NCBI RefSeq assembly: GCF_000695095.2
Contig: NZ_CP011454.1
Span: 2,914,001 to 2,978,000 of the forward strand
From: Gemmatimonas phototrophica
GTDB lineage: Bacteria > Gemmatimonadota > Gemmatimonadetes > Gemmatimonadales > Gemmatimonadaceae
DNA length: 64,000 bases
Reading direction: 5' to 3'
Shown here: positions 1 through 64,000 of the stretch, one piece after another
How the letters are laid out: each line of letters opens with the position of its first letter
Numbering within the stretch: the stretch's first letter is position 1
Made by a program: the position numbers and the translations under genes
The notes under the pieces: model-generated
Database searches by the model: none
What the model saw: the letters and a program-made list of their open reading frames with translations, nothing else
Told to the model about the DNA's origin: nothing

Positions 1-2
1 GC

Positions 3-425
3 GATGCCCCGCAGTCTGTGCTTGAGGCCGTGGAGCGCGCGCAGGCACTGTACAGCGACGCGTTGCGCATTCTGCCGTCGGCGTACGCGTCGTCCAAGGA
101 ATCGGAGTTCCCCGATCCCGATACGGCGTGGTCGTATCTCAAGGCCCTCGGCGAAGTGGGTCGGCGGCGTCAGGATCGTGCCCTGGGACGTCCGCTCGGT
201 GAAGTGTTCGCGGATCTCGGCGTAGACTACTCGCCGGGCCCCAGCGACCCGACGCGCAAGACGCCGTACCTCTTCCGGGAAGGGGACCGCGAGGTGGAGT
301 GCGCCGATCAGCTGCGGAAGGGGAGCAACCCCGTGACGTGCCTGCGCATCTACTTCGCCAGCACGGAAGACGGTGGATTCGTCATCGGACACGTGGGCCG
401 TCAGATCGACGTACTCGGGAAGTAA
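3..425 (+). CDS. C-terminal part of an unrecognised protein (5' end outside window)
   Basis: The reading frame is open from the left edge to a TAA at 423-425, so this is the 3' part of a longer gene; a GTG at 18 is only an internal codon. The visible ~140 residues are charged, with no signal peptide or membrane segment. Two cysteines flank a short stretch (CADQLRKGSNPVTC) followed by a beta-rich tail (LRIYFAS, GFVIGHVG). I do not recognise a family. The gene converges on prfC, and a long palindrome separates the two 3' ends. That this frame is coding is inferred from its length and edge-to-stop continuity. Confidence 0.55.
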   Translation, partial: DAPQSVLEAVERAQALYSDALRILPSAYASSKESEFPDPDTAWSYLKALGEVGRRRQDRALGRPLGEVFADLGVDYSPGPSDPTRKTPYLFREGDREVECADQLRKGSNPVTCLRIYFASTEDGGFVIGHVGRQIDVLGK

Positions 426-463
426 TGTCGGTGTAGCATCGAAACACCCACGACCCAAAACCC

Positions 464-505
464 AAACCCACGACTCAGAACTGATCAGTTCTGGGTCGTG
501 GGTTT
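464..505. terminator. 42-bp near-perfect palindrome between convergent genes
   Basis: Two 19-base arms (464-482 and 487-505) pair at 18 of 19 positions around a GATC centre. The flanks continue with weaker complementarity (AACACC at the left, GGTGTT at the right). It lies between the stop of the unknown gene (425) and the stop of prfC (532), so it could stop transcription from both sides. There is no clear T-tract next to the stem. The right arm is closely related to one at 29503-29524, so this is also a dispersed repeat. Confidence 0.6.
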
Positions 506-531
506 AGGTTTACGGTGTTGAGTTTTTGCTG

Positions 532-2166
<1,635 letters not shown>

Positions 2167-2171
2167 GCCAT

Positions 2172-2177
2172 AAAATA
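2172..2177 (-). promoter_or_regulatory. Candidate -10 box (TATTTT) 5 nt before prfC ATG
   Basis: On the minus strand TATTTT sits 5 nt upstream of the ATG at 2166 and no Shine-Dalgarno is present. That geometry fits a TANNNT -10 element driving a leaderless mRNA. No convincing -35 was found, so it is tentative. Confidence 0.3.
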
Positions 2178-2197
2178 GCAGCATGGCTACAGAGAAT

Positions 2198-2223
2198 GGG
2201 GGGCGTCGCTGGCGACGCCCCCC
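2198..2223 (-). terminator. GC-rich hairpin after glmS
   Basis: A perfect 11-bp stem (2198-2208 with 2213-2223, GGGGGGCGTCG) with a CTGG loop starts 7 nt beyond the glmS stop and ends upstream of prfC. No T-run follows, so it would be a non-canonical terminator or an attenuating structure. Confidence 0.6.
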
Positions 2224-2229
2224 GGGGTG

Positions 2230-4056
2230 CTACTCTACCGTCACCGATTTTGCCAGGTTACGGGGCTGGTCCACATTACAGGCCCGCTTGACGGCGATGT
2301 AATACGCCAGCAGCTGCAGAGGCACGCTGGCCAGAATGGGGGTCAGCAGATCGACCGTTTCGGGAATGCGGAACTCATAATCGATCTTGCCGGCAAGGCT
2401 GGGTTCTTCGCGCGTGGTAATGGCAATCACCTTCCCCTTCCGCGCTTTCACTTCCTGAATGTTCGACGTGATCTTGTCGAACACCGAGTCGTGCGGGGCG
2501 ATGCACACCACCGGCATCATCTCGTCGATGAGCGCGATAGGGCCGTGCTTCATCTCGGCTGCCGGGTACCCTTCGGCGTGGATATACGAAATTTCCTTCA
2601 GCTTGAGAGCGCCCTCGAGCGCGGCCGGGAAATTGTATCCACGGCCAAGATACAGGAAGTTCGAGGCGCGCTTGAACTCCTCGGCCAGCGCCTCGATCTC
2701 GTCGGCCCGATCCAGAATGCTCTGGATCTGCGCCGGCAGATCGGCCAGCGCCTGGGCAATCTCGCGACCTCGCGCAACACTCAAATCACGCAGACGCGCC
2801 AGCTTGAGCGTGAACAGGGCGAGCGCCACCACCTGACTGGTGAACGCCTTCGTGGAAGCCACGCCAATTTCCGGACCGGCATGCAGGTAGATGCCGCCAT
2901 CATCCTCACGGGCGATGGTGGACCCCACCACGTTCACCAGCCCCAGCGTGCGTGCCCCGCGACGCTTGGCCTCGCGCATGGCCGCGAGCGTGTCGGCCGT
3001 TTCACCAGACTGCGAGATCACGATACACAGCGTGCGCGGCGTGACGATCGGATTGCGGTAGCGGAACTCCGAGGCGTACTCCACTTCCACCGGAATGCGA
3101 CACAGCTCTTCGATCATCATTTCGCCGATCAGCGCGGAGTGCCAGCTGGTGCCGCACGCCGTGATGATGATGTTGTCCACCGCCAGCAGGTCGTCCTTGG
3201 AAATATTCAAGCCACCCAGCTTGGAGAAGCCTTCTTCCAAGATGAGACGCCCGCGCATGGTGTTCTCCACCGTGGTGGGCTGCTCGAAGATCTCCTTGAG
3301 CATGAAGTGGGGATAACCGCCGCGTTCGATCTGCGCCAGGTCCCACTCGATGCGCGTGACAGGCTTTTCGCGAATCGTGGCGTCGAGATCCAGCACCTTG
3401 TAGCCATCACGGGTCACGACGGCGATATCGCCATCGTCGAGATAGACCACGTGCCGGGTATGGGCCAGAATCGCCGAGGCATCAGAGGCGATGAAAAATT
3501 CGTCCTCGCCGATCCCGACGAGCAGCGGGCTGCCTTTGCGGGCCGCAACAATCTTGTCCTTCTCGTCGCTCGTGATGACCGCCATGCCGTACGTGCCGTC
3601 TACCTGACTGAGCGCTTCGATGACGGCGGCTTCGAGGTTGCCGGCATACGTGGCTTCAATGAGATGGGCGAGCACTTCGGTATCCGTATCCGACTTGAAT
3701 ACGTACCCGCGTGCCTCAAGCCCCGCCTTGAGCACCGTGGCGTTCTCGATGATCCCGTTGTGGACCACGGCGATCTTGCCATTCTGGCTGACGTGCGGGT
3801 GCGCATTGGCCTCGGTTGGCGGACCGTGGGTGGCCCACCGCGTGTGGGCAATACCCATTGTTCCCTGCGGCGGATTGGCCGCAATGGCTGACTCGAGACG
3901 CGAGATCTTTCCGGCCGCCCGGCGCGTTTCCACGCCCTTGCCATTCATGATCGCCACACCAGCCGAGTCATAGCCCCGGTACTCGAGGCGCTTGAGCCCC
4001 TCGATGAGCATCGGGGTGGCGATCCGGTTACCGACGTAGCCTACGATTCCACACAT
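2230..4056 (-). CDS. glmS: Glutamine--fructose-6-phosphate aminotransferase (isomerizing)
   Basis: GlmS makes glucosamine-6-phosphate from fructose-6-phosphate and glutamine, the entry step to UDP-GlcNAc for peptidoglycan. It starts MCGIVGYVGN, so Cys2 is the N-terminal nucleophile of the class II glutaminase domain. EYRGYDSAGVA and AHTRWATHG are the usual glutaminase motifs. Two SIS domains follow, with SQSGETADT and the C-terminal PRNLAKSVTVE. At 608 aa it has the normal full length. It lies 31 bp downstream of glmM on the same strand, so glmM-glmS probably form an operon for consecutive amino-sugar steps. No ribozyme-like leader is visible in the short glmM-glmS gap. Confidence 0.97.
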   Translation of the reverse strand: MCGIVGYVGNRIATPMLIEGLKRLEYRGYDSAGVAIMNGKGVETRRAAGKISRLESAIAANPPQGTMGIAHTRWATHGPPTEANAHPHVSQNGKIAVVHNGIIENATVLKAGLEARGYVFKSDTDTEVLAHLIEATYAGNLEAAVIEALSQVDGTYGMAVITSDEKDKIVAARKGSPLLVGIGEDEFFIASDASAILAHTRHVVYLDDGDIAVVTRDGYKVLDLDATIREKPVTRIEWDLAQIERGGYPHFMLKEIFEQPTTVENTMRGRLILEEGFSKLGGLNISKDDLLAVDNIIITACGTSWHSALIGEMMIEELCRIPVEVEYASEFRYRNPIVTPRTLCIVISQSGETADTLAAMREAKRRGARTLGLVNVVGSTIAREDDGGIYLHAGPEIGVASTKAFTSQVVALALFTLKLARLRDLSVARGREIAQALADLPAQIQSILDRADEIEALAEEFKRASNFLYLGRGYNFPAALEGALKLKEISYIHAEGYPAAEMKHGPIALIDEMMPVVCIAPHDSVFDKITSNIQEVKARKGKVIAITTREEPSLAGKIDYEFRIPETVDLLTPILASVPLQLLAYYIAVKRACNVDQPRNLAKSVTVE

Positions 4057-4087
4057 GGGATTTCAGGTCAGGGGAAAACGATCAGAC

Positions 4088-5452
4088 TCAAACAAGGGCC
4101 GCGAGTGGTTCGCGCGCTTGGGTGATGAGTTGGCGCGCCTCAGCATCTGAGGGGGCCTCTGCAATGACGCGCACAATGGGCTCCGTGCCAGACGGACGCA
4201 GATGCACCCACCGGTCGGGCCAATCGAGGCGCAAACCGTCCTGCGTATCGGCGCTGGCGTCGGGGAACGCTGCACGGAGCGCCTCGTACACCGCATCCAA
4301 CGGGGCGTCGGGGCGATCCAACTTGTCCTTCACGATGACATAACGTGGCTTCGCGGCCACCAGTGCCGAGAGCGGGCGCCCTTCTTCAACCATCAACTGC
4401 AGCATGAGAGCGGCACCAACGGGCGCGTCGCGACCAAGATGCATCTCGGGAAGAATGACCCCACCGTTGCCTTCGCCACCGATGGTTGCGCCCGCGTCGC
4501 GCATGGTGAGCGCCACGTTGACTTCACCCACCTTGGCGAACTGGAATGGCACGCCGAACTCCGCCGCCACATCGGACACCACTTTGCTGGTAGACAGATT
4601 GGTGACCACCGGACCACGGCGATGCTTCAGCACAGTACGTGCCGCGAACGCCAGCGTGTAGTCTTCGCCCGGTGCGACACCGTCATCGAGGACGAGCGCC
4701 AGTCGATCCACATCAGGATCGGTGGCCAACCCGATATCGGCCTTGGTCGCGCGCACCAGCGCAGCGAGTTCGCCCAGATTCTCCGCGACGGGCTCCGGCG
4801 GACGGTGAAACTTGCCATCAGGTTCCATGTTGATGGCATACACTTCACAGCCAAGTTCGGTGAGCAGCTGCGGCATGATGACGCTGCCCGCGCCGTGACA
4901 GCAGTCCAGCGCCACGCGGAAACGACGGGCGCGGATGGCGTCCACATCGAGCCAGGGCAAGGCCAGCACTTGTGCCAGATGGCGCGCGACCGCCTCGGCA
5001 TCCACTTCAATGGTACCGAGCTGATCCCAGGTAGCGCGCGGAATTCCCGTCTCCAGCAAGCCGCGCATCTCCGCGCCCTCGGCGGCGGAGAGGAACAGCC
5101 CCGACGGTCCAATGAACTTGAGCGCGTTCCACTCGATCGGATTGTGGCTCGCCGTTATGCCCAGACCGCCGGCGGCGTGGTGGTGCTCCACCGCCAGCTG
5201 GATCGTTGGCGTGGGGGCCATGCCGATGTCGATCACCGTGCACCCAACGGATTCCAGTGCGCCATGTACGATGCGGGTGAACATTGGGCCGGAGACACGA
5301 CTGTCCCGCCCCACCACCACTCGGCGGTTCCCGTCGCGTGACGCCCAGGCGCCAAAGGCCGCCGCATACGTGGCAATGACTTCCGGCGTCAGCGCCTCGC
5401 CTACGCGGCCGCGGACGCCGGACACACTGACCATCAACCCATCAAATCCCAT
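4088..5452 (-). CDS. glmM: Phosphoglucosamine mutase / phosphomannomutase family
   Basis: An alpha-D-phosphohexomutase family enzyme. Next to glmS it most likely converts glucosamine-6-phosphate to glucosamine-1-phosphate. The active-site phosphoserine loop TASHNP is at ~residues 100-105 (Ser102), the metal loop is DPDVDRLAL, and the C-terminal phosphate-binding loop is RPSGTEPIVRV. I chose the ATG at 5452 because GAGGAG lies 5 nt upstream; ten extra N-terminal codons in the longer frame precede it. At 454 aa it fits the family. A phosphomannomutase or phosphoglucomutase role cannot be excluded from sequence alone, but glmS linkage favours GlmM. Confidence 0.87.
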   Translation of the reverse strand: MGFDGLMVSVSGVRGRVGEALTPEVIATYAAAFGAWASRDGNRRVVVGRDSRVSGPMFTRIVHGALESVGCTVIDIGMAPTPTIQLAVEHHHAAGGLGITASHNPIEWNALKFIGPSGLFLSAAEGAEMRGLLETGIPRATWDQLGTIEVDAEAVARHLAQVLALPWLDVDAIRARRFRVALDCCHGAGSVIMPQLLTELGCEVYAINMEPDGKFHRPPEPVAENLGELAALVRATKADIGLATDPDVDRLALVLDDGVAPGEDYTLAFAARTVLKHRRGPVVTNLSTSKVVSDVAAEFGVPFQFAKVGEVNVALTMRDAGATIGGEGNGGVILPEMHLGRDAPVGAALMLQLMVEEGRPLSALVAAKPRYVIVKDKLDRPDAPLDAVYEALRAAFPDASADTQDGLRLDWPDRWVHLRPSGTEPIVRVIAEAPSDAEARQLITQAREPLAALV

Positions 5453-5676
5453 GGTGCTCCTCGAGTGAACCCGGCGGGCCATTCCCCGCTCACCTATTAC
5501 TTGCCTGCAACTTGTGGAAAGCTAGACACGTTACACCCCGGGAACCAACCGTTTCAGTACGGTTCGCCCCGCGGAGTACGACGGCTCCCATTCTGCTGTA
5601 AGACGACGAGGGACCGAAGGCGTTACGGTCATGGCCCGGGTACGCACGCGGGTACGCACGTTGGCAGGTCCAGCAT

Positions 5677-5682
5677 TATCCT
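5677..5682 (+). promoter_or_regulatory. Candidate -10 box (TATCCT) 7 nt before ATG 5690
   Basis: TATCCT ends 7 nt before the ATG of the AMP-binding-like gene and there is no Shine-Dalgarno. The same TANNNT-N7-ATG spacing occurs before purD and guaB in this window. Confidence 0.35.
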
Positions 5683-5689
5683 CCACCGC

Positions 5690-6496
5690 ATGGACCCCTT
5701 GGCGCTTCTCCCCTATGCACTGGCCGCCGGCGGTGGCCGCGTTGGCCCGTACGAGACCACAACACTGGTGGCCGCGGGACTCACCCTGCTGCAGCGGTGT
5801 GCGCCACTGGTTCGGGCGTTGAGCGGGAAACGCGCCGGCGTGTTGCTGCCTGATGGTCCGGAATGGATCGTGGCTCTGGCCGCGTCTGAAGGCCGCGGGG
5901 CGGTGGTGCTTGATCCGCTGGTGCTTCGCGACGATCTGGTGACGCACATCACCAACTATCGGATTGGGGCCATCTTCACGAAGAGCGCGCTGGCGGAACG
6001 ACTTCCCGTGGGGATCCCTCACGTTCTGCTGGACGAGGCACCAACGCGTGTGCACGTGATTGCGGGCGACCGTACCACCACCATCGATCTGGGCAGTCAC
6101 TTTGGGCTGGATCTCGCGGGGGACTCCTCCGTGGACGGTGCAAATGAGGAGTGCCTGCTATACGCCGCATCCGGCACGGCGATCACGCATTGGCAACTGC
6201 TGGCGGACGCGCGTCGCTGCATGGAGCTCCACCAGTTCACGCCGGTGGACTGCACACTGACCCTTGCCCCCCTCAGCGACCTCGACACCTTACCGTGCGG
6301 TGTGCTGGCGCCGTTGCTGGCTGGCGGGCGACTGCATCTTTCGCCAGCAGCGGTCAGCTCTTCAACGGCCCTGATGGATTTTCATCCTCCGCTCACGATG
6401 ATCGTTGGCCATGAGGCCGCGCTTGATGCCGTCCGCCACGTCGACGCGCTCTCGTCGGGGCAGATCGAGACCATCATGCTCACGCCACGATCTTGA
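5690..6496 (+). CDS. Truncated AMP-binding (acyl-CoA synthetase-like) protein, probably non-catalytic
   Basis: The 268-aa product matches the N-terminal subdomain of adenylate-forming enzymes. KRAGVLLPDGPEWIVALAA (~residues 47-65) resembles the early motif of acyl-CoA ligases, and LLYAASGTAITHWQLLADAR (~156-175) aligns with the region around motif A3. The nucleotide-binding loop normally written TSGTTGxPKG is shortened to SGTA, which would remove ATP binding. Translation ends where the next core motif (SGGAP-like) would begin, so the rest of the adenylation domain and the C-terminal domain are absent. The 3' end overlaps the convergent response-regulator gene by 17 nt. The start at 5690 is preferred over a 75-codon upstream extension of unlikely composition. 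It could be a pseudogene or a binding-only protein. Confidence 0.6.
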   Translation: MDPLALLPYALAAGGGRVGPYETTTLVAAGLTLLQRCAPLVRALSGKRAGVLLPDGPEWIVALAASEGRGAVVLDPLVLRDDLVTHITNYRIGAIFTKSALAERLPVGIPHVLLDEAPTRVHVIAGDRTTTIDLGSHFGLDLAGDSSVDGANEECLLYAASGTAITHWQLLADARRCMELHQFTPVDCTLTLAPLSDLDTLPCGVLAPLLAGGRLHLSPAAVSSSTALMDFHPPLTMIVGHEAALDAVRHVDALSSGQIETIMLTPRS

Positions 6497-7562
6497 GCGT
6501 CACCTGACGTTGCACGCGCCAGTCCGGGCGCGGAATGGCCTTGGTGAGCAAGGCCCGCTCAAAGGCGTCCACACATTGCGGGTCAAACTGGGTCCCGGCG
6601 CAACGCCGGAGTTCAGCCATGGCATCATCCACCGCCATGCCATCTCGATACGGCCGCCCGCTGGTCATGGCATCGAAGGAGTCAGCAACCGCAGTAATGC
6701 GTGCGGCCAGCGGAATGTCGTTACCAGCCAGGCGGTCGGGCGTACCGTGACCGTCAAACCGCTCATGATGTGAGCGCACCACGGCCAGTGCGACCGGCAT
6801 ATCGCGCAACAGGGGGGCCAGTAATCGCCACCCGATCACCGGATGCTCCATCACGTGCGCATACTCCGCATCGGTGAGCGGTCCTTCCTTGTTCAGCACC
6901 GATTCGCGCACGCCGATTTTTCCGATGTCGTGCAGTCGGCTGCCCAGCTCCAGCTGATCCATGAGTTCCAGGGGCGCGTGCAGTTCCCGCGCGACCGCCA
7001 TCGCATAGCGCGACACGCGGGTGGAATGTCCCCAGGTGTAGCTGTCCTTGATTTCCAGCGCTTCGGCCAATGACTGCAAAGAGGCGAGGAACAGCTCTTC
7101 ATATTTGCGGGACTGCTGCGCTACCCGGCTTTCGAGATGGGCGCGGTGGGCCGCGTTGTCGAGCATGAGCCGACGCTTCTCGAGGGCCTGCAGAACGCGC
7201 GCGCGCACCTCCTCCGTAGAGAAGGGCTTGGTGAGATAGTCCAATGCACCACCGTCGAGGCAGCGCACCGCCAGATTCACATCCGAGACGGCCGTGATGA
7301 TCACGACGGCTGTTTGCGGCCATCGCTGTTGCACAATGCGCAGCAACTCCGCCCCGTCGAGCGCCGGCATGTGAAAATCCGACAGCACCAACGGGAACGT
7401 CTCCGCCTCCAGCGCCGCAACCGCTTCAGCACCGCAGGCCGCCTGCCGGCAGTCGAAACCCTCCGCCGTCATCAGACGGCAGAGGACGGTCCGCATGGCG
7501 GGTTCGTCGTCAACGATGAGGCAGCGACGAGCGTCACCCGCCAGTGCGTGCTGAAGACGCAC
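6480..7562 (-). CDS. Response regulator with HD-GYP phosphodiesterase domain
   Basis: An N-terminal REC domain (CLIVDDEP acidic pocket, LSDFHMPALDG with the phospho-acceptor Asp, and a conserved Lys in LTKPFS) precedes a C-terminal HD-GYP domain. HD-GYP motifs seen are SRLHDIGKIGV, SHHERFDGHGTPDRL and ADSFDAMTSGRPYR. This family hydrolyses cyclic di-GMP, so the product probably turns a phosphorelay signal into lower c-di-GMP. No partner kinase is adjacent. The start is uncertain: GTG 7562 gives 360 aa, while GTG 7586 or TTG 7655 would add residues that do not look conserved. It is divergent from the cystathionine gene at 7738. Confidence 0.88.
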   Translation of the reverse strand: MRLQHALAGDARRCLIVDDEPAMRTVLCRLMTAEGFDCRQAACGAEAVAALEAETFPLVLSDFHMPALDGAELLRIVQQRWPQTAVVIITAVSDVNLAVRCLDGGALDYLTKPFSTEEVRARVLQALEKRRLMLDNAAHRAHLESRVAQQSRKYEELFLASLQSLAEALEIKDSYTWGHSTRVSRYAMAVARELHAPLELMDQLELGSRLHDIGKIGVRESVLNKEGPLTDAEYAHVMEHPVIGWRLLAPLLRDMPVALAVVRSHHERFDGHGTPDRLAGNDIPLAARITAVADSFDAMTSGRPYRDGMAVDDAMAELRRCAGTQFDPQCVDAFERALLTKAIPRPDWRVQRQVTLKIVA

Positions 7563-7737
7563 GTCAGGCCGCCGGCTTGGGATCACGTGGAAGCACAGGC
7601 CACTGAACCAACGGAGGCTGTGCCCCCAAAGGGGCCGGACGGTCGCGCCGGGCAAAGTGGCGACCGGTCACGCCTCGCCCGCGCTGCGCTGCCGCGCTAG
7701 CTTCCCGCTGCATCTCCCCTCGGATAACCCGGAGCCC

Positions 7738-8907
7738 ATGACTCGCATTTACGACGAAGATCTCGCCGGTGGTCTGTCCACTCGCGCCATTCACGCCGGC
7801 CAGCGCCCCGACCCGGTGTCGGGCGCCATCATGACGCCGTTGTACCTCACCTCCACCTACGTGCAGGAGAGTATTGGCGTCAACAAGGGGTACGAATACG
7901 CCCGGGGCAAGAATCCCACGCGGCAGGCGCTGGAGCGTAACGTCGCCATCCTCGAGGGCGGCACGCATGGCTTCGCGTTCGGCAGTGGCATGGGATGCCT
8001 CGACTCGATCATGAAGCTGTTCCGTGCCGGCGACCACATCGTGTGCGCCGAAAACGTCTACGGCGGCACTTTCCGGCTGTTCGATCGAATTCTGCAGCAT
8101 ATGGGACTGTCCTTCACGTATGTGGATACCGGCGATCCGCAGCGCGTGGAAGAAGCCATGACGGCCTCAACACGTGCCCTGCTGGTGGAGACGCCCACGA
8201 ACCCGCTCATGCGGCTCACCGACCTGCGAGCCATGAGCGACGTCGCCAAGCGACACCAGGCGTTGCTGATCGTCGACAACACGTTTGCCACGCCGATCTA
8301 CCAGCGGCCGCTCGAAATGGGAGCGGATATCGTCTGGCATTCGACCACGAAGTACATCAACGGTCACTCTGATATGATCGGCGGCCTCGCAGTGGTTCTT
8401 GAGGACGACCTCGCCGACCGCCTGCAGTTCATTCTGAACGCGGCCGGCGCCGTTCCGGGCCCCTTCGACGCCTGGCTGGCGCTGCGGGGGACGAAAACGT
8501 TGCCGCTGCGTATGAAGCAGCACGATCTCAATGGCCGGGCGGTCGCGGAGTACCTCGTGAATCGTCTTGGTCCGGAGCGTGTGATTTATCCCGGCCTCAC
8601 CACCCACCCGCAACACGAGCTCGCCAAGCGCCAGATGTCGGCCTTTGGCGGCATGATGACACTGGAACTGGGCTCAAAGGACAACGCCCGGCAGTTTCTG
8701 GAGAAGGTCCGGGTGTTCTCCCTTGCCGAGTCACTGGGCGGGGTGGAAAGCCTCACCAATCACCCCTATACCATGACGCACGGCTCGGTCCCAGCCGACG
8801 TGAAGGACGCCATGGGGCTCACGGAAGGGATGGTTCGCCTGAGCTGCGGCATTGAGGACGTCGAGGACCTCATTGAGGATCTGGAGCAGGCGTTGGTGGG
8901 GATTTGA
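7738..8907 (+). CDS. Cystathionine gamma-lyase / gamma-synthase family PLP enzyme
   Basis: A 389-aa Cys/Met-metabolism PLP-dependent enzyme of trans-sulfuration or methionine biosynthesis. Family hallmarks are AIHAGQRPDP near the N-terminus, the YxR-type phosphate site EYARGKNPTRQALE, VDNTFATPIYQRPL, and the PLP lysine in WHSTTKYINGHSD. The C-terminal SLGGVESLTNHPYTMTH fits the same fold. The ATG at 7738 is preferred because GGAG lies 4 nt upstream; longer forms begin in non-conserved sequence. Members of this family differ in substrate by few residues, so I do not choose between cystathionine synthase, lyase and O-acyl-homoserine sulfhydrylase. Confidence 0.9.
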   Translation: MTRIYDEDLAGGLSTRAIHAGQRPDPVSGAIMTPLYLTSTYVQESIGVNKGYEYARGKNPTRQALERNVAILEGGTHGFAFGSGMGCLDSIMKLFRAGDHIVCAENVYGGTFRLFDRILQHMGLSFTYVDTGDPQRVEEAMTASTRALLVETPTNPLMRLTDLRAMSDVAKRHQALLIVDNTFATPIYQRPLEMGADIVWHSTTKYINGHSDMIGGLAVVLEDDLADRLQFILNAAGAVPGPFDAWLALRGTKTLPLRMKQHDLNGRAVAEYLVNRLGPERVIYPGLTTHPQHELAKRQMSAFGGMMTLELGSKDNARQFLEKVRVFSLAESLGGVESLTNHPYTMTHGSVPADVKDAMGLTEGMVRLSCGIEDVEDLIEDLEQALVGI

Positions 8908-9052
8908 GAAAACTGAGTACTGAGAACTCGAACTGACGACTGAGAACTCAGACTGACCACTGAGAACTCCCCGAAAATCACGCGATGCCGGGGAGTTTTC
9001 AGTGGTCAGTACGAGTTTTGAGTTCTGAGTTTGCGTTTTCAGTGGTCAGTTC
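8908..9052. repeat. Long imperfect palindrome built from ACTGAGAACTC-like units
   Basis: The core arms 8952-8972 and 8990-9010 pair at 20 of 21 positions (ACTGACCACTGAGAACTCCCC with its complement). Outside them, repeats of TGAGAACTC on the left face TGAGTTCTGAG and TTTTGAG on the right. The 16-mer GTTTTCAGTGGTCAGT occurs twice in direct orientation (8995-9010 and 9035-9050). It lies between two same-strand genes and could act as a terminator for the cystathionine gene. It resembles the palindromes at 464, 13730 and 29488. Confidence 0.7.
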
Positions 9053-9086
9053 TTGCGGAACTGCAACCAAATTCTCTTCCGACCCG

Positions 9087-9092
9087 TACTGT
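9087..9092 (+). promoter_or_regulatory. Candidate -10 box (TACTGT) 5 nt before ATG 9098
   Basis: TACTGT precedes the ATG of the M48-like gene by 5 nt with no Shine-Dalgarno, another instance of the TANNNT-near-ATG pattern. The upstream palindrome would isolate this promoter from the preceding gene. Confidence 0.3.
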
Positions 9093-9097
9093 CCACC

Positions 9098-10177
9098 ATG
9101 GCCATCCAACTCACCCAGATCAGCTCGGTTACGTGGGAGCACCCCGCTGACCGGGCGGCCCTCCGGGCCCTCCGCGCGTTGCCAGGTTTTGACGAGGTGG
9201 TCCGCAAGATTGCCGGCGCCTTCGGCGAGCGCGGCGTGCGGAACCTGTTCCTCGGCGACGCGGTCCTCGTCGGCCCAACCCAGCGCCCCGCTCTGCACGC
9301 CCTGTATCAGGACGTGCTGCAGGCGCTTGACTGGCCGGCCGCCGGGCAGCCCGCCCCGCAGCTCTATGTGGCACAAACACCCATTGCCAACGCCGGGGCG
9401 GTCGGCTTTGACCAGCCCTTCATCGTGATCAGCTCGGGCACGCTCGAGTTGCTTGATCGCGAGGAACAGCGCTTCATTCTGGCGCAGCAGCTTGGTCACA
9501 TCATGACGGGGCGGACCACCTACCGCACCATTGCCCTCATCGTGCTTTTCTTCGGCATGAGTGCCCTGCCCCTTCTGGCCAGTATTGCCCTGCTGCCGTT
9601 TCAGCTGGCCCTGCTGGAGTGGTACCGCAAGTCGGAACTCAGCGCCGACCGTGCCGGGATGCTCGGCACGCAGGACCCACGCGCCAGTCTCATGACCTTC
9701 CTCAAGCTGGCAGGCGGCAAGGCCGAGGGCGACGCCATCGATCTGGATGCCTACCTCAAGCAGGCGGAAGACTACGAGATGGGCGGCAGCGCCTGGGACA
9801 GTGTGCTCAAGGCACTCAACACGGCGCTTCGCGAGCACCCGTTCCACACGGTGCGAGCGGGCGAACTCAATCGCTGGCAGCAGTCGGGGGCGTACGGCGC
9901 CATTCTGGGCGGTGACTACATCCGCCGCGGTAGCGAGGCCGAGCGGCCGTTCCGCGACGACCTGCGTGATGCCTCGGACTATTACAAGGAGCGGGCAAAG
10001 GAAGCGGCCGATGCCGTGGGTGGCGTAATCAACCGCGCTGCCGATGCCTTCCGCGATGCCTTCAAAGCCGCCGCGAGCATGGGCGATGCGGCGTCGCCGC
10101 CTCCGCCGCCTCCGCCGCCACCGAGTGACCCACCGGCACCGGACCGACCGGCACCGGATGCGCCGGCGGGTCCGTAG
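9098..10177 (+). CDS. M48-family membrane protease homologue lacking the HExxH zinc motif
   Basis: The 359-aa protein has the M48 layout: an N-terminal cytosolic part, a short helix with the zinc motif, a hydrophobic hairpin (~residues 141-172) and the ELSADRAG third-ligand motif (~180-187). The expected HELGH reads QQLGH (Gln130-Gln131-Leu-Gly-His134, bases 9485-9499), so the first zinc ligand and the catalytic Glu are both replaced. It is therefore probably not an active peptidase. The C-terminus carries an amphipathic Ala-rich stretch and a proline tract (nine consecutive Pro) ending in PAPDRP-type repeats. The ATG at 9098 begins the conserved region. It may be a scaffold or substrate-binding pseudo-protease. 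Confidence 0.82.
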   Translation: MAIQLTQISSVTWEHPADRAALRALRALPGFDEVVRKIAGAFGERGVRNLFLGDAVLVGPTQRPALHALYQDVLQALDWPAAGQPAPQLYVAQTPIANAGAVGFDQPFIVISSGTLELLDREEQRFILAQQLGHIMTGRTTYRTIALIVLFFGMSALPLLASIALLPFQLALLEWYRKSELSADRAGMLGTQDPRASLMTFLKLAGGKAEGDAIDLDAYLKQAEDYEMGGSAWDSVLKALNTALREHPFHTVRAGELNRWQQSGAYGAILGGDYIRRGSEAERPFRDDLRDASDYYKERAKEAADAVGGVINRAADAFRDAFKAAASMGDAASPPPPPPPPPSDPPAPDRPAPDAPAGP

Positions 10178-10178
10178 T

Positions 10179-10307
10179 GCCTGATCGGTAGAGTTGGGGA
10201 GGTAAGGAGCTGAGGAGGGCGTGGCGCACGAAAGACATGCGCCGCGCCCTCTTTTCACTTTTCGTGAGGCCCTCAACTCCTCACCTCTACACCTCCTCCG
10301 ATCAGGC
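10179..10307. repeat. 129-bp compound inverted repeat upstream of purD
   Basis: The outer arms GCCTGATCGG (10179-10188) and CCGATCAGGC (10298-10307) are perfect complements. Inside, GGAGGTAAGGAGCTGAGG on the left faces CCTCAACTCCTCACCT on the right. The innermost AGGGCGTGGCGCA faces TGCGCCGCGCCCT followed by TTTT. The inner stem plus T-run (ending about 10255) could terminate transcription of the M48-like gene. The whole element resembles a degenerated long hairpin. Confidence 0.6.
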
Positions 10308-10319
10308 CCAAAGACCATG

Positions 10320-10325
10320 TAGATT
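10320..10325 (+). promoter_or_regulatory. Candidate -10 box (TAGATT) 7 nt before purD ATG
   Basis: TAGATT, a 7-nt spacer and ATG at 10333, without a Shine-Dalgarno. The long palindrome lies just upstream, so the purD run likely starts here. The -35 is not convincing. Confidence 0.35.
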
Positions 10326-10332
10326 TGCCTGC

Positions 10333-11610
10333 ATGAAGATCCTCCTCCTAGGCTCGGGCGGCCGTGAACATGCCCTCGCAGACGCATTGTCCCGCGAGAA
10401 TACGCCGGTTGAACTGCTGGCCGCTCCGGGCAATCCGGGGATCGCCGAGTTGGCGCGCATGGTGAGCATCAACATCAACGACCCACAGGAGGTCGCGGCG
10501 CTGGCCGAGCACGAGCAGGTGGATCTGGTCGTGGTGGGGCCCGAGGCGCCGCTGGCGGCGGGGGTGGTGGATTACCTGCAGCAGCGTGGGGTGCCGGCAT
10601 TTGGCCCCACGATGGGCGCCGCTACGGTGGAGACCAGCAAGGCCGACACCAAGGCGCTCATGATGGCGGCCGGCATTCCTACCGCGCACGCCGAAACCCA
10701 TCGCGTGGCGCGCGACGCCAAGGACGCCGTCCGCGCGCGCTTTGGCGCACCGGTGGTGATCAAGGCCAGTGGACTCGCGGCAGGGAAGGGCGTGATAGTC
10801 TGCCAGACCGAAGCCGAGGCGTTCGACGCTATTGACCGCATTCTCGACGACCGGGTGTTTGGAGAAGCGGGTGCCGAGTGTCTGGTGGAGTCGTTCATGA
10901 CGGGTGAAGAGCTGTCGCTGTTTGCGATTGCCGACGGATACGACGTGTTGCCCATGATTGGCGCGCAGGATCACAAGCGGTTGCTCGATGGCGACGAAGG
11001 GCCCAATACCGGCGGCATGGGAGCCTATACGCCGGTCTCGTTCTCCACGCCATCACTGGTGGACGAGGTGACGGAGCGGGTGTTCCTCCCCACGTTGCAC
11101 GCCCTGCGCAAGCGTGGCACGCCATTCACCGGCTTGTTGTACGCGGGACTGATGCTCACCCCCGACGGCCCGAAGGTGGTGGAGTTCAACTGCCGCTTTG
11201 GCGATCCGGAGACGCAGGCCATTCTCCCCCTGCTCACGAGCAGCCTGCTCGACCCCATGCTGGCCGTTTCACGTGGAGCGCGCATTGGCAGCATGTCACC
11301 GTTCACGTGGCGGAGTGGCGCGAGCGTGACAACGGTGGTGGCGAGCGGCGGCTATCCCGATGCGCCTGTTACCGGCTTCCCTGTCCACGTACCCAGCTTC
11401 AGCGATGACATCCGCGTGTTTCATGCGGGCACGAAGCGAAGCGGCAGCGACTTGCTCACGAGCGGTGGCCGCGTCTTCGCCGTAACGGCGCTGGCCGACA
11501 CGTTTGCGGCGGCGCAGCAGGCCTCGCGTGAGGCGGCCGGTCGCATCGAATTCGAAGGGGCGGTTTACCGGCGGGATATCGGGTGGCGCGAGGCGTCTCG
11601 CCTGAACTGA
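10333..11610 (+). CDS. purD: Phosphoribosylamine--glycine ligase
   Basis: PurD (GAR synthetase) joins glycine to phosphoribosylamine in purine synthesis, using an ATP-grasp fold. The start MKILLLGSGGREHALA is the characteristic N-terminal Rossmann loop. VVIKASGLAAGKGVIVC is the ATP-binding segment, and LLDGDEGPNTGGMGAYTP and EFNCRFGDPETQ are family signatures. At 425 aa it is full length. The ATG at 10333 gives exactly the conserved N-terminus; the longer frame would read through the upstream palindrome. mutM follows after 36 bp and then a GIY-YIG nuclease, so purine synthesis and DNA repair are co-oriented. Confidence 0.97.
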   Translation: MKILLLGSGGREHALADALSRENTPVELLAAPGNPGIAELARMVSININDPQEVAALAEHEQVDLVVVGPEAPLAAGVVDYLQQRGVPAFGPTMGAATVETSKADTKALMMAAGIPTAHAETHRVARDAKDAVRARFGAPVVIKASGLAAGKGVIVCQTEAEAFDAIDRILDDRVFGEAGAECLVESFMTGEELSLFAIADGYDVLPMIGAQDHKRLLDGDEGPNTGGMGAYTPVSFSTPSLVDEVTERVFLPTLHALRKRGTPFTGLLYAGLMLTPDGPKVVEFNCRFGDPETQAILPLLTSSLLDPMLAVSRGARIGSMSPFTWRSGASVTTVVASGGYPDAPVTGFPVHVPSFSDDIRVFHAGTKRSGSDLLTSGGRVFAVTALADTFAAAQQASREAAGRIEFEGAVYRRDIGWREASRLN

Positions 11611-11646
11611 CGGCCACGACAGCGTCTCACACGCTCCGGGCCACGG

Positions 11647-12501
11647 ATGCCTGAACTTCCCGAGACAGAAACCATTGCGCGCGACCTGCATGGCATGGTC
11701 GTCGGTGCGGTGATTGCTGGCGTTGTGGTCCCTCGCCCCGATGTGTTGCGGGACGCTGACCAGGAGGGGTTTGCCCGGGCGCTTATCGGCCAGCCCATCC
11801 GTCGAGTGTGGCGCCGCGCCAAACTGATTGTCCTCGACGTGGACGCGCGTCCAACGTTGGCTTCGTTGGAGCCATCATGGCGTGTGGTGGTGCAACCTCG
11901 CTTCACCGGCGGACTCGTGGTGGACGACGGCACACTGAGCGCGCCGGATCGCGCGTATGTCTGTGTCACGCTGTTGCTCACCGATGGTCGGGCCCTGCAC
12001 TACCGCGACGTGCGCCGGCTGGGGACAGTGGCGCTCATGGATGCGGCGCGATTTGCGGAGTATTCGGGGGCCCTTGGCCCCGAGCCTCTTGACCACACCC
12101 TCGACGATGCTGCATTTTCGGGATGTGTTCGGGAGTCGCGCCAAGCCATCAAGATTGCCCTGATGGACCAGAAGCGACTCGCGGGCGTGGGCAACATCTA
12201 CGCGAACGAGGCACTATGGCGCGCTGGCATCGATCCATCCCGGGAAGCATGCACCCTCACCCCCACCGAGCTGTCGCGGTTGCGGGTCGAACTGCAGGCG
12301 GTGCTGACGGCCAGCATCGCGGCTCGCGGCACCAGCTTTCGCGACTACCGGGACGCCCGCGGTGAGCGGGGCGCCTTCGTTGAACAGCTGGCCGTCTACG
12401 GCCGCGCCGGTGAACCCTGCCGGCGCTGTGGACGGCGGCTGGTCGGCACCCATGCCGTGGACGGACGCAGCACGGTCTTCTGCGCGGGGTGTCAGTTCTG
12501 A
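11647..12501 (+). CDS. mutM: Formamidopyrimidine-DNA glycosylase
   Basis: MutM (Fpg) removes 8-oxoguanine and formamidopyrimidines and cleaves the abasic site. The mature N-terminus PELPETE carries the catalytic proline (Pro2) and Glu. KRLAGVGNIYANEALW is the helix-two-turn-helix signature, and the C-terminus holds a four-cysteine zinc finger (CRRCG...FCAGC). At 284 aa it is normal. It lies 36 bp after purD, and the following nuclease gene begins near or inside its 3' end, which suggests co-transcription. Confidence 0.95.
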   Translation: MPELPETETIARDLHGMVVGAVIAGVVVPRPDVLRDADQEGFARALIGQPIRRVWRRAKLIVLDVDARPTLASLEPSWRVVVQPRFTGGLVVDDGTLSAPDRAYVCVTLLLTDGRALHYRDVRRLGTVALMDAARFAEYSGALGPEPLDHTLDDAAFSGCVRESRQAIKIALMDQKRLAGVGNIYANEALWRAGIDPSREACTLTPTELSRLRVELQAVLTASIAARGTSFRDYRDARGERGAFVEQLAVYGRAGEPCRRCGRRLVGTHAVDGRSTVFCAGCQF

Positions 12502-12553
12502 GCTCGTAGGGGGGCTGGCCGCGTCAGTACCAGCCCGGCGTGGCAAACGGCCA

Positions 12554-13729
12554 GTGGCGCTGGCCACCCAGCTCGACCTCGCCGTCACGTCGCCCGACGC
12601 CGATGTGGCCCGACTCAAGGCCCAGGTGCGCGACAGTGCGCGCAACGAACCGGGCGTGTACCTCATGCGCGGCGCGCACGGCGAAGTGCTCTACGTGGGC
12701 AAGAGCACGCAGGTGCGCACGCGTTTGCTATCGTACTTCCGGTTGCCGTGGCCCGAACACCGGCACGCGCGCCTGCTCCGCGAAACCACGCGCATCGAAT
12801 GGGAAGCGCACCCGAGCGAGTTTGCCGCGCTGCTGCGCGAAGTGCGCCTCATCCGGGCCCATTTGCCACGCTACAACGTGCGCTCGGCCCGCCCACTCGA
12901 TAAGTGGTGGGTAATCACCATTGCCAAAGGTCCTGCCCCGCGGCTCCGCATTCAGCGCGCCAGTGCGGCGGCGCGCTCGCGTGATGTCGCGCAGATGGTG
13001 GGGCCGTTCGCGTCGCGTCGGCCACTGCAGGATGCGCTGCGGGTACTCAATGATGCGCTGGGGTTACGCGACTGTACCGAGCGCGTGCCCATGCACACGC
13101 GCGACGTGGCCGAACTCTTTGAGGAATCGCATCCGGCCATGCAGCGTACGCCTGGCTGTCACCGCTACGAAACGCGCCGCTGCCTGGGTCCCTGCGTGGG
13201 TGCGCCCAGCGAATACGAATACCGCGCGCAGCTGTCGCGCGCCAAGGCCGTGCTGGAAGGGCGTGATGATTCACCGCAGCAACATCTGGTACGCGAAATG
13301 GCGGCGGCCAGTGCGGCGCTCTCGTACGAACGGGCCGGTTGGTTACGCGATCGCCTGACGGCGCTGCAGGAGCTGGAGGCACAACTCGGTCGCGTACGAG
13401 AGGCGCTTACACGGCCCAGCTTTGTCTATGCCGTACCGGGGCGCAACACTGACGATCGGCTCTATCTCGTGCGTCACGGACGCGTACTGGCCGAGGCCCG
13501 CTGCAGCGACGCAGACTCGGTGAATGCGTTGCAGGCCCTTGAGGCCAAACCCCTGCAGCCGCCCACCGGAGCCATGGTTGATCAGCTGGACGAATTGCTG
13601 CTGGTGGAATCGTGGTTTCGCGGGCGCAATGGCGAGCAGGCGCTGATGGCTGAAACCGTGGTAGGTGCGCTGGAAAAGTTGGCGGAGTCACTGCGCGAGC
13701 AGAAACACGAAGGCCTTCAACACCTCTAG
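12554..13729 (+). CDS. GIY-YIG (UvrC/Cho-like) endonuclease without UvrC C-terminal half
   Basis: EPGVYLMRGAHGEVLYVGKS is a GIY-YIG nuclease core as in UvrC, with the conserved Arg and Glu downstream (EFAALLREVRLIRAH). A Cys-containing stretch (RCLGPC) follows, then a UVR-like helical segment (~280-310). The RNase H-like and HhH domains of full UvrC are absent; at ~391 aa it is longer than Cho. It probably makes one incision during nucleotide excision repair. The start is uncertain: GTG 12554 lies just beyond the mutM stop, while ATG 12452 would overlap mutM by 50 nt. It follows mutM, so the two form a repair pair. Confidence 0.85.
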   Translation: MALATQLDLAVTSPDADVARLKAQVRDSARNEPGVYLMRGAHGEVLYVGKSTQVRTRLLSYFRLPWPEHRHARLLRETTRIEWEAHPSEFAALLREVRLIRAHLPRYNVRSARPLDKWWVITIAKGPAPRLRIQRASAAARSRDVAQMVGPFASRRPLQDALRVLNDALGLRDCTERVPMHTRDVAELFEESHPAMQRTPGCHRYETRRCLGPCVGAPSEYEYRAQLSRAKAVLEGRDDSPQQHLVREMAAASAALSYERAGWLRDRLTALQELEAQLGRVREALTRPSFVYAVPGRNTDDRLYLVRHGRVLAEARCSDADSVNALQALEAKPLQPPTGAMVDQLDELLLVESWFRGRNGEQALMAETVVGALEKLAESLREQKHEGLQHL

Positions 13730-13863
13730 ACAGCACGACGGATAAGAACTGACGGGTCACGGAGTGAACACAGAAGACAGCCTGAGTTTGGCGCGGTCCG
13801 TGATGGGGCGCGGGCTGGATCCGTGTACACTCCGCGACCCATCGTTTTTGTCCGTGGTGCTGT
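13730..13863. terminator. Long imperfect hairpin between convergent genes
   Basis: The left arm 13730-13771 and right arm 13823-13863 pair over about 40 bases with scattered mismatches. The best blocks are ACAGCAC with its complement and GGGTCACGGAGTGAACAC with GTGTACACTCCGCGACCC (16 of 18). The gap between the nuclease stop (13729) and the phosphoesterase stop (13900) holds nothing else. It is probably a bidirectional terminator of the same palindrome family as 464 and 29488. Confidence 0.6.
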
Positions 13864-13899
13864 TCCCGCAGTCCCTGTAGATCCCGCGATATTTGCCGT

Positions 13900-14397
13900 C
13901 TACTCCTCGACCGCAACACCCAGCGGAATGAGCTCCACATCCGCTTGCCCCTGCCAGATATAGAGTTTGGCCACACACGGCTGCAGCTTGAAACGCCTCG
14001 GACCGGCGGCACCGGGGTTCACCACGATGCGGCGCGCCGCCTTGGTGACCAGTTGCTGGTGCGTATGACCGTAGACAATCACGTCGGCCTTGGGGAACGC
14101 GCCCACGAGCTTGGGCGGCGTGGGACTGCCCAGCTCATGCCCGTGGGTCACCACAATGCGCACACCGTCAATCACGTCCTCAATGCACTCCACCAGATCC
14201 GCCCGACCAGGCGCATCCGTGTTGCCGTAGACCGCGCGTATCGGAGCAATGGCGGCCAGTTCCGTAAGCACATCGGCTGGACCAACATCGCCGGCGTGAA
14301 AGATCTGGGAAACTCCCTGTAGCGCCGCAAAGACTTCGGGGCGAACCAGGCCGTGGGTATCGGAAATCAGACCAATGATCGTGGCGCGGGAATTCAT
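13900..14397 (-). CDS. YfcE/MJ0936-type calcineurin-like phosphoesterase
   Basis: A 165-aa metallophosphoesterase with the complete two-metal motif series: ISDTHG, HAGDVG, VYGNTD, VVTHGHE and VYGHTHQ. Small proteins of this type are usually manganese-dependent phosphodiesterases of unclear physiological substrate. Its ATG overlaps the stop of the upstream TPR-like membrane protein (ATGA at 14394-14397), so the two are translationally coupled at the end of the ubi operon. Nothing suggests a role in quinone synthesis. Confidence 0.9.
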   Translation of the reverse strand: MNSRATIIGLISDTHGLVRPEVFAALQGVSQIFHAGDVGPADVLTELAAIAPIRAVYGNTDAPGRADLVECIEDVIDGVRIVVTHGHELGSPTPPKLVGAFPKADVIVYGHTHQQLVTKAARRIVVNPGAAGPRRFKLQPCVAKLYIWQGQADVELIPLGVAVEE

Positions 14398-15071
14398 GGG
14401 TGCTCGTGACGGTCGTTCATGAGGGCTCGACGACGCTGCAACTCTGCCAAAGCGCCTTCGGCGTCGCGGGTGCCGGGAAAGCGCTCGGCCAAGCGTCTCA
14501 GCTCGGCCATGGCCCGTGCATCATCCTGCAAGGGTCCAAGATACAGGTCTACCAAGCGGTGTGTGGCGTACAATTCATCGGCGCGTGTCGCGTCGCTCGA
14601 ACGTCGCAGCCGCATGAGCAGCTCACGGGCCCGCTCGGGGTTGCCGTCCTGGCGCAGCTGAATGTCGGCCTCAGCCCGCAACAGCGAGGCCCGCTCCCCA
14701 TGCTCCGCGCGCGCCTGATCAAACGCCTTGCTGGCCGCTTCGAAATTGCCGCGCACCGCCATCGCCTCGGCGTGTGAATGCACCACCGCGTCGCGACCAC
14801 TGCCGCCGGGTTCCAGCATAGCGCGTACGCCAAACTGCGTGAACGCCTGCACCAGCTGTACCCCGATGATCGTGAAGACGCCGCCAATGAGGCCCCCCAT
14901 GGCGGCCACATAGAATCGCTGCGGAAACGGGACCCGCCCCACCGACGCAAAGACAAACGACAGGATACCGAAGCAGGAGCAGGCGTAGACCGCGATCGCG
15001 AGCCAGTTACGCCGTCCACGTTGGCGTTCCCGATGCACCGCCTGCTCCAGGAGCACCGGATCCATCGTCAT
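14394..15071 (-). CDS. Membrane protein with TPR-like C-terminal repeats
   Basis: The 225-aa product has two predicted membrane helices (around WLAIAVYACSCFGILSFVFA and YVAAMGGLIGGVFTIIGVQL) followed by a soluble helical region with TPR-like phasing (NFEAASKAFDQARAEHG, NPERARELLMRLRR, DARAMAELRRLAERFPG). I place the start at ATG 15071 (MTMDPVLL), 4 nt after the ubiX stop; ATG 15065 is an alternative. The soluble part probably mediates protein contacts. Function unknown; it sits between ubiX and the phosphoesterase in the same operon. Confidence 0.7.
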   Translation of the reverse strand: MTMDPVLLEQAVHRERQRGRRNWLAIAVYACSCFGILSFVFASVGRVPFPQRFYVAAMGGLIGGVFTIIGVQLVQAFTQFGVRAMLEPGGSGRDAVVHSHAEAMAVRGNFEAASKAFDQARAEHGERASLLRAEADIQLRQDGNPERARELLMRLRRSSDATRADELYATHRLVDLYLGPLQDDARAMAELRRLAERFPGTRDAEGALAELQRRRALMNDRHEHP

Positions 15072-15075
15072 CGCA

Positions 15076-15684
15076 TCACGCCTGGATGCCCCAACGCTTC
15101 CCCACCGGGTGCTCAAGGTCGAGATGATCGAGTACGCGTGCCACCATGAAGTCCACGAGCTCGGCAATCGTGGTGGGCTGGTGATAGAAGCCGGGCGCGG
15201 CAGGAATGACGGTGGCACCAGCCCGCGTGACCGCGGTGAGATTCTCCAGATGCACCAGCGACAGCGGGGTCTCACGCGGCACCAGAATGAGCTTGCGACG
15301 CTCCTTCAAGGCCACGTCGGCTGCGCGCTCCACCAACGACCGCGACGTGCCGTGCGCAATAGCGCTCACGGTCCCCATACTGCACGGGCACACCACCATG
15401 CCACTCGTGCGCGCCGACCCGCTGGCCGGCGCGGCCCCGCGATCATTGTCATCGAACAGGGTCACGCAGGCATCGAACGCCGCCGCGCCCACATGCTCCC
15501 GCAACTCGGCAACGCTGCTCAAACCACTTTCCGTCTGCAGCAACCGCCACCCGTGGCTCGAGACGATCAGCCAAGTGGGGACCTGCAGTTCCACCAGCGC
15601 CTGCACCAATCGCACCGCATACGGGGCACCCGAGGCACCGGTGATGGCCAGCACCACCGGATGCCGAGAGGTCATGGCATTCAT
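15076..15684 (-). CDS. ubiX: Flavin prenyltransferase UbiX
   Basis: UbiX prenylates FMN to give prenyl-FMN, the cofactor of UbiD decarboxylases. The N-terminal LAITGASGAPYAVRLVQAL is the flavin-binding glycine loop. VCPCSMGTVSAIAHGTSRSL and RRKLILVPRETPLSLVHLENL are family signatures. At 202 aa it is full length. Its ATG overlaps the ubiA stop by ATGA (15681-15684). Presence next to ubiD fits the cofactor-enzyme partnership. Confidence 0.95.
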   Translation of the reverse strand: MNAMTSRHPVVLAITGASGAPYAVRLVQALVELQVPTWLIVSSHGWRLLQTESGLSSVAELREHVGAAAFDACVTLFDDNDRGAAPASGSARTSGMVVCPCSMGTVSAIAHGTSRSLVERAADVALKERRKLILVPRETPLSLVHLENLTAVTRAGATVIPAAPGFYHQPTTIAELVDFMVARVLDHLDLEHPVGKRWGIQA

Positions 15685-16640
15685 GCGCCACTCCCGCTCA
15701 GCAGTCGCGCGGTCAGGACGGCACCAAAGAAGCCCATGGAGATGAGACCGTTCATGGTGAAAAAGGCCGCATCAATGCGGGTGAGATCATCGGCCTTTAC
15801 CAAACGATGCTCCCACAAAAGCATGATGGCCACACCGGCAACAGCGGCCCACAGAATGCCATTCACCAGTGGTGACACAGCACCCAGCGGTTGCGCCGCC
15901 ATGACCACCCCGAAACACACCACGGCCAGTACATGCAAGGTACGTGCAATGCCAATGGCTGTGTGCACGCCGAACTTGCTGGGTACGCTGTGCAAACCAT
16001 GCTTCGCGTCAAACTCAGCGTCCTGCAATGCGTAAATCATGTCGAAGCCGCCGCTCCAGCAGACGACCGCCAGCGCCAGTACAATGAGCAACCACCACGG
16101 ATTGCTCCAGACGCCGGCAATGGCCAGATAGCCACCCACGGGGGCAATGGATAATCCCACCCCCAGCCACAGGTGCGACCAGCGCGTGAAGCGCTTGGTG
16201 TAGCTGTATCCCAACACCCAGAGCAGTGCCACCGGCGAGAGCGCCAGACAGAGCGGGTTGAGCATGCCGCTGGCAATCACGAACAGCACACTGGTCAGCA
16301 CGATGCTGACCTTCGCCTGCCCCACCGTCAGCGTGCCGGCCGGCAGTTCACGCATGGCCGTGCGCGGATTGATGGCATCCACGTCGCGATCCACCAGACG
16401 GTTGAAGGCCATAGCCGCAAAGCGCGCGCTGGTGAAGGCCAACAGCACCCAGCCAATCATGGTCGGCGTCACCGGCGCCACCGTACTGGCGAACAAGACG
16501 CCCACCAGAGAGAACGGCATCGCGAACACCGTGTGCGGCAGCTTCACAAAGTTGGCCAGACGCACGGGCAGCGACTGCCCACGAAGCAACTGGCCGTCGC
16601 GGGCGCCCTTGGGTGGCACAATGCCGCTGGCGTTGGTCAC
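15681..16640 (-). CDS. ubiA: UbiA-family prenyltransferase (menaquinone-type)
   Basis: An integral membrane aromatic prenyltransferase with about eight hydrophobic segments. The first Asp-rich motif is NRLVDRDVDAINPRT and the second is ALQDAEFDAKHGLHS, which bind the polyprenyl diphosphate via magnesium. I place the start at GTG 16640, which overlaps the ubiD stop (GTGA), giving 319 aa; the longer frame would read ~110 codons of ubiD in another frame. It probably attaches the isoprenoid tail to the quinone ring precursor. With ubiD/ubiX it could be the MqnP-type enzyme of the futalosine route, which the window alone cannot prove. Confidence 0.92.
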   Translation of the reverse strand: MTNASGIVPPKGARDGQLLRGQSLPVRLANFVKLPHTVFAMPFSLVGVLFASTVAPVTPTMIGWVLLAFTSARFAAMAFNRLVDRDVDAINPRTAMRELPAGTLTVGQAKVSIVLTSVLFVIASGMLNPLCLALSPVALLWVLGYSYTKRFTRWSHLWLGVGLSIAPVGGYLAIAGVWSNPWWLLIVLALAVVCWSGGFDMIYALQDAEFDAKHGLHSVPSKFGVHTAIGIARTLHVLAVVCFGVVMAAQPLGAVSPLVNGILWAAVAGVAIMLLWEHRLVKADDLTRIDAAFFTMNGLISMGFFGAVLTARLLSGSGA

Positions 16641-18127
16641 GTGGGAGACACCGGCGGCAACCCCAGACTGGCCCACTTGGCATCGACCGCCCGCTTTGTG
16701 GCGGCGTCCATTTCGATGACCTTGGGCCATGCGCGCGTGAAGCCTTCTTCCGGCCATTTGCGCGTGGCATCGATGCCCATCTTGCTGCCGTAGGTGAACG
16801 CGCGGCTGGCGTGATCCAGCACGTCCACCGGCCCCATGGTGAACCGCACGTCGCGCTGCGGATCCATGTTGTTGAGCGCCACCCACCAGGCTTCCACCGG
16901 GTTGCGCACGTTGATCTCCTTGTCCACCACCACCAGCACCTTGGCAAGCGACATGAGCCCCTGCCCCCACAAGGCGTGCATCACCTTGTCGGCGTGCCCC
17001 GGATACTTCTTGTCGATGCTCACGAACACGAGATTGTGAAAACCACCCTCCGCCGGCATGTGATAGTCCACAATTTCGGGCGTGGTGAGCTTGAGCAGCG
17101 GCAAAAAGATGCGCTCGGTGGCGTGGCCGAGGTAGAAGTCTTCCATGGGCGGACGCCCCACGATGGTGGTGGAGTACACCGCATTGCGACGCATGGTCAC
17201 CGCGGTGACGTGCACCTTGGGGTACAGATCCGCTTCCGAGTAGAAGCCGGTGTGATCGCCGAACGGCCCCTCCACAATGAGCTCTTCGGCGGGATCGATG
17301 TAGCCCTCAATCACGAACTCGGCGTCAGCCGGGACCTCGAGATCATTTGTCACGGCCTTGGCCAACCGCACCGGATCCTTGCGCAGGAACCCCGCAAACA
17401 GGAATTCGTCGATGTTGGGCGGCAGTGGAGCACTGGCGCTGAACATGCTCGCCGGATCACTCCCCACCACGATGCACACCGGCATCTTTTCGCCGCGCTC
17501 GGCCATCTGACGCATGTGCTCGGCGCCGGTCTTGTGGCGCTGCCAATGCATGGCCACCGTCTTCTTGCCCAACTGCTGCACGCGGTACATGCCCACGTTG
17601 CGAATGCCACGCACCGGGTCCTTGCTGACCACCGCCGTCATGGTGACGTAGGGGCCACCATCCTCCGGCCAGCAGTGCAGCACGGGGATCTTGTCGAGAT
17701 CAATCTCATCCCCCTGCCACACAATCTCCTGACATGAGGGCGTGCCGCCTTTCACGCGCGGCGGGAACTTGGACACCTCGAGCAGCCGTGGCAGCAGTGA
17801 CAGTTTGCCCATCAGACCATCAGGCACTTTGAGGTCCATGAGTGCCGTAATGCGCGCGCCAATCTCATCCAGCTTCTCGACCCCCAGCGCGAGGGACATG
17901 CGCCGCATGGAGCCAAACAGATTGATGGCGACCGGATATTGCGACCGGGAGCCGTCGCGCAGAATGACGTGCTCGAAGAGCAGCGCCTTGCCGCCACCGG
18001 GCATCTTGGAGACACGATCGGCAATCTCGGTAATTTCGAGATGCACCTTCACTGGTTGGGTGATGCGGTGCAGCTCGCCAATGCGGTCGATCGCGTCGAT
18101 GAATTCGGAAAGAGTATCGAGTGCCAT
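16637..18127 (-). CDS. ubiD: UbiD-family decarboxylase
   Basis: A 496-aa prenyl-FMN-dependent (de)carboxylase acting on an aromatic ring acid in quinone synthesis. The N-terminus (LSEFIDAIDRIGELHRITQ) and the central segments EGPFGDHTGFYSEAD and HNLVFVSIDKKYPG match UbiD. The ATG at 18127 is 18 nt after the ubiE stop. The C-terminal end VSPT overlaps the start of ubiA. Its cofactor is made by the ubiX product two genes downstream. Length is normal. Confidence 0.94.
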   Translation of the reverse strand: MALDTLSEFIDAIDRIGELHRITQPVKVHLEITEIADRVSKMPGGGKALLFEHVILRDGSRSQYPVAINLFGSMRRMSLALGVEKLDEIGARITALMDLKVPDGLMGKLSLLPRLLEVSKFPPRVKGGTPSCQEIVWQGDEIDLDKIPVLHCWPEDGGPYVTMTAVVSKDPVRGIRNVGMYRVQQLGKKTVAMHWQRHKTGAEHMRQMAERGEKMPVCIVVGSDPASMFSASAPLPPNIDEFLFAGFLRKDPVRLAKAVTNDLEVPADAEFVIEGYIDPAEELIVEGPFGDHTGFYSEADLYPKVHVTAVTMRRNAVYSTTIVGRPPMEDFYLGHATERIFLPLLKLTTPEIVDYHMPAEGGFHNLVFVSIDKKYPGHADKVMHALWGQGLMSLAKVLVVVDKEINVRNPVEAWWVALNNMDPQRDVRFTMGPVDVLDHASRAFTYGSKMGIDATRKWPEEGFTRAWPKVIEMDAATKRAVDAKWASLGLPPVSPT

Positions 18128-18145
18128 GCTATTGAAAGGACACGG

Positions 18146-18922
18146 TCAGACCGTCCCCGTATGGATTGCTGCAATGCCCAGCGTGAGCGGTTCCCAGGTA
18201 ACCGTAGAGAAGCCCGCGCCGCGCATGCGGCTGGCGAGTGCTTCTTCGGTGGGGAACTGCGCCACGGAGAGCGGAAGGTAGGTGTACGCCGACTGGTGGC
18301 CACTCACGAGGCGTCCGATGAACGGCAACACGTGATGGAAGTAGGCGAGATATGCGGCGCGCACGAGCGCAAAGCGCGGGGTGGAGAATTCAAGAATGAC
18401 AAACCGGGCGCCGGGCTTGAGCACCCGACGTACTTCGCGCAGGCCGGCATCCAGATCGGCCACGTTGCGAATGCCGAAGGCCACAATGGCACCGTCAAGG
18501 CTTTCTGCGGCAAACGGCAGCTGGAGCGCATCGGCTCCGACCGGTGAGAGCATGGTACGTGGCGCCTTTCCGGTGCCGTACTGCAGCATAGGCACGGCAA
18601 AATCGGCACCAGCCACAAAGCCCTTGAAGCCTTCCTGCCTGACCAGCATGGCCCCCACGTCGAGTGTACCGGCGCAGAGATCGAGATAGGTCCCCGTGGG
18701 ACGATCCGTCCACCCGAGTAGCCGGAGCGCCTTCTGTCGCCACCGCTTGTCGATGTTCAACGACAGAATGTGGTTGAGCAGGTCGTAGCGAGGCGCGATG
18801 TCGGAAAACATCTGCTGCACGTATTCGCGCTTCCCTTCCCCCTGCGCGGCGTTGGCGGCGACGTGCAGGTCGTCGGCCGGGGTGCCGGGTCTCGTCCGGG
18901 GGGCGTCCACAGTACTTGGCAT
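18146..18922 (-). CDS. ubiE: Demethylmenaquinone / ubiquinone C-methyltransferase
   Basis: Class I SAM methyltransferase. MFSDIAPRYDLLNHILSLN near residue ~40 and LDLCAGTLDVG (motif I) identify UbiE/MenG, and AFGIRNVADLDAGLREVRRV is the C-terminal signature. It performs the last ring methylation of menaquinone. ATG 18922 is used; a TTG at 18928 is also in frame. At 258 aa it is normal. It heads a run ubiE-ubiD-ubiA-ubiX with gaps of 18 nt or overlaps, so all four quinone enzymes are probably on one transcript. Confidence 0.94.
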   Translation of the reverse strand: MPSTVDAPRTRPGTPADDLHVAANAAQGEGKREYVQQMFSDIAPRYDLLNHILSLNIDKRWRQKALRLLGWTDRPTGTYLDLCAGTLDVGAMLVRQEGFKGFVAGADFAVPMLQYGTGKAPRTMLSPVGADALQLPFAAESLDGAIVAFGIRNVADLDAGLREVRRVLKPGARFVILEFSTPRFALVRAAYLAYFHHVLPFIGRLVSGHQSAYTYLPLSVAQFPTEEALASRMRGAGFSTVTWEPLTLGIAAIHTGTV

Positions 18923-19063
18923 GATCAAACATCAAGGGACGGAGCAAGCCGAGCAAGCGGCGAACCGCCGGTTTTCCACGTGATCCAGCATAACGGCCAG
19001 TCCGGAATCGTTGCGCCATGGCTGGTCCCCTCGCGGCTGCTGGACTAGCTTTGGCCCCTGCGC

Positions 19064-19666
19064 ATGTCCATTCAAGACGAGCTGGGAACCCTCCCCGATG
19101 CCGATGTCGTCCGCCTCGCCCAGCAGGGGCGCGAGCTCGCGTTCCGCGAACTCGTGCGCCGCTACGAGCGGCCGGTATTTTCGCTCGTCTTCCGCATGGT
19201 CCGCGACCGGGAAACGGCCGAAGATCTGGCCCAGGACGCGTTCATCAAGGTTCTGAACCATATCGACAAGTACAGCCCCGAGTTCAAGTTCTCGAGCTGG
19301 CTGTTCAAGATCGCCAACAACGTCGCCATCGATCACTTGCGGCGTCGGCGCATCGAAACGATCAGCATGGACGGCAACCCTAACGCCACCACGGCGGCCG
19401 AGGTGGAGGCGTCCACCATTGAGCTCGGGACCGATCAGGAAAGCGCGCTCGATGAACTGGAAGCCAAGGAACTGGGGTCGGCCATTGAACGGGCCATCGC
19501 CAGCCTGCGTCCGGAGTATCGCGCCTGCATCATGCTGCGTCATGTGGAGGGGCGGTCGTACGAAGAAATTGCCGCCACCCTTGACCTCCCACTGGGGACG
19601 GTCAAGACGTACATCCACCGGGCCCGGCACGAGCTGCGAAAGGCTCTGGAGCCCCTCCGACAATGA
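19064..19666 (+). CDS. ECF-type RNA polymerase sigma factor
   Basis: A 200-aa sigma-70 family factor with region 2 (ELVRRYERPVFSLVFRMVRD, ETAEDLAQDAFIKVL, SSWLFKIANNVAIDHLRRRR) and region 4 (EYRACIMLRHVEGRSYEEIA, LPLGTVKTYIHRARHELRKA). No region 3, as in extracytoplasmic-function factors. It is followed by a zinc-finger anti-sigma gene after 121 bp, the usual pairing. The ATG at 19064 begins MSIQDELG; no Shine-Dalgarno is evident and a TAGCTT lies 12 nt upstream. A SigW-like promoter lies between this gene and the anti-sigma gene. Confidence 0.95.
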   Translation: MSIQDELGTLPDADVVRLAQQGRELAFRELVRRYERPVFSLVFRMVRDRETAEDLAQDAFIKVLNHIDKYSPEFKFSSWLFKIANNVAIDHLRRRRIETISMDGNPNATTAAEVEASTIELGTDQESALDELEAKELGSAIERAIASLRPEYRACIMLRHVEGRSYEEIAATLDLPLGTVKTYIHRARHELRKALEPLRQ

Positions 19667-19738
19667 GGACGGCTCCCCGGCAACCACGGCATGAACGGAA
19701 ATTCAGCAAAACTTCGCGCGAATTTCGCCAATCTTCCC

Positions 19739-19765
19739 TGAAACCCTTCAGCTTTCCGCCTCGTA
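19739..19765 (+). promoter_or_regulatory. SigW-like ECF promoter (TGAAAC-N17-CGTA)
   Basis: TGAAAC (19739-19744), a 17-bp spacer and CGTA (19762-19765) closely match the established TGAAAC-N16-CGTA consensus of SigW-type ECF factors. It would give the anti-sigma gene its own promoter, 22 nt before its ATG. Recognition by the adjacent sigma factor is inferred. Confidence 0.45.
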
Positions 19766-19787
19766 GTCCAGACATGGAGGCACCGCA

Positions 19788-20378
19788 ATGAGCACTGACC
19801 GACACCTCAGACCAGACGAAATCGAGCTCCTGCTCGATGGCGAAGAAGGATTTGGCGTGGCCCCCCTGCGGGCTCACGTCCGTTCGTGTTTGGAGTGCCA
19901 GTCGGAGCTGGACAGTGCCCGCGAGCTCATGTTCGCGCTGGATACCCTCCCTGATTTTGCCCCGTCACCGGCCTTTGCCGACCGGGTGATGAGCCAGGTC
20001 CAGGTTTTTGAACCGTGGCATGCAGCGGCCACCCGCACGGTGGAGCAATTCGTTCCCGCGACGCGACCGGCCCGGATTGCCGCGGGCTTTGGTGCCGCCG
20101 TCACGGCTGGCCTGGCCACCGCCGGTGCCACCTGGGCGGTCGCCCGGGCCGATATGGGTCTGCTCTTGGCGCAGCTCGGCCTGGAATCGTTCCGCGAGCA
20201 AGTCGTCGCAGCCGGCAGCGATGTCATGACCACCGTGGTCGGGCAGCCCGGTCTGGATGCCCTGCGGGGCAGTTCCCCGGAAGTGATGGCTCTTGCCGTG
20301 GGTGGGTTTGTGGCCGTCGCCGGAATGGGCGTGGTGGGCATTCGTGCTCTGGCCACATCGTCCCGCACGGCGCGCTGA
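19788..20378 (+). CDS. Zinc-finger (HC2-type) anti-sigma factor
   Basis: The 196-aa product begins with an anti-sigma zinc-binding motif, HVRSCLECQSEL, the HxxxCxxC signature of ZAS domains that clamp ECF factors. Two hydrophobic segments follow (around IAAGFGAAVTAGLATAGATW and VMALAVGGFVAVAGMGVVGI), so it is probably membrane-anchored. GGAGG sits 8 nt before the ATG. It immediately follows the sigma gene and precedes a polytopic membrane protein by 11 nt. Its role as inhibitor of the preceding sigma factor is inferred from motif and position. Confidence 0.85.
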   Translation: MSTDRHLRPDEIELLLDGEEGFGVAPLRAHVRSCLECQSELDSARELMFALDTLPDFAPSPAFADRVMSQVQVFEPWHAAATRTVEQFVPATRPARIAAGFGAAVTAGLATAGATWAVARADMGLLLAQLGLESFREQVVAAGSDVMTTVVGQPGLDALRGSSPEVMALAVGGFVAVAGMGVVGIRALATSSRTAR

Positions 20379-20389
20379 GGCCCTGACGT

Positions 20390-21124
20390 ATGCTTGCCAC
20401 CACGCTGATGGCCGTCGCCGGTACCTTTGGCATCGGCATGGTGATTGGTATCGTGGTGCTCATGACCGCCGAAGAAGCGCTGCTCGCCGTGGCCAAAAGC
20501 GCAGCGCGTGATGTGAGTGGGAGCTTCTGGGCGGGCGTACTGACGCAGCTGCTGGCCGTGCCGTTCCTGGTCATTTTGCTGGTCGCCTGCGCCATAACCA
20601 TTATTGGCATTCTGGCCATTCCCATTGCCGCGTTGGCCTGGGCCCTGGCACTGGCCGGTGCCGTCACGCTTGGCGTGCTGGCGGTGGCCATGGTTATTGG
20701 CCGCGCAGTGGCCGGGCGCGGCACGGGCAGTAGTGAACGCAGTGCCGCGCTCCGTGGTCTCACAGTTGGCCTGATCGCTCTCAGCCTGGTGTGGTTCGGG
20801 GCCGCAGTTGCCGCCGGCACACCACTGGTTGGCGCGATTGCCCGACTGGTTGCCGTGGCCTTCACGTGGGCCGTTGCAACGGTCGGGCTGGGTGCGGTGG
20901 TCAAGAGCCGCATTGGCGTGTCGCGACTGAGCGTACAGTTCGGCCGTTTTGGTGGCTCGCGCTTCAGTGCAGGGGCGGCCAAATGGGCGCCGTCCAGCAG
21001 CACTGGGGTGAACGAAGTCCAGGTGCCGGTTAGTTGGCAAACGCCCACCCCGGTGATGGGGGTGGTGGCGGCGCGTCGCCCGGTCGATGCGCCCAAGGGC
21101 ACCGGTTCGGGAGCCGACCTCTAA
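20390..21124 (+). CDS. Polytopic membrane protein of unknown function in sigma/anti-sigma operon
   Basis: A 244-aa protein with a hydrophobic half (four to five helices between residues ~5 and ~165) and a polar, proline-rich C-terminal tail. The repeated hydrophobic pattern (VPFLVILLVACAITIIGILAI, then VTLGVLAVAMVIGRAV) resembles the membrane part found beside bactofilin-like polymer domains, but no polymer domain is present. It starts 11 nt after the anti-sigma stop and ends 6 nt before the convergent SAM-hydrolase-type gene. A role in envelope stress sensing is only suggested by context. Confidence 0.65.
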   Translation: MLATTLMAVAGTFGIGMVIGIVVLMTAEEALLAVAKSAARDVSGSFWAGVLTQLLAVPFLVILLVACAITIIGILAIPIAALAWALALAGAVTLGVLAVAMVIGRAVAGRGTGSSERSAALRGLTVGLIALSLVWFGAAVAAGTPLVGAIARLVAVAFTWAVATVGLGAVVKSRIGVSRLSVQFGRFGGSRFSAGAAKWAPSSSTGVNEVQVPVSWQTPTPVMGVVAARRPVDAPKGTGSGADL

Positions 21125-21130
21125 CGAGGG

Positions 21131-21892
21131 CTACGACGCGGCGGAGAGCACGACCGTGTCGCCGCGGGAAATACCAAGTGCGGCGGCGGCACTTCCCTCG
21201 CGCACGGCAATCTCCACAAAGCCGCTCGACCCGACCAGGGCGACCAGCTCGCCTGTGGCCGCATCGCCATAGGTGTGCACCAGCCGAGCGGCGCGCCCGG
21301 CAATCTTCACCATCCCCACGGTATCTCGAGTCATGAGGTTGGTGATGATGTTGCCGAAGCGATCGAGGGCCAATACCTCGCCATGCAGCAGCCCATGGGC
21401 ATCGCGCCGTGGCGGTGGCGTACGCAGTCGAACCGCTTCGGTATACGGCTCACCAATCCGCTCGATCGATTCCCCCAGCGCCAGACGTGCCGCCACCGGG
21501 GCAAACACGTCGCGCCCGTGAAAGGTGGCCGACGCCGCGGGGTCGATCGGAAGCTGCACCACCCGCGCATCCAGCGAGAACAGTGCCGGTGACAACACTC
21601 CGTTGTCAGGGCCCACGAGCAAGCGCCCTTCACTGGCAATGGCAATCGCCGCCCGTGAGGTCCCAACGCCTGGATCCACGACAATCATGTGCACGGTGCC
21701 CGCCGGAAACCGCCGCCAGTAGCGCGCCACGGTGAGTCGGGCCATGGCGATATCCTGCGGCGGGATATCATGCGACAGATCCACGATGGGAATGCCGGGC
21801 GCGAGCGAGACGAGGACGCCCTTGAGTTCGGCCACATAGCCGTCGGCGGTCCCGAAGTCCGTGAGCAACGTAATGGCAGCAGCAGAAGACAT
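21131..21892 (-). CDS. SAM hydrolase / SAM-dependent chlorinase-fluorinase family (DUF62)
   Basis: The 253-aa protein shows the DUF62 series: ITLLTDFGTADGYVAELKGV at the N-terminus, DLSHDIPPQDI, VVDPGVGTSRAA, VGPDNGVL, FHGRDVFAPVAA and LDRFGNIITNL. Most bacterial members hydrolyse S-adenosylmethionine to adenosine and methionine using hydroxide, and a minority halogenate. Nothing here points to halogenation. ATG 21892 begins the conserved region, 14 nt after the MATE stop; the 67 extra codons upstream belong to the MATE gene in another frame. Co-transcription with mrp and the MATE exporter is likely. Confidence 0.9.
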   Translation of the reverse strand: MSSAAAITLLTDFGTADGYVAELKGVLVSLAPGIPIVDLSHDIPPQDIAMARLTVARYWRRFPAGTVHMIVVDPGVGTSRAAIAIASEGRLLVGPDNGVLSPALFSLDARVVQLPIDPAASATFHGRDVFAPVAARLALGESIERIGEPYTEAVRLRTPPPRRDAHGLLHGEVLALDRFGNIITNLMTRDTVGMVKIAGRAARLVHTYGDAATGELVALVGSSGFVEIAVREGSAAAALGISRGDTVVLSAAS

Positions 21893-21906
21893 ACGCCAAA
21901 CGTGAG

Positions 21907-23265
21907 CTAAACCCGCGCCCCGCGCCACCGCCCCCATGCCCACAGTGCCACCATCAGCACGCCACGCGCTGCGGCGGTGAGCGCAATGGTCCACCACAAT
22001 CCACTGGTGCCCCACACTCCCGCCGCCCATGCACCAATAGGCAACCGCAAGGCCGTGATGCCGGTGCTGAGCAGCATGGGCACGAAAGTCCATCCGGCCC
22101 CGGCCATCGCACTCTCCAGCACAACTTCGGCACCGAGAAACAGCTGCGAGAAGGCGGAGATGCGCAGGTATTTTGCAGCTTCAGCGATCACCGCCGGATC
22201 ACTGGAAAAAATGCCGGCGAATTCTTCCGCAAAGAGCAGACTGGCGACGGCCATGCACACGCCGACCACGCTGACCACCGCGGTGGAAATCCAGCCGGCT
22301 CTGGCGGCGCGCGCCGTATCACCGGCTCCAAGACTCTGGCCAACAATCGCCGCCACAGCAGCGCCCATCCCCACACTGGCCACGTACACGATGCCTTCCA
22401 TGCGGAAGCCGAGTCCGAGGGCCGCCAACGCCGGCGTACCGAACTGTGTGGTGATACGTGTGAGCAAGACGTAAATGAAACTGAAGACCACTCCAGTGGC
22501 CGCCGCCGGTGCCCCCACGCGTACGATTGTAGCCAGCACGGCCCATCGCGGCAGCGTCCAGGCAATCATGCCGCGGCGCTTGAGAATGATGACGCCCGCA
22601 ATGCACCCCAGCCCGCGCGGCACCAGCGTGGCCAGAGCGGCACCTTTCACACCAAGCGCCGGCACAGGCCCCCAGCCGCGAATGAGCAGCGGATCCAGCA
22701 GCAGTCCACACACGGTGGTCACGGCGAGAATCCACAGCGGAGTGCGCGTATCGCCCTTGGCGCGGAACGCCGCATCGACGGCAAAGAAACCGAAGATGAG
22801 GGGCATGCCAAGGAAGTACGTCCCCAGATAATCGCGCCCGATGGTGCTGACCGACGCGTCGGTGCCCAGCATGGAAAACAGCCACGTGAGCAGAAACGGC
22901 GTGGCCGCCGCAATGGCGGCGCCCAGCAACAACGCCAGCACAAAGCCATCGCTGACAGTACGCGCGGCATCGTCGGGGCGTCGCTCGCCGTGCCGACGCG
23001 CGGCAATGGCATCGAGTCCGATGCTGACCATCTCGCCAATGGAAATGACCAACCACACCCAGAAAATGGCGCCGGTCACGGCGGCGAGCGACTCAGCGCC
23101 GAGCGAGCGCCCAATCCAGAACGTATCAACGTTGTGAAAGGCCGTCATCAGCAGATTCGCGATGACGGCCGGAAGCGCCACGCGGCGAATCGTCAGCGAA
23201 AGTGGTTCGCCAACGAGTTCGCCGCGTGGGGCATCTGGTGCTGCGCGATCAGCCGTAGCGTTCAA
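21907..23265 (-). CDS. MATE-family efflux transporter
   Basis: A ~452-aa, twelve-helix MATE exporter, expected to use sodium or proton gradients to expel cationic compounds. The N-terminal segment IRRVALPAVIANLLMTAFHN, VDTFWIGRSLG and the second-half repeat IVRVGAPAAATGVVFSF show the two-lobed MATE pattern. The start is unclear. TTG 23265 would overlap the end of mrp by 17 nt; the long upstream frame inside mrp is not credible. No good Shine-Dalgarno is visible. It sits between mrp and the SAM-hydrolase-type gene. Confidence 0.88.
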   Translation of the reverse strand: MNATADRAAPDAPRGELVGEPLSLTIRRVALPAVIANLLMTAFHNVDTFWIGRSLGAESLAAVTGAIFWVWLVISIGEMVSIGLDAIAARRHGERRPDDAARTVSDGFVLALLLGAAIAAATPFLLTWLFSMLGTDASVSTIGRDYLGTYFLGMPLIFGFFAVDAAFRAKGDTRTPLWILAVTTVCGLLLDPLLIRGWGPVPALGVKGAALATLVPRGLGCIAGVIILKRRGMIAWTLPRWAVLATIVRVGAPAAATGVVFSFIYVLLTRITTQFGTPALAALGLGFRMEGIVYVASVGMGAAVAAIVGQSLGAGDTARAARAGWISTAVVSVVGVCMAVASLLFAEEFAGIFSSDPAVIAEAAKYLRISAFSQLFLGAEVVLESAMAGAGWTFVPMLLSTGITALRLPIGAWAAGVWGTSGLWWTIALTAAARGVLMVALWAWGRWRGARV

Positions 23266-24400
23266 CGACGCGCTGCATGACACGTTCCGCGATGGCGCTG
23301 ATCGCCTTCGCTGCCTTGGAGTCGGGCTCCGCGGCCACGATGGGGCGTCCGGTATCGCCGCCTTCCTGGATGCGCGGATCGATGGGCACCTGTCCCAGCA
23401 ACGGCAGGTCGCACTCCTTGGCCAAACGCTCACCACCGCCGCTGCCGAAGAGAGCGATGGGCTTGCCGGTCTCGGGATTCTCGAAGTACGACATGTTCTC
23501 AACGATGCCGAGCACGGGAACGGCGGTACGCTCAAACATCTTTACGCCGCGCAACGCGTCACCCACCGCCACCTGCTGCGGCGTGGTGACGATGACGGCG
23601 CCATGCACCTGCGTGGCCTGCACAAGCGACAGCTGTGCATCGCCGGTGCCGGGCGGCATGTCGACCAGGAAGTAATCGAGCTGCCCCCATGCCACGTCGC
23701 GAAGGAACTGGGTGATGATTTTCATCACGATGGGGCCGCGCCAGATGGCGGGCTGTTCCTTCTCGATCAGAAAGCCCAGGGAGATGACCTTGATACCGTA
23801 GGCCTCGAGCGGAATGATTTTCTCATCGCGCACTGCGGGCGCCGCATCGACCCCCAGCATGAGGGGCAGATTGGGGCCGTAAATGTCGGCGTCCATGATC
23901 CCGACGCGCTTGCCGGCCTTGGCCAGGGCGATGGCGAGATTGACCGCCACCGTGCTCTTCCCCACGCCCCCTTTGCCGGAGGAGATGGCGATGATGCGGC
24001 CGAGGTTGGGGTACTGGACCGGTTCCGGGACTTTGGGCGGTGCCTTCTGGGGCGCGGCGTCCATGACCGGGAGGGCACGGCCCATGCCGCCGGCAGCGGG
24101 GGCTTTTGGCTGATTCATGGTGGGAGCAGGCGCACGGCGCGCCGGTGTGGGTTCGCTCTGGGCCGGGTCGCGAACGTCAACACGCACGTCGGTGACCCCG
24201 TCGAGCGCCTCGACCGCCTGGCGGACGTCGCGCACGAGCGTGGCGTCATCCTCGGGGGCGAGGAGGAGGGTGAGACGGACCTTGCCGTCCACGGTGGTGG
24301 CGACATCACGCACTTGTTCGGCGGCCATGACATCGGCGCCGGTGCGGGGGTTGCGGACCGCGGCGAGGGCGCCGGAGATCCGTTCCATGAGAGGCTGCAT
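23249..24400 (-). CDS. mrp: Mrp/ApbC-type iron-sulfur cluster carrier ATPase
   Basis: A 383-aa P-loop ATPase of the Mrp/NBP35 family. An N-terminal MIP18/DUF59-like domain (residues ~1-80) is followed by a linker rich in Pro/Ala and the deviant Walker A SGKGGVGKSTVAVN, then DADIYGPNLPLML and VDMPPGTGDAQLSL. These proteins deliver Fe-S clusters to apo-targets. ATG 24400 is chosen (MQPLMERIS); ATG 24388 is an alternative, and neither has a strong Shine-Dalgarno. The gene heads a three-gene minus-strand run with the MATE and DUF62 genes. Confidence 0.93.
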   Translation of the reverse strand: MQPLMERISGALAAVRNPRTGADVMAAEQVRDVATTVDGKVRLTLLLAPEDDATLVRDVRQAVEALDGVTDVRVDVRDPAQSEPTPARRAPAPTMNQPKAPAAGGMGRALPVMDAAPQKAPPKVPEPVQYPNLGRIIAISSGKGGVGKSTVAVNLAIALAKAGKRVGIMDADIYGPNLPLMLGVDAAPAVRDEKIIPLEAYGIKVISLGFLIEKEQPAIWRGPIVMKIITQFLRDVAWGQLDYFLVDMPPGTGDAQLSLVQATQVHGAVIVTTPQQVAVGDALRGVKMFERTAVPVLGIVENMSYFENPETGKPIALFGSGGGERLAKECDLPLLGQVPIDPRIQEGGDTGRPIVAAEPDSKAAKAISAIAERVMQRVVERYG

Positions 24401-24618
24401 AGGGAAGTAACTGGTTCGGAAATAAGTCTTCCGAAAAGTTAGGGCCGTACGGGACGCGTTGGAATGGCCCAATGCGCGCGATTCTGGTGACGCCGGAATG
24501 ACAAGCGGGTGGTATGGTGGCTCCGTCGCGGGGCTGGCGCCGGTGGGCGACTCCCGTAGGCACCCGGTGGCATGTGGCCACGGGTCAATTCACCAATAGA
24601 TGCCGTCAGGAGCATGCA

Positions 24619-25014
24619 ATGTCTCACAACACACTATTCAAGGTCGTCGCGGGCGTATTGGCGTTGAGCGCCGGGTTGGCGTTCACGCCGGTGGGGGCGC
24701 AGACGAGCACGTCGAAAGAGCTGGTAACGACCGCGTGCACCTACGGGCAGGTCACGGAGTGCGGTACCAAACCCGCGCAAACCACCTGCACTTTTGGCAT
24801 TTCCGTCACGCCCAATGCGGGGCTGTGGGGATTCAGCCTTTCGTTCGGCACGTGCGTCACGTCAGGCTCGATCAAACTGTACAAAGACTACCACAAGGGT
24901 ACGTCCGGTGGGACCTGCGTCCAGACCATCAGGTACCCGGCCGACGCCACATCCACGTCGGGAACTGGCGACCAAGTGCCTGAACTCTCCGGCGAGGTCG
25001 AAGAGTCGTGCTGA
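24619..25014 (+). CDS. Small secreted protein with six cysteines
   Basis: The 131-aa product has a clear signal peptide (positive start, hydrophobic VVAGVLALSAGLAF, cleavage near AQT at ~27-29). The mature part holds Cys at 40, 48, 57, 79, 100 and 131; the last cysteine is the C-terminal residue. The mature region is rich in Thr/Ser/Gly and has no motif I recognise. AGGAG lies 7 nt before the ATG. Its stop overlaps the start of a thioredoxin-like gene, which is followed by a beta-propeller gene. Architecture recalls the NVEALA small proteins that neighbour 6-bladed propellers in Bacteroidota, but without detectable sequence similarity to me. Function unknown. Confidence 0.72.
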   Translation: MSHNTLFKVVAGVLALSAGLAFTPVGAQTSTSKELVTTACTYGQVTECGTKPAQTTCTFGISVTPNAGLWGFSLSFGTCVTSGSIKLYKDYHKGTSGGTCVQTIRYPADATSTSGTGDQVPELSGEVEESC

Positions 25015-25577
25015 GCAATTCGCGCCGGGAAGCCCAACGGGCTTCCCGGCGACGGCGATGGCGTGAGGTCATCACCGTGACACTCGGGCTCGGCGCTGTC
25101 GTTGTCGCCTCAATGTCCATTGATGTGCGTCGCGTGTTGGCTGCCGCACCCAAAGAAGCCATCACGCCCCTCAAGCCCAGTGCCGCATTCACTGCGGTGG
25201 ATTCGGCGATGCACGTTGTGTTCGTCGCCCAACGGGCCGATTGCAACGGCAATCTATTGCTCGCCAACCTGGCGGCGATCGGACGCGTCAAGCACGCCGT
25301 TCATCCGGCCGAGTTGGCAATTGCCGGGGTCGCGCAAGACACCGTGGCCATTCGGCCGCTACTCCCCTTCGGCCTTCGTCACAGCCCCATCCGTTTGCTG
25401 GGGGCCGGTGAACGTCGATGGCTGCACGTCATCGGCCATCATGAAACTCCCACCCTGCTCATCTACGATCGCGAGCACCGGCTACGACTCGCGAGCCACG
25501 TTGATCCCGATCCCGTTGCCCGCGTAGCACTCGGCCGTGCGATTTCCCACTTGGTTACCAACGACCCAACTCACTAG
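25008..25577 (+). CDS. Membrane-anchored thioredoxin-like protein (degenerate)
   Basis: A 189-aa protein with a basic N-terminus, one membrane or signal segment (VITVTLGLGAVVVASMS) and a soluble domain with thioredoxin-fold hints. MHVVFVAQRADCNGNLLL resembles a beta-strand followed by an active-site turn with a single cysteine. TPTLLIYDREHRLRL resembles the cis-Pro strand (TPT) of thioredoxin-like proteins. The CxxC is reduced to one Cys, so it would not be a standard disulfide oxidoreductase. GTG 25008 overlaps the previous stop; the propeller gene starts 11 nt after it. The fold is inferred from pattern, not detected by search. Confidence 0.55.
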   Translation: MLSNSRREAQRASRRRRWREVITVTLGLGAVVVASMSIDVRRVLAAAPKEAITPLKPSAAFTAVDSAMHVVFVAQRADCNGNLLLANLAAIGRVKHAVHPAELAIAGVAQDTVAIRPLLPFGLRHSPIRLLGAGERRWLHVIGHHETPTLLIYDREHRLRLASHVDPDPVARVALGRAISHLVTNDPTH

Positions 25578-25588
25578 ACGGACAAACA

Positions 25589-26731
25589 ATGTTGCGAACA
25601 CTGTCGCGTATACCGATGTGGCTCGGGCTCCTGGCCACACTGCTTTCACTTTCATTTGAGAGCGTCTCCGGACAATCACCAGGCAACGAACGCAAGATGC
25701 TCCCGAAGAAATGGGTGGGCATATGGCGCGTTGGAGGAACGGCGAATGACACGCTGTTCGGATGGGTACGCGAGCACGTGGCGAACGATCTCGGGGTGTA
25801 CATACTCGACGCCGGCACGCTGGAAGTCCACGCGTTTGACCCACGAAACTCGAGGCATCTTTGGTCCGTCGGCACCAAGGGGAGCGGCCCGGGACAGCTG
25901 TTGCGGCCGGTGGATATCGCGCTCACCCCACGGCGGGAAATCGCCGTGCTCGATCCTGGCAACGGGCGAATTTCGATCTTTGATTCAACGGGACGATTTA
26001 CGCGCGGCATCGCTTCACCAAACGCGACCAATGGCCGCAGTCTCTGTTTCCTTGACGACGGAACCGTACTCATTGCGGTAGCCGACAGGGACGCCGCCGT
26101 AACGCAAGTCGAGCCCACCGGACGCGAACGCAAACGCTGGAAGTTTCCGTGGCCAGTAAAGGAGGGCGCGAGCGATTTCCTCCGGAGTACGGTCGCCATA
26201 CGAGGAGGGAGCACAGATCGTTGCACCTTTGCCACCACGTTCGGCTTCGGCGTTTTCAGCATCAATCGCCAAGGGCAGTTGATTACCCATCCGTTCATTG
26301 AACAGGTCGCCATGCCGACCTTTCGGCAAACAACGATGCGAGATGGCGGCGTGGCAACCTTTCTCGACAAGGGGGACAATGCGGCCCAGGGCGGCTCGCG
26401 GAGCGGAGATACCACGCTCGTGTCGTTCGCCGGCTCGAAAATCCGAGGCGGGGTCATCGATCTCTATCTCAATGACGGACGCTACATCGGATCCTGGCCT
26501 ACGCCGCCGGAGGATCGCCTGTTCTACATGCACGGTCGCTTGTATGGGCTGTCATCAGACGGCGCGACCCAGCGGCTCCGGGTGTGGGTCGATGAGGCTG
26601 ACACCGCGAAGGCGCTGACGGAGATGGGACTGCGCCAGCCTCGACGCCCTACACCGACTCGAGTTCCCCGCGCAGGTACAACCGTGCGTCGGTTACCACC
26701 TGCGCCTGTACCTCCTCCAGCGCACCGGTAA
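25589..26731 (+). CDS. Secreted 6-bladed beta-propeller (NHL-like) protein
   Basis: A 380-aa protein with a signal peptide (MWLGLLATLLSLSF, then SVSGQ). Propeller blades show YILDAGTLEVHAFD, KGSGPGQLLRPVDIAL and VLDPGNGRISIFDSTG, the GxGPGxxxxPxDI and D-x-G-N-x-R-I patterns of NHL/6-bladed propellers. It is the third gene of a cassette with a six-Cys secreted protein and a thioredoxin-like protein. Its last ~27 codons (Pro/Arg-rich) lie antisense to the end of nrnA, an 83-nt convergent overlap, which suggests the original stop was lost. Such propellers are usually binding modules; a ligand is not evident. Confidence 0.7.
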   Translation: MLRTLSRIPMWLGLLATLLSLSFESVSGQSPGNERKMLPKKWVGIWRVGGTANDTLFGWVREHVANDLGVYILDAGTLEVHAFDPRNSRHLWSVGTKGSGPGQLLRPVDIALTPRREIAVLDPGNGRISIFDSTGRFTRGIASPNATNGRSLCFLDDGTVLIAVADRDAAVTQVEPTGRERKRWKFPWPVKEGASDFLRSTVAIRGGSTDRCTFATTFGFGVFSINRQGQLITHPFIEQVAMPTFRQTTMRDGGVATFLDKGDNAAQGGSRSGDTTLVSFAGSKIRGGVIDLYLNDGRYIGSWPTPPEDRLFYMHGRLYGLSSDGATQRLRVWVDEADTAKALTEMGLRQPRRPTPTRVPRAGTTVRRLPPAPVPPPAHR

Positions 26732-27692
26732 GCATGGCCCCGGAGGCCTTGCGATGACCGCCGCCGCCGTAGCGTCGCGCAAACTGCTGCACATCCACAT
26801 CGCCTGTGCTGCGCAGACTCACCTTCACCTTGCCGTACCCGAGGTCACGGAAGAACAGCGCCATCCGAGTACCGGCAATACTGCGCGGATGCTCCACAAT
26901 ACCGTCGAGTTCTTCGCTCGTGACATCAAAGCGACTCACCACGTCGGCGTTCACCGAAATGTATGACAACCCGATATCGGGTTCACTGTGCAGCGTGGCC
27001 AAGGCCTCGCGCAGCAGCTGCAGCCGGCCCAGGCTTACCTGCGCATAAATGCGCCGGTACATCTCTTCCGGGTTCACGCCGGCCGCCAGCAGAGCTGCCG
27101 CAATGCCATGCGCCCGCGGGGATGTGTTGCTGAAGCGGAAGCTGCCGGTATCGGTGAGAATGGCTGCGTACAGCGACTGCGCCACCGCCGGGGTCAACTC
27201 AAGCCCCAACGTGACGGCAATGTCGTACACCAACTCTCCCGTGGCACACGCCGCGGTATCGGCCACCGCGAGGGTTCCCACCGGTTCGTCACCAGCCACA
27301 TGATGATCGATGACCGAAATGGGTACGCTCAGCGAGCGGACTTTGTCGGCAAGGTGTCCCAGCCGACGCACATCATTGATATCCAGCACGATCAATGCAT
27401 CAATCCCATCGAGTGCCGCGGTTCCCTTGGCGCTCGCTTCCTCGATGTCATCCCCGAGCAGGAATTCAAACATCGTTGGCCACGGGGTGGGATTGACGAT
27501 GCGGCAGCGAATGCCACGCTGCGCGAGCAATCGCGCGAGCGCCGTTTCGCTGCCGCATCCATCACCGTCCGCATTGATGTGCGTGGAGAGGGCCACCGTC
27601 ATCCCCGGGCGCAGGGCGGCGAACCACGTATGGATCGCCACCTGCCGCGCCTCAGATGCACTCAGCAGCCCGTCTGCCACGGCACTGCTCAT
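26649..27692 (-). CDS. nrnA: NrnA-type DHH/DHHA1 bifunctional oligoribonuclease / pAp phosphatase
   Basis: A 347-aa DHH-family phosphoesterase. Metal motifs are STHINADGDGCGSE (motif I, with an Asn where HxNPD is more usual), LIVLDIND, VIDHHV (DHH) and the DHHA1 RNA-binding glycine motif RYGGGGHRKASGA. These enzymes degrade nano-RNA and cyclic-di-nucleotide breakdown products such as pGpG or pApA, and hydrolyse pAp. Its ATG overlaps the permease stop by ATGA (27689-27692). Length is normal. The 3' end overlaps the convergent propeller gene by 83 nt. Confidence 0.92.
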   Translation of the reverse strand: MSSAVADGLLSASEARQVAIHTWFAALRPGMTVALSTHINADGDGCGSETALARLLAQRGIRCRIVNPTPWPTMFEFLLGDDIEEASAKGTAALDGIDALIVLDINDVRRLGHLADKVRSLSVPISVIDHHVAGDEPVGTLAVADTAACATGELVYDIAVTLGLELTPAVAQSLYAAILTDTGSFRFSNTSPRAHGIAAALLAAGVNPEEMYRRIYAQVSLGRLQLLREALATLHSEPDIGLSYISVNADVVSRFDVTSEELDGIVEHPRSIAGTRMALFFRDLGYGKVKVSLRSTGDVDVQQFARRYGGGGHRKASGAMLTGALEEVQAQVVTDARLYLRGELESV

Positions 27693-29257
27693 CGCTTGCC
27701 AGCTTCCTGCTTACCGATGGTCGAGTTGCGCATGCCGTACACGAAGTACGTCGTCATGCCAATCGCCGTCCAGACGCCCAGCAACGCCCAGGTCAGCCCG
27801 GGCAGCTGATACATCATGTACAACGTTGCACCGGCACCAAGCAGCGGCACCAGCGGCACCAGCGGCGTCTTGAACGGACGCTCCAGTTCCGGCGACCGCA
27901 CACGCAGCACCCACACGCCGATACACACGGTGGCAAAGGCCGCCAACGTACCACCCGACACCAGTTCGCCCAGCAGACCGAGCGGAAAGAAGCCGGCAAT
28001 GATGATGGCGATGATACCCACGATCCACGTGGACGCCGCCGGCGTCTGGTAGACCGGGTGCACCTTGGCAAACACCTTCGGGAGCAGACCGTCGCGCGAC
28101 ATCGTGTAGAAGATGCGCGGCTGGCCCATGAGCATCACGAGCACGACCGATGACAGACCCGCCACGGCGCCGATGTTCACGAGGTACTCGAGCCACTTGA
28201 GCTGCGGAACGGCTTCGAGCGCGGCCGACACCGGGTGCGGTACGCCAAGCGCCGTATAGGGCGCGAGACCGGTCATGACCAGCGACATCAGGATGTACAA
28301 CACCGTGCAGATAAGCAGCGACGCGATCATGCCAATGGGCAAGTCACGCTGCGGGTTCTTGGCTTCCTGCGCGGCGGTGGACACGGCGTCAAAGCCGATG
28401 TACGAGAAGAACACCACCGGCGCCGCGCGGAGCACGCCCGACATGCCGTACTTGGTGCTGCCGTCCGGATTGGTCACCATCTCGGGAATGAACGGCGTCC
28501 AGTTCTCGGGGTTCACGTACATGAAGCCGAACCCGATCACGAGGAGCACGATGATCATCTTGATGGCCACTACGATGTTATTGAACGTGGCCGACTCCTG
28601 AACACCGCGCACCAGCAGGAACGTCAGCGCCAGAATGAGCGCGACGGCTGGCAAATTGATCAGCCCTTCCACCGGTGACCCGCCCGCGGCTGTACAGGCT
28701 TCACGCGTGGCATAGGCCGCCTTGGTGAGCGCATCCACCAACGTGGTGCCGGTGCCGTCCACACAGGTGAACGCACGCACCACTTCATGGCCGTTGATCA
28801 CGGTGAGTGGCGCCGAGGCAAACGCGGCCGGCACATGCACCCCCGCTTCATTCAACATGGCGCTGAAATACCCCGACCAGCCCACCGCCACCGTGGACGC
28901 TGCGAACAGGTATTCGAGGACCAGATTCCATCCGATGAACCACGCCACGCCCTCACCCATGGTGGCGTAGCTGTAGGTGTACGCAGAGCCGGCGATGGGA
29001 ATCATCGACGCGAATTCGGCGTAGCAGAGCCCCGCGAACAAGCAGGCGAGGCCGGCCAGCACGAACGACAGCGAGACACCGGGGCCGGCAAAGTTCGCCG
29101 CGGCCGTTCCGGTGAGGACGAAGATACCGGCACCAATGATGGCACCGATGCCGAGCATCGTCAGGTTGAGGGCGCCAAGCGTGCGCTTGAGGCCGCCTTC
29201 AGAGCTTTCGGCCTCGGCGCGGAGCGCCGTGATCGATTTCTTGGACCAGATTCCCAT
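27689..29257 (-). CDS. APC-superfamily cationic amino-acid permease
   Basis: A 522-aa transporter with twelve or more hydrophobic helices. LTMLGIGAIIGAGIFVLTG is the helix-1 signature and SMIPIAGSAYTYSYATMGE the helix-3 signature of the amino-acid/polyamine/cation family, CAT-like branch (IGFDAVSTAAQEAKNPQRDLP). It contains an unusual extracellular loop with cysteines between helices 5 and 6 (AFTCVDGTG, TREACTAAGG). ATG 29257 begins MGIWSKKSI; longer forms are not conserved. The substrate is not determinable here. nrnA is coupled to its 3' end. Confidence 0.9.
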   Translation of the reverse strand: MGIWSKKSITALRAEAESSEGGLKRTLGALNLTMLGIGAIIGAGIFVLTGTAAANFAGPGVSLSFVLAGLACLFAGLCYAEFASMIPIAGSAYTYSYATMGEGVAWFIGWNLVLEYLFAASTVAVGWSGYFSAMLNEAGVHVPAAFASAPLTVINGHEVVRAFTCVDGTGTTLVDALTKAAYATREACTAAGGSPVEGLINLPAVALILALTFLLVRGVQESATFNNIVVAIKMIIVLLVIGFGFMYVNPENWTPFIPEMVTNPDGSTKYGMSGVLRAAPVVFFSYIGFDAVSTAAQEAKNPQRDLPIGMIASLLICTVLYILMSLVMTGLAPYTALGVPHPVSAALEAVPQLKWLEYLVNIGAVAGLSSVVLVMLMGQPRIFYTMSRDGLLPKVFAKVHPVYQTPAASTWIVGIIAIIIAGFFPLGLLGELVSGGTLAAFATVCIGVWVLRVRSPELERPFKTPLVPLVPLLGAGATLYMMYQLPGLTWALLGVWTAIGMTTYFVYGMRNSTIGKQEAGKR

Positions 29258-29487
29258 CAGCGGTGTGGTCTGGGTGAAGCGCGATGCAGGTGAGCGACAT
29301 CGCGCAGGGTACAACGGAGTCCTACCGGGGTGACGAACGTCACGCGGGGGCTAATGTGGCTACCCGCACAGCATTCGAACAGTAGACCCACCAAACTCGG
29401 CGCCGGTTGCGTCGGACGCAACGGGCGCTGGCGATAAAACGGTAGCCGGGTGGCCGCCGGAGCCGAACGGGGAAGCTGCCGCCGGTA

Positions 29488-29528
29488 CCCGAACCCGGGA
29501 CCGATCAGTGACGGGTCGTGGGTTCGGG
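29488..29528. repeat. Hairpin of the GGGTCGTGGGTT palindrome family upstream of the permease
   Basis: CCCGAACCC (29488-29496) pairs with GGGTTCGGG (29520-29528), and flanking CCGCC/GGCGG blocks extend the stem weakly. GATCAGTGACGGGTCGTGGGTT (29503-29524) matches 19 of 22 bases of the palindrome arm at 483-504. The remaining intergenic sequence 29258-29487 shows a short GTTGCGTC-GGA-GACGCAAC-like hairpin and no gene. It follows the guaB stop (29548, minus strand) and may terminate guaB. Confidence 0.55.
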
Positions 29529-29547
29529 GGTGGCGGTGGGGGAGCTG

Positions 29548-31445
<1,898 letters not shown>

Positions 31446-31493
31446 CCCCGTACGTGGTCCGTTTCTGGTCGTTGGGCGCATGGAGCGAAGGCC

Positions 31494-31907
31494 TCAGGCA
31501 GGGGTCGCGGGTGGTGATGGTGGCGTGCCCGGTGGCGTGCCGGAGGCCGCCGTTGGCGGGGCACCGGGTGGTGTTGGCGGCGGCGCACCAATCTGGTCGG
31601 CCACCGTTTTGGCGGTGCTCACCACATCGGTGGCCACGGTCTTGGTGGTTTGCGCCACGTTGTTCAGCACACCCATGGCCTTGTTGAGGAAACCCACGGC
31701 CTCCACCACGGTGCCAGCGGCCAACCCACCGGCACGCAGCGTGTCCTCCACGCCGTCGGTGAACTTTTGAAAGACGTTGGTAACAGGCGCCGGTTTCTCG
31801 GCGTACTTGGACTCCAGAAACTCGACGTAATCGAGAATCTGATACAGACGCTCATCGGACAGCGTCTCGAGTTTGCGGTTGATTCGATCGCGGACGTACG
31901 GATTCAT
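31494..31907 (-). CDS. Small protein with DUF2281-like N-terminus and Pro/Thr-rich tail
   Basis: The 137-aa protein starts MNPYVRDRINRKLETLSDER; LYQILDYVEFLESKYAEKP resembles the DUF2281 / antitoxin-like helix LxxxxDFVEFLxxK. The middle is an amphipathic helical stretch (TKTVATDVVSTAKTVADQIG) and the end is Pro/Thr/Ala-rich (PPTPPGAPP). AGGAGG lies 7 nt before ATG 31907, a strong ribosome site that fixes the start. No partner toxin is adjacent. Function unknown. Confidence 0.75.
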   Translation of the reverse strand: MNPYVRDRINRKLETLSDERLYQILDYVEFLESKYAEKPAPVTNVFQKFTDGVEDTLRAGGLAAGTVVEAVGFLNKAMGVLNNVAQTTKTVATDVVSTAKTVADQIGAPPPTPPGAPPTAASGTPPGTPPSPPATPA

Positions 31908-31936
31908 GTCGTTTCCTCCTGGCACGCCCTACGGGG

Positions 31937-32929
31937 TCAGCCGCGCCAACGTTTCCGCTCGCCGCGCGCGTCGATATGGCAATACGGGGTAGCATAGCGC
32001 CGGCTGCTGTAGACGCCCAGCCCGCCGGCCAGTTCGGGGTGCAGCCGTTCCACCCAGTCTACGGCTTGTTCCACCCGATAGGCGTCAAACAAGGTGAGCT
32101 GGCCATCGCCGTCGGCGTCAATGGCGACATCGGCGGCGTCACCATACAAGTGTCGCGAATCGCGTGCCGAGCCTTCGACGTTGGAATTGTGCAGTGGCGT
32201 ACGGAAGCCACTGTGTACTTCGAGCGTGAAGTCGGCCTGTTCTTCCCCACGACGGCGCGCGAGTTCCCGCAGCACGAGCTCGATCTTGTCGAGAACACGT
32301 GGGTCAACGGCCACGTACTTGGGCCAGCTGGTTTGGCGATCGTGGGTCACGAAGTCCCGGACCTTGAGGTGCTTGGTAAGGGGGAGGTCCAGATGCTCTT
32401 CATGGACTTCGGCGAAGCCCGTGGGCTTTTCCCCCTGTTCGTTGCGGGACCACTCGGCCGGATAGCGTCCGATCTGATACCCGTTCAACGTGCTGCCAAG
32501 CTTGAGCTCGAACGGCACCAGCACGGCCAGGCGGGGCTCTTCAATACGCTGGGTGACGCCGTTGCGCATAACGGCCAACTCGTAGAACCCGGGGGTGAGT
32601 GGCGCCAGCAACGTATCGCCGTCGACAGGGCGCATGACGTCGGCCGACTCTCCCGTGCCCACGTGCACCCACTGGTACCGGAAGCCGAGGGTGCTCTGGG
32701 CGCCCCGGATATCCAGCGGGAAGGCCACGCGCTCACCGGCACGGACAAAGTGCATGCGCACTTCCCCGCTGCTCCCCTTGGTGGCCATCGCGGCGGCGAC
32801 GCGGGGGACGGCACGCCGGTAGCTGTCAGCAGATGACCCGGCCAGGAGTTCACCGGGCGGCTGATAGATGACCGCCGCCAAAATGGCGACGAAGCCACTG
32901 GCAATGAGTGCGGTACGACGCCGCATCAT
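31937..32929 (-). CDS. M15-type D-Ala-D-Ala peptidase with signal anchor and EF-hand-like loop
   Basis: A 330-aa exported peptidase with an N-terminal membrane helix (ALIASGFVAILAAVIYQPP). The C-terminal M15A-like domain has HSGFRTPLHNSN, SRHLYGDAADV (His and Asp zinc ligands) and the final CHIDARGERKRW (His ligand, with Asp). Inside the domain, DADGDGQLTLFD (bases 32084-32119) reads as an EF-hand calcium loop. A peptidoglycan carboxypeptidase or endopeptidase role is inferred. ATG 32929 lies 10 nt after the stop of the paralogous upstream gene. Confidence 0.86.
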   Translation of the reverse strand: MMRRRTALIASGFVAILAAVIYQPPGELLAGSSADSYRRAVPRVAAAMATKGSSGEVRMHFVRAGERVAFPLDIRGAQSTLGFRYQWVHVGTGESADVMRPVDGDTLLAPLTPGFYELAVMRNGVTQRIEEPRLAVLVPFELKLGSTLNGYQIGRYPAEWSRNEQGEKPTGFAEVHEEHLDLPLTKHLKVRDFVTHDRQTSWPKYVAVDPRVLDKIELVLRELARRRGEEQADFTLEVHSGFRTPLHNSNVEGSARDSRHLYGDAADVAIDADGDGQLTLFDAYRVEQAVDWVERLHPELAGGLGVYSSRRYATPYCHIDARGERKRWRG

Positions 32930-32939
32930 GGGCACGTCC

Positions 32940-33947
32940 TCACAACGCCCCCCACCGGGCACGATTGCCGCGCACATCGATGTGCACGAAGGGGCCGTGG
33001 GCACTGGTCGCGGTATACACGCCAATGCCGCCCACCAACTCGGGGTGTTTCTGTTCGACCCGTTCGGCGGCGGTGGCCAGCACGCGCGCGTCGCGCGTAT
33101 CTACCCGACCATCGCCGTTCAGATCACTCATCCAATCGCGGGCGCCGTTCACGACGTAGACATCGGCGGCGTCACCATACTGGTGGCGGCTATCCTGCAC
33201 GCGTCCGCCGGCACCGACGCCCTGCTGGTTGTACTGCGGCGTTCGGAACCCCGACATGACACGCAATCGCGACGCGGCGACGCCCATGCCGCGAAGTTCA
33301 TCGAGGACCAACTCAAGCTTGTCCACCAGCGGTTCGCGCAGCACCAGATACTTGGGCCATACCGGCCCCTGATCCTTGGTGAGAAAATCGCGCAAGCGGA
33401 AGTGATCGGAGATGGGCGTATCGGCGTTCCCTGCCGTGACCTCGAGGAACCCCTCGGGATTGCGGTAGGCGGCGGCACGCGCACCGCGCTGCTCGGCCGG
33501 GAAGAACCCGATGCGATAGCTGCCAATGCGTCCCTGGACCTTGTCGGCGAAGGGGCGCATGGTGATGAAATGGAAGCGACCCGCCGAGTCGGCGGCGGCG
33601 TAGATGCCGGCGCGGGTGGCCGCGGAATCGCCGAAATACTCCCGCAGGACCGGGACAGCCGCCGCGCGATGCGGCGCCAGAAAGCGGGCGCGCAACTTGC
33701 GACTGAACCCACGCAGGGAGTCGAGCCCCGGGAATGGGGCCGGTGCGTCAGCGGCCAGGGCACGAGTTAACGGGAGCCGGCTGCCAGATGCGCCTGCGGG
33801 AGCCTTGGCGGGCCGAGCGAACGCGACCAGACTGGCGCACGCAAGGACGACCGCCGCGCCGCTCGCGCGTCGGCGCGTGCGGCGGAGTTTGGCCTTGTGA
33901 GACGGCAAATGGAGAGACGCCGGAGCGTCGGAAGTTAACTGGGTCAC
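32940..33947 (-). CDS. M15-type peptidase paralogue with EF-hand-like loop
   Basis: A 335-aa paralogue of the next gene. It has an N-terminal hydrophobic segment (AAVVLACASLVAFA) and the same M15 motifs (MSGFRTPQYNQQ, SRHQYGDAADVYV, VHIDVRGNRARW). The calcium-like loop DLNGDGRVDTRD (bases 33090-33125) is even closer to the EF-hand/dockerin consensus. The start is GTG 33947. Tandem duplication is likely because domain order, length and final motif are shared. The upstream 200 bp (33948-34144) holds no gene, only a GCGGGTTAACCGC hairpin. Confidence 0.86.
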   Translation of the reverse strand: MTQLTSDAPASLHLPSHKAKLRRTRRRASGAAVVLACASLVAFARPAKAPAGASGSRLPLTRALAADAPAPFPGLDSLRGFSRKLRARFLAPHRAAAVPVLREYFGDSAATRAGIYAAADSAGRFHFITMRPFADKVQGRIGSYRIGFFPAEQRGARAAAYRNPEGFLEVTAGNADTPISDHFRLRDFLTKDQGPVWPKYLVLREPLVDKLELVLDELRGMGVAASRLRVMSGFRTPQYNQQGVGAGGRVQDSRHQYGDAADVYVVNGARDWMSDLNGDGRVDTRDARVLATAAERVEQKHPELVGGIGVYTATSAHGPFVHIDVRGNRARWGAL

Positions 33948-34144
33948 GATGTCGGGTATGGCGCTCGGCCGGACGCTGGATGGGCGTTGACCGGGTGCGG
34001 GTTAACCGCGTGCGGCAGATGATCTTGCTGCTATGGAACAGACGATCGAGCGCCCGTTCCGGAAATATAGCAGATCTGGCCTGGAGGTTCACCCGTCGTG
34101 GATAAACACCCCGGCTGAATTCTCATCTGTAACTGATTGTCAGA

Positions 34145-35035
34145 TCAGTAGATGAAGACCGGGGTCCCGACCGCCACGCGATGGTACAGCTCCGTGATGT
34201 CTTCGTTCCGCAATCGCACACATCCGTGGCTGACCGCCTGCCCCACCGACTTGGGATTGTTGGTGCCGTGCAAGGCGTACCCGTCGCCCAGATACAGCCG
34301 GAAGCTCCCCAGGACGTCCGGATACTTGCGCTGATTCGTGCCGAACGGGGGAATGATCACCTTGCCGTCCGCCACAATTTCCCGACCGTCGGTGGCCGTG
34401 AGGGGGCGAATCGTCCCGTCGGGGGCAACGCGGACAACGTCATTGCCCTTCACGGTCAGCTGCCCCCCGTCGCGCAGCTTGAGGGGCCGCCCCCGCACCA
34501 GCTGAGTGAGTCCCAAGCCGCGTTTGTTGGCCTGCTCCTGATAGTGCCAGTCAGGGGGGATCCACGCCGGTGCCGAGTCACGCCGCTGCACCACCAGGCG
34601 CCCCCGTGGGGTCTCGAACCGCAGGACTTTAGCCCCCCCTTTCACCACGAGCTGCTTGCCCGAACCGGTCGCAACCGGTGCCGTGAACAGGATGCTGTCC
34701 CCCTGCTTGTACCACACTCGACGCTCAACGATGGAGACCACCAGATACGACGAATCGGCGGGGGGTGCCGGCGTGGACGCCAATTGGGCGCGCAGGCTGT
34801 CGACCCCCAGACCAGCCTGCAAAGCGGCTTGCTCCAAGGCCTCGGAGTTATCGTTGAACACCAGCCGCGCGATATCCCGCTCAAATCGGGTCTGGAGTGT
34901 CTGGTAGCCCACCCAGACGGTGTGCGCGGCCACCAGCAGCATGAGTCCGAGCAGCCAGGACGGGGCTCCGCGCCAGCCATAGCGGCGAACACGCGAGGGC
35001 CCGGAACGGAGATGGGGTGCCATGGGCGTAGCCAT
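34145..35035 (-). CDS. L,D-transpeptidase (YkuD family), active-site intact
   Basis: A 296-aa protein with an N-terminal anchor (WLLGLMLLVAAHTVWVGY) and a C-terminal YkuD domain. The catalytic motif ALHGTNNPKSVG...VSHGCVRLRNED provides His256, His270, Cys272 and Arg274. L,D-transpeptidases form 3-3 crosslinks or attach proteins to peptidoglycan. Its ATG overlaps the stop of the upstream paralogue by TGATG, so translation is coupled. The upstream paralogue lacks the active site, suggesting an enzyme/pseudoenzyme pair. Confidence 0.92.
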   Translation of the reverse strand: MATPMAPHLRSGPSRVRRYGWRGAPSWLLGLMLLVAAHTVWVGYQTLQTRFERDIARLVFNDNSEALEQAALQAGLGVDSLRAQLASTPAPPADSSYLVVSIVERRVWYKQGDSILFTAPVATGSGKQLVVKGGAKVLRFETPRGRLVVQRRDSAPAWIPPDWHYQEQANKRGLGLTQLVRGRPLKLRDGGQLTVKGNDVVRVAPDGTIRPLTATDGREIVADGKVIIPPFGTNQRKYPDVLGSFRLYLGDGYALHGTNNPKSVGQAVSHGCVRLRNEDITELYHRVAVGTPVFIY

Positions 35036-35718
35036 CAGTAGAAGTACACCCGCGTACCCGGTGTCAGGTTCTCCCGGATCGCCCGCAGGTCGCTGGCGCT
35101 CAGACGCACCGCTCCGGGCATCACATAACTGCTGTCGGAAAGCGGCCCCTGTTCGGGGAGGGTGTACAGCAGCGTCCCGCCGGAGGTCAGGATGGCATGA
35201 TCGCCGGTCCAGCCGGGCTCGGCGACCGTGGCGGGAGCAGGAAGCCCACGGTCTGCCCAGATCCAGGACGGCAGCGGGTGCACGTCGGTGGCGCCAAGCA
35301 CCCGCTCAACGGTGCGCAGGCCGCGGGGGACCACCACTTGCATAGTGTCTGAGGTGGCGCCGACCCGTCGTTCCCGGCCAATGCGGGCGGACATCGTGCG
35401 CAGGCGGGCGCCTCCCCGGTCGAGGGCCACATAGCCCGAATCGGTATTGACGGCTAAATGGACGGCGTCGTCCCCCTGGGCCTGCCGCCGCATGATTTCC
35501 ACCATGAGCGTGGCCCGGTCGGCGTCGGCCATCAACAAGGCATCGGCCCGCCCGCGTTCCAGGGCGGTCATGCCTGCCCGGAGCCGCGCCGTTTCCTCCC
35601 GGTACCGTCCTTGCCGAACCAACAGGAAACCATCCACCAGTACCAAAGACACCAACACCAGTGTCAACAACAGGGTACGACGCCGAACACGCATGAGTAA
35701 GCGGGGTTTAGATTCCAA
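35035..35718 (-). CDS. Catalytically dead YkuD (L,D-transpeptidase-like) protein
   Basis: The 227-aa product has a membrane segment (LLLTLVLVSLVLVDGFLLV) and a C-terminal domain aligned with the next gene: TGDHAIL, ...PGAVRLSASD, ...LTPGTRVYFY. Where the active paralogue has SHGCVRLRNED it reads MPGAVRLSASD. Catalytic His and Cys are therefore replaced by Pro and Ala203, and the upstream HGT is TSG. The start is TTG 35718 or ATG 35694; the ATG keeps the whole anchor. It is divergent from gpmI with 51 bp between. A regulatory or scaffolding role toward the downstream enzyme is inferred. Confidence 0.72.
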   Translation of the reverse strand: MESKPRLLMRVRRRTLLLTLVLVSLVLVDGFLLVRQGRYREETARLRAGMTALERGRADALLMADADRATLMVEIMRRQAQGDDAVHLAVNTDSGYVALDRGGARLRTMSARIGRERRVGATSDTMQVVVPRGLRTVERVLGATDVHPLPSWIWADRGLPAPATVAEPGWTGDHAILTSGGTLLYTLPEQGPLSDSSYVMPGAVRLSASDLRAIRENLTPGTRVYFY

Positions 35719-35769
35719 CGGCTGCGATTCCCACGTGACGTTCGCACAAGAAGCATACCCCGGAGACCG

Positions 35770-37329
35770 ATGTCTGCTCGTGTAGACCGCGCCGTTGCCC
35801 TGATCATTCTGGATGGTTGGGGATACCGCGAAGAGTGTGAAGCCAACGCGATCTGTCTGGCCAATACCCCGAACTGGGACCAGATCTGGTCACATCCGTC
35901 CCGCACGCTCCTCACGGCGTCGGGGAAACCCGTTGGCTTGCCCGAAGGCCAGATGGGGAACAGTGAGGTCGGACACCTCAATCTTGGCGCCGGTCGCATC
36001 GTCATGCAGGATCTGGTCCGCATCGGCGCCGCCATCGACGACCGCAGCTTCTTTGCCAATCCGACATTGGTGGCCGCATGTGAGCATGCCCGCTTCAACG
36101 ACGGCACGCTGCACCTGCTTGGCCTGCTCGGCGATGGCGGAGTGCATGCGACCGACGAACATCTGCACGCGCTGATTGATCTGGCCGTGCAGCACCAGGT
36201 GCCACGCGTGGTCGTGCACGCCATGCTCGACGGGCGTGACACGCCGCCCACCAGCGGCATGGAGTTTCTGCGCGCCACGTTGACGCGCATGGAAGGCAAG
36301 GCGCAGCTGGCCAGCGTGAGTGGTCGCTACTACGGCATGGACCGGGACAACCGCTGGGAGCGTACGGGGCTCTGGTTCCAGGCGGCCGTCCACGGACAAG
36401 CGCCGGTGGAGACGGACGCGCTGGCCGCGCTACAGCGCTCGTACGATGCCGGTGTGACCGATGAATTCGTGAAGCCCTGGGTCATGGCCGATCACGAAGG
36501 GGCCGCGCTGGCGCCCATGAAGGATGGCGATGCGCTGATCTGCTTCAACTTCCGCAGTGATCGCATGCGTCAGTCGCTGCGGGCGCTGGCGCTCCCCGAC
36601 TTCAATGGCTTTGAGACGGGGAAACGCCCGCTGGTGCACATCAGCACCATGACGCAGTACGACGACACGTTCCCGTTTCCCGTGGCCTTTGCGCCGCAGT
36701 CCATGAAGCACCTGGTTGGCGAGGTGATTGCGGACGCCGGCCTGACGCAGCTGCGCACGGCCGAAACGGAGAAGTATCCGCATGTCACGTTCTTCTTCAA
36801 CGGGGGGCATGAGCACCCGTTGGCCGGGGAAGATCGCAAGATGGTCGCCAGCCCCAAAGTGGCCACCTACGACCTGCAGCCCGAAATGAGTGCCGCAGGC
36901 ATTTGCGATATTTTGTGTGATGCGTTGGCGAATCGCACGCATGACTTCATGCTCTGCAACTTCGCCAACACGGACATGGTGGGACACACCGGTTCGTTGC
37001 CGGCCGCCATCAAGGCCGTGGAAACGGTGGATGCCTGCCTGGGACGCGTGTTGGCGGCTGCCCGGCAGGGTGGGGCGCGACTGATCATTACGGCCGACCA
37101 CGGGAACGCCGACGTGATGGTTGACCCGGTGACGCACCAACCACACACCGCGCACACGACGAACCCGGTACCGCTGGTCATACTCGATCCTGACGAAACG
37201 GCCCCACTACGGAGTGGCGGGGCCCTCTGTGATGTCGGGCCCACGGCTCTGGCGCTGCTGGGGCTCACGCTTCCCCCCGAAATTTCCGGTCGCGACCTGC
37301 GCGATCGTTCTTCTGCTCACCAGTCCTGA
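35770..37329 (+). CDS. gpmI: 2,3-bisphosphoglycerate-independent phosphoglycerate mutase
   Basis: A glycolytic, manganese-dependent enzyme that interconverts 3- and 2-phosphoglycerate. LIILDGWGYRE holds the first metal Asp, QMGNSEVGHLNLGAGR the phospho-Ser, and FANTDMVGHTG and TADHGNADVM the later metal ligands. At 519 aa it is full length. GGAG lies 4 nt before the ATG. It heads a plus-strand chain of six genes in which most junctions overlap (TGATG or ATGA). The next gene, an outer-membrane-type protein, starts inside its stop codon. Confidence 0.96.
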   Translation: MSARVDRAVALIILDGWGYREECEANAICLANTPNWDQIWSHPSRTLLTASGKPVGLPEGQMGNSEVGHLNLGAGRIVMQDLVRIGAAIDDRSFFANPTLVAACEHARFNDGTLHLLGLLGDGGVHATDEHLHALIDLAVQHQVPRVVVHAMLDGRDTPPTSGMEFLRATLTRMEGKAQLASVSGRYYGMDRDNRWERTGLWFQAAVHGQAPVETDALAALQRSYDAGVTDEFVKPWVMADHEGAALAPMKDGDALICFNFRSDRMRQSLRALALPDFNGFETGKRPLVHISTMTQYDDTFPFPVAFAPQSMKHLVGEVIADAGLTQLRTAETEKYPHVTFFFNGGHEHPLAGEDRKMVASPKVATYDLQPEMSAAGICDILCDALANRTHDFMLCNFANTDMVGHTGSLPAAIKAVETVDACLGRVLAAARQGGARLIITADHGNADVMVDPVTHQPHTAHTTNPVPLVILDPDETAPLRSGGALCDVGPTALALLGLTLPPEISGRDLRDRSSAHQS

Positions 37330-38042
37330 TGCGCGCATTTCTTGTTCGTTCGTTTGCAGCACTGACCGTTGCTGCCGGTATGGCTGGAGCCTTTCCGGCG
37401 TCCGCAGGCGCGCAGGTCGGGCACCTGCCTGACAAGAGCCCGTACGAAGATTTCAAGATCGGGCAATCGTTGACCGTGTTGGGGGGATGGCTGGCGGTCA
37501 AGCGTGATCTGGCCGATGTGGCCCCCAAGGCGGCCTGGAATGCCGGCCTGCGTTACGACATCGGCGTTGGTGGTCCAGCCTCGTTGTTTGTGCGCTACCT
37601 CGTGTCGCCCAGTGAGCGCAAACTGCTTGCCCCGGGGAACACCAGGGCAACCCGACAGATCGGCACGCCCGGTGTCACCACACATCTCTTTGATGGTGGC
37701 CTCGACATTTCGCTTACCGGGCGCAAGACGTGGCACAACCTGATGCCCTCCGTCAACGGCGGCGCAGGATTGATCAGCGATTTTGCCCAGGCGGATACCG
37801 GCGCCTATCGCTTTGGGACCAAGTTCGCGTTCAACTATGGCTTCAGCGTGCGCTACCTCGCCAAGCGCGGGCCGCAGCTGCGACTCGACGCGACCAATTT
37901 TCTTTGGCAGTACCAGTACCCCGATCGGTATTTCATCCTCGCGTCGGACACCACGTCCATCCTGACCGATACCAGAAACCGGGAAGCGTGGCGGGGGAAT
38001 TGGTCGCTGTCCCTGGGCGTCACCCTTCCCCTGTTCAAATAA
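37329..38042 (+). CDS. Secreted beta-barrel-like (outer membrane) protein
   Basis: A 237-aa protein with a signal peptide (SFAALTVAAGMAGAFPASAGA) and alternating-pattern strands: QSLTVLGGWLAVK, SLFVRYLVSP, GLDISLTGRKTW, TKFAFNYGFSVRYL and WSLSLGVTLPLFK. It ends in an aromatic-Lys after a strand, as expected for small outer-membrane barrels. No specific family recognised. It starts within the gpmI stop (TGATG at 37327-37331) and is 8 nt before queD. Confidence 0.65.
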   Translation: MRAFLVRSFAALTVAAGMAGAFPASAGAQVGHLPDKSPYEDFKIGQSLTVLGGWLAVKRDLADVAPKAAWNAGLRYDIGVGGPASLFVRYLVSPSERKLLAPGNTRATRQIGTPGVTTHLFDGGLDISLTGRKTWHNLMPSVNGGAGLISDFAQADTGAYRFGTKFAFNYGFSVRYLAKRGPQLRLDATNFLWQYQYPDRYFILASDTTSILTDTRNREAWRGNWSLSLGVTLPLFK

Positions 38043-38050
38043 GTTCGGCG

Positions 38051-38479
38051 ATGCCGCGAACATCACTGACGCGCCGCGTGATGTTTGCGGCAGCCCATCG
38101 CTACCGCCGTCCTGATTGGAGCGACCAGGAGAACGCCGACATTTTTGGCGCCTGTGCCCACCCACACTATCACGGGCACAGCTATGTCTGCGACGTGACC
38201 GTGGCGGGGCCGGTGGACGAGGAGACCGGCTTTGTGGTGGATCTGGGGTTTCTGGACAACGTGCTGCAGCGGGAGGTGCGAGAGCGCTTCGATCATCGCA
38301 ACATCAGTTTGGATGTGCCGGAATTTGCCGATGGGAAGATGATCCCCACCGGCGAAAATCTCGCGCGCTTCATTTGCGATCGCGTGCAAGCAGCCCTCTC
38401 ACACACCAGTGCCCGGGTGATCAAGGTGCATCTGGCCGAAGACGCCATGCTCAGCTGCAGCTACGAGGTGGACGCATGA
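38051..38479 (+). CDS. queD: 6-carboxytetrahydropterin synthase / PTPS family
   Basis: The 142-aa protein has the PTPS zinc ligands: His in MFAAAHRYRR and two His in HPHYHGHSY. The putative nucleophilic Cys is in FGACAHPHYH. DHRNISLD and the late catalytic Glu region follow. These enzymes make pterin or 7-deazaguanine (queuosine) precursors. ATG 38051 follows the OMP stop by 8 nt. QueD is favoured over eukaryotic-type PTPS for a bacterium, but other queuosine genes are not in the window. dacB is coupled by an ATGA overlap. Confidence 0.86.
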   Translation: MPRTSLTRRVMFAAAHRYRRPDWSDQENADIFGACAHPHYHGHSYVCDVTVAGPVDEETGFVVDLGFLDNVLQREVRERFDHRNISLDVPEFADGKMIPTGENLARFICDRVQAALSHTSARVIKVHLAEDAMLSCSYEVDA

Positions 38480-40050
38480 CTCTCGAAAAGACTGGCCGCG
38501 CGCTGGCAGCATTGTGCCTGCTGGCGGGAACGGCCTGTGCCCGTCAGGGCACGCAGGCCAACATCGGCCCGCATCGCCCGGAGCCGGTGGCGCCCCTCAT
38601 GATGCCGGTGACGGAGGTGCCAACGCCTTCGGTACGCCAGATCCTGCAACACACGGTCGACTCCGTGGTGGCCGCGCCCATGTGGCGCAATGCGCGGCTG
38701 GGCATTCTGCTGGTGGATGCCGCATCCGGGGACACGCTGGTGCAACACGATGCCGATCGCCTGTTCATGCCGGCATCCAATCAGAAATTGCTTACCGGTG
38801 CTTTGGCGGTACAGCTGCTGGGGCCGGAGTTCCGTTGGCGCACGCCGGTGCTGCTGCACGGTGTGCAGCGGGGGCGCACGTTCCATGGCAATGTGTACGT
38901 GCAGGGGAGCGGCGATCCGAGCATCAGCGACTTTCTGCGCGGTGGTCGCGCCGCGAGTGCCTTTGATGGTGCACTGGCGGCACTGGAGGCGCGGGGCATT
39001 CGCCGCATTGCGGGTCACGTCTTGCCCCTCGGTGATGCCATGCCCGGATGGACGACCGGTTACGGCTGGGCGTACGACGACTTCGACGCCGCCTACAGTG
39101 CCGCCATCGATGAGCTGATGTTCAACGAGGGGGAACTCTACGTACGCGTGAAGGCCGGAAAGACTGTCGGCGCACGGGTGCAGGTCACCACTGCTCCCAC
39201 ACTCACCTATCCTGCGGTCGTGGTGGAAGCCGTAACGCGCCCGCGTGACCTTCCGCCCGGCGCGCCCAGACCAGCACGTCTCGAGGCGTCGTACGACAGC
39301 ATTGGCCATACGCTGGTGGTGCGCGGCACGCTGGCCGAAGGGGATAGCGCGTCGCTCACGATTGCCTATCGTCATCCGGCCGATGCCTTTCTGGCGGCGA
39401 TGCGGGAATCGCTGCAAGCCCGGCGCATCGTGGTGCAGCATCGCCGTCTCAGCGTGCGCGACACGGCTGGCAAGCCGCTGGACACGCTGGCGGTCATCGA
39501 GTCCCCGCCGTTTGCCGACGTGCTGACCCGCATGGAAAAGCCATCGCAGAATCAGATGGCGGAGCTGTTTTTTCGCACGGTCGGGCTGGTGCATACCGGC
39601 AGCGGCAGTGCCGACAGCGCGCAGGCAATTGGCGCGCGTACCCTGGCCTCGTGGGGTATTGGGGCCGCCGATGCCGCGTATCGCGATGGCAGCGGATTGT
39701 CGCGCCACGACTATGTCACGCCGCGTGCCATCGTGAAGGTACTCGACATCATGCGTCGGTCACCGCACTTCGAACTCTTTCGCAATGCGTTGCCCATTGC
39801 GGGGGTGGACGGCACCATTCGCAATCGCATGCGGGGCACCCCGGCGCAAGGCAACGCACGGGCCAAGACCGGGACGCTCGACAAGGCGCGCGCCCTCAGT
39901 GGGTACGTCACGACAGCCAACGGACGATTGGTGCTGTTCTCCCTGTTGGCCAACAACTTTACCGTACCGACGCGGGAAGTGGAGCGCGTGCAGGATATGC
40001 TGGTGAGTCTGCTGGCGGGCAGCACCTTGCCTGGCGGCAACCCGCCGTGA
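38476..40050 (+). CDS. dacB: D-alanyl-D-alanine carboxypeptidase/endopeptidase (PBP4, S13 family)
   Basis: A 524-aa penicillin-binding protein 4 homologue. The SxxK motif is in PASNQKLLTG, the SxN triad in KPSQNQMAEL and the KTG triad in RAKTGTLDKAR, in correct order. The N-terminus is an exported segment (LAALCLLAGTACARQ) with a cysteine that could be lipidated, though the lipobox is weak. It trims or opens peptidoglycan stem peptides. Its ATG overlaps queD and its stop overlaps moeA (TGATG). Confidence 0.93.
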   Translation: MTLEKTGRALAALCLLAGTACARQGTQANIGPHRPEPVAPLMMPVTEVPTPSVRQILQHTVDSVVAAPMWRNARLGILLVDAASGDTLVQHDADRLFMPASNQKLLTGALAVQLLGPEFRWRTPVLLHGVQRGRTFHGNVYVQGSGDPSISDFLRGGRAASAFDGALAALEARGIRRIAGHVLPLGDAMPGWTTGYGWAYDDFDAAYSAAIDELMFNEGELYVRVKAGKTVGARVQVTTAPTLTYPAVVVEAVTRPRDLPPGAPRPARLEASYDSIGHTLVVRGTLAEGDSASLTIAYRHPADAFLAAMRESLQARRIVVQHRRLSVRDTAGKPLDTLAVIESPPFADVLTRMEKPSQNQMAELFFRTVGLVHTGSGSADSAQAIGARTLASWGIGAADAAYRDGSGLSRHDYVTPRAIVKVLDIMRRSPHFELFRNALPIAGVDGTIRNRMRGTPAQGNARAKTGTLDKARALSGYVTTANGRLVLFSLLANNFTVPTREVERVQDMLVSLLAGSTLPGGNPP

Positions 40051-41360
40051 TGCCAACCGGGATGGGGCCGGCCACTGGCCTTTCATATCCGGAGGCGCTG
40101 GCGGCGGTATTGCACCAAGTGGCCACGCGGGTTCCTGCTTCGGAGCGCGTGCCCTTGCCCCAGGCGCTGGGACGGGCGCTGGCCGACGATGTGTCCAGTC
40201 GCCTGGCGTTACCCCCATGGGACAACGCCGGGATGGATGGCTACGCCGTACAACGGGCCGATGTGCTGGGGGCCAGTGCCTCATCTCCGCGGGCATTGCC
40301 GGTACTTGGTACCAGCATGGCCGGCGCTGATCCGACCATGTTGCCGTGGGTACAGCAGGGGACCGCGCTGCGGATCATGACGGGCGCGCCGATGCCCCCC
40401 GGGGCCGATGCTGTCGTCCGTGTGGAAGACACCGACGGCGGCGACACCCTCGTTCGTGTGCTCCACGACCGCGATACCCTGGGGCGTGGCAACGTGCGGC
40501 CGCGGGGGGAAGACATTGCGGCCGGTGCCGTACTCTTTACGCGGGGCACCACGCTGCGCGCGTCGCATCTTGGGGCACTGGCCTCCATTGGGGTGCAGGA
40601 GGTCCTGGTGTCCCGGGCTCCACGCGTGACCATCGTGTCGAGTGGCGATGAATTGGTGCTGCTCGATCGCTTTGATGAAGTGCTCAACGGGCATCGCATT
40701 GTCAGCTCGAGCAGCTATGCCTTGCCCGCGTTACTGCGCGGCGCGGGAGCCGATGTCACCATGGCGCCGCTGGTTCCTGATACGCTCGAGGCGCTGATCG
40801 GCGCACTGGGGCAGGCACTGGATGTCGGCTGTGATCTCCTGATTACGACCGGTGGGGTCTCCGTCGGCGCGCACGATTACACACGGGACGCCCTCGCCGC
40901 GCTCGGTGGGACCCAGCGATTCTGGCGCGCACGCATACGTCCCGGTGGCCCCCTGGGAACCGGCGAAGTCCGCGGCGTGCCGTGGGTGGGGCTACCGGGG
41001 AATCCGGTCTCCACCATGGTGACGGGGGCCCTGTTTGCCTGGCCGCTCATTCGACAGTTGGGTGGACATCGCGGGGTGCAGCATGCCCGGATCCCCGTCC
41101 GCATGTGCGACGATGCCGACACTCCCGCCCCGCTCACCTACTTTCTTCGCGTCGCGCTGCAGGTGGGTGCCGACGGCATGCTTGAAGCGCGGCTCACCGG
41201 CGCGCAGGGATCCAACCTGTTACGAACCATGGCCATGGCCGACGCCCTTCTGGAAGTTCCTCCCTCGATTGATCGTGTGGAGGCCGGCCAAACCTTCTCG
41301 GCCATACTGCTCCCCGACGCGCCTCCGCTGTTTGGTGCAGCGCCGGGGGCGCGGGCATGA
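40050..41360 (+). CDS. moeA: Molybdopterin molybdotransferase MoeA
   Basis: MoeA inserts molybdate into adenylylated molybdopterin. N-terminal LPPWDNAGMDGYAVQ, MTGAPMPPGADAVV, the MogA-like core VTIVSSGDEL, LITTGGVSVGAHDYTRD and VGLPGNPVSTMV all match. At 436 aa it is normal. ATG 40050 overlaps the dacB stop. It implies that molybdoenzymes exist in the genome; none is in this window. The downstream methyltransferase overlaps its stop by ATGA. Confidence 0.95.
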   Translation: MPTGMGPATGLSYPEALAAVLHQVATRVPASERVPLPQALGRALADDVSSRLALPPWDNAGMDGYAVQRADVLGASASSPRALPVLGTSMAGADPTMLPWVQQGTALRIMTGAPMPPGADAVVRVEDTDGGDTLVRVLHDRDTLGRGNVRPRGEDIAAGAVLFTRGTTLRASHLGALASIGVQEVLVSRAPRVTIVSSGDELVLLDRFDEVLNGHRIVSSSSYALPALLRGAGADVTMAPLVPDTLEALIGALGQALDVGCDLLITTGGVSVGAHDYTRDALAALGGTQRFWRARIRPGGPLGTGEVRGVPWVGLPGNPVSTMVTGALFAWPLIRQLGGHRGVQHARIPVRMCDDADTPAPLTYFLRVALQVGADGMLEARLTGAQGSNLLRTMAMADALLEVPPSIDRVEAGQTFSAILLPDAPPLFGAAPGARA

Positions 41361-42097
41361 GTGAGCCAACAAGCGAGGCGACGGCGCCCGCCGCGGAGCG
41401 CGACCTCGCCGCGTTGCAGGGTGAGGGGCTGGACGGAGCCTTCGCACGCAAGTGGAGCACCACGTTTGAGTCCATCACCGTTGGCGCGCCGGAGCATGCG
41501 CGTACCTTCACGCTGCTGAAGCCATCCAACGCCGATCACCTGATCAGTGAAGCCGACTACGTGATGGATGAGCGGTTGCCGTATTGGGCAGACTTGTGGC
41601 CCTCCGCGCGAGTACTGGCCGGCGCCCTGCTGGCGCTTCGCGGTGAAGGACGCACGTTGCTGGAGATGGGGTGTGGTCTCGGTCTCGACACCACGGCGGC
41701 CATGGCCGCCGGTTTCGACGTCACCGCCACGGACTACTACGAAGACGCGATCCACATGGCACGTGGCAACGCCGCGCGCAACCTTGGCCATGAGCCCCAC
41801 GTGCGCATGGTGAACTGGCGGCATTGGCCGGCGGACCTGGGCACGTTTGACGTGGTCATTGCTGCCGATGTGCTCTACGAGAAAGAGTACGCGTCGTTGG
41901 TGGGCGCGTGTCTGGCGCGTGCCCTCGCCCCCACTGGTGTAGCCATTGTGGCCGATCCTGGGCGCCTCGCCCTTCCCGCCTTCCGTGACCACCTGCCCGA
42001 GGTGGGTCTTGAACTGATCCGTACCGACGTGGTCCCCTTCGAAGAGGGAGCGGTGAAGCAAAGCGTGCAACTCCTGCACCTGCAACACGCCCGCTAG
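41357..42097 (+). CDS. Class I SAM methyltransferase, METTL21/ETFB-Kmt-like protein lysine type
   Basis: The 246-aa protein has an N-terminal substrate-side segment LPYWADLWPSARVLAGAL, motif I LLEMGCGLGLDTT, and post-I TDYYEDA. DVLYEKEY supplies the D-x-x-Y motif typical of protein lysine methyltransferases in the methyltransferase-16 group. Bacterial members methylate ETF-beta lysines. EtfB in this window has the matching AKKK recognition loop at 50770-50781, which makes EtfB a candidate substrate (inference). It is coupled to moeA by ATGA. Small-molecule methylation remains possible. Confidence 0.75.
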   Translation: MSEPTSEATAPAAERDLAALQGEGLDGAFARKWSTTFESITVGAPEHARTFTLLKPSNADHLISEADYVMDERLPYWADLWPSARVLAGALLALRGEGRTLLEMGCGLGLDTTAAMAAGFDVTATDYYEDAIHMARGNAARNLGHEPHVRMVNWRHWPADLGTFDVVIAADVLYEKEYASLVGACLARALAPTGVAIVADPGRLALPAFRDHLPEVGLELIRTDVVPFEEGAVKQSVQLLHLQHAR

Positions 42098-42139
42098 CCT
42101 GTCGGTACACGTGCTTGGCCTGGCCTGTGGGCGAGCCGC

Positions 42140-44023
42140 CTACTCGAGCGAGAGGGCCTGACGCAGCACGTTGAGCAAATCCGCCGACGAAAACGGTTTG
42201 GCCAGCAGCGGGACGTTGGAGACTTCCGCCACATCGTGCTGTTCGAGCTCGTCGTAGCCCGAGAAGAACACGACGGGGAAATCCGGAATCTCGTCGCGCA
42301 CGCGACGGGCGAGCTCCACTCCATCAACCACCGGCATGCGCACGTCGGTCAGAACCAGCGAGAGCAAATCACGGTGTTGGGCGAAGAGACCGAGCGCCTC
42401 TTCTCCGTTACTGGCCTCAAGTACCTGCCAGCCGTTTCGCTCCAGCAAACGTCGGGTGGTGGTGCGTACCGCCGCTTCGTCATCCACGAGGAGGAGCGCC
42501 CGTTTGTGATGGCCATCCATCGGCGGGATGGGCTGCTCCGGTGAAGTCACATCAGGTCGGACCAACGGCAAGGAAACACGCATGGTCGTTCCTCGCCCGG
42601 GTTCACTGTCCACCCGAATGGTGCCACCGGCCTGCGTCACTACGCCGTAGACGACAGACAGGCCAAGCCCTGTCCCAGACCCCATGGGTTTGGTGGTGAA
42701 GAACGGCTCAAAGATGCGCACGCGCGTCCCTTCATCCATGCCGGTGCCGGTATCCGTCACGCTGAACATGACGAGTTGGCGAAAATGATCCACCCAGACG
42801 GTCAGGGTGATCTGTCCACCGGCAGGCATCGAATCGCGGGCATTCAGGACCAGATTGAGAATGACCTGTTCCAACTGACTGCGATCGGCCAGGACACGCG
42901 CGTCGAGTGATTCCGCGCTGAGCCGGATGGAGACGGATGCCGGCATTGACGTACGCAGCAACCCCATCAGATCACGCACCAGGGCGGCAAGATCCACCAC
43001 GGACGCCGTGCGTGGCTGCTGCCGACTGAAGGCGAGCAGCTGCCGCGTCAGTCCGGCCGCCCGTTCCGCCGTTTGCATGGCGACTTCGAGATCGGCTCTG
43101 GCTTCGGTGTTGGACGGGAGTTCGTCCATGGCCAGTTGCACCGCATTCCGGATGGCCGCCAGCAAATTATTGAAGTCGTGGGCGACCCCGCCGGCCAACT
43201 GCCCGACCGCCTCCATTTTCTGCGCGAGGTCGAGCCGTTCCTGGACAACGGCACGCTCGCGCTCCAGCTCCAGCCGGCGGGTTTGATCGCGCCAAGCCAC
43301 GACGGACACACGCCGACCGTTGATTTTTGCATGGCGCACGCTGACTTCCACCGGTACCTCGGTGCCATCCGGACGCTGATGCACCCAATCGAAGGTGTGG
43401 GCACCCTGTGTCAGCGTGACCGCGCCCAGCGCCCGCGATTTCTGGTCGGACGCCTGACCATCCGGCTGCGTGGCGGGAGAGAACATGGCTGGCCGCTTGC
43501 CCAGCAACTGCGCCTTGTCCGTCAATCCCAGCATGCACAGCGCCGCCGGATTGCAGTCAATGACCCCGGTATGGTCGGAGACCAGCAGCCCATCCTGCGC
43601 ATGCTCGAACACCACGCGGAAACGTTCCTCCGCTTCCTTCCGCTCGGTGATGTCCTGCCCGATGGCCACGATACCCTGCGGTGTCCCATCGAGACCCAAC
43701 ACCCGGGTGACGTTCCAGATCAGCGTGCGACGCCCACCATCCGGAAGGATCGAGTCATCCTCGAAGTTGAGCGTGCGCTTTCCGGCCAGGACTTCCTGAA
43801 TGTCGGCCTTTACGAACGCGCGATGCTCCGGCGCAATGAAGGTGTCCACATAGTCCAGCCCCAACGCTTCGCTGCGCGGAGTCTGATATAACTGCTCGGC
43901 CGCGCGATTCCACGAAAAGATCCGTCCATCCGGCCGGAGTCCGAGGATAACGCTACCGGCCGTATCGACGATGGCGGCCAGCAAGGCCGTATCGTTGGCA
44001 TCGGAAGTGGAACGCTCAGGCAT
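42140..44023 (-). CDS. Hybrid sensor histidine kinase (PAS-PAS-HisKA-HATPase-REC)
   Basis: A 627-aa soluble hybrid kinase. Two PAS domains (~residues 10-130 and 135-250; GQDITERKEAEERF and WRDQTRRLELERER linkers) precede the H-box GQLAGGVAHDFNNLLA. The ATPase carries ILNLVLNARDSM (N box), DTGTGMDEG (G1) and GTGLGLSVVYGV (G2). A C-terminal REC domain (LLVDDEAAVRTT, LVLTDVRMPVVDG) receives the phosphate. No membrane segment is visible, so it senses a cytosolic signal. Output partner is not adjacent. A promoter with -10 TACAAT lies upstream. Confidence 0.93.
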   Translation of the reverse strand: MPERSTSDANDTALLAAIVDTAGSVILGLRPDGRIFSWNRAAEQLYQTPRSEALGLDYVDTFIAPEHRAFVKADIQEVLAGKRTLNFEDDSILPDGGRRTLIWNVTRVLGLDGTPQGIVAIGQDITERKEAEERFRVVFEHAQDGLLVSDHTGVIDCNPAALCMLGLTDKAQLLGKRPAMFSPATQPDGQASDQKSRALGAVTLTQGAHTFDWVHQRPDGTEVPVEVSVRHAKINGRRVSVVAWRDQTRRLELERERAVVQERLDLAQKMEAVGQLAGGVAHDFNNLLAAIRNAVQLAMDELPSNTEARADLEVAMQTAERAAGLTRQLLAFSRQQPRTASVVDLAALVRDLMGLLRTSMPASVSIRLSAESLDARVLADRSQLEQVILNLVLNARDSMPAGGQITLTVWVDHFRQLVMFSVTDTGTGMDEGTRVRIFEPFFTTKPMGSGTGLGLSVVYGVVTQAGGTIRVDSEPGRGTTMRVSLPLVRPDVTSPEQPIPPMDGHHKRALLLVDDEAAVRTTTRRLLERNGWQVLEASNGEEALGLFAQHRDLLSLVLTDVRMPVVDGVELARRVRDEIPDFPVVFFSGYDELEQHDVAEVSNVPLLAKPFSSADLLNVLRQALSLE

Positions 44024-44072
44024 GGTCTCGGGATGGCCCTTGGGGCAGACAGCAGGAAGGCGTCATCGCCAG

Positions 44073-44101
44073 ATTGTAATAGTAACGACTTGGGCGTTTC
44101 A
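44073..44101 (-). promoter_or_regulatory. Candidate promoter of the hybrid kinase (TGAAAC-N17-TACAAT)
   Basis: On the minus strand TGAAAC (44101-44096), 17 bp, then TACAAT (44078-44073), about 50 nt before the kinase ATG. The -10 is near consensus. The TGAAAC -35 also matches ECF -35 boxes, but the -10 does not. Confidence 0.4.
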
Positions 44102-44219
44102 GCGTTTCCACTGCGGCGGTGAACCGACAAAACGTGTGGCGTACGGCCAACACCACGCGGGGGCAGAGACGGCGCTCAGAGGGAGACGCGCTGGCATCAT
44201 CCTTCCATGTGGGGTGGGC

Positions 44220-44708
44220 ATGCACCCTCTCCGTCCTTCCCCATTTCGCGCCCCACTGGTCGTCGTGATGATCTTTGTGCTGGCGTTGATTGCCCTGTAT
44301 CCCGGGGCATCCCTGCGGGCCCAGACGGCGCCCGCCAGTCCGGCTGCCAGCGTGAGCGCCCCCCCCACCCCGTCGCCAGTGGATGGTGAGGTGGTGGATT
44401 TGGTGCTCAAGGGGAAGCAGCTGGAGGTGGTCTACAAGAACATCGGTCGGGTGGCGACTGAGATTCTTGGCGAACTGCAGGTCCGCGACCCTGAGGGCAA
44501 CGTGGTAGGGGCGGTGCCGTTCGTGGAAGGACGACGCGTTGCGGCCGGGAAAACCGAGAAGTACCGCGTGAATATGCCCGCGTTGCCTCCCGGCAAATAC
44601 ACGCTGTTTGCCGTGGTGCATTTTGGTGGGGCATCCCTCGCAGCTGCGCAGGCCGACCTGGAAATTCAGCAGGACGTACCGACCCCTTCGATACCCGTGC
44701 GCGAGTGA
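44220..44708 (+). CDS. Small exported protein with Ig-like or FlaG-like beta domain
   Basis: A 162-aa protein with a signal peptide (PLVVVMIFVLALIALYPGASLRAQ) and an Ala/Pro-rich linker. The compact beta domain (VDLVLKGKQLEVVYKNIGRV, GELQVRDPEGNVVG, KYRVNMPALPPGKYTLFAVV) looks like a bacterial Ig-like or cadherin-type fold of the kind seen in small periplasmic proteins that bind exported enzymes. It precedes the GH3 gene by 23 bp. Function unknown; the start at 44220 lacks a Shine-Dalgarno. Confidence 0.6.
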   Translation: MHPLRPSPFRAPLVVVMIFVLALIALYPGASLRAQTAPASPAASVSAPPTPSPVDGEVVDLVLKGKQLEVVYKNIGRVATEILGELQVRDPEGNVVGAVPFVEGRRVAAGKTEKYRVNMPALPPGKYTLFAVVHFGGASLAAAQADLEIQQDVPTPSIPVRE

Positions 44709-44719
44709 CGTTCAGGATG

Positions 44720-44725
44720 TAGCCT
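44720..44725 (+). promoter_or_regulatory. Candidate -10 box (TAGCCT) 6 nt before the GH3 ATG
   Basis: TAGCCT, TGGGGG, ATG. The GGGGG could also act as a weak ribosome site, so either a leaderless or a very short leader mRNA is possible. Confidence 0.35.
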
Positions 44726-44731
44726 TGGGGG

Positions 44732-47446
44732 ATGACCGCGTCCCCCCTGCCCCGTGTTGGTATCTGGCCCGCGCTGTGCGCGGGCCTTTTGCTTGTGACT
44801 CCGTCGCTGCGTGCGCAGCCCGTGCCCACCGCGGCTCCAGCAGCCGATGCGCCGTATCGGGACGCCCGCCGTTCACCAGCCGAACGTACGCAGGATCTCC
44901 TTGGGCGTATGTCGTTCGAAGAGAAATTCTGGCAGCTGTTCATGATTCCGGGTGATCGTGACGATCGCTCGCACGACTATCAACACGGCGCCTTCGGGCT
45001 GCAGATCAATGTTCCCGCTGGTATGCGCGCCGACGCGCTGCGCAGCGACTCTCTCCCCGCCGCGGTGGTGGCCCGCGCGCATGCGGCGCGCATCAATGCG
45101 CTCCAGCGTTATTTCGTGGACTCCACGCGACTGGGCATTCCGCTGCTGCCCTTCGAAGAAACGTTGCACGGGCTGGGACGCGAAGGCGCGACCACTTTTC
45201 CGCAGGCCATTGCCCTGGCGGCCACGTGGGATACCACGCTGATGTCCCGCGTGGCGGGCGCGATAGCCACCGAGGCGCGCGCCCGCGGCATTCGCCATTC
45301 ACTGTCGCCGGTGGTGAATATCGCGAACGATGTGCGCTGGGGACGCGTGGAAGAAACCTATGGCGAAGATGTCCAGCTGGTGGCGGCCATGGGCCGCGCG
45401 TATATCCGGGCGTTTGAATCGCGTGGCATTGTCGCCACCCCCAAACATTTCGTGGCGAATGTTGGCGACGGTGGACGGGACAGTTACCCCGTGGAGTTCA
45501 GCGAGCGCCTGTTGCGCGAGCGATACTTTCCTCCGTTTCAGTCGGCCATTCAGCAGGCTGGCGCGCGAAGTGTGATGAGTGCGTACAACTCCGTGGACGG
45601 ACAGCCGGCATCGCAGAACCGCACGCTCCTGACCGATGTGCTGCGGAAGGCGTGGTCCTTTGAGGGGTTCGTCATTTCCGACGCCGCCGCCACCGGTGGT
45701 TCTATTGTCTTGCACCATACGGAGGCGAACACGGCATCGGCGGCACGTCACGCGCTGGAGTCGGGGTTGGATGTCATCTTTCAGTCCAGTTACGACCAGC
45801 ATCGCGGGTGGCTGAACGGGTTTCGCACCGGGGGACTTGCTCCGGCGCTGATTGACAGTGCGGTTGCCCGTGTCTTGCGCGTAAAGTTCGCGCTTGGCCT
45901 GTTCGAGCACCCTTACGTGAATGCTGACAGCGCGGGGCTGGTGTCCCGGTCGGCCAGCCATCTGGCGCTCGCGCGTGAGGCCGCCATCAAGTCCATGGTG
46001 CTGCTGCGCAACACGAACCGGCAGCTCCCACTGTCGCCGAAGATACGGCGCATTGCGGTCATCGGCAGCGATGCCCTGGAGGCGCGGGTGGGCGGCTATT
46101 CGCCCCCGGGCGCCCGGGCGGTGTCCATTGCCGATGGTATCAGTGCCGGGGCACCGCCTGGTGCCGTCGTGCGGGTACATGGTGGGGTTCCGCGCCTGTG
46201 GCGTGACTTGGCCATTGTGCCAGCCACGGCGTTCTCGTCAGACAGCAGCGGGCGTCGCGTGGCGGGGCTTTCCGGGCAGTACTGGAACAACATCACCTTG
46301 AATGGTGCGCCAACCTTGCAGCGCAGAGACGCCCAGGTGGACTTTCAGTGGACCCTCAGTTCGCCGGGGCGTGGCATTCCATTTGACTGGTATTCGGCGC
46401 GGTGGGAGGGAACCGTACGCGTGCCCACCGGAGGGGTCCGCACGCTGGCCGTGGAGGGGAACGACGGCTATCGCCTGTATGTCAACGACACGTTGCGTAT
46501 CGACCGCTGGTTCAAATCGTCGTTCGGCACGCAGCGGGCAACGGTGCGAATGGCTGCCGGCAGCAGCCACCGGGTACGATTCGAGTACTTCGAGGCCACC
46601 GGGAACGCCCGACTGCGGCTGCTGTGGGATGCCGGCGTGCAGGACACGCAGGCCGCACAGATTGCATTGGCGGTGCAAATGGCACGCACGAGCGATGTGG
46701 CGGTCATCGTGGCGGGAATCGAAGAAGGCGAGTTTCGCGATCGGGCGCTGCTGGGATTGCCGGGGAAGCAGGAGGCCCTGATTCGCGCGGTGGCCGCGAC
46801 CGGAACACCGGTGGTCGTGGTCCTGACCGGCGGCAGCGCCATTACCATGCCGTGGATCGACCAGGTGGCGGCGGTGCTCGATGCCTGGTACCCGGGACAG
46901 GAAGGAGGGAATGCCGTGGCGGACGTGCTCTTTGGGCGCGCCTCGCCGGCGGGTCGCTTACCCCTCACCTTCCCCATGCATGAGGGCCAGGTGCCGCTGC
47001 ACTATGCTCACAAACCAACGGGCCGCGGCGACGACTATCTGGATCTCACCGGTCACCCGCTCTTTCCGTTCGGGCATGGCTTGTCGTATACGAGCTTTGC
47101 CTATGACAGCCTGCACGTTGAGCTTCGCCCAAAGACGGACAGCATCGCGCTGCGGGTTTCGCTCACGGTGACGAACAGCGGCCCGCGCGCCAGCGACGAA
47201 GTGGTGCAGCTGTATTTGCGGGATGTCCTGGCTCGCGTGGCTCGTCCGGTCATGGAGTTGGCCGGCTTCGCGCGCATCACGCTGGGCGCCGGTGCCACAC
47301 AGCGCGTCACCTTTGACGTGACGCGCTCGCAGCTGCAGTTCCTCGATGAAACGCTGCAGCGCATTGAAGAACCAGGCACCTGGCGCGTCATGGTTGGCGC
47401 GTCGAGCCGCGACATCCGCCTGCGACAGGAAGTCGTGGTCCCGTAA
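44732..47446 (+). CDS. Glycoside hydrolase family 3 (beta-glucosidase-like) with PA14 insert
   Basis: A 904-aa exported enzyme with a signal peptide (CAGLLLVTPSLRAQ). The GH3 TIM barrel shows LPLLPFEETLHG-like, EETYGED and the nucleophile region GFVISDAAAT (Asp317). The C-terminal domain has VLLRNTNRQLPL and AWYPGQEGGNAVADVLFG, a fibronectin-III-like end, and GEFRDRALLGLPGKQ. A PA14-like insert lies in the middle (GLSGQYWNN to YFEATGNARLRLLWD, ~510-635). It likely cleaves plant-type oligosaccharides; the substrate is unknown. It converges on the Fe-S oxidoreductase gene with 23 bp between. Confidence 0.9.
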   Translation: MTASPLPRVGIWPALCAGLLLVTPSLRAQPVPTAAPAADAPYRDARRSPAERTQDLLGRMSFEEKFWQLFMIPGDRDDRSHDYQHGAFGLQINVPAGMRADALRSDSLPAAVVARAHAARINALQRYFVDSTRLGIPLLPFEETLHGLGREGATTFPQAIALAATWDTTLMSRVAGAIATEARARGIRHSLSPVVNIANDVRWGRVEETYGEDVQLVAAMGRAYIRAFESRGIVATPKHFVANVGDGGRDSYPVEFSERLLRERYFPPFQSAIQQAGARSVMSAYNSVDGQPASQNRTLLTDVLRKAWSFEGFVISDAAATGGSIVLHHTEANTASAARHALESGLDVIFQSSYDQHRGWLNGFRTGGLAPALIDSAVARVLRVKFALGLFEHPYVNADSAGLVSRSASHLALAREAAIKSMVLLRNTNRQLPLSPKIRRIAVIGSDALEARVGGYSPPGARAVSIADGISAGAPPGAVVRVHGGVPRLWRDLAIVPATAFSSDSSGRRVAGLSGQYWNNITLNGAPTLQRRDAQVDFQWTLSSPGRGIPFDWYSARWEGTVRVPTGGVRTLAVEGNDGYRLYVNDTLRIDRWFKSSFGTQRATVRMAAGSSHRVRFEYFEATGNARLRLLWDAGVQDTQAAQIALAVQMARTSDVAVIVAGIEEGEFRDRALLGLPGKQEALIRAVAATGTPVVVVLTGGSAITMPWIDQVAAVLDAWYPGQEGGNAVADVLFGRASPAGRLPLTFPMHEGQVPLHYAHKPTGRGDDYLDLTGHPLFPFGHGLSYTSFAYDSLHVELRPKTDSIALRVSLTVTNSGPRASDEVVQLYLRDVLARVARPVMELAGFARITLGAGATQRVTFDVTRSQLQFLDETLQRIEEPGTWRVMVGASSRDIRLRQEVVVP

Positions 47447-47469
47447 GGATCGCGAGCAGGACGCACCGT

Positions 47470-49506
47470 TCAGGACAGCCGCGCCGCCACCACTTCGGAG
47501 ATATCGAGTACCGGCACTTCACTCCCGGCGCCGGTAACGCCATCGGTAATCATGGTCATGCAAAACGGACAGGCCACGGCAATCTGATCTGCCCCGGTGG
47601 CCAGCAGCTCTTCGCTGCGTTCCACATTCACACGCTTGCCCACGTTCTCTTCCATCCACATGCGACCACCGCCAGCGCCACAGCACAGGCCACGGCTCTT
47701 GGTACGGGCCGGCTCCACCAGTTCCACGATGGGGAGTGCCTTCTTGAGCGTGTTGCGCGGCGCGTCGTAGATCTCGTTGTAGCGGCCCAGATAACACGAG
47801 TCGTGGTACGCGACCTTGAGCCGCTTTCCATGCTCTGTATCCAGCGGCACGCGCCCGTCGTTCAGCAGACGCTCGATGTACTCGGTGTGGTGGATCACTT
47901 CGTAGTGACCGCCCAGATCAGGGAACTCCTTCCCCATCTGGTGGAAACAGTGCGGGCAGAACGTCACGATGGTCTTGAGCTCGTAGCCATTGAGGGTCTC
48001 AATGACGCCCTTGGCGAGCATCTGATACAGATATTCGTTTCCCATACGACGCGCCGGATCGCCATGGCAGGTTTCTTCCTGGCCGAGGATGGCGAACTTC
48101 ACGTTGGCAGCCTGCAGAATGCGGGCGAAGGCCACGGTGATCTTCTTGGCGCGATCGTCGAAGGAGCCCATGCACCCCACCCAGAACAGGATGTCGGGCT
48201 TCTCACCAGCCGCCGCCATCTCGGCCATGGTGGGGATGTTCATCCCTTCGGCCCACTGCTCACGATCTGACGCGCTGAAGGCCCAGGGGCTGCCGTTCCG
48301 CTCAAGGCTTGTGAGCGCCGGCTGCAGCTCTTCGGGGAAGCGCGACTCCATGAGCATGAGGTCGCGACGCAGCTCGTTAATGATGTCCAGCTGGTCGATG
48401 CTGACCGGGCACTCCTGCACACACGCGCGGCATGAGGTGCACGCCCACAACTCCTCTTCGGTAATCCAGTTATCGAGCAACTTCTTGTCGAGAACCGCCT
48501 GCTGTTCTTCGGTCGCCGTTCCGCCACCAGCGGCTACGGCATCAAGCACGGTGGCCTTTTCCGTGAGGCGGGCGCGCGTCTTCACCACGATCATGCGCGG
48601 CGACAACGCCTTGCCCGTGATGTTGGCCGGGCACGCCGCCGTACAGCGACCACACTCCGTACAGGAGTAGCCGTCCAGCAGATTCTTCCAGGTCAGATGC
48701 TCCACGTCGCTGGCGCCAAACTGCTCGGCGTCTTCGGCCTCGAGATCCATGGGGCGCATGGCGCCCACGCGACCCGGGCCACTCGTGTTGGAGAACCACA
48801 CGTTGATGAGCGACGACAGCACATGCAGGTGCTTCGACTTGGGCAGGTGGTTGAGGAACCACAGAATACCCAGAGCATGAATCCACCACGACACGCGCGC
48901 CATGACGTGCGCGGTTTCCGCAGACATGCCACTGAAGAGTGGCAACAGCATGGACGTGATGACCCGGCCGCCCATGTCGGCACCGGGCTGCTTGGCGTCG
49001 CCTACGAACAGCAACAGCAGCGTGAGCATCAGACCGGCAATCACGCTCAGAATGAGTACAGCTTCGCCGCTGTGCACCGCGTCCACGGTAAAACGCGCTG
49101 GGCGGATGACCAGCCGGCGGTACAGCAGATATCCCACCGGCATGAGGACAAAGACCGCGAAGATCTCTTGCGAGAACACGTAGGGGACGTACAACAGCCG
49201 CGGCAGGATGACATCCCACGTGAACGGCGTGTACAGCCCCTGAATCATGATCTCGACCGTCCCGAGGCCAAGGACACAGAACCCCCAGAACACGAGGGCG
49301 TGCATCATGCCGCCGAGCGGGTCGCGCAGAATTTTCGTTTGCGCGAGCCCGATAAGCAGGAAGTTTTTGGTTCGGACGTCAGGGTGATCGGTCCGGACTT
49401 CGTCCTTGGCAAGCTTGAGCCAACGGACGAGCCGCTGCGCCTGCACCGCGAAGGCCGAGAGGCCGCCGGCGAAAATCAGCAGGAAAACGAGGTTCGACAG
49501 AGTCAT
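47470..49506 (-). CDS. Membrane Fe-S oxidoreductase, ETF:menaquinone oxidoreductase type
   Basis: A 678-aa fusion. The N-terminal part has five or six membrane helices with a nitrate-reductase-gamma-like heme region ([31 protein letters not shown]). It is followed by two 4Fe-4S clusters ([30 protein letters not shown]) and two CCG domains ([11 protein letters not shown]-like; [10 protein letters not shown]). This architecture is described for EtfAB:(mena)quinone oxidoreductases. EtfA/EtfB genes lie immediately upstream, so it should pass ETF electrons to menaquinone. TAGCTT sits 6 nt before the ATG with TTGTCG at 17 bp. Confidence 0.87.
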
Positions 49507-49512
49507 GGCGCG

Positions 49513-49541
49513 AAGCTAGGCCGTGGACTGGAGAGCGACAA
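49513..49541 (-). promoter_or_regulatory. Promoter of the Fe-S oxidoreductase (TTGTCG-N17-TAGCTT), leaderless geometry
   Basis: On the minus strand: TTGTCG (49541-49536), 17-bp spacer, TAGCTT (49518-49513), 6 nt, ATG. A strong terminator just upstream separates this gene from etfBA, so a private promoter is expected. Confidence 0.5.
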
Positions 49542-49564
49542 GCGGAATCATCGATAATATGACG

Positions 49565-49597
49565 GCGGGCCCCGTCGTGAGGAACGACGGGGCCCGC
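49565..49597 (-). terminator. Strong hairpin terminator after etfA
   Basis: A perfect 14-bp stem (49565-49578 with 49584-49597) and a GAGGA loop, starting 22 nt after the etfA stop. Minus-strand sequence beyond the stem (TCATATTAT) is only weakly T-rich. Confidence 0.75.
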
Positions 49598-49618
49598 TGA
49601 CTGCATGCGACACGCGGA

Positions 49619-50608
49619 TCAGCCCTGCGCCTTGGCCGCCTTCACTGCCGCCGTCAGCGCCGGCATGATCTCGAACACGTCACCGACGATGCCGTAGTCG
49701 GCCACCTTGAAGATGGGCGCGTCCTTATCCTTGTTGATCGCGACGATGGTCTTGGACGTCCGCATACCGGCAAGGTGCTGAATGGCGCCGGAGATCCCGA
49801 CGGCGATATAGAGATTGGGGCTCACGTTCCGACCAGTCTGACCAATCTGATCGGAGTGGGGGCGCCACCCTTCGTCGGTCACGGCGCGTGTCGCGCCAAC
49901 CGCCGCGTTGCCAAAGGCATCGGCCAGATCGTCACACAGCTTGAAATTTTCGGCCGCCTTGAGCCCGCGACCACCGGCCACGATAACCGGCGCGTCGTTG
50001 AGATCGAGCTTGCCGGTGTTCCCCTGCTTGAGCTCCACCACCTTCACACGTGATGCCGACGGATCGGCCGCCGAAGTGATGGCCTCGGTCACCAGCGGGC
50101 GCGCATTGGCCGCTGGCTGGAAGGCCGCCGGTCGCACCGACAACACGGCTGGCGATCCCGACAGCGACAACGTCGCAATCGTCTTGCCATTCATGTTGAA
50201 ATGCTGCCCGGACACCGTACCGCCGTCTACGGAAAACCCGGTGAGGTCGGGCGCCAACCCACTGCCCAACTTGGCCGCGACGCGAGGCGACAAGTCGCGC
50301 CCCTGCGCCGTGGCGCTGAAGACCGCGAAACCATAAGTGCCACTGCCCAGACGCTGCGCAACCGTTGCCGCCAGCGCTTCCGGATTGTACTGCGCAAAAC
50401 CGGCATGCTCGAGCACGAGCACGCTATCGGCGCCGTACTCCGCGAGCGAGGCCGCCTTGACCGCAATACCGGCGTCACCGGCGAGGACGGCGTGCACACT
50501 GCCGCCGCCGGAGAGATCGGCCAACTGCCGGGCGGCGGTCACGGCTTCCAGGGCAACCTTACGCAGATCGCCCGCGCGCACTTCAGCAAATACAAGAACG
50601 TTGGCCAT
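49619..50608 (-). CDS. etfA: Electron transfer flavoprotein alpha subunit
   Basis: A 329-aa ETF alpha subunit. The N-terminus VLVFAEVRAGDLRKVALE and the C-terminal FAD motif (ALVGSGG-type SGAIQHLAGMRTSKTIVAINKDKDAPIFKVADYG) are present. It binds FAD and with EtfB takes electrons from acyl-CoA dehydrogenases. The ATG lies 2 nt after the etfB stop, so the two are co-translated. The 3' end is closed by a strong hairpin. Confidence 0.96.
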   Translation of the reverse strand: MANVLVFAEVRAGDLRKVALEAVTAARQLADLSGGGSVHAVLAGDAGIAVKAASLAEYGADSVLVLEHAGFAQYNPEALAATVAQRLGSGTYGFAVFSATAQGRDLSPRVAAKLGSGLAPDLTGFSVDGGTVSGQHFNMNGKTIATLSLSGSPAVLSVRPAAFQPAANARPLVTEAITSAADPSASRVKVVELKQGNTGKLDLNDAPVIVAGGRGLKAAENFKLCDDLADAFGNAAVGATRAVTDEGWRPHSDQIGQTGRNVSPNLYIAVGISGAIQHLAGMRTSKTIVAINKDKDAPIFKVADYGIVGDVFEIMPALTAAVKAAKAQG

Positions 50609-50610
50609 GA

Positions 50611-51366
<756 letters not shown>

Positions 51367-51470
51367 CGCTGCCGCTCCGTTCAAGTGTCAGGTAGGAATG
51401 GGAGGATACGAGGGGGAAGCTAGGGACCGGTCCCGCAGGGGGCAATGCGCACAGCCCCTCCAGACAACAA

Positions 51471-51496
51471 AAAACGCGACGGTAACGTCGCGTTTT
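51471..51496 (-). terminator. Rho-independent terminator after susD
   Basis: A perfect 11-bp stem AAAACGCGACG / CGTCGCGTTTT (51471-51481 with 51486-51496), loop GTAA, T-run on the minus strand (TTTTTTGTTG). A second, GC-only hairpin (GCGGGGTGG 51527-51535 with CCACCCCGC 51558-51566) lies closer to the susD stop. The susCD transcript should end here, before etfBA. Confidence 0.8.
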
Positions 51497-51576
51497 CTGA
51501 AACGGGTGGGACCGATGGCGTGGGACGCGGGGTGGGCCGGGGCAAATCGCCTCGGCACCACCCCGCCCCGCTTTGC

Positions 51577-52815
51577 TCAGCGCCCGAAATTGGGATTGGC
51601 GAGCGTCTCCACGTCGGGCAACGGCCAGCACCGCTGGGTGCCATAGACGCCCCCCTTGGGATAGGCGCCTCCTGCGGCCGGCACCTGCGGCAGGTTGAAC
51701 CGCTTCACGTCGAACCAGCGGTTCCCCTGCAGGAACAACTCCCGACGACGCTCCTCGGCCACGGCCCCATCAAAGCTGGCCGTTTCCTGCGTGGTGAGGG
51801 GGGGCAGACCAACACCCGTGCGAGCCCGCAGCGTGTTCAGAATGCCGATGCCCTCCGCTCCGCCGCGGGCTTCGGCCAGAATGAGCTGTGCCTCCAGTCC
51901 CGACGCGATCGGGTACGTGGCGGTGAGACTCGCGTACTTGTTCTGGCCCCAGAGCGTGTTCACCTGATCGGCAGCGGTCCGGTTGAGATTCGTGACCGAC
52001 ACCCGCGGATCGTTGAGGGTGCGATATGCCGGGGCTACGGAGGTGTTGTTCGACTGGTTTACCTGTTGGAAGATGCGATTGTTGCGGCGTCCAATGGTGG
52101 CATCGGCCGTGGCGTTGTACACAAAGCCCACCGGCACCCGCGCGGCATCCTCCGCGGCTCCGGGTTTTGCGCCCTTGTTGATGCGGGCCCGTGCGCGACC
52201 GACATACGCCAGGTTGAGAATGCTCGCATCGTTGGCGGCCGTTGCCGCGGTGATGGCTCGGCTGAACCGTACTTCTGCCGAGTCAAACAACTGCGCGGGG
52301 GTGAGGGACACACCGAGATTGATGACGCCCTCGCAAAAGCCCTCCCCCAGCAGGAGCAGGCTGTAGCCAGCCATCGCGGAGTTTAGCGCAATGAGCCGCT
52401 GACGATTGGGCACATCGGTGTCGCTCCACCCTTCGAGCTTGGCGACCGCCTGATCGTTCGTGTAGCGCGCGGTGCTGATGGGCGTGTAGACGCCGATACC
52501 TTCGCACCCGGAGGTGCTGTACAGCGCGTCCACGGCTTCCACATTGCGCCGGTCGTAGTTCCAGCGGGCGGCGGTTTGCGTGCCATCCACGAGTTCTCCG
52601 GCACCTAGCGCGCTGGCGACGATGTACCCACCAAGAGCGCACTCGTAGTCGGACACGGCACTCGCAGAGATCAGGGCGGCATTGCCCGGTACCAGGAACG
52701 AGCTCTCCGCCAATCGACTGGGCGTCTGTACCGTAAGCAGGCGATCAAAGTTGCTGCAGGCAGCGGTCAGGCCGAGCGCCGCGACCGCCGTCAGGACCTT
52801 CATCGTGTTTCGCAT
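51577..52815 (-). CDS. SusD/RagB-type outer-membrane nutrient-binding lipoprotein
   Basis: A 412-aa SusD homologue with an export signal and a candidate lipidation Cys (MKVLTAVAALGLTAACSN). The helical TPR-like body and the typical ending (CWPLPDVETLANPNFGR) fit the family. SusD binds the substrate as the lid of the SusC channel. ATG 52815 is 5 nt after the susC stop; ATG 52803 is equally possible. No sugar- or peptide-specific enzyme is adjacent, so the transported compound is unknown. Confidence 0.87.
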   Translation of the reverse strand: MRNTMKVLTAVAALGLTAACSNFDRLLTVQTPSRLAESSFLVPGNAALISASAVSDYECALGGYIVASALGAGELVDGTQTAARWNYDRRNVEAVDALYSTSGCEGIGVYTPISTARYTNDQAVAKLEGWSDTDVPNRQRLIALNSAMAGYSLLLLGEGFCEGVINLGVSLTPAQLFDSAEVRFSRAITAATAANDASILNLAYVGRARARINKGAKPGAAEDAARVPVGFVYNATADATIGRRNNRIFQQVNQSNNTSVAPAYRTLNDPRVSVTNLNRTAADQVNTLWGQNKYASLTATYPIASGLEAQLILAEARGGAEGIGILNTLRARTGVGLPPLTTQETASFDGAVAEERRRELFLQGNRWFDVKRFNLPQVPAAGGAYPKGGVYGTQRCWPLPDVETLANPNFGR

Positions 52816-52820
52816 GATGG

Positions 52821-55800
52821 TCAGAAGTTGAAGTTGACGGTGGTGACAAACTGGCGAAGCTGCGGAAGTACACTCTGCTCCCACTGACCGAAGGCACCGC
52901 CACGGGTGCCGCCATTAAAGGACGCTTCCGGCTCAATGCCCGGGAAATTGGTCCAGAGGCCGAGATTGCGGCCCGCCACCGTTATTGACGCGCGACTGGC
53001 GCCGAGACGGCGTGCGAACGACTGCGGCAGCGTGTAGGTGGCAGCCAACTCCCGGAAGCGGGCAAAGCTTGCATCCGAAATGAGGTGGTGCGTGTAGGCG
53101 GTACCGGCCTGCACCGCGCCGAGCAACGCCTTGTCTTCGACTTCGTCGGGATAGTAGAGCTCACGGCAAAGCACGAAGGCGCCGCAGCGCACGCGGTAGT
53201 TGCCGTCGAGCTTCTTGTAGCCACCGCGCCAGTCCACAAACGCGTTCACGCGGATGTTCTTGAAGAGCGTGAGGCCGGCCGAGAATGAGCCTTCCTGCGT
53301 TGGCACGGAGTTGCCGAGAAACACCCGGGGAGCCGTGGCACAGGCCACGGTACCGCCCGCTCCGTTATCGCAGAGCAGATTCGTGGCGCGTTTGGTCGTG
53401 GGGTTGTACTCCGCGCTCACCACACGGCGATCCCACCAGGCACCCGGCGCGTAGCCGACTTTATGGGCCACGTTGCTGCTGAGGGACACAAAGTCCGTGG
53501 TCCCGCCCAACGACGCAATGTTGTAGTTGTTTACGGAACCACTCAGCGTCAGGTCCAGCGAAACATTGTCGCGGCGAAGCGGCGTACCACGTACAATCCA
53601 CTCCAGGCCGTCGCGATCCACCTGACCGGCGTTGAAGAGCTGCAGGCCGGGGAATCCATTGGATGGCGGCGCCTGGCGCGAAAGAATGGCGTCCTTCGTG
53701 CTTCCCTTGAAGTACGTCACTTCCATACCGACCCGATCGTTCCACATGCCGGCATCAAAGCCGACTTCGAGTTCGGTACTGCGTTCCGGTCCAAGGTCGG
53801 GGTTACCGGCCGACGACGGAGTAAGGAAGCCACCTGACGCCGAGTATGTGCGGATGGCATCAAAGGCCCCCGGCTGCAACCCGCTGGCGCCGTACGCCGA
53901 GCGCACTCGCAGCTGGTTCACAAAGGCGGGGATGGGAAGCGACGGTTCCTCGCTCAGTACCCAGGAGGCGCTGAGCTTGGGGTACGTGACAGCGTCAAAG
54001 TTGGTCCCGAACGCGGAGTTGTCGTCGGTACGGATGGCCGCCGTCAGGAACAGACGATCGTTCCACACGAACTGCTGCTGAATAAACGCGCCCACCGTGT
54101 TGTTCTGTACCAGTTCGTCGCTGCCCACGTTGCGGATGCTGGCCGACGAAATGGACGTGAGCCCAACGGCCGGGAACGTGGATCCGCTGATGGAGCGGAA
54201 CCGCGTTTGACGCAGGTAGATCTGGCCACCAACCGACGTCACACTCTTGACGGCGCCGGACAGCTGAAAGTCCGCGTTTGCGACGTAGTCGTACGACGTG
54301 AGCGTCACATCGCGCGTGGAGGCCGAAATTGATCCGGCGGTAGGCAGGCCACTTCCGGCAAACGAGGCGTAGGTTGCGCCGATGATATCGTTTCGCGGTG
54401 TGCGATCTTCATTGTTTTCCGCGAGGCGATCGAGGCCGACAATGAGTCGGTGATTGAGCCACGACGTTGGGCGATTGGTGAACTGGAAGCTGCCGGTGAA
54501 GCGGTCGGCGTCCTGGAAGACGTCGTACGCCTCATAGTAGGCGTTGGGCGGTCCCGACCGGAATCCCAGCTGGGGATTGTTGGGATTGCGCGAGGGGACC
54601 CTGACGCCGCCGTACAGAAAGGAGGGCGAAGAAAAGACGGTCCCCCAGACGGCTCCACCACCACCGGATTCGAACGGCAGATAGGTACGACCGGTGGTAT
54701 ATCCCAGGCTGGACTGGAGGTCGATCTTCGGGGAGGGATTTGCCTGCAGATTCACGCGCAGATTGGTGCGACGCAGGCGGTTCACGCGTTCGGCGCCCTG
54801 ATTCTCCTCATAGCCGCCACCCACGTAGTAGCGCACCGCGCTGCTGCCGCCAGACACGGACATCTGAATGTCCTGCAGCGTACCGCTCGTGAAAATATCG
54901 TTGCCGAATTTCCGCTGAAGCGAGTCGTTGAGCTGTCGCGTGGAAATGCTCACGGTATCCAGGGCCGTCGTGCTTCCGGCGCTCGGCACCGTCCCGTAGT
55001 TGTCGTCAAAGCGCGTCAGCCAATCGGGCACCCAACTTGAACCACCTCGCGCCGTCACATTCCAGACGGGCCGACCGGCCGCGCCCTTCTTGGTAATGAT
55101 TTGAATGACGCCGTTGGATGCTTCGGTGCCGTACAGCGTTGCGGCCGCGGGCCCCTTGATCACCTCAAGGCTCTCGATGTCATCAGGGTTGAAGTCATTC
55201 CACCGCGAAATCGAGGCGGAACCGAATCCCTGATTGGAGGGCCCAGAGGCCTGCGTGTTGTCCACGCGCACGCCATCCACGTAGATAAGCGGATCGTTGG
55301 AGAGCGACAGCGAGGAGGCGCCACGCACGCGAATGCGCGAACCGGTACCCACCTGGCCGGAGCTGGCGACGATGCTCACCCCAGAGGCGCGACCGTTCAG
55401 CAGTTCCTGAAAGGAATTCACGGGCTGCGTCGCCACCACTTCGGCCGCGTTCACGGTGGTGACCGCGTTGCCGATGGCGCGCTTCTCCGCCACACCAGCG
55501 GTACCGGTCACGACAACTGACGTGAGCTCCATGGCCCGCTCGGACAACGCGATTCGCACGTTGGCGTCGCCGATCGTGGCCCCCGCCGTGCGCGGCTGGA
55601 AGCCGATGCGGCGAACCGTGACTTGAACCTGACCACTCCCCGTGAGGCCAGCCAGCCGGAAGCGGCCCGCGTTGTCGGTAGTCGTGCCAATGTTTCGGCC
55701 CTCCACCATGATCTGGGCATCGCCGATCGGCGACCCATTCTTTTCATTCACGACGGTACCGGCAATGGTGCCCGTACTTTGCGCCACGGCCGTGGCGGCC

Positions 55801-55886
55801 GGAGCCAGCGTCGCGGCCGCAAGCCCGAGCATCACACCAATGGTGCGTGCCCTGCTTGCCGCCCAGCGAACGGCGGAGTGCAGCAT
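52821..55886 (-). CDS. SusC/RagA-family TonB-linked outer membrane receptor
   Basis: A 1021-aa receptor. After the signal peptide comes a carboxypeptidase-D-regulatory-like domain (TGTIAGTVVNEKNGSPIGDA, ~33-115), then the plug with DNPLIYVDG-like SNDPLIYVDGVRVDN and DDIESLEVIKGPAAATLYGT, then a long beta-barrel ending RQFVTTVNFNF. It imports large substrates with SusD. ATG 55886 has AGGAG 9 nt upstream. A 7-bp inverted repeat lies ~100 nt upstream. It is the largest gene in the window. Confidence 0.92.
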   Translation of the reverse strand: MLHSAVRWAASRARTIGVMLGLAAATLAPAATAVAQSTGTIAGTVVNEKNGSPIGDAQIMVEGRNIGTTTDNAGRFRLAGLTGSGQVQVTVRRIGFQPRTAGATIGDANVRIALSERAMELTSVVVTGTAGVAEKRAIGNAVTTVNAAEVVATQPVNSFQELLNGRASGVSIVASSGQVGTGSRIRVRGASSLSLSNDPLIYVDGVRVDNTQASGPSNQGFGSASISRWNDFNPDDIESLEVIKGPAAATLYGTEASNGVIQIITKKGAAGRPVWNVTARGGSSWVPDWLTRFDDNYGTVPSAGSTTALDTVSISTRQLNDSLQRKFGNDIFTSGTLQDIQMSVSGGSSAVRYYVGGGYEENQGAERVNRLRRTNLRVNLQANPSPKIDLQSSLGYTTGRTYLPFESGGGGAVWGTVFSSPSFLYGGVRVPSRNPNNPQLGFRSGPPNAYYEAYDVFQDADRFTGSFQFTNRPTSWLNHRLIVGLDRLAENNEDRTPRNDIIGATYASFAGSGLPTAGSISASTRDVTLTSYDYVANADFQLSGAVKSVTSVGGQIYLRQTRFRSISGSTFPAVGLTSISSASIRNVGSDELVQNNTVGAFIQQQFVWNDRLFLTAAIRTDDNSAFGTNFDAVTYPKLSASWVLSEEPSLPIPAFVNQLRVRSAYGASGLQPGAFDAIRTYSASGGFLTPSSAGNPDLGPERSTELEVGFDAGMWNDRVGMEVTYFKGSTKDAILSRQAPPSNGFPGLQLFNAGQVDRDGLEWIVRGTPLRRDNVSLDLTLSGSVNNYNIASLGGTTDFVSLSSNVAHKVGYAPGAWWDRRVVSAEYNPTTKRATNLLCDNGAGGTVACATAPRVFLGNSVPTQEGSFSAGLTLFKNIRVNAFVDWRGGYKKLDGNYRVRCGAFVLCRELYYPDEVEDKALLGAVQAGTAYTHHLISDASFARFRELAATYTLPQSFARRLGASRASITVAGRNLGLWTNFPGIEPEASFNGGTRGGAFGQWEQSVLPQLRQFVTTVNFNF

Positions 55887-55983
55887 GTGCAGCTTCTCCT
55901 GAGGGATGGGGAAGGAAACCACGTTTCGGTTACGATGTGCCGAACCTATCTGCCCGAACATTTCAGGCAACAGGGACGTCACA

Positions 55984-56002
55984 GTCTTGTCATGAACAAG
56001 AC
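55984..56002. promoter_or_regulatory. Inverted repeat GTCTTGT-N5-ACAAGAC upstream of susC
   Basis: A perfect 7-bp inverted repeat with a 5-bp centre, placed upstream of candidate promoter boxes for susC (TTGCCT-N16-TAGGTT on the minus strand). It is an operator-like site for an unidentified regulator; no regulator gene is adjacent. Confidence 0.35.
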
Positions 56003-56020
56003 GTTATCCCCACAACGCAT

Positions 56021-56051
56021 GAGGCCCGGTTCTCGATGAGAACCGGGCCTC
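56021..56051 (-). terminator. Terminator after glutaryl-CoA dehydrogenase gene
   Basis: A perfect 14-bp stem GAGGCCCGGTTCTC (56021-56034) with 56038-56051 and a GAT loop, 52 nt after the dehydrogenase stop. No strong T-run follows on the minus strand, but the stem is very stable. Confidence 0.7.
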
Positions 56052-56102
56052 GCCACGCGGCGAACCTCTTACTATTGAGATGTTCGACCCACCGAGGGGC
56101 GA

Positions 56103-57341
56103 TCACTTGAAGGCGTTAAGCCCCGTAATGGCCTGGCCAAGAATGAGCGAATGCACGTCGTGCGTCCCTTCGTAGGTATATACGCTTTCCAGATTGGCCA
56201 TGTGCCGCATGGCCGCGTATTCCGCCAGGATGCCGTTGCCCCCCAGCAGACGCCGCGTCTCGCGCGCAATGTTGGTGGCGATATCCACGTTGTTGCGCTT
56301 TGCGAGGGAGACCTGCGTGGGGGTGAAGTTGCCAGCGTCCTTGAGCCGCCCCAGATGCAGTGAGACCAGCTGGCCTTTCACAATTTCCGTAAGCATGTCG
56401 GCCAGACGCACTTGCTGAATCTGGAAACCGCCAATGGGACGGTCGAACATCACCCGGCTCTTGCTGTAGCTGGTGGCCTCTTCAAAACAGGCCATTGCCG
56501 CGCCAAGCACCCCCCACGAAATGCCGTAACGCGCCTGCGTCAGGCACATGAGCGGGCTCTTGAGCCCCTTGGAGTTGGGCAGGATGGCGTCGGCGGGAAC
56601 GTGCACATCCACCAGCACGAGCTCCGATGTGTCGCTCGCCCGCAGTGACAACTTCCCCTTCTGATCACGAGCCTGAAAGCCCGGCGTATCCGTGGGGACC
56701 ACGAAGCCGCGAATGCTGCTGTCTTCGGTGCTGTCACCCGTCTTGGCCCAGATGATGGCCACGTCGGCCTTGGAGCCGTTGGTGATCCACATCTTGGCGC
56801 CGTTGATGATCCAGCTGCCATCGGCCTGCTCGCGCGCGCGCGTGATCATCCCCGACGGATTGGAGCCGAAGTCGGGCTCCGTGAGTCCGAAGCAGCCAAT
56901 CAACTCCGCCTTGGCCAGCTTGGGGAGCAGCGCCCGCTTCTGCGCCTCGCTACCAAAGGCAAAGATGGGATACATGACCAGGGCCCCCTGCACCGACGCA
57001 AACGAGCGGATACCGGAATCGCCACGCTCGAGTTCCTGCATGATGAGCCCGTACGCAACACTCGACAGTCCGGCGCAGCCGTACTCTTCGGGGAGGTTGG
57101 CCCCGAGCACGCCCAGTTCCGCCAACTCCGGAATGAGTTCATCCGGAAAGCGCCCCTGCACATAGCAGTCGCCAATGATGGGCAGGATCTTGTCATCCAC
57201 GAACCGACGAATCGTATCGCGAATGGCGCGCTCCTCTTCGGTGAGCGCCGCATCGATGTTGAACAGATCGCCCGGATGGGCCGTGAGCTCTACGGAAGGG
57301 AGCGCGGGAATCGCGCTCGCCGTCAGGGTATCGAGTGCCAT
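56103..57341 (-). CDS. gcdH: Glutaryl-CoA dehydrogenase-type acyl-CoA dehydrogenase
   Basis: A 412-aa flavoprotein. FGLTEPDFGSNPSGM and WITNGSKADVAIIWAK are acyl-CoA dehydrogenase signatures. The C-terminal YEGTHDVHSLILGQAITGLN carries the catalytic Glu in the context typical of glutaryl-CoA dehydrogenase, which oxidises and decarboxylates glutaryl-CoA from lysine or aromatic breakdown. ATG 57341 (MALDTLTAS) is chosen. Electrons should go to EtfAB (50.6-51.4 kb). Confidence 0.87.
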   Translation of the reverse strand: MALDTLTASAIPALPSVELTAHPGDLFNIDAALTEEERAIRDTIRRFVDDKILPIIGDCYVQGRFPDELIPELAELGVLGANLPEEYGCAGLSSVAYGLIMQELERGDSGIRSFASVQGALVMYPIFAFGSEAQKRALLPKLAKAELIGCFGLTEPDFGSNPSGMITRAREQADGSWIINGAKMWITNGSKADVAIIWAKTGDSTEDSSIRGFVVPTDTPGFQARDQKGKLSLRASDTSELVLVDVHVPADAILPNSKGLKSPLMCLTQARYGISWGVLGAAMACFEEATSYSKSRVMFDRPIGGFQIQQVRLADMLTEIVKGQLVSLHLGRLKDAGNFTPTQVSLAKRNNVDIATNIARETRRLLGGNGILAEYAAMRHMANLESVYTYEGTHDVHSLILGQAITGLNAFK

Positions 57342-57432
57342 TGACACAGCGGCAAGAGGGAAGGACGGGGGACCCACGGAATGTAGCAGGCTTCACTGGG
57401 GGAGGGACCCACCCGGCTTTTCCTGCCGAGGA

Positions 57433-58224
57433 CTACCATCCCGTGGGCCAGCGGCTTGTGGCGGTCATGGCCATGGCGTCCATGGCGATCGCCACGGCCC
57501 CGTGGAGCAGCACGCCGCCGAGCATACTGCGCGTCTCCCAGGCCAACAGCCCGAGCACCCACCCGGCCACAATCGCGCCAAAGGCCTCCGGCAGCGGTTT
57601 GTGGGTATGGATCAGGGCATAGGGAATGACGCTCACGCCAACGGAGAGCCAGCCAAGTCGGGGGGCCAGCGCATTGATCAGGACCCCGCGAAAGAAATAT
57701 TCCGTGCCAAAGAGGATGGCGACATAGGCACTCCACCACCCCAGCAACGTGGGCCATGTCCAGGCATTGACCCGGTTGGCCGAGAGCAACGGGTATGTGC
57801 TGGCAAAATCAGGGCGCCGACTGGCCACCCAAAGCACGGGCAGCATCACCAGGAGCAGGGCGAGATAGATCCCGAGGTCACGCCCCCGGGCGGGCAAGGC
57901 CATCCGCACGCGAGGCACGGCGCCCGCACCGTACAACCAACGAGGAATAAACACCCAGATTGCCAGCGTGCCCAATGCCCACCAGGTCGAGGGCACAAGG
58001 CTGGCCCACCAGGGACCGCCGGCGCGTCCTGGCGTCGTCGCGTCGGCAAGCGAACCATAGACCAAGCCCGGTGACTGCTCCAGCAGCCAGGGTTGCAGGA
58101 GCACGTGGCTACGCATGGGGATGAGCAGGAAGTCATGCGCGACAGCCGCCACGGCAATCCACCCAAGGATGATGGCCAGTCGCCGCTCGTCCGGCGTCGT
58201 GTTGAAGCGACTACTTTCGGTCAT
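57433..58224 (-). CDS. CPBP-family intramembrane metalloprotease
   Basis: A 263-aa protein with seven or eight membrane helices. The CPBP/Abi motifs are EYFFRG (EExxxR-like, with Tyr for the second Glu) and the later His motifs in ALIHTHKPLPEA and GGVLLHGAVAI. Such enzymes cleave membrane substrates (CAAX-type or bacteriocin-protection roles). Its ATG overlaps the Lgt-like ATG on the other strand by two bases. Confidence 0.82.
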   Translation of the reverse strand: MTESSRFNTTPDERRLAIILGWIAVAAVAHDFLLIPMRSHVLLQPWLLEQSPGLVYGSLADATTPGRAGGPWWASLVPSTWWALGTLAIWVFIPRWLYGAGAVPRVRMALPARGRDLGIYLALLLVMLPVLWVASRRPDFASTYPLLSANRVNAWTWPTLLGWWSAYVAILFGTEYFFRGVLINALAPRLGWLSVGVSVIPYALIHTHKPLPEAFGAIVAGWVLGLLAWETRSMLGGVLLHGAVAIAMDAMAMTATSRWPTGW

Positions 58225-59023
58225 GATTGTTCATGAGCCCACTGTGATTGCCTTGGGACCGCTGGTGCTGTCGGGATACGGCCTGGCGCTGGCGGCGTCG
58301 ATGCTGCTGGGGTATCTGGTCGTCGCCCGGGAGTATCGCCGTCTGGGAGTTCCGGCGCAGGCGCTGGAAGACATCATTGTGGTGCTGCTGGTCGCCGTCG
58401 TTGGCGCCAAGCTGTACGACATGGCCACCGGGAACGCGGCGCTCTGGTCGCGGAGTGGATTCTCCATGGTGGGTGGTGCGTTGGCCAGCCTGCCGACCAT
58501 GTGGTGGTTGACCGCGAGACGCGCCGTCCAGCCCGCGTGCATCGCAGATGCCATGGCGCTGGGAGCGGCGGCGGCCATCCCGGTGGCACGGTCGGGGTGT
58601 TGGGCTATTGGCGACGACTATGGCCGCCCTTTTGACGGCGCCTGGGCCGTGGCCTTCCCGCATGGTGCACCACCGTCCACGGTGCACACATTCCGAACGC
58701 AGTTTGGCGAACCGCTCAGCGGACTGGATGCCGCCACGGTCCTCACGGTGCACCCCACCCAACTGTATGAGCTGGCGTTGTCCTTTGCCATTTTTCTTTG
58801 GCTCTGGCATCGGCGGCGCACCACCCCGACCTGGACGACCGCCGGCGCATTTCTCGCCCTCAGCGCGGGGGAGCGATTTGTGGTGGAGTTTGTGCGCGCC
58901 AAGACCGACCGCACGCTCCCCGGTGATTTGACCATCACGCAAGCCGTCACACTCGCGTTGCTCTTGCTCGGCAGCACTCTCTGGTGGCAGAGGTCTCGAC
59001 GGCGTGATATCGCGGTGCGGTAA
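58223..59023 (+). CDS. Lgt-like (prolipoprotein diacylglyceryl transferase family) protein
   Basis: A 266-aa polytopic membrane protein of the Lgt family. CWAIGDDYGRPFDGAW (~126-141), VHPTQLYELAL and GERFVVEFVR match Lgt segments. The residue normally His in the HGG motif is Val83 (SMVGGAL), and the GRIGN Asn is Cys126, so a canonical transferase role is doubtful. It may be a divergent paralogue. The ATG is 58223; the opposite gene starts at 58224. Confidence 0.72.
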   Translation: MIVHEPTVIALGPLVLSGYGLALAASMLLGYLVVAREYRRLGVPAQALEDIIVVLLVAVVGAKLYDMATGNAALWSRSGFSMVGGALASLPTMWWLTARRAVQPACIADAMALGAAAAIPVARSGCWAIGDDYGRPFDGAWAVAFPHGAPPSTVHTFRTQFGEPLSGLDAATVLTVHPTQLYELALSFAIFLWLWHRRRTTPTWTTAGAFLALSAGERFVVEFVRAKTDRTLPGDLTITQAVTLALLLLGSTLWWQRSRRRDIAVR

Positions 59024-59038
59024 CGCGCCAGCGACACG

Positions 59039-59995
59039 CTAGGCGACTAGGACGCCAAAGGCTCCCAGGAGCGCCAATCCGCCGGCTTTGGTGAGACGCA
59101 GCGCCTTCTGATAGCGAGGCGCAGACTGTTCACGCGGAAGGTCACGCGCAGAGAGATACCATGCTGTCGCCAGGGGGAACACACCACCTGCGACCGCGAC
59201 CAGAACAAACGAGGTGACCGCGTAGGGATGGCCGCGCCGCACGAACAGGGGCGCCAACAGCGACAACACACAGAGCACGCTCACCGTCAGCATGAGCCGA
59301 CTGGCGCCATGCACGCCCAGGCGCGTCGCCACCGATGTGAGATGGGCCTGCGCATCACCGACCTGATCAGCCATGCTCTTGAGGATTTCCCGCGCCAGCA
59401 CGAACAGGGTGAGCGACACCACGGCCATCCAGACCTCTGGCGTCATGGGACCGACCTCAAGCGCTCCCAGAGCAATGGTGGCGGCCGATAGCCCGGCCAC
59501 CCAGGCGTTCCCAATGAGCACCGTGGATTTGAGCATCGGCGAATAGGCGAGTCCGGCGACGATGGCGACGAGCGCCAGCCACCGGGCATTGCCCTGCAGT
59601 TGCGTGGCGCATACGCCAGCCAGCACGGCGCTACCTGCAGCGGCAATCATCGCCTGGCGTACCGACAGGAGCCCCTGCGGGATGGGGCGGTGCGGCGCGT
59701 TCACACGGTCGGCCGCTAGATCACGCGCATCGTTGTAGAGGTTGGCGGCTGCCACGGCCAGTAGTGCGCAGACGGGGGCGCCCCAGTGCCAGCCCCGATC
59801 AAACACGCCCACCGAAAACGGCTCGTGCCGAACTGAGGCATACGACAACCAGGTACCAAGCGTGGTACTCACGGCCGCAACCGCCGCATTGTGAGGCCGA
59901 CTGCCCTGCCACACGCCGCGCAGCACACGCCAACGGCTGAGAACGGTTGCGGCACTCAACAAACGAGGACGGAGATGTGTGAATTCACCATGCAT
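59039..59995 (-). CDS. UbiA-family prenyltransferase (second copy)
   Basis: A 318-aa membrane prenyltransferase with eight hydrophobic segments. NLYNDARDLAADRVNAPHRPIP combines the first Asp motif with the HRPIP sequence seen in geranylgeranylglyceryl-phosphate or related synthases, and DQVGDAQAHLTSVATRLG is the second. It differs from the menaquinone-type UbiA at 15.7 kb. The substrate is unknown. It is divergent from the Ig-repeat lipoprotein gene. Confidence 0.85.
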   Translation of the reverse strand: MHGEFTHLRPRLLSAATVLSRWRVLRGVWQGSRPHNAAVAAVSTTLGTWLSYASVRHEPFSVGVFDRGWHWGAPVCALLAVAAANLYNDARDLAADRVNAPHRPIPQGLLSVRQAMIAAAGSAVLAGVCATQLQGNARWLALVAIVAGLAYSPMLKSTVLIGNAWVAGLSAATIALGALEVGPMTPEVWMAVVSLTLFVLAREILKSMADQVGDAQAHLTSVATRLGVHGASRLMLTVSVLCVLSLLAPLFVRRGHPYAVTSFVLVAVAGGVFPLATAWYLSARDLPREQSAPRYQKALRLTKAGGLALLGAFGVLVA

Positions 59996-60077
59996 GACGC
60001 GCGCAATATGATCCCCCTTTCACTTTTGTGCGAGCGAGGCTAATTCACCGTCGATAGAGGTTTTCGAATTCACACAT
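59975..60077. promoter_or_regulatory. Divergent promoter region with AATTCAC repeats
   Basis: ATGTGTGAATTC (59975-59986) and its exact complement GAATTCACACAT (60066-60077) flank the intergenic region. A third half-site TAATTCACC lies at 60041-60049. The first site contains the palindrome GTGAATTCAC. A shared operator for the two divergent genes is plausible. Confidence 0.45.
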
Positions 60078-60089
60078 AGCTCCGATCAA

Positions 60090-62657
60090 ATGTTGCAACC
60101 TCGCAGACGCGTCGATGTCGGCGCCGCCGACCGCCCACGCCGGTCCATCCTTTCCCTCGGGGCATTATCACTCGCGGGATTCGCCACAATCTGGGCGTGT
60201 GGTGGTGGTGGTGGTGGTGACACGCCACCCATTACTCCGCCGCCGACCGTCACGCCGACCATTGCCATCAGCAACAGCGCGGCGATCAGTGGACAGCAAG
60301 GGACAACACAGACATCGACGATCACGCTCACCCGTGGTGGGAACTACACGGGCGCAGTCACCCTGTCGGCGTCGGGGGCTCCATCGGGCGTTACGGTCAC
60401 CCTCACACCGTCCACGCTGAGTGGTTCGACGACCACCAGCACCCTGTCGGCGGTCATTGCGGGCACTGCCGCAGCAACGACCACGGGGAACATCACGGTT
60501 ACGGCCACAGGATCTGGCGTAAGCAGTGCCACCGCGTCGGTGCCGGTGACGGTCACGGCGGCCCCCTCACCCGATTTTACCTTGTCGCCATCCACCGCCA
60601 ATGCCACGGTGATTCAAGGACAGTCGTCGGCGGCAACCGCGTTTACCCTGGCGCGGGTGAACAGCTACACGGGTGAGGTGATCCTGTCGGCTGCCGCGCT
60701 CCCTACCGGAATTACGGTCGCGTTTACGCAGCCCCTCGCCGGCTCTGCCGGCAGCGTGGTGTTCACGGCGCTGAGCAACGCGGGCACCGGCACGTATCCC
60801 ATTACGATTACGGCCAGCGGCCCCAACACCACCGCCAAGACCTCGGTGGTGACGCTCGTGGTGCAGGCCACTCCCACCGTCGTACTGGGGCTCACGCCGC
60901 CTTCACTTTCGCTGGCGCAAGGTGGCTCCGGACAGACGGCCATTGCGATTACGCGCACCAACATCACCGGTGACGTGACGCTCACCGCGGAGAATGTGCC
61001 GCAGGGCGTGACCGCCGCGTTCACGCCGTCGGCAACATCCGGCACCACGTCGTCGCTGGCCCTCACGGTTGGAGGTGCTGTCACGCCCGGCGTGTATACG
61101 ATCACGGTGCGCGGCAGCGCGGCGGGCGCGACGGCCGGCACGGCCACTGTCACGCTCACCGTCACGGCAGCGCAGAGCTACGCGTTGGCCGCCACGTCCG
61201 CGAGTGTCCAGCAGGGTAACACCGGCACCAGCACAGTGAGCATCACGAGAACCGGTGGATTTACCGGGGCAGTAACCCTCGCGGCAAGCAACCTGCCCAA
61301 TGGCGTGACGGCTGCGTTTGCGCCCAACGCAACCACCGGCAACAGTTCCACCATGACGCTCACGGCGTCGGGTGCCGCAACGCCGGGCAGCTACACGGTC
61401 ACCATCACTGGCACGGCCGCAGGATTGGCCAACGTCACCACGACGGCCTCGGTCACCGTGACGGCAAGCGGCGGTGGTTCGGGGAGCATCAATTGGCGCT
61501 TCTGCGATCAGGACAACATTCCCACGTGGTTTGCCGTGAAGGATGGGACGGGGCCATGGACCCGGGTGCTGGTGGGCAGTCAGAACACCTATAGCTTCTC
61601 GGTGAATGCCGCGTCGGTGGGCATTGCCTATGCGGTTCCCAAAACCGGCGGTGTGGCCGACGTCAGTGTGTACTACTACGCGGCCTCCGAATTGCCTGGA
61701 GAAGCGGCCGCGGAGTGCGCGGACAATCCGGCGACCAAGTCACTCACCGGGACCGTCGCCAATGTCGCACTGTTGCAGCAGGCGAATGTGGGCGTGGGCG
61801 GATCAAACGGCGTCGTCAGCGGCCCCTCCACCACGTATTCGCTGACCGGTGTTGCGGATGGAGTGACCGATCTTCTGGCGTTCCGCAGCACCCTTAACAT
61901 CGGCGCGGGGGTGACCACCGTCCCCAACGCCGTCATCCTGCGGCGCAACGTGAACTACGCCAATGGCAGTGCCATTCCGCTGCTCGACTTCAGTGGAGGC
62001 GAAGCGTTTGCGCCGGCGACCGCTACGTATACGCTGGCCAACTCCAGCGGGGAAAACGCTACCTTGGTGGTTGGCTTCAACACGGCGAACGGTTCAGTCG
62101 GCAACTACGCCTTCGGAGCGCTGGCAAGTACGTCGACGTCACTCACCGCGTATGGCATTCCCTCCAACCGGACGCAGGCGGGCGACTTCCATTTTGCCAT
62201 CGCCACGTCGGCGACCGTGGATGCGTCATCGTTCCGCATTCTGTTCCAGTACAACCGTGACCTGGCGAACCGCACGCTGACCCTTGGCGCGCCGATGGCC
62301 ACCCCCACGCTCACCACCGCTTCGTCGTCGCCCTACACCCGGCTCAAACTGCGCGGGGCGTGGACCAACGAGTACAACGCGTCGTACGGTTGCTCGTTCA
62401 CGCAGGGGACCACGACGACGCGCGTCTGGACGGTGTCAGCGACTCGTGGCTACTACGCGTCGCAGCCATCCGAGTATGAGTTGGAGACGCCAGACTTCAG
62501 CGGAGTGGCCGGCTTCCAGAACACCTGGGGACTGTTGAGCGGCCAGCAGGTGCAGTGGGCCGTGACCGGTATTGGTCCGATCAGTGGCACGATCGGCGTG
62601 ATTGCTGAAGGCACCGCGTACAAAGCCGCCTCGCGCCAGGGCAACATTACACCGTGA
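60090..62657 (+). CDS. Secreted lipoprotein with four Ig-like repeats
   Basis: An 855-aa exported protein. The N-terminus RPRRSILSLGALSLAGF looks like a twin-arginine signal, ending at Cys before a poly-Gly run encoded by (GGT)6 at 60201-60218; this Cys may be lipidated. About four ~95-aa beta-rich repeats follow, each with TGxVTLxAxxxPxGVTxxF-like and VTVT endings. A different C-terminal domain (~360 aa) begins INWRFCDQDN. It probably acts as a surface protein. It is followed by a terminator. Confidence 0.75.
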   Translation: MLQPRRRVDVGAADRPRRSILSLGALSLAGFATIWACGGGGGGDTPPITPPPTVTPTIAISNSAAISGQQGTTQTSTITLTRGGNYTGAVTLSASGAPSGVTVTLTPSTLSGSTTTSTLSAVIAGTAAATTTGNITVTATGSGVSSATASVPVTVTAAPSPDFTLSPSTANATVIQGQSSAATAFTLARVNSYTGEVILSAAALPTGITVAFTQPLAGSAGSVVFTALSNAGTGTYPITITASGPNTTAKTSVVTLVVQATPTVVLGLTPPSLSLAQGGSGQTAIAITRTNITGDVTLTAENVPQGVTAAFTPSATSGTTSSLALTVGGAVTPGVYTITVRGSAAGATAGTATVTLTVTAAQSYALAATSASVQQGNTGTSTVSITRTGGFTGAVTLAASNLPNGVTAAFAPNATTGNSSTMTLTASGAATPGSYTVTITGTAAGLANVTTTASVTVTASGGGSGSINWRFCDQDNIPTWFAVKDGTGPWTRVLVGSQNTYSFSVNAASVGIAYAVPKTGGVADVSVYYYAASELPGEAAAECADNPATKSLTGTVANVALLQQANVGVGGSNGVVSGPSTTYSLTGVADGVTDLLAFRSTLNIGAGVTTVPNAVILRRNVNYANGSAIPLLDFSGGEAFAPATATYTLANSSGENATLVVGFNTANGSVGNYAFGALASTSTSLTAYGIPSNRTQAGDFHFAIATSATVDASSFRILFQYNRDLANRTLTLGAPMATPTLTTASSSPYTRLKLRGAWTNEYNASYGCSFTQGTTTTRVWTVSATRGYYASQPSEYELETPDFSGVAGFQNTWGLLSGQQVQWAVTGIGPISGTIGVIAEGTAYKAASRQGNITP

Positions 62658-62679
62658 CCTGAACGACGATTGCAGCTCC

Positions 62680-62711
62680 AAGGGCGCCCGGCTTACTCCG
62701 GGCGCCCTTTT
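62680..62711 (+). terminator. Rho-independent terminator after the Ig-repeat gene
   Basis: A perfect 12-bp stem AAGGGCGCCCGG (62680-62691) with 62698-62709 and loop CTTACT, followed by TT. The 3' end of the plus-strand gene lies 22 nt upstream. Confidence 0.85.
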
Positions 62712-62831
62712 CGTATGCAGCCACCATCCGCTCATGACGGGCGGACTTACCGGCTCAATATCGCGGACGGCGGGTTCTGGTACGGTTGCCGGTGGGATTG
62801 TCACCGTTCGCGCCACTGGTGGTCAGGCTAC

Positions 62832-63707
62832 TCAGCCCGTCTGTTCCTGCCGCTGCCGGCGCCGTTCCAACGGCGTCACATCGCGCCGCGCGGCAGGCGT
62901 AATGCCCACTTCACGGGCCTTGTTGCGAAACTCGGGGCCGTGATCCACCGGACGTCCGGTTTCGTGCTGCCATTGATGCACCATTTCGTGCAACAAAGTG
63001 TGCATCGCCTCACGCCATCCATGCCTGGTGATGTGCGACCGCGACATCACAATCTCCGGCTCCAGATGTCGCGAGCCCGGATCGAAGTGCCCAAGCCGCG
63101 TGGCCATCTTGCCGGACAGGCGCAGCGGAATGCTCTTGAGCGTGCCGGCAAACCATTGCGCGTTCAACTGGCGATGCGCCTCGGTGAGTTGAGCGATCAT
63201 GGCCAGGTCGCCCGGCTTGGCGGGTTCCTGCCGTCGGGCCACGGGAGCCCGCTCCACGTCATGCGCCAGAATCACTTCGCGGGCGGCCAGACGCTCCGTC
63301 TTGTTGCGGGCAATCGCAAAGGCCACAATGGCCCGCAGAACCGACTCCGGCGCTTCGGCGTACCCTTCGTTCACCCGCAGGGTGCGACCAATGAGCGACA
63401 CCATGACGGTCCGCGTGCGCATGAGCACCAGTTGCTCCACGCCCCGCAGCCCCATGTCCTGCAGGCGCGAGAACAGGACGGCGGTGCGTGCTCGCAACGC
63501 GGTGCGCCCTCGCGCAAAGCGCGCGTCTTCGCCTTCGGGGGCAGGCGACGGTGCAGCAGGCGCCGGGGTGGGCGCCACTGAAAAGAAGCCGAGCTGCAGA
63601 TCGTCGAAGAGGGACACCTCACCAAATTGGGGGTGCCCCTCTTCAGCGGCAACTGGCGATGGCCAAAACGACGTTCCCTCCGTCGGCAATTGTCCCCCGC
63701 ATCCCAA
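62832..63707 (-). CDS. SprT-like zinc metalloprotease
   Basis: A 291-aa protein with the SprT motif LLHEMVHQWQHETG (zinc HExxH and a later His in VDHGPEF). The N-terminal ~190 residues are Ala/Arg-rich and unrecognised. SprT-type proteases in eukaryotes cut DNA-protein crosslinks; bacterial roles are poorly known. ATG 63707 is chosen, but GTG within GEVSLFDDL is possible. The upstream gene ends 2 nt before it. Confidence 0.8.
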   Translation of the reverse strand: MGCGGQLPTEGTSFWPSPVAAEEGHPQFGEVSLFDDLQLGFFSVAPTPAPAAPSPAPEGEDARFARGRTALRARTAVLFSRLQDMGLRGVEQLVLMRTRTVMVSLIGRTLRVNEGYAEAPESVLRAIVAFAIARNKTERLAAREVILAHDVERAPVARRQEPAKPGDLAMIAQLTEAHRQLNAQWFAGTLKSIPLRLSGKMATRLGHFDPGSRHLEPEIVMSRSHITRHGWREAMHTLLHEMVHQWQHETGRPVDHGPEFRNKAREVGITPAARRDVTPLERRRQRQEQTG

Positions 63708-63709
63708 TC

Positions 63710-64000
63710 CTACGTCGGGGCGACCTCAAGTCGGACCGCATCGACGATGGCCGCCAGCGCCGCAATCTGGTCTCCCGTGATATCGTGCCCAAGTCCCGGA
63801 TAGATCCGCAGGTCCACCAGGGCGCCGAGTTCGGCAAACACGTCGGCCGACCGACGGACCAGATCTTCAGGGATGTGTGTGTCGGCGTCGCCGCAGGCCA
63901 GCACCACCGGCGTGCCATGCAGCGATCCTCGGTCACTGCGCGCGACGGCGGGGTCACCAATAAGTGCCCCCGCCATGGCCACCACGCCGCCAAAACGGGC
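63710..64000 (-). CDS. C-terminal part of an alpha/beta-hydrolase esterase (5' end outside window)
   Basis: The frame is open to the right edge (ARFGGVVAMAG continues upstream), so this is the 3' part of a carboxylesterase/phospholipase-like gene. RFGGVVAMAGALIG is the segment after the nucleophile elbow, and GDADTHIP holds the catalytic Asp and PGLGHDI the catalytic His. A GTG at 63985 is internal. The stop lies just before the SprT-like gene, so the two are probably co-transcribed. Substrate unknown. Confidence 0.8.
   Translation of the reverse strand, partial: ARFGGVVAMAGALIGDPAVARSDRGSLHGTPVVLACGDADTHIPEDLVRRSADVFAELGALVDLRIYPGLGHDITGDQIAALAAIVDAVRLEVAPT

Follow-up and report, generated by a model that had tools for sequence, protein, structure and literature searches.

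The short open reading frame described here, lying in a window of 64,000 nucleotides (the whole stretch of DNA that was analysed), probably encodes a working non-enzymatic protein rather than being a dead gene. On the evidence of its sequence and those of its relatives we favour, with some confidence, a predicted pseudoenzyme of the ANL superfamily that would have been pared repeatedly to a non-catalytic N-terminal module acting by docking. The case for a wider claim seems to us evenly balanced; this is that the genes constitute a lineage-restricted pseudoenzyme family, from which the ATP-binding half has been removed at least five times while the same N-terminal module was kept to serve, without catalysis, a selected role as an adaptor or in signalling that would be new to the ANL superfamily.

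The short protein and its predicted fold

The frame is intact, as the initial annotation gave it, and the local features that it pointed out are also present. These are the 17-nt overlap with the convergent HD-GYP-type gene, the TATCCT sequence separated by a 7-nt spacer from the ATG, and the string SGTA (residues 161–164) followed by ITHWQLLADAR (Table 1). The coordinates of the HD gene are those of the longest open frame, of which the TTG start is uncertain. In the encoded response regulator there is a match to Pfam HD_5 and a string, HHERFDGHGTP, which we take to be a motif of the HD-GYP type that ends in GTP instead of GYP. The names of the glmM-like, glmS-like and metC-like genes are likewise those that we presume from their sequences.

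Table 1. Positions within the window of the short gene, its conserved segments and its neighbours.
Feature	Position	Strand	Basis or remark
Short ANL-fold protein, coding sequence	5690..6496	+	268 aa plus stop; orthologues; AlphaFold pLDDT 92.4
TATCCT, -10-like box, ends 7 nt before ATG	5677..5682	+	putative leaderless-type promoter
Retained helix block around LVAAGLTLLQRCAPLVRAL	5753..5824	+	mean column identity 0.82 full / 0.80 genus / 0.80 other short
Retained loop, IDLGSHFGLDLAGDSSVDG region	6083..6145	+	DLGSH-like string absent from 5/5 f8 homologues
SGTA, site of lost P-loop	6170..6181	+	short strand-turn-strand in model
His167 codon	6188..6190	+	invariant in full, genus and other-short sets wherever a row has a residue
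APLLAGG segment, near end of conserved part	6308..6328	+	region identity 0.77/0.71/0.73
Response-regulator/HD gene, convergent	6480..7655	-	Pfam Response_reg, HD_5, HD; last 17 nt overlap coding sequence
metC-like PLP-enzyme gene, far end of block	7738..8907	+	ORF list, neighbour comparison
glmM-like gene, divergent, upstream of coding sequence	4088..5482	-	upstream of coding sequence in 27/27 genus loci
glmS-like gene, next in block	2230..4056	-	ORF list, neighbour comparison

Does the protein belong to the ANL superfamily? Residues 45–223 align with positions 45–242 of the 384 in the Pfam AMP-binding profile PF00501 (E = 2.6e-4), but the score of 20.3 bits falls short of the gathering cut-off of 29.9 bits, whereas the full-length homologues L014 and L020 match the same profile at E = 1.5e-55 and 3.9e-56, respectively. 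A phmmer search of the window protein against the sequences of the PDB gave no match. The AlphaFold model of the 268-residue protein is confident (pLDDT 92.4, pTM 0.91), and it has the fold of the N-terminal large domain of ANL enzymes (Z up to 20.8, rmsd 2.8 over 253 residues). Among the 50 matches of the model listed by VIA-align, with Z = 18.8–20.8, all are ANL-type enzymes. The model and its structural matches bear out the earlier proposal that the gene encodes the N-terminal half of an adenylate-forming fold. The shortest copy in the genus, of 204 aa, is also predicted with confidence (pLDDT 90.0), and its Foldseek matches to ANL entries are weaker (best E = 6.5e-4).

Full-length, short and absent states at the glmM locus

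How general is the gene? It had been described as isolated, but among 61 genomes searched there is a strong match, in each case syntenic, in 27 of the 30 of the window genus (its own included), together with strong matches in two genomes of sister genera. The remaining three genus genomes are G012 (86% complete), G017 (70%) and G028 (57%), and the sole match in G012 is a weak one lying in another frame of 1164 aa. Searching 179 genomes of the host family with a profile built on the first 154 residues gave strong matches (E below 1e-12, counted from the result table) in 99 of them, and weak matches only in 12 more. Among 394 genomes sampled from the class, a match at E = 1e-8 was found in 67, all of them members of the host family. 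With a full-length homologue as the query and a sample of 298 genomes of the phylum, matches at E = 1e-90 are found in 35, of which 30 are from the host family and five from a second family of the same class, f8. The five f8 homologues (L146–L150) are full length and, like the window gene, lie beside glmM, with a glmM match near the gene in 5/5 and metC-like and glmS-like matches in 4/5. Their N-terminus aligns differently and contains no DLGSH-like string. A search for related loci in a genome-contig collection found no relative.

The gene can also be absent. In 15 genomes selected because they gave no strong match there was no remnant of it within the 1.5 kb upstream of glmM, from which we conclude that it is dispensable in the host family; in 12 of these an HD-type or metC-like gene, the usual neighbour in the block, lies within that 1.5 kb.

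Of the 99 genomes with a strong match we examined the locus in 98, leaving out G154, in which 42 residues were matched. The gene is full length in 43 and shortened in 51, while in four (L022, L067, L099 and L127) the frame meets the end of a contig. With start codons assigned by rule (under which L106 and L125 have none), full-length copies are 462–525 aa, except L126, which is counted as full though its 5′ end is cut, and short copies are 187–423 aa. All 26 countable copies in the window genus are short, as are 8/8 countable copies in g44, 3/3 in g49, 2/2 in g47, 2/2 in g30 and 1/1 in g42; in other genera the short form makes up 6/16 (g46), 2/9 countable (g23) and 1/2 (g34). Among the loci examined, full-length relatives are found solely outside the window genus.

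The two forms differ in their catalytic motifs. The loop that has been lost was originally described as a canonical TSGTTGxPKG, but this does not hold for the family. All 43 full-length copies have T[S/A][A/G]MxGxxLG at this place, and this is found in none of the 51 short copies, including those that reach beyond A5. The canonical A3 P-loop [TS][SG]G[TS]TGxPK occurs in neither set (0/51 short, window included, and 0/43 full length), nor does the A10 catalytic lysine (GK motif; 0/51 and 0/43), and both are absent from the five f8 homologues; the own-genome control for these patterns was only partly useful, finding A3 in four of seven paralogue loci and A10 in three. In 42 of the 43 full-length copies the protein ends no more than 15 residues from a conserved YK(Q/R/M)P string. 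The same 43 have A5 (GYG[L/V]TE) and A7 ([T/S]GD), and full-length copies also retain A8-like motifs. A5 is lost in 50 of the 51 short copies, the exception being the 423-aa L052, which has GYGVTE and a TGD string. With its P-loop gone and its frame stopping before A5, A7, A8 and A10, the window protein looks on sequence grounds like the non-catalytic relative of adenylate-forming enzymes that had been proposed.

What might the full-length form do? In a study of FadD13, replacing the C-terminal lysine removed about 95% of activity, whereas with the P-loop lysine replaced the Km for ATP rose tenfold and about one third of activity remained (PMC2793005). In a review, A10 is described as the key catalytic lysine, and the losses given for P-loop mutants range from 4-fold (Lys169) to complete (Pro168) (PMC8388817); the position equivalent to Pro168 is retained by most full-length copies. 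Set beside the missing motifs, these mutant effects suggest that the full-length form is impaired already. Without an A10 lysine motif and with an altered P-loop it looks like a pseudoenzyme, and as it keeps A5, A7 and A8-like motifs it may not be inactive.

A glmM tree of 78 rows requires at least five changes between full and short forms, a count that follows the neighbouring gene and takes no account of horizontal replacement. The short groups are the window genus with g30, g47 with g49, g44, five copies of g46, and one more g46 copy; support is 88/83 for the branch of the five g46 copies and 89/68 for the neighbourhood of the sixth (L108). Four short copies outside this tree (G137, G120, G061 and G067) may add origins. 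A tree of the N-terminal protein sequences (98 rows, made by a quick method and with many weak branches) needs four changes and places many short copies together; since short copies have long branches, we prefer the glmM tree. We infer that the changes ran from full to short, since the f8 homologues are full length and a half once lost could hardly be regained. The 3′ part seems to have disappeared by physical deletion instead of persisting as a decaying tail.

Selection, a putative promoter and neighbouring genes

Omega was calculated by the method of Nei and Gojobori for 26 pairs, all hand-picked. Over the first 153 codons it is 0.11–0.28 in 12 genus pairs, 0.18–0.51 in eight pairs of other short copies and 0.05–0.21 in six full-length pairs; beyond codon 153 the corresponding values are 0.13–0.63 (10 genus pairs), 0.16–0.62 (eight) and 0.05–0.24 (six). 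When the window copy is compared with eight relatives, the N-terminal values are 0.18–0.34 with dS of 1.2–1.9, near saturation, and those for residues 154–255 are 0.45–0.83, again with synonymous sites near saturation. These values indicate that the N-terminal part is constrained. The tail of the window copy looks nearly relaxed, at best weakly constrained, and much of it may be decaying. In the three nearest species the identity of the window protein is 50%, compared with 80–94% for GlmM and the HD protein, and thus the window gene evolves faster than its neighbours.

Mean column identities (from 43 full, 26 genus and 25 other short rows, given in that order) reveal which segments are kept. 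Like the helix block (Table 1), the loop at residues 132–153 (0.70/0.71/0.70) is as well conserved in short as in full-length copies, and the first 22 residues nearly so (0.69/0.73/0.65). In the P-loop region, by contrast, the values are 0.84/0.31/0.28, with only 6 and 9 of its 13 columns sufficiently filled in the short sets. Identity also falls at residues 47–75 (0.83 to 0.70/0.74) and more so at 76–110 (0.73 to 0.51/0.53), so that parts of the N-terminal domain are less conserved in short copies too. Since the f8 homologues lack a DLGSH-like string and align differently at the N-terminus, the best-kept segments are specific to the family and are not shared ANL motifs.

The promoter-like box is general in the genus. 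A TAnnnT sequence starting 15–11 nt before the start codon is found in 27/27 genus loci, against a background of 2% (94 of 4590 control windows from those upstream regions). Of the 67 other loci that have a start codon and sufficient upstream DNA, 18 carry it as well. The position window was, however, set after the sequences had been seen, and related species are not independent. A spacing of this kind fits a leaderless transcript. The box 7 nt before the ATG (5677–5690) raises the possibility that other genes of the genus are also transcribed without a leader.

Is this then a gene in the course of slow, stepwise death? A dispensable pseudoenzyme might be eroding from its 3′ end under weak remaining selection, with the short forms transient. 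The omega of the window tail would fit this, as would the variation in length among the species of the genus (204–325 aa) and the presence of full, short and absent states side by side in one host family. Yet 26 genus frames are complete, one is cut by a contig end and none is disrupted, where 2.4% of random codons would be stops; N-terminal omega is low in all 12 genus pairs; every genus copy has the promoter box; and the most conserved segments are the same as in the full-length forms. We regard gene death as unlikely. The suggestion of a recent pseudogene is not supported, as neither a broken frame nor, in the N-terminal part, a dN/dS near 1 was found in the genus; for the window tail the evidence against it is much weaker. 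The initial annotation had reasoned that the gene would be just a pseudogene if all relatives were full length and this frame were under relaxed selection; within the genus all countable copies are in fact short, though residues 154–255 of the window copy look nearly relaxed.

In all 27 genus loci the nearest glmM match is divergent, at a distance of 167–259 nt. An HD-type gene match lies downstream in 22 of them (−35 to +242 nt from the stop), being partial in L009 and L015; in four a metC-like gene is found 32–170 nt downstream instead, and L022 ends at the contig edge. The examined stretches of L007, L010, L021, L023 and L128 contain no match to the HD-type regulator gene. G012 is one of five genomes without an HD-type match in the examined stretch, and its ANL-like gene is gone too.

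A different gene is found upstream in some relatives. In 17 of the 98 loci, from six sister genera, an MCP-type receptor gene precedes the ANL-like gene in the same direction (L069, L072, L073, L127 and 13 others), and it is found in 0/27 loci of the window genus; three loci had too little upstream DNA for this check. The four receptors scanned all have HAMP and MCPsignal domains. The common direction, and an overlap with the ANL-like start by 4 nt in four of the 17 loci (the gap being 4–216 nt in the others), suggests an operon in the sister genera.

A possible docking role and comparison with known systems

These genes might provide the setting for a sensor, in which the remaining N-terminal domain of the short protein binds a small acyl, CoA or nucleotide-like ligand. 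The ANL fold is retained in the predicted structure, and in addition to the MCP-type genes there is an HD-type response regulator downstream in many loci. However, the P-loop is lost in 51/51 short copies and A5 in all but L052, no MCP-type gene precedes the gene in the window genus, and the ANL motifs given in the available part of PMC8388817 do not include the retained loop. We think such a sensor quite improbable, and the suggestion in the initial annotation of fatty-acid-like ligands found no support in this analysis. Still less credible is a split enzyme, still catalytic through pairing with a separately encoded C-terminal half, since although split enzymes exist in general, a search of the window's own genome with a full-length homologue found eight other open frames of 521–674 aa beside the window locus and no stand-alone C-terminal half, and the P-loop belongs to the retained half and is destroyed there.

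The docking module that we favour would have arisen as follows. The ancestor would be an ANL-superfamily protein encoded beside or near glmM across the host family, and beside glmM in the five f8 genomes. It would already have been pseudoenzyme-like, with the A10 lysine motif missing and the P-loop altered, though with A5, A7 and A8-like motifs retained. Erosion of the P-loop and deletion of the C-terminal part in the window genus and at least four other lineages would then leave the N-terminal part of the ANL large domain. This short protein is probably made from its own promoter, with selection acting on the first ~150 residues. It most likely docks to another protein through the surface formed by the helix block and the DLGSH loop and performs no catalysis, because it is these family-specific segments, and not the nucleotide or acyl site, that are best kept. 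A signalling role is a possible, speculative setting, suggested by the MCP-type genes upstream in some sister genera and the HD-type response regulators downstream in many loci.

If the module is functional, the host family provides full, shortened and absent states side by side at a single locus, a natural series in which one can ask why an acyl-activating fold persists once its chemistry is gone. The module, being small and predicted with confidence, would also present a defined conserved surface with which to look for a partner. A further caution is that an AMP-binding-like match at the glmM-adjacent locus is no ground for annotating an acyl-CoA ligase.

The nearly whole length of the window model corresponds to the N-terminal domain of known ANL enzymes such as Pcs60p (8aff; Z = 20.8), and it has a similar fold to that domain in feruloyl-CoA synthetase (8weu and 8wev; Z = 19.7–19.9); Foldseek also matched MatB (4fuq) at E = 3.7e-9. 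Unlike the acyl- and aryl-CoA ligases and NRPS adenylation domains of the superfamily, it lacks the P-loop, A5, A7, A8, A10 and the C-terminal domain. L020, a direct homologue in the same family and at the same place beside glmM, is full length at about 480 residues (476 aa), with an atypical P-loop, intact A5 and A7, and no A10; the window protein is the shortened counterpart. Ubiquitin E1 enzymes, whose fold and system are unrelated to ANL proteins, share with it the concept only: their inactive adenylation domain is reportedly a non-catalytic remnant of an adenylating fold that has been retained in a protein.
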